Shown one piece after another: positions 1 through 7,363 of a stretch of DNA of 7,363 bases. The position numbers and the translations under genes were made by a program. The notes under the pieces are model-generated. The model worked only from the letters and a program-made list of their open reading frames with translations. It had not been told where the DNA came from and did no database searches. Each line of letters opens with the position of its first letter. Position 1 is the first letter of the stretch. The stretch is from Legionellales bacterium. GTDB lineage: Bacteria > Pseudomonadota > Gammaproteobacteria > PIVX01. The stretch is from contig JABSQI010000080.1 in NCBI GenBank assembly GCA_013215905.1, positions 1-7,363 of the forward strand, in the 5' to 3' direction.

Positions 1-1
1 T

Positions 2-949
2 GAGATGGGTTATTCAAGCGATCGATTTCCTAATCCTTGTAGCTGATTTGGGATTTTTACTAAAGAGACAGATAATTCCAGGTTTTATCTAAAACAAGGC
101 TTTCTTACTCTTGGAAACTTAAATAAAATGCCAGTGTATATTACTGCTGGTCAGATTTATGTCCCATTTGGAACCAAATCTACTGACACGGTTACAGGAC
201 CTTTAACTGGTAATTTAACTGATACTAAGCAACGCGCATTATTGATAGGATTTAAGCATGGAAATGATATGCTTAATTATAATGCTGCTGTGTATGGCTT
301 TAATAGTAGTTATAGGAATGATAAGCACGATGGTGGTGCTAAAGTAGGAATTAATTTTTCTAAATCAGGTTTTTCTGCTTCAGCGTCTGGAGGAATTATA
401 TCCAATGTGTTTGAATCAGAAGTATTTCAAAATAGTGGAGACGAATTTGTCGGTTTTGCTTTATATGACAGAGTAAAAGCTGCTGATAAAAAACCTCAAG
501 TTAGAAGAGTAGGGCTTACAGCTTTTGCAAAGATTGGTTATAAAAATATTACTTTAAAAGGAGAATATTTTACAGTTTCTTCTGCATTACCAAAAAAATT
601 CTTTGTTTCTGGTAAAGATGGTAAAGTTAAGCCAAAAGCTTTTTATGCTGAAATGAGTTCAGAGCATAAGCTACATTCAGTGCCAACTTTGTTTGCTATA
701 GGATATGGTCAAACATCTCAAGCTCAAGTAATAGAACAAGATAAACGCAAAATGTATGCTTCCGTTATCATAGAGCCTATTAAATCTACTTTACTGGGTG
801 TTGAGTTTTCAAGAGCTCAAGACTACTCTACAAAATCATCAGTTAAGACATGGGGGTATGACGAGGATAATGGAGGTGCCTTGACCGAAGTTACTGGTAC
901 TGGAAAATGGAAAAATTCTATCACGATGTTCTTTGGGTATTTCTTCTAA
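2..949 (+). pseudogene. LbtU-family siderophore porin, 5' partial, interrupted by in-frame TGA
   Basis: This is the 3' part of an outer-membrane beta-barrel gene that enters from the left edge. The frame read from base 2 gives EMGYSSDRFPNPCS, a TGA stop at 44-46, then about 300 open codons to the TAA at 947-949. The segment just before the ATG at 128 (SRFYLKQGFLTLGNLNK) and just after it (MPVYITAGQIYVPFG) reads as one continuous porin motif, so 128 is probably not the true start: it lies inside the barrel and would lack a signal peptide. The rest alternates short amphipathic strands with polar loops and ends in FFGYFF, the terminal phenylalanine typical of BAM-inserted barrels. LbtU proteins import legiobactin-type siderophores in Legionella, and relatives occur in Francisella and Coxiella. 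Family assignment is by recognised motif pattern. The TGA suggests a recent nonsense mutation; a sequencing error is the alternative. The downstream neighbour, nth, is convergent. Confidence 0.68.
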
Positions 950-957
950 GATTGTAT

Positions 958-986
958 CAAGAAGTAGGGGTTTCCCCTACTTCTTG
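958..986. terminator. Hairpin between convergent porin and nth genes
   Basis: Arms at 958-970 (caagaagtagggg) and 974-986 (cccctacttcttg) pair perfectly over 13 bp around a 3-base TTT loop. The hairpin starts 9 bases after the porin stop and covers the last codons and the TAG stop (979-977) of nth on the other strand, so it is placed to end transcription in both directions. Neither flank has a clean T-tract (GTATTGTTTA follows on the plus strand), so it is a weaker intrinsic terminator than the stem alone suggests. It could instead protect the 3' ends of the mRNAs. Confidence 0.7.
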
Positions 987-1615
987 TATTGTTTATTGAT
1001 GTAGTATTTACAGTTATTTCTTAAAAAACACTCATCACATTTGGGATTTCTAGCTTTGCAAATATACCTTCCATGCAAAATTAACCAGTGATGGGCATTT
1101 AGTAAAAATTTTTTGGGTATTATTTTTAATAATTGTAACTCGATCTCTAGAGGGGTTTTGCCTTCTGCTATACCTAATCTATTAGATACCCTAAAAATGT
1201 GTGTATCTACAGCTATAGTAGGTTTACCAAATGCAGTATTTAATATAACATTAGCAGTTTTTCGACCTACCCCAGGTAGTTCCTCTAGCTTGCTTCTTGT
1301 TTTAGGTATTTTACTGTCGTATTTATCAATTAGAATTTTGCATAATGAAATTATGTTTTTCGCTTTAGTGTTATATAGCCCAATAGATTGAATATAAGAT
1401 TTAAGTTTATTTTCTCCTAAACTATAAATTTTATCTGGAGTATTATGTTCATTAAAAAGCTTCATTGTAGCCTTATTTACGCTTTGATCGGTAGCCTGAG
1501 CTGATAAAACAACGGCTATAAGTAATTCAAAGTTGGTGGAATATATAAGCTCGGTGGTAGGTGAGGGATTATTACTTTGAAATTTTTCAAAAATACTATT
1601 GATGTTCCTGTTCAT
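977..1615 (-). CDS. nth: Endonuclease III (DNA glycosylase/AP lyase)
   Basis: This 212-residue protein is a bifunctional base-excision-repair enzyme that removes oxidised pyrimidines and nicks the abasic site. The length matches Escherichia coli Nth (211). Visible signatures are the N-terminal helical core with VLSAQATDQSVNK (about 36-48), the helix-hairpin-helix LPGVGRKTAN (113-122) with catalytic Lys119, and VDTHI (136-140) with catalytic Asp137. The C-terminal cluster loop is C186-X6-C193-X2-C196-X5-C202, exactly the spacing that holds the [4Fe-4S] cluster. All key residues are present, so the gene looks functional. Its ATG lies 4 bases after the rsxB stop, which puts it last in the metG-rsxB-nth cluster. 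No Shine-Dalgarno is visible, so translation may depend on ribosomes finishing rsxB. The last codons lie inside the convergent hairpin. Confidence 0.97.
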   Translation of the reverse strand: MNRNINSIFEKFQSNNPSPTTELIYSTNFELLIAVVLSAQATDQSVNKATMKLFNEHNTPDKIYSLGENKLKSYIQSIGLYNTKAKNIISLCKILIDKYDSKIPKTRSKLEELPGVGRKTANVILNTAFGKPTIAVDTHIFRVSNRLGIAEGKTPLEIELQLLKIIPKKFLLNAHHWLILHGRYICKARNPKCDECFLRNNCKYYINKQYKK

Positions 1616-1619
1616 AATA

Positions 1620-2177
1620 TTATTTTTTAAGCAAATTTTGGATATATTGTTGTTTTTGTTTTACTATATTCTTGTCTTTATTGCTTATCATTGTGAAGTT
1701 ATTATCTATTTTTCCTATTCTTTTTTGCTTAGCATAATATCGTTTTTTGGCGATTATAGGCGAGTAGTAAATATCCTCATTGGTTTTTTCTATACAATCT
1801 ACTGGACATGCGGGAATGCATAAATTACATCCTGTACATTCCTTTTTAATAACAGTATGCATTTTTTTTGCTGCGCCTATTATTGCATCAACTGGACATG
1901 CTTTAATACATTTAGTGCAGCCAATGCAATCTTTTTCACGAACTTTCACAATTGTATATTGTTTAGAATTTTTGCTTATTTTGTCAAGATAAGGTTCAGA
2001 ATCACGCTGAAGAATGCTAGCTATGTCTTTTAATGTTTTTATTCCCCCTGGAACACATCTATCAATACGATCTCCTCTTATGATGGCTTTTGCGTATGAT
2101 AGGCAATCTTGGTAAGTGCATTCTTGACACTGAGTTTGTGGTAAAATGTTATCAATTTCAGTTAAAGTATCTTTCAT
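1620..2177 (-). CDS. rsxB: RnfB/RsxB-type iron-sulphur electron-transfer protein
   Basis: This 185-residue protein carries three predicted [4Fe-4S] clusters. The N-terminal RnfB-type domain has C17-X2-C20-X4-C25 and C41 in the LPQTQCQECTYQDC and CVPGG context. Two ferredoxin motifs follow: C84IGCTKCIKAC94P and C114TGCNLCIPAC124P. In the Rnf/Rsx complex this subunit passes electrons between NAD(P)H-linked and membrane subunits, and in E. coli the complex keeps SoxR reduced. Here the membrane-anchoring hydrophobic N-terminus of canonical RnfB is missing, and no other rnf/rsx subunit is in the window. The product is therefore probably a soluble, stand-alone version; its partner is unknown. A Lys-rich tail (about 140-185) replaces the usual C-terminus. 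The ATG overlaps the ancestral metG stop as TAATG, and nth follows after 4 bases. All cluster cysteines are intact. Confidence 0.9.
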   Translation of the reverse strand: MKDTLTEIDNILPQTQCQECTYQDCLSYAKAIIRGDRIDRCVPGGIKTLKDIASILQRDSEPYLDKISKNSKQYTIVKVREKDCIGCTKCIKACPVDAIIGAAKKMHTVIKKECTGCNLCIPACPVDCIEKTNEDIYYSPIIAKKRYYAKQKRIGKIDNNFTMISNKDKNIVKQKQQYIQNLLKK

Positions 2178-4158
2178 TACTGAACTAGCATTCCTGGAGT
2201 AGCTCCGTTGTCTGGGGAGAGCATATAGATATTTTCTTTGTTAGATGCCATTAATACCATCCCTTCTGAGATCCCAAAACGCATTTTTCGGGGTTTGAGA
2301 TTAGCAACTAACACAGTTAATCTACCTTCAATATCTTTTGGATCAAATGCTTATATAATCCCAGCAAAGACTTGTCTTGGCCTATCTTCTCCAACATCCA
2401 GCTCTAGTCTTAAAAGAGAATCAGCTCCATCTATATGAGAGGCAGAAATAATTTTTGCAACTTTAAGCTCGATTTTTTTGAACTCTTCAATAGTAATATG
2501 GTTATTTTCTATTTCTGGTGTTTTTGGTTCCATAATGCTTTCCTGTATTTTTTTTAATTGGACCTCCTCTATTCTTTTTGTGATAGGGCTGAATTTGTTA
2601 ATTGTGTGTGATAGCAAAGGTTGTTTTGTGTCTTCCCAAGTTAATTTATTAACATTTAGGAAATTTTCTATAGCTAAAGCAATATTAGGAATGACAGGTT
2701 TTAAGTATACTGTGAGTATTTTAAATAAATTAATACCCATAGAACAAATATCTTGAACTATTTGATTTTCTTCTTCTTTAATTAGTTTCCATGGTTTATG
2801 TTGATCAATGTACTTGTTTGTTAAATCAGCGCACTCTGTAATAATCCGGATAGCTTTGGCAAACTCTCTTTGTTCATATAATAAAGCTATCTGATCTGAT
2901 TTTTGTGAAATAGTATTAAATAATTCTTGATCGTGTAATGTACTGGAAAGTTGATTGTTAAAATGTTTTTCTAAAAAACCGCTACATCTACTAGCAATAT
3001 TTGTAAACTTACCAACTAGATCAGCATTTACTCTCAACATGTAATCTTTGAAATTAAAATCTATATCTTCAACCTTATTAGACAATTTGGCCGCGAAATA
3101 GTATCTCAAATGTTCAGGATCCAGATAGTTTAAATATTGTCTTGCAGTGATAAAATTATTACGAGATTTGGACATCTTATTGCCGTTAATGGTTAAGAAA
3201 CCATGGGCAAATATTGAGGTAGGAGTACGGTAATTGCATGCTTTTAATATAGCTGGCCAAAATAGGGCATGAAAATAGATAATATCTTTACCAATGAAAT
3301 GGTAAAACTCATAGTTACTATTTTCCTGTAAAACCTCTTCTAATTCTAATTCAGAATTTTGATCTGTGTAGTTTAATATACTTGCAAGATAGCCAATAGG
3401 TGCATCAAGCCAAACGTAAAAATATTTGTTAGGATAATTTGGAATTTTAAAACCAAAGTAAGGATGATCTCTTGAGATATTCCAATCTTTGAGATCTTTT
3501 TTAAACCACTCTAATAATTTATTTTTTACTTCTGGCTGTACGGAATGTTTATTTAGCCATTCTTCTAGAGATTTTTTATATTTATTGAGATTAAAAAATA
3601 AATGTTTAGAGCTCTTTGTTATTGGAGTTGTCTGACTTAAAATAGATATAGGATCTTGTAGTTCAGTTGGTGAATATGTTGCTCCACAATTTTCACAGTT
3701 ATCTCCGTATTGGTTTTTTGCATTACATTTTGGACATGTTCCTTTAACGTATCGATCTGGTAAAAATATATTTTTACTTCTGTCAAATGCCTGTTCTATA
3801 TTTTTTGAAATTATATCTCCGTTTTTTTCTAATTTCTCAAAAATAGTATCAGCTAGTTTTTTATTTTCTTTAGAATGAGTTGTGTAGTAATTAGCAAATT
3901 CTATGTTAAATTTTGCAAAATCTTCAATATGCTCTTGTTGGATTGGCTTAATAAATTCTTCAGGTTTTTGATTTTGTTGGGATGCTTTTAACATAATAGG
4001 TGTGCCATGAGCATCATCAGCACAGAAATACCAACACTTGTTACCCATTAAATTTTGGAATCTAGCCCAGATATCTGTTTGAATGGCTTCTAAAATATGC
4101 CCATATGTAGCGAGCCATTTGCATATGGCAAAGCGCTTGTAACTATAATTTTACGCAT
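2177..4158 (-). pseudogene. metG: Methionyl-tRNA synthetase with frameshift and nonsense codon
   Basis: MetG charges tRNA-Met in the cytoplasm. The start is the ATG at 4158, giving MRKIIVTSALPYANGSLHMG, then a one-base deletion at 4099/4098. Adding one C restores HMGHILEAIQTDIWARFQ and joins the long open frame (4048-2351). That frame carries the CADDAHGTP region, the zinc knuckle (C142, C145, C155, C158 in restored numbering), the YVWLDAPIGY region and KMSKS (3178-3164). The deletion falls in the codon for the last His of the HIGH motif, so unrepaired reading stops after 22 residues. A second lesion is TAA at 2353-2351, restored codon 603, inside the C-terminal tRNA-binding domain. The same frame then continues through [18 protein letters not shown] to a TAA at 2179-2177. 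Restored length is 660 residues, against 677 in E. coli. A protein begun at 4048 would lack the ATP-binding HIGH motif. Sequence error is the main alternative to a true pseudogene. Confidence 0.93.
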
Positions 4159-4187
4159 AGATTAAATATTGGTTAATATATTTCACT

Positions 4188-4224
4188 ATTGTATAACATA
4201 TTTCATGCATTAATCTAGCATGAA
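4188..4224 (-). promoter_or_regulatory. Possible metG promoter -10 and upstream dyad
   Basis: On the minus strand TACAAT (4193-4188) is a 5/6 match to a -10 box, about 30 bases before the metG ATG. No convincing -35 lies 16-18 bases further up. That upstream place is taken by an inverted repeat, TTCATGC (4202-4208) and GCATGAA (4218-4224), with a 9-base spacer. A dyad overlapping the -35 region could be an operator that explains the weak -35, but no regulator is identified and chance is possible in such AT-rich sequence. Confidence 0.25.
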
Positions 4225-4760
4225 GTGTATTTCCTTTAGTAATTTGTCTACCAACGCTAGTATTAGATATTACAAAAATTAAAAGATAGCTTTTTATCAG
4301 AGGATTATGCTTTGATTGTTAGTAGTGTTTTTATTAATATATTGGTATTTTATTTTGAACAAACTTACATCATTAGCACTAGCACTTAAAGTACCATACA
4401 ATACAAAAAATATCCTGCGGATTTATTAATGGAGGAGTTATCAATCACTTTGAGTTTTTTTCATTCTCTAGGAAAAATGCTAAAACAAAAATTAGATTCT
4501 TAAAAACTATATGACTGCTCTTGACTTATTAATTCCTTTTGAATATCATGAATTTGCAATATATATTGTATCTGTATCAATATATTGATAGATGCTTTAA
4601 CAATGATGTCAACTAGGATGTTTGCTTAAATTATAAATTTTAAGTAATAAGTTGGTACAAATAGAGCTAATCTTCGCTTACATATTTCTGCTTTTAGTGC
4701 CTTAACTAAAGCATATTTTATATTGCGAATCATGGGGTAATAAGTTGTAACTTGACAATT

Positions 4761-4800
4761 ATTGGCAATCGATAATTTTTTAAATTATCGGATTGCCAAT
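4761..4800. repeat. Long near-perfect palindrome
   Basis: The arm attggcaatcgataattt (4761-4778) pairs with aaattatcggattgccaat (4782-4800) around a TTT loop, with one unpaired base. This gives an 18-bp stem, far stronger than anything around it. Neither side has a run of T, so a classic intrinsic terminator is not supported on either strand. It could be a mobile palindromic repeat, a protein-binding dyad (the outer attggcaatc and gattgccaat are 20 bases apart), or an RNA structure. It lies about 165 bases before the secreted-protein gene. Confidence 0.75.
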
Positions 4801-4832
4801 TAAGTTTGGTTATTTCTGTCATAGAGTTCTAT

Positions 4833-4860
4833 TATAATTTGCCAAACCTAACATGGTAGG
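4833..4860 (+). promoter_or_regulatory. Possible promoter -10 and small dyad before the secreted-protein gene
   Basis: A perfect TATAAT lies at 4833-4838, but the matching -35 place (4810-4815, TTATTT) is poor. Just downstream is an imperfect palindrome, cctaacatggtagg (4847-4860; 6 of 7 pairs match), which would fall near the transcription start and could be an operator. The leader to the preferred ATG at 4965 would be about 120 bases. Short AT-rich motifs of this kind are common by chance here. Confidence 0.2.
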
Positions 4861-4964
4861 TATTAATCTTTTATTCTGCTTGATAATTTATAACATGCGC
4901 TTACAGTTTTTGTAACATATGTACTATGGTTGTTCTAAGTGCGCGTACTAAAGTTATATACTGT

Positions 4965-5423
4965 ATGAAGATTATAAAAAACTTATTATTTGTGTTTTTA
5001 ATAACTATTGTTCATTGCTCTTTATCTATGAAGGTAGTTGTTACGAATGAAACTAAAAAGAAAATTGCAAGTTATACCTTAATGGTGTACGAATTTGAAG
5101 ATAATTTCAGGTTTAATGTTACTGACCAGGACTTTCTTGCTGGTGCTAGTTCTACTTATAATATAGGGATCTCCTCTCGTTTAATTTACTATTTTGGTTT
5201 GATAATACATTTTAAAGATCAGGATCAAGATAATTATAGTAGTAATAAAGTGGTTATACAGCTCAAATCTTATAGAAAGCTATTTGATGATGATACTGTA
5301 AATATAAGTATTTCTGATGAAGAAACAATTGATGTGAATTTAGAAATAGTTGCTAGTTCTGTAAATCAGCTTACCCTGAAAGACCATATTTTACCTCCAC
5401 TGATGAATTTAACTCTAATTTAA
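4965..5423 (+). CDS. Small predicted secreted protein, family unknown
   Basis: The preferred start is the ATG at 4965 (152 residues). It gives a textbook signal peptide: basic MKIIK, hydrophobic NLLFVFLITIVHC, and a likely signal-peptidase I site after SLS (residue 21). The frame is open back to an ATG at 4926, but that adds 13 residues (MVVLSARTKVIYC) that would mask the signal. The Cys18 context (IVHC) does not fit a lipobox. The mature part, about 131 residues, has no cysteine. It alternates hydrophobic and polar residues in a beta-strand-like way (KVVVTNETKKKIASYTLMVY, YYFGLIIHF, KVVIQLKSY, VNISISDEETIDVNLEIVAS) with an acidic patch KDQDQD in the middle. I do not recognise the family; a small beta-sandwich periplasmic or exported protein is an inference from the pattern. 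No good Shine-Dalgarno is seen. The gene is intact among damaged neighbours, and ampG follows on the same strand after 197 bases. Confidence 0.72.
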   Translation: MKIIKNLLFVFLITIVHCSLSMKVVVTNETKKKIASYTLMVYEFEDNFRFNVTDQDFLAGASSTYNIGISSRLIYYFGLIIHFKDQDQDNYSSNKVVIQLKSYRKLFDDDTVNISISDEETIDVNLEIVASSVNQLTLKDHILPPLMNLTLI

Positions 5424-5492
5424 TATCCTAAATACATTCAAATAGTTACCTTGTAAGTATCTACCATATTAGTTGAACAATATGAGAAAAAC

Positions 5493-5544
5493 TTGACAAA
5501 TGTGAATAAAAAGTACAAAATGTTAATCAGTAGCAGCTTATAAT
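5493..5544 (+). promoter_or_regulatory. Candidate promoter elements for ampG
   Basis: Two partial promoters are visible in the 197-base gap before ampG. TTGACA (5493-5498) is a perfect -35, followed after 15 bases by TACAAA (5514-5519), a 4/6 -10. A perfect TATAAT lies at 5539-5544 without a good -35. Either would give ampG its own transcript with a leader of roughly 70-100 bases. No terminator is visible after the preceding gene, so read-through is also possible. Confidence 0.35.
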
Positions 5545-5611
5545 ATTAGTGGAATTTAGACATTAGTAGTGTTATTTTAGAAGGATGTTTTGTTAATAAA
5601 CTAGCTGTTAT

Positions 5612-5617
5612 TGAGGT
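5612..5617 (+). promoter_or_regulatory. Ribosome binding site that fixes the ampG start
   Basis: TGAGGT at 5612-5617 matches the 16S anti-Shine-Dalgarno region and lies 3 bases before the ATG at 5621. The in-frame TGA at 5612-5614 excludes any earlier start, so this ATG is the first possible one. Confidence 0.55.
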
Positions 5618-5620
5618 TCT

Positions 5621-6907
5621 ATGACAGTTTTCCTACGTCCACATATTCTAGCTATAATGTGCTTAAGCTTTGGTAGCGGTCTATCATTCATGATGCTTAT
5701 CTACGCATTACCTATTTGGTTGAAAGATATTAATTTAAGCGTTGCTAATATTGGTAGCATGTTTTTAATAAGTTTACCTTATAGTTTAAAATTTCTTTGG
5801 GCTCCTATTGTAGATCAATATCGGATCCCTGTACTTGGGAATCTATTGGGTCAAAGAAGATCATGGGCTATAGTTTCACAACTTTTCTTGTTTATTTCTT
5901 TAGTTGGCCTGGCTTTCTCTAATCCTGCAGAAAATATCTATATTACCGCAGTAGTTGCCTTTATCGTTTCTTTTTTTGCAGCAACTCAAGATATTGTTTT
6001 GGATGCATATAGAATTGAACGTTTATCAGATAGTGAACTGGGTCAAGGTGTGGCTCTTTCTGGTGTTGGATTTAAGCTTGGAATGTTAGCAGTAACTTCT
6101 GGAGGGTTATATTTGTCTACTATTTATCCTTGGTCAACAGTATATATAATCATGGCATTATTAGGTTTGATAGGACCATTAATGATTTTATTTGTTAAAG
6201 AACCTGATTGCCATAAAAGAAATTCTTCTTTGGAAGAGCTTTATAAAATCCCTGATTCTAATATCATCATTGGTTATTTTTGGCAGGTGATAAAGTGTTT
6301 TAGTAATATTACTAGGCATAATAATTGGCAATTTATCATTTTATTTATTTTCTTATTTAAAATAAGTGACACTATACCTAATACCATTAGCACTCTATTT
6401 TTTATGGATTTGGGATTTGACAAAGTACAAATAGGTAGCGCAAAGACACTAGGTCTAATGGTTATGATGGTTGGGAGTGTACTTGGTGGCTTATTGATGT
6501 CGAGATTTTCTATAATCCAGGCAATTCTTATTGGTAGTGGATTACAATTTAGCTCACTAATTTTATTATATGGTCTTAGTATTTTTGGATGTGATACTGG
6601 TAATACTAATATATTACTACTGATACAGGTTATCCAGTGTTTAACTTGTGGTGCAGCTAATGTGACATTTGTTACTTATCTTTCAAAATTATGTACGGGC
6701 GGATTTACCGCTACCCAATTTGCAGTGATTTATTCTTTTAGCTCTATGTCGAGAATAGCAATTGCCTCCATTTCGGGATGGACATTAGCTGTTTTAAACT
6801 GGGAGTCATTCTTTTTATATACTATGTTCATTAGTTCATTAGTAGTGTTTCCTATTATTATTTTGAAGAATGGCCTTAAAAAGAACTTAGTTAAAGCAGA
6901 AGCCTAA
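5621..6907 (+). CDS. ampG: AmpG-like muropeptide permease (MFS)
   Basis: This 428-residue inner-membrane transporter has about 12 hydrophobic segments. AmpG imports GlcNAc-anhydroMurNAc peptides from the periplasm for cell-wall recycling. Family marks are YALPIWLKD (29-36), LPYSLKFLWAPIVDQYRIP (52-70) followed by GQRRSWAI (77-84), the hallmark AATQDIVLDAYRIERL (120-135), GVGFKLGML (148-156) and, near the end, GGFTATQFAVIYSFSSMSRI (360-379). It is shorter than E. coli AmpG (491 residues, 14 segments) and resembles the compact 12-segment form known from Rickettsia and other intracellular bacteria. The first segment starts at about residue 8. No frameshift or stop is seen, in contrast to nearby genes. 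Its stop lies 25 bases from the convergent broken gene on the right. Related MFS solute carriers share the fold, so the exact substrate is inferred. Confidence 0.88.
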   Translation: MTVFLRPHILAIMCLSFGSGLSFMMLIYALPIWLKDINLSVANIGSMFLISLPYSLKFLWAPIVDQYRIPVLGNLLGQRRSWAIVSQLFLFISLVGLAFSNPAENIYITAVVAFIVSFFAATQDIVLDAYRIERLSDSELGQGVALSGVGFKLGMLAVTSGGLYLSTIYPWSTVYIIMALLGLIGPLMILFVKEPDCHKRNSSLEELYKIPDSNIIIGYFWQVIKCFSNITRHNNWQFIILFIFLFKISDTIPNTISTLFFMDLGFDKVQIGSAKTLGLMVMMVGSVLGGLLMSRFSIIQAILIGSGLQFSSLILLYGLSIFGCDTGNTNILLLIQVIQCLTCGAANVTFVTYLSKLCTGGFTATQFAVIYSFSSMSRIAIASISGWTLAVLNWESFFLYTMFISSLVVFPIIILKNGLKKNLVKAEA

Positions 6908-6932
6908 TATCCTAAAAGATAGTTTGCGTCAT

Positions 6933-7363
6933 TTATTTATTAGACAGATGGCGTATCTGAACATATTTGGATTTACTATCTTTCTTAAGAACGTACTTGG
7001 ATATAATTTTTTCTCTAATGTCTATAAAATAATCTCTGTCTTTGTATAGAAAAGACTTATAGGAACAAGAGTGTAAATTATTATTATGTTTTTGTAGCCA
7101 GTTAAACTTATATATTTATCTAATGTCTCTTCGTATGGGAAAATAAAGCTAAATGATGTCCCCCAGAGATAAAACAGAAATAGTGCTTCCCAAATATACA
7201 TGAAATAATATATTTTAATATTACAAAATTTGTAGTTCAGTTTATCATCTGTGTCGTAAAACTCATTCTTTCAGGTAGGATATATAAGGTACTAATTAAA
7301 TTGTGGATCTCATATCGAGATAGTAGAATATTCTTCTGAAGTGTAGGAAAGTATACAAATTTA
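6933..7363 (-). pseudogene. Broken membrane-protein gene, 3' end only
   Basis: No single frame is long here, but three minus-strand frames join into one plausible protein. From the window edge (7362), frame A reads KFVYFPTLQKNILLSRYEIH and on to YILPERMSF. A one-base loss in the four-base run 7258-7261 shifts it to frame B: YDTDDKLNYKFCNIKIYYF, then MYIWEALFLFYLWGTSFSF, PYEETLDKYISLTGY and NIIIIYTLVPISLF. A second one-base loss in the four-base run 7050-7053 shifts it to frame C, LYKDRDYFIDIREKIISKY, ending in VQIRHLSNK and TAA (6935-6933). Frame B alone is open for 82 codons between 7270 and 7025. The joined tail of about 143 residues has two hydrophobic segments and a charged, Lys-rich C-terminus, consistent with an inner-membrane protein with a cytoplasmic tail. 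I do not recognise the family. The 5' part lies outside the window. It converges on ampG. Confidence 0.6.

Follow-up and report, generated by a model that had tools for sequence, protein, structure and literature searches.

Bacterial methionyl-tRNA synthetases (MetRS) with a C-terminal tRNA-binding domain are described by the families NF001100, TIGR00398 and TIGR00399, and the metG gene analysed here resembles them in its family scores and in its synteny with rnfB and nth, but differs by a broken frame at the HIGH motif and an in-frame stop in the C-terminal domain. Conserved housekeeping genes split over two frames are not without precedent. In the accessible part of a survey of deposited genomes, the authors suspect that many frameshifts in groEL, rpoB and polA are errors (PMC6403173); those cases share with ours a conserved gene lying in two frames, intact copies in relatives and a sequence that does not decide by itself, whereas our metG carries a second lesion and sits on a short contig. 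The Blochmannia frameshifts, as presented in the available text, likewise affect an informational gene that is otherwise conserved in sequence, in a genome rich in AT, but the indels discussed there fall in poly-A or poly-T tracts, of which those of at least nine bases count as long (PMC3017870), while our junction offers GGG and TTTT. Reduced endosymbionts are reported, in the accessible portion of a further study, to have commonly lost the anticodon-binding and tRNA-binding parts of metG (PMC3620526); our gene has also lost C-terminal tRNA-binding sequence, but the shortened endosymbiont genes lack the anticodon-binding domain as well, whereas ours retains conserved codons past its stop. Finally, excerpts of two other reports describe a Walczuchella genome devoid of the MetRS present in its three compared relatives (PMC3971599) and Wolbachia-like MetRS DNA in nematode genomes (PMC2882956).

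The window, i.e. the whole stretch of DNA analysed, is one entire contig of 7,363 bases, its nth and AmpG-like proteins having database entries on a contig of that length. It carries an lbtU-family siderophore porin gene cut by the contig start (2-949, plus strand; profile match, synteny and alignment), nth for endonuclease III (977-1615, minus strand) and an rnfB-like ferredoxin gene (1620-2177, minus strand), the last two open and assigned by ORF, profile match and synteny, then metG on the minus strand, an open ORF without assigned function (4926-5423, plus strand; weakly similar, at 26 of 74 identical residues, to a short ORF in the relative), and an open gene for an AmpG-family MFS transporter (5621-6907, plus strand; ORF and profile match). 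Of the genomes reached, the closest (G021, 3.1 Mb) has the same order lbtU-nth-rnfB-metG with all four genes open, and its metG is a single open frame of 660 codons encoding the best full-length homologue, P0001, at 100%. The rRNA model detected no 16S gene in G021, as against hits in 9 of 14 control genomes. Because of this shared order, metG of the window is, to judge from its neighbourhood, the native copy. Past metG, an MFS gene and a LysR gene follow in the relative; both are absent from the window, which shows about 770 bases without a gene at that place (4159-4925). Remnants of these two genes were sought in 4161-4930, the best protein match (E 0.010) being unconvincing, and the only DNA match of the interval joins 4502-4806 to positions 13992-14316 of the relative locus L019 at 65%. 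A hint of rearrangement comes from the segment 7227-7335, whose match to 14597-14703 of L019 is inverted and lies close to the homologue of ORF 4926. The protein listed as nearest to the AmpG-like transporter (P0242, 72%) is encoded on a 2,751-base contig, the match in G021 reaching only 36%, so that the protein database includes a further close relative of the window. No RNA family was found in the window at gathering thresholds and no tRNA by ARAGORN; the plasmid collection gave no match by megablast, a search needing close identity, and the viral contigs no pattern match to a close relative.

The metG gene begins at the ATG at 4158, from which the minus strand translates as MRKIIVTSALPYANGSLHMGIF and then stops at TAG 4092-4090, a first frame of 22 codons (4093-4158). 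A tblastn search with P0001 (660 residues, 76% identical to the 565-residue piece of metG) placed its residues 1-20 in the frame 4158-4099 (85% identical), while residues 20-660 fell in the following frame, 4102-2180, with 493 of 641 positions identical and no gap. The two frames meet at 4102/4099, inside the HIGH motif, and in the DNA alignment with the syntenic homologue a single missing base in this junction is the sole gap of the gene. The frame break is hence confirmed in the given sequence. These results bear out the earlier note in that the ORF from 4158 is MetG and that its frame ends at the TAG with loss of the second His; the note's placement of the missing base at 4099/4098 was right about a one-base break but too precise, since the loss has no unique position within the junction and MAFFT chooses another. 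The two His-bearing halves of the motif consequently lie in different frames. Among the 120 homologues listed, the first His is found in all and the second in 119, the remaining protein having Asn. The second frame continues to 2354 (2354-4102) with 583 codons of conserved MetRS sequence comprising the catalytic domain, the anticodon-binding domain and the first part of the tRNA-binding domain, but its first ATG, GTG or TTG is the ATG at 4048, which opens an ORF of 565 codons without the HIGH motif. As written, metG would thus yield a 22-residue peptide or a 565-residue protein, neither of which, by what is known of class I synthetases, would be expected to charge tRNA. The note had further stated that even a frame-restoring slip on the TTTT run would lose the second His; this holds for a -1 slip at the TTT codon there, which gives HMGIFLE, but not for one at the GGC codon (4101-4099), which would give HMGHILE with both His kept.

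The 565-residue piece scores above the curated cut-offs of NF001100 (724 bits, cut-off 587) and TIGR00398 (501, cut-off 336) and, because of the in-frame stop in the C-terminal domain, below that of TIGR00399 (54 of 117 bits). The KMSKS motif is present as KMSKSR; the residue that follows is Asn in the window versus Gly in 119 of the 120 homologues listed. Only one gene of G021 exceeds the MetRS family cut-off. In the class sample, 310 of 369 genomes match P0001 at E <= 1e-180 and just 2 of the 310 have two strong matches, so a spare MetRS copy is rare, and no inner stop was seen in MetRS of this sample among the matches listed. The two genomes concerned are G286 (L024 and L025, both on contig G286:C1), where one match spans residues 65-660 of P0001 and the other residues 2-587, and G070 (L023 and L026). 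A literature search for 'second methionyl-tRNA synthetase' in a limited collection retrieved no paper, and PMC5013485 mentions the enzyme in a reference alone. Among the protein matches listed (the best 120 for metG, and those for nth and the AmpG-like gene) we found no second sequence of the window's species, the next entries listed being 76% identical for nth and 72% for the AmpG-like protein. The window's own metG is likewise missing from the best 120 homologues, which would fit an annotation of it as a pseudogene.

The alternative put forward in the earlier note, an enzyme broken at its catalytic centre or an erroneous base, finds partial support, but its picture of one lesion was incomplete, as two further stops had been missed. 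The first is an in-frame TAA of metG (2351-2353), which stands where P0001 has residue 603 of its 660 and removes the last 58 residues, as seen in the tblastn match with P0001 and in the DNA alignment. It is followed by 57 conserved codons of the tRNA-binding domain and the normal stop TAA (2177-2350); this stop and the rnfB start share one base, as they do in the relative. Since the codons beyond it are still conserved, the inner stop is recent or wrong. Provided that the bases are correct, metG hence carries two frame-breaking lesions against intact homologues, as pseudogenes do. The inner TAA alone could be tolerated, to go by proteins that end before its site, namely solved MetRS chains of 547-551 residues that match P0001 only to residue 539-545 and one of the 120 homologues (P0027, 542 residues), and by the frequent domain loss in reduced endosymbionts. 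This stop may be one more error, or else a genuine and tolerated truncation of the C-terminal tRNA-binding domain, which lies outside the catalytic core. The second stop is a TGA at 44-46 in frame of lbtU, 44 bases from the contig start and amid a run of mismatches to the relative. Reading this TGA as Trp under an alternative code was rejected, the relative having no Trp at that place. The alignment of lbtU with the relative has gaps of 12 and 3 bases within the gene and a single-base gap past its stop, versus none along nth and rnfB, and a 27-codon piece of lbtU gives a dN of 0.21 and a dS of 1.27.

Selective constraint on metG was assessed from columns invariant in at least 98% (or at least 95%) of the other sequences among the best 120 MetRS homologues, checked row by row, with the gene divided into the first frame (A), the second frame up to the inner TAA (B) and the part after it (C). 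At 98%, the window is changed at 1 of 10 columns in A, which is the broken His itself, 6 of 171 in B and 1 of 14 in C, i.e. 7 besides the lesion, as compared with 5 of 195 in P0001, 6 of 195 in P0002, 7 of 197 in P0003 and 8 of 196 in P0004 (maximum 19, in P0008; median 0). At 95%, leaving the broken His aside, the window is changed at 13 of 210 columns in B and at 2 of 22 in C, 15 in all, as against 10 of 238 in P0001 and 14 of 239 in P0002 (maximum 27, median 1), and P0008 is the only one of the 120 rows to exceed the window. The window stands therefore at the upper end alongside its nearest relatives, a position that proves neither intact nor relaxed selection. The control gene nth, aligned with 118 of the 119 homologues listed apart from P0121, the window's own protein, after a single one of 315 residues had been dropped, has no change at 73 and 81 such columns, respectively. 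Relative-rate counts for window and P0001 were 50:36, 28:39, 37:37 and 31:34 with four outgroups for metG (p 0.16 to 1.0) and 13:7, 14:13 and 11:7 with three outgroups for nth; with none of the four is the metG branch of the window significantly faster. Differences from the relative at codon positions 1, 2 and 3 are 0.19, 0.10 and 0.45 in frame B and 0.21, 0.09 and 0.51 in nth, and piece C has a dN of 0.083 and a dS of 0.97. Apart from its lesions, metG gives little indication of relaxed selection, by tests that are powerless for a very young lesion. Neutral substitution simulated over 640 codons hit near-invariant sites about 4 times and created about 1.1-1.2 stops for each 1% of divergence, which would date any real inactivation to less than roughly 1-2%. 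With near-invariant changes about as numerous as in the two nearest relatives and a branch that is not faster, the lesions of metG are either errors or very young, corresponding to about 1-2% neutral divergence at most.

We give about an even chance to the view that the frame break stems from a faulty consensus or assembly of a small draft contig, and we lean towards it over a genuine recent inactivation, which follows close behind. On this view the gene is the native metG of a gammaproteobacterium, normally constrained until essentially now, the break in its HIGH motif is most likely an error of consensus or assembly, and the living cell probably makes a working MetRS; the break, the second stop, the synteny and the constraint are observed, the error being deduced from them. 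Error is our first choice because so constrained a gene, in a class where second copies are rare, should not be dead. In its favour count the syntenic copy beside rnfB and nth, codon-position differences like those of nth, the 7 near-invariant changes against 5 and 6 at the 98% threshold, the lack of a significant rate difference, the single MetRS of G021, the contig of only 7,363 bases, the position of the lbtU stop near its end within a run of mismatches, and the errors suspected in groEL, rpoB and polA of deposited genomes (PMC6403173). Against it stand three lesions in two genes of one contig, two of them stops by substitution, the 15 near-invariant changes at the 95% threshold versus 10 in P0001 and 14 in P0002, and the changed Gly after KMSKSR. 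For two stops to arise by chance, many other bases would have to be wrong as well, about 0.6% by count, and one indel together with two stops by substitution is unexpected for long-read errors.

It is this same mix of lesions that lends weight to a real and very recent inactivation, a reading we put a little short of even, in which metG and lbtU begin to decay because the cell has another MetRS or because the DNA is past selection, as in a dying symbiont lineage or in symbiont DNA residing within a host nuclear genome. The three lesions affect two neighbouring genes, one indel and two stops fit a neutral change of 0.6-1%, the simulated hits and stops per 1% of divergence are compatible with those observed, and the interval past metG has neither the MFS nor the LysR gene seen in the relative. 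The fit to 0.6-1%, the lesion mix and the precedents for MetRS loss and for gene transfer to a host keep this reading close behind error. What speaks against it is the rarity of a second MetRS in the class sample (2 of 310), the absence of near-invariant changes at 73 columns of nth and the open state of nth, rnfB, ORF 4926 and the AmpG-like gene; the last point is weak and does not decide, since all three lesions would fall in half of the codons with a chance of 0.12 and four genes would stay open at 0.6% with a chance of 0.34.

That the lesion is real and MetRS still made, through a -1 ribosomal slip at GGC giving HMGHILE and with the inner TAA merely trimming the C-terminus, is very improbable, and we grant a shade less to the fuller claim that this trimmed protein is the bacterium's only MetRS and its methionine charging dependent on recoding at the Gly codon of the HIGH motif: the frame arithmetic of the slip works, the gene evolves much as a functional one by its near-invariant sites and relative rates, the part past the TAA lies outside the core (the solved chains and P0027 end earlier) and, in the accessible text on Blochmannia and Buchnera, transcriptional slippage is described as correcting frameshifted genes, but the published indels sit in poly-A or poly-T tracts unlike this junction (PMC3017870), whose longest runs are GGG and TTTT and far from a long homopolymer, no X XXY YYZ heptamer occurs in its codons (CAT ATG GGC ATA TTT TAG), no such break appears among the other aligned proteins, although a protein database could hardly show one, and the closest relative, with its one open 660-codon frame, does not conserve it. 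A further point against recoding is that slips which are not programmed give little product.

If true, the loss of the active site in an essential enzyme would point to a second, hidden MetRS, to a lineage that is dying out, to symbiont DNA carried in a host genome or to recoding. We regard the metG break, however, as ordinary for now, with an error in the sequence or a very recent loss as the likeliest causes, and as it stands it mainly advises caution against biological readings of a one-base break on a short contig.
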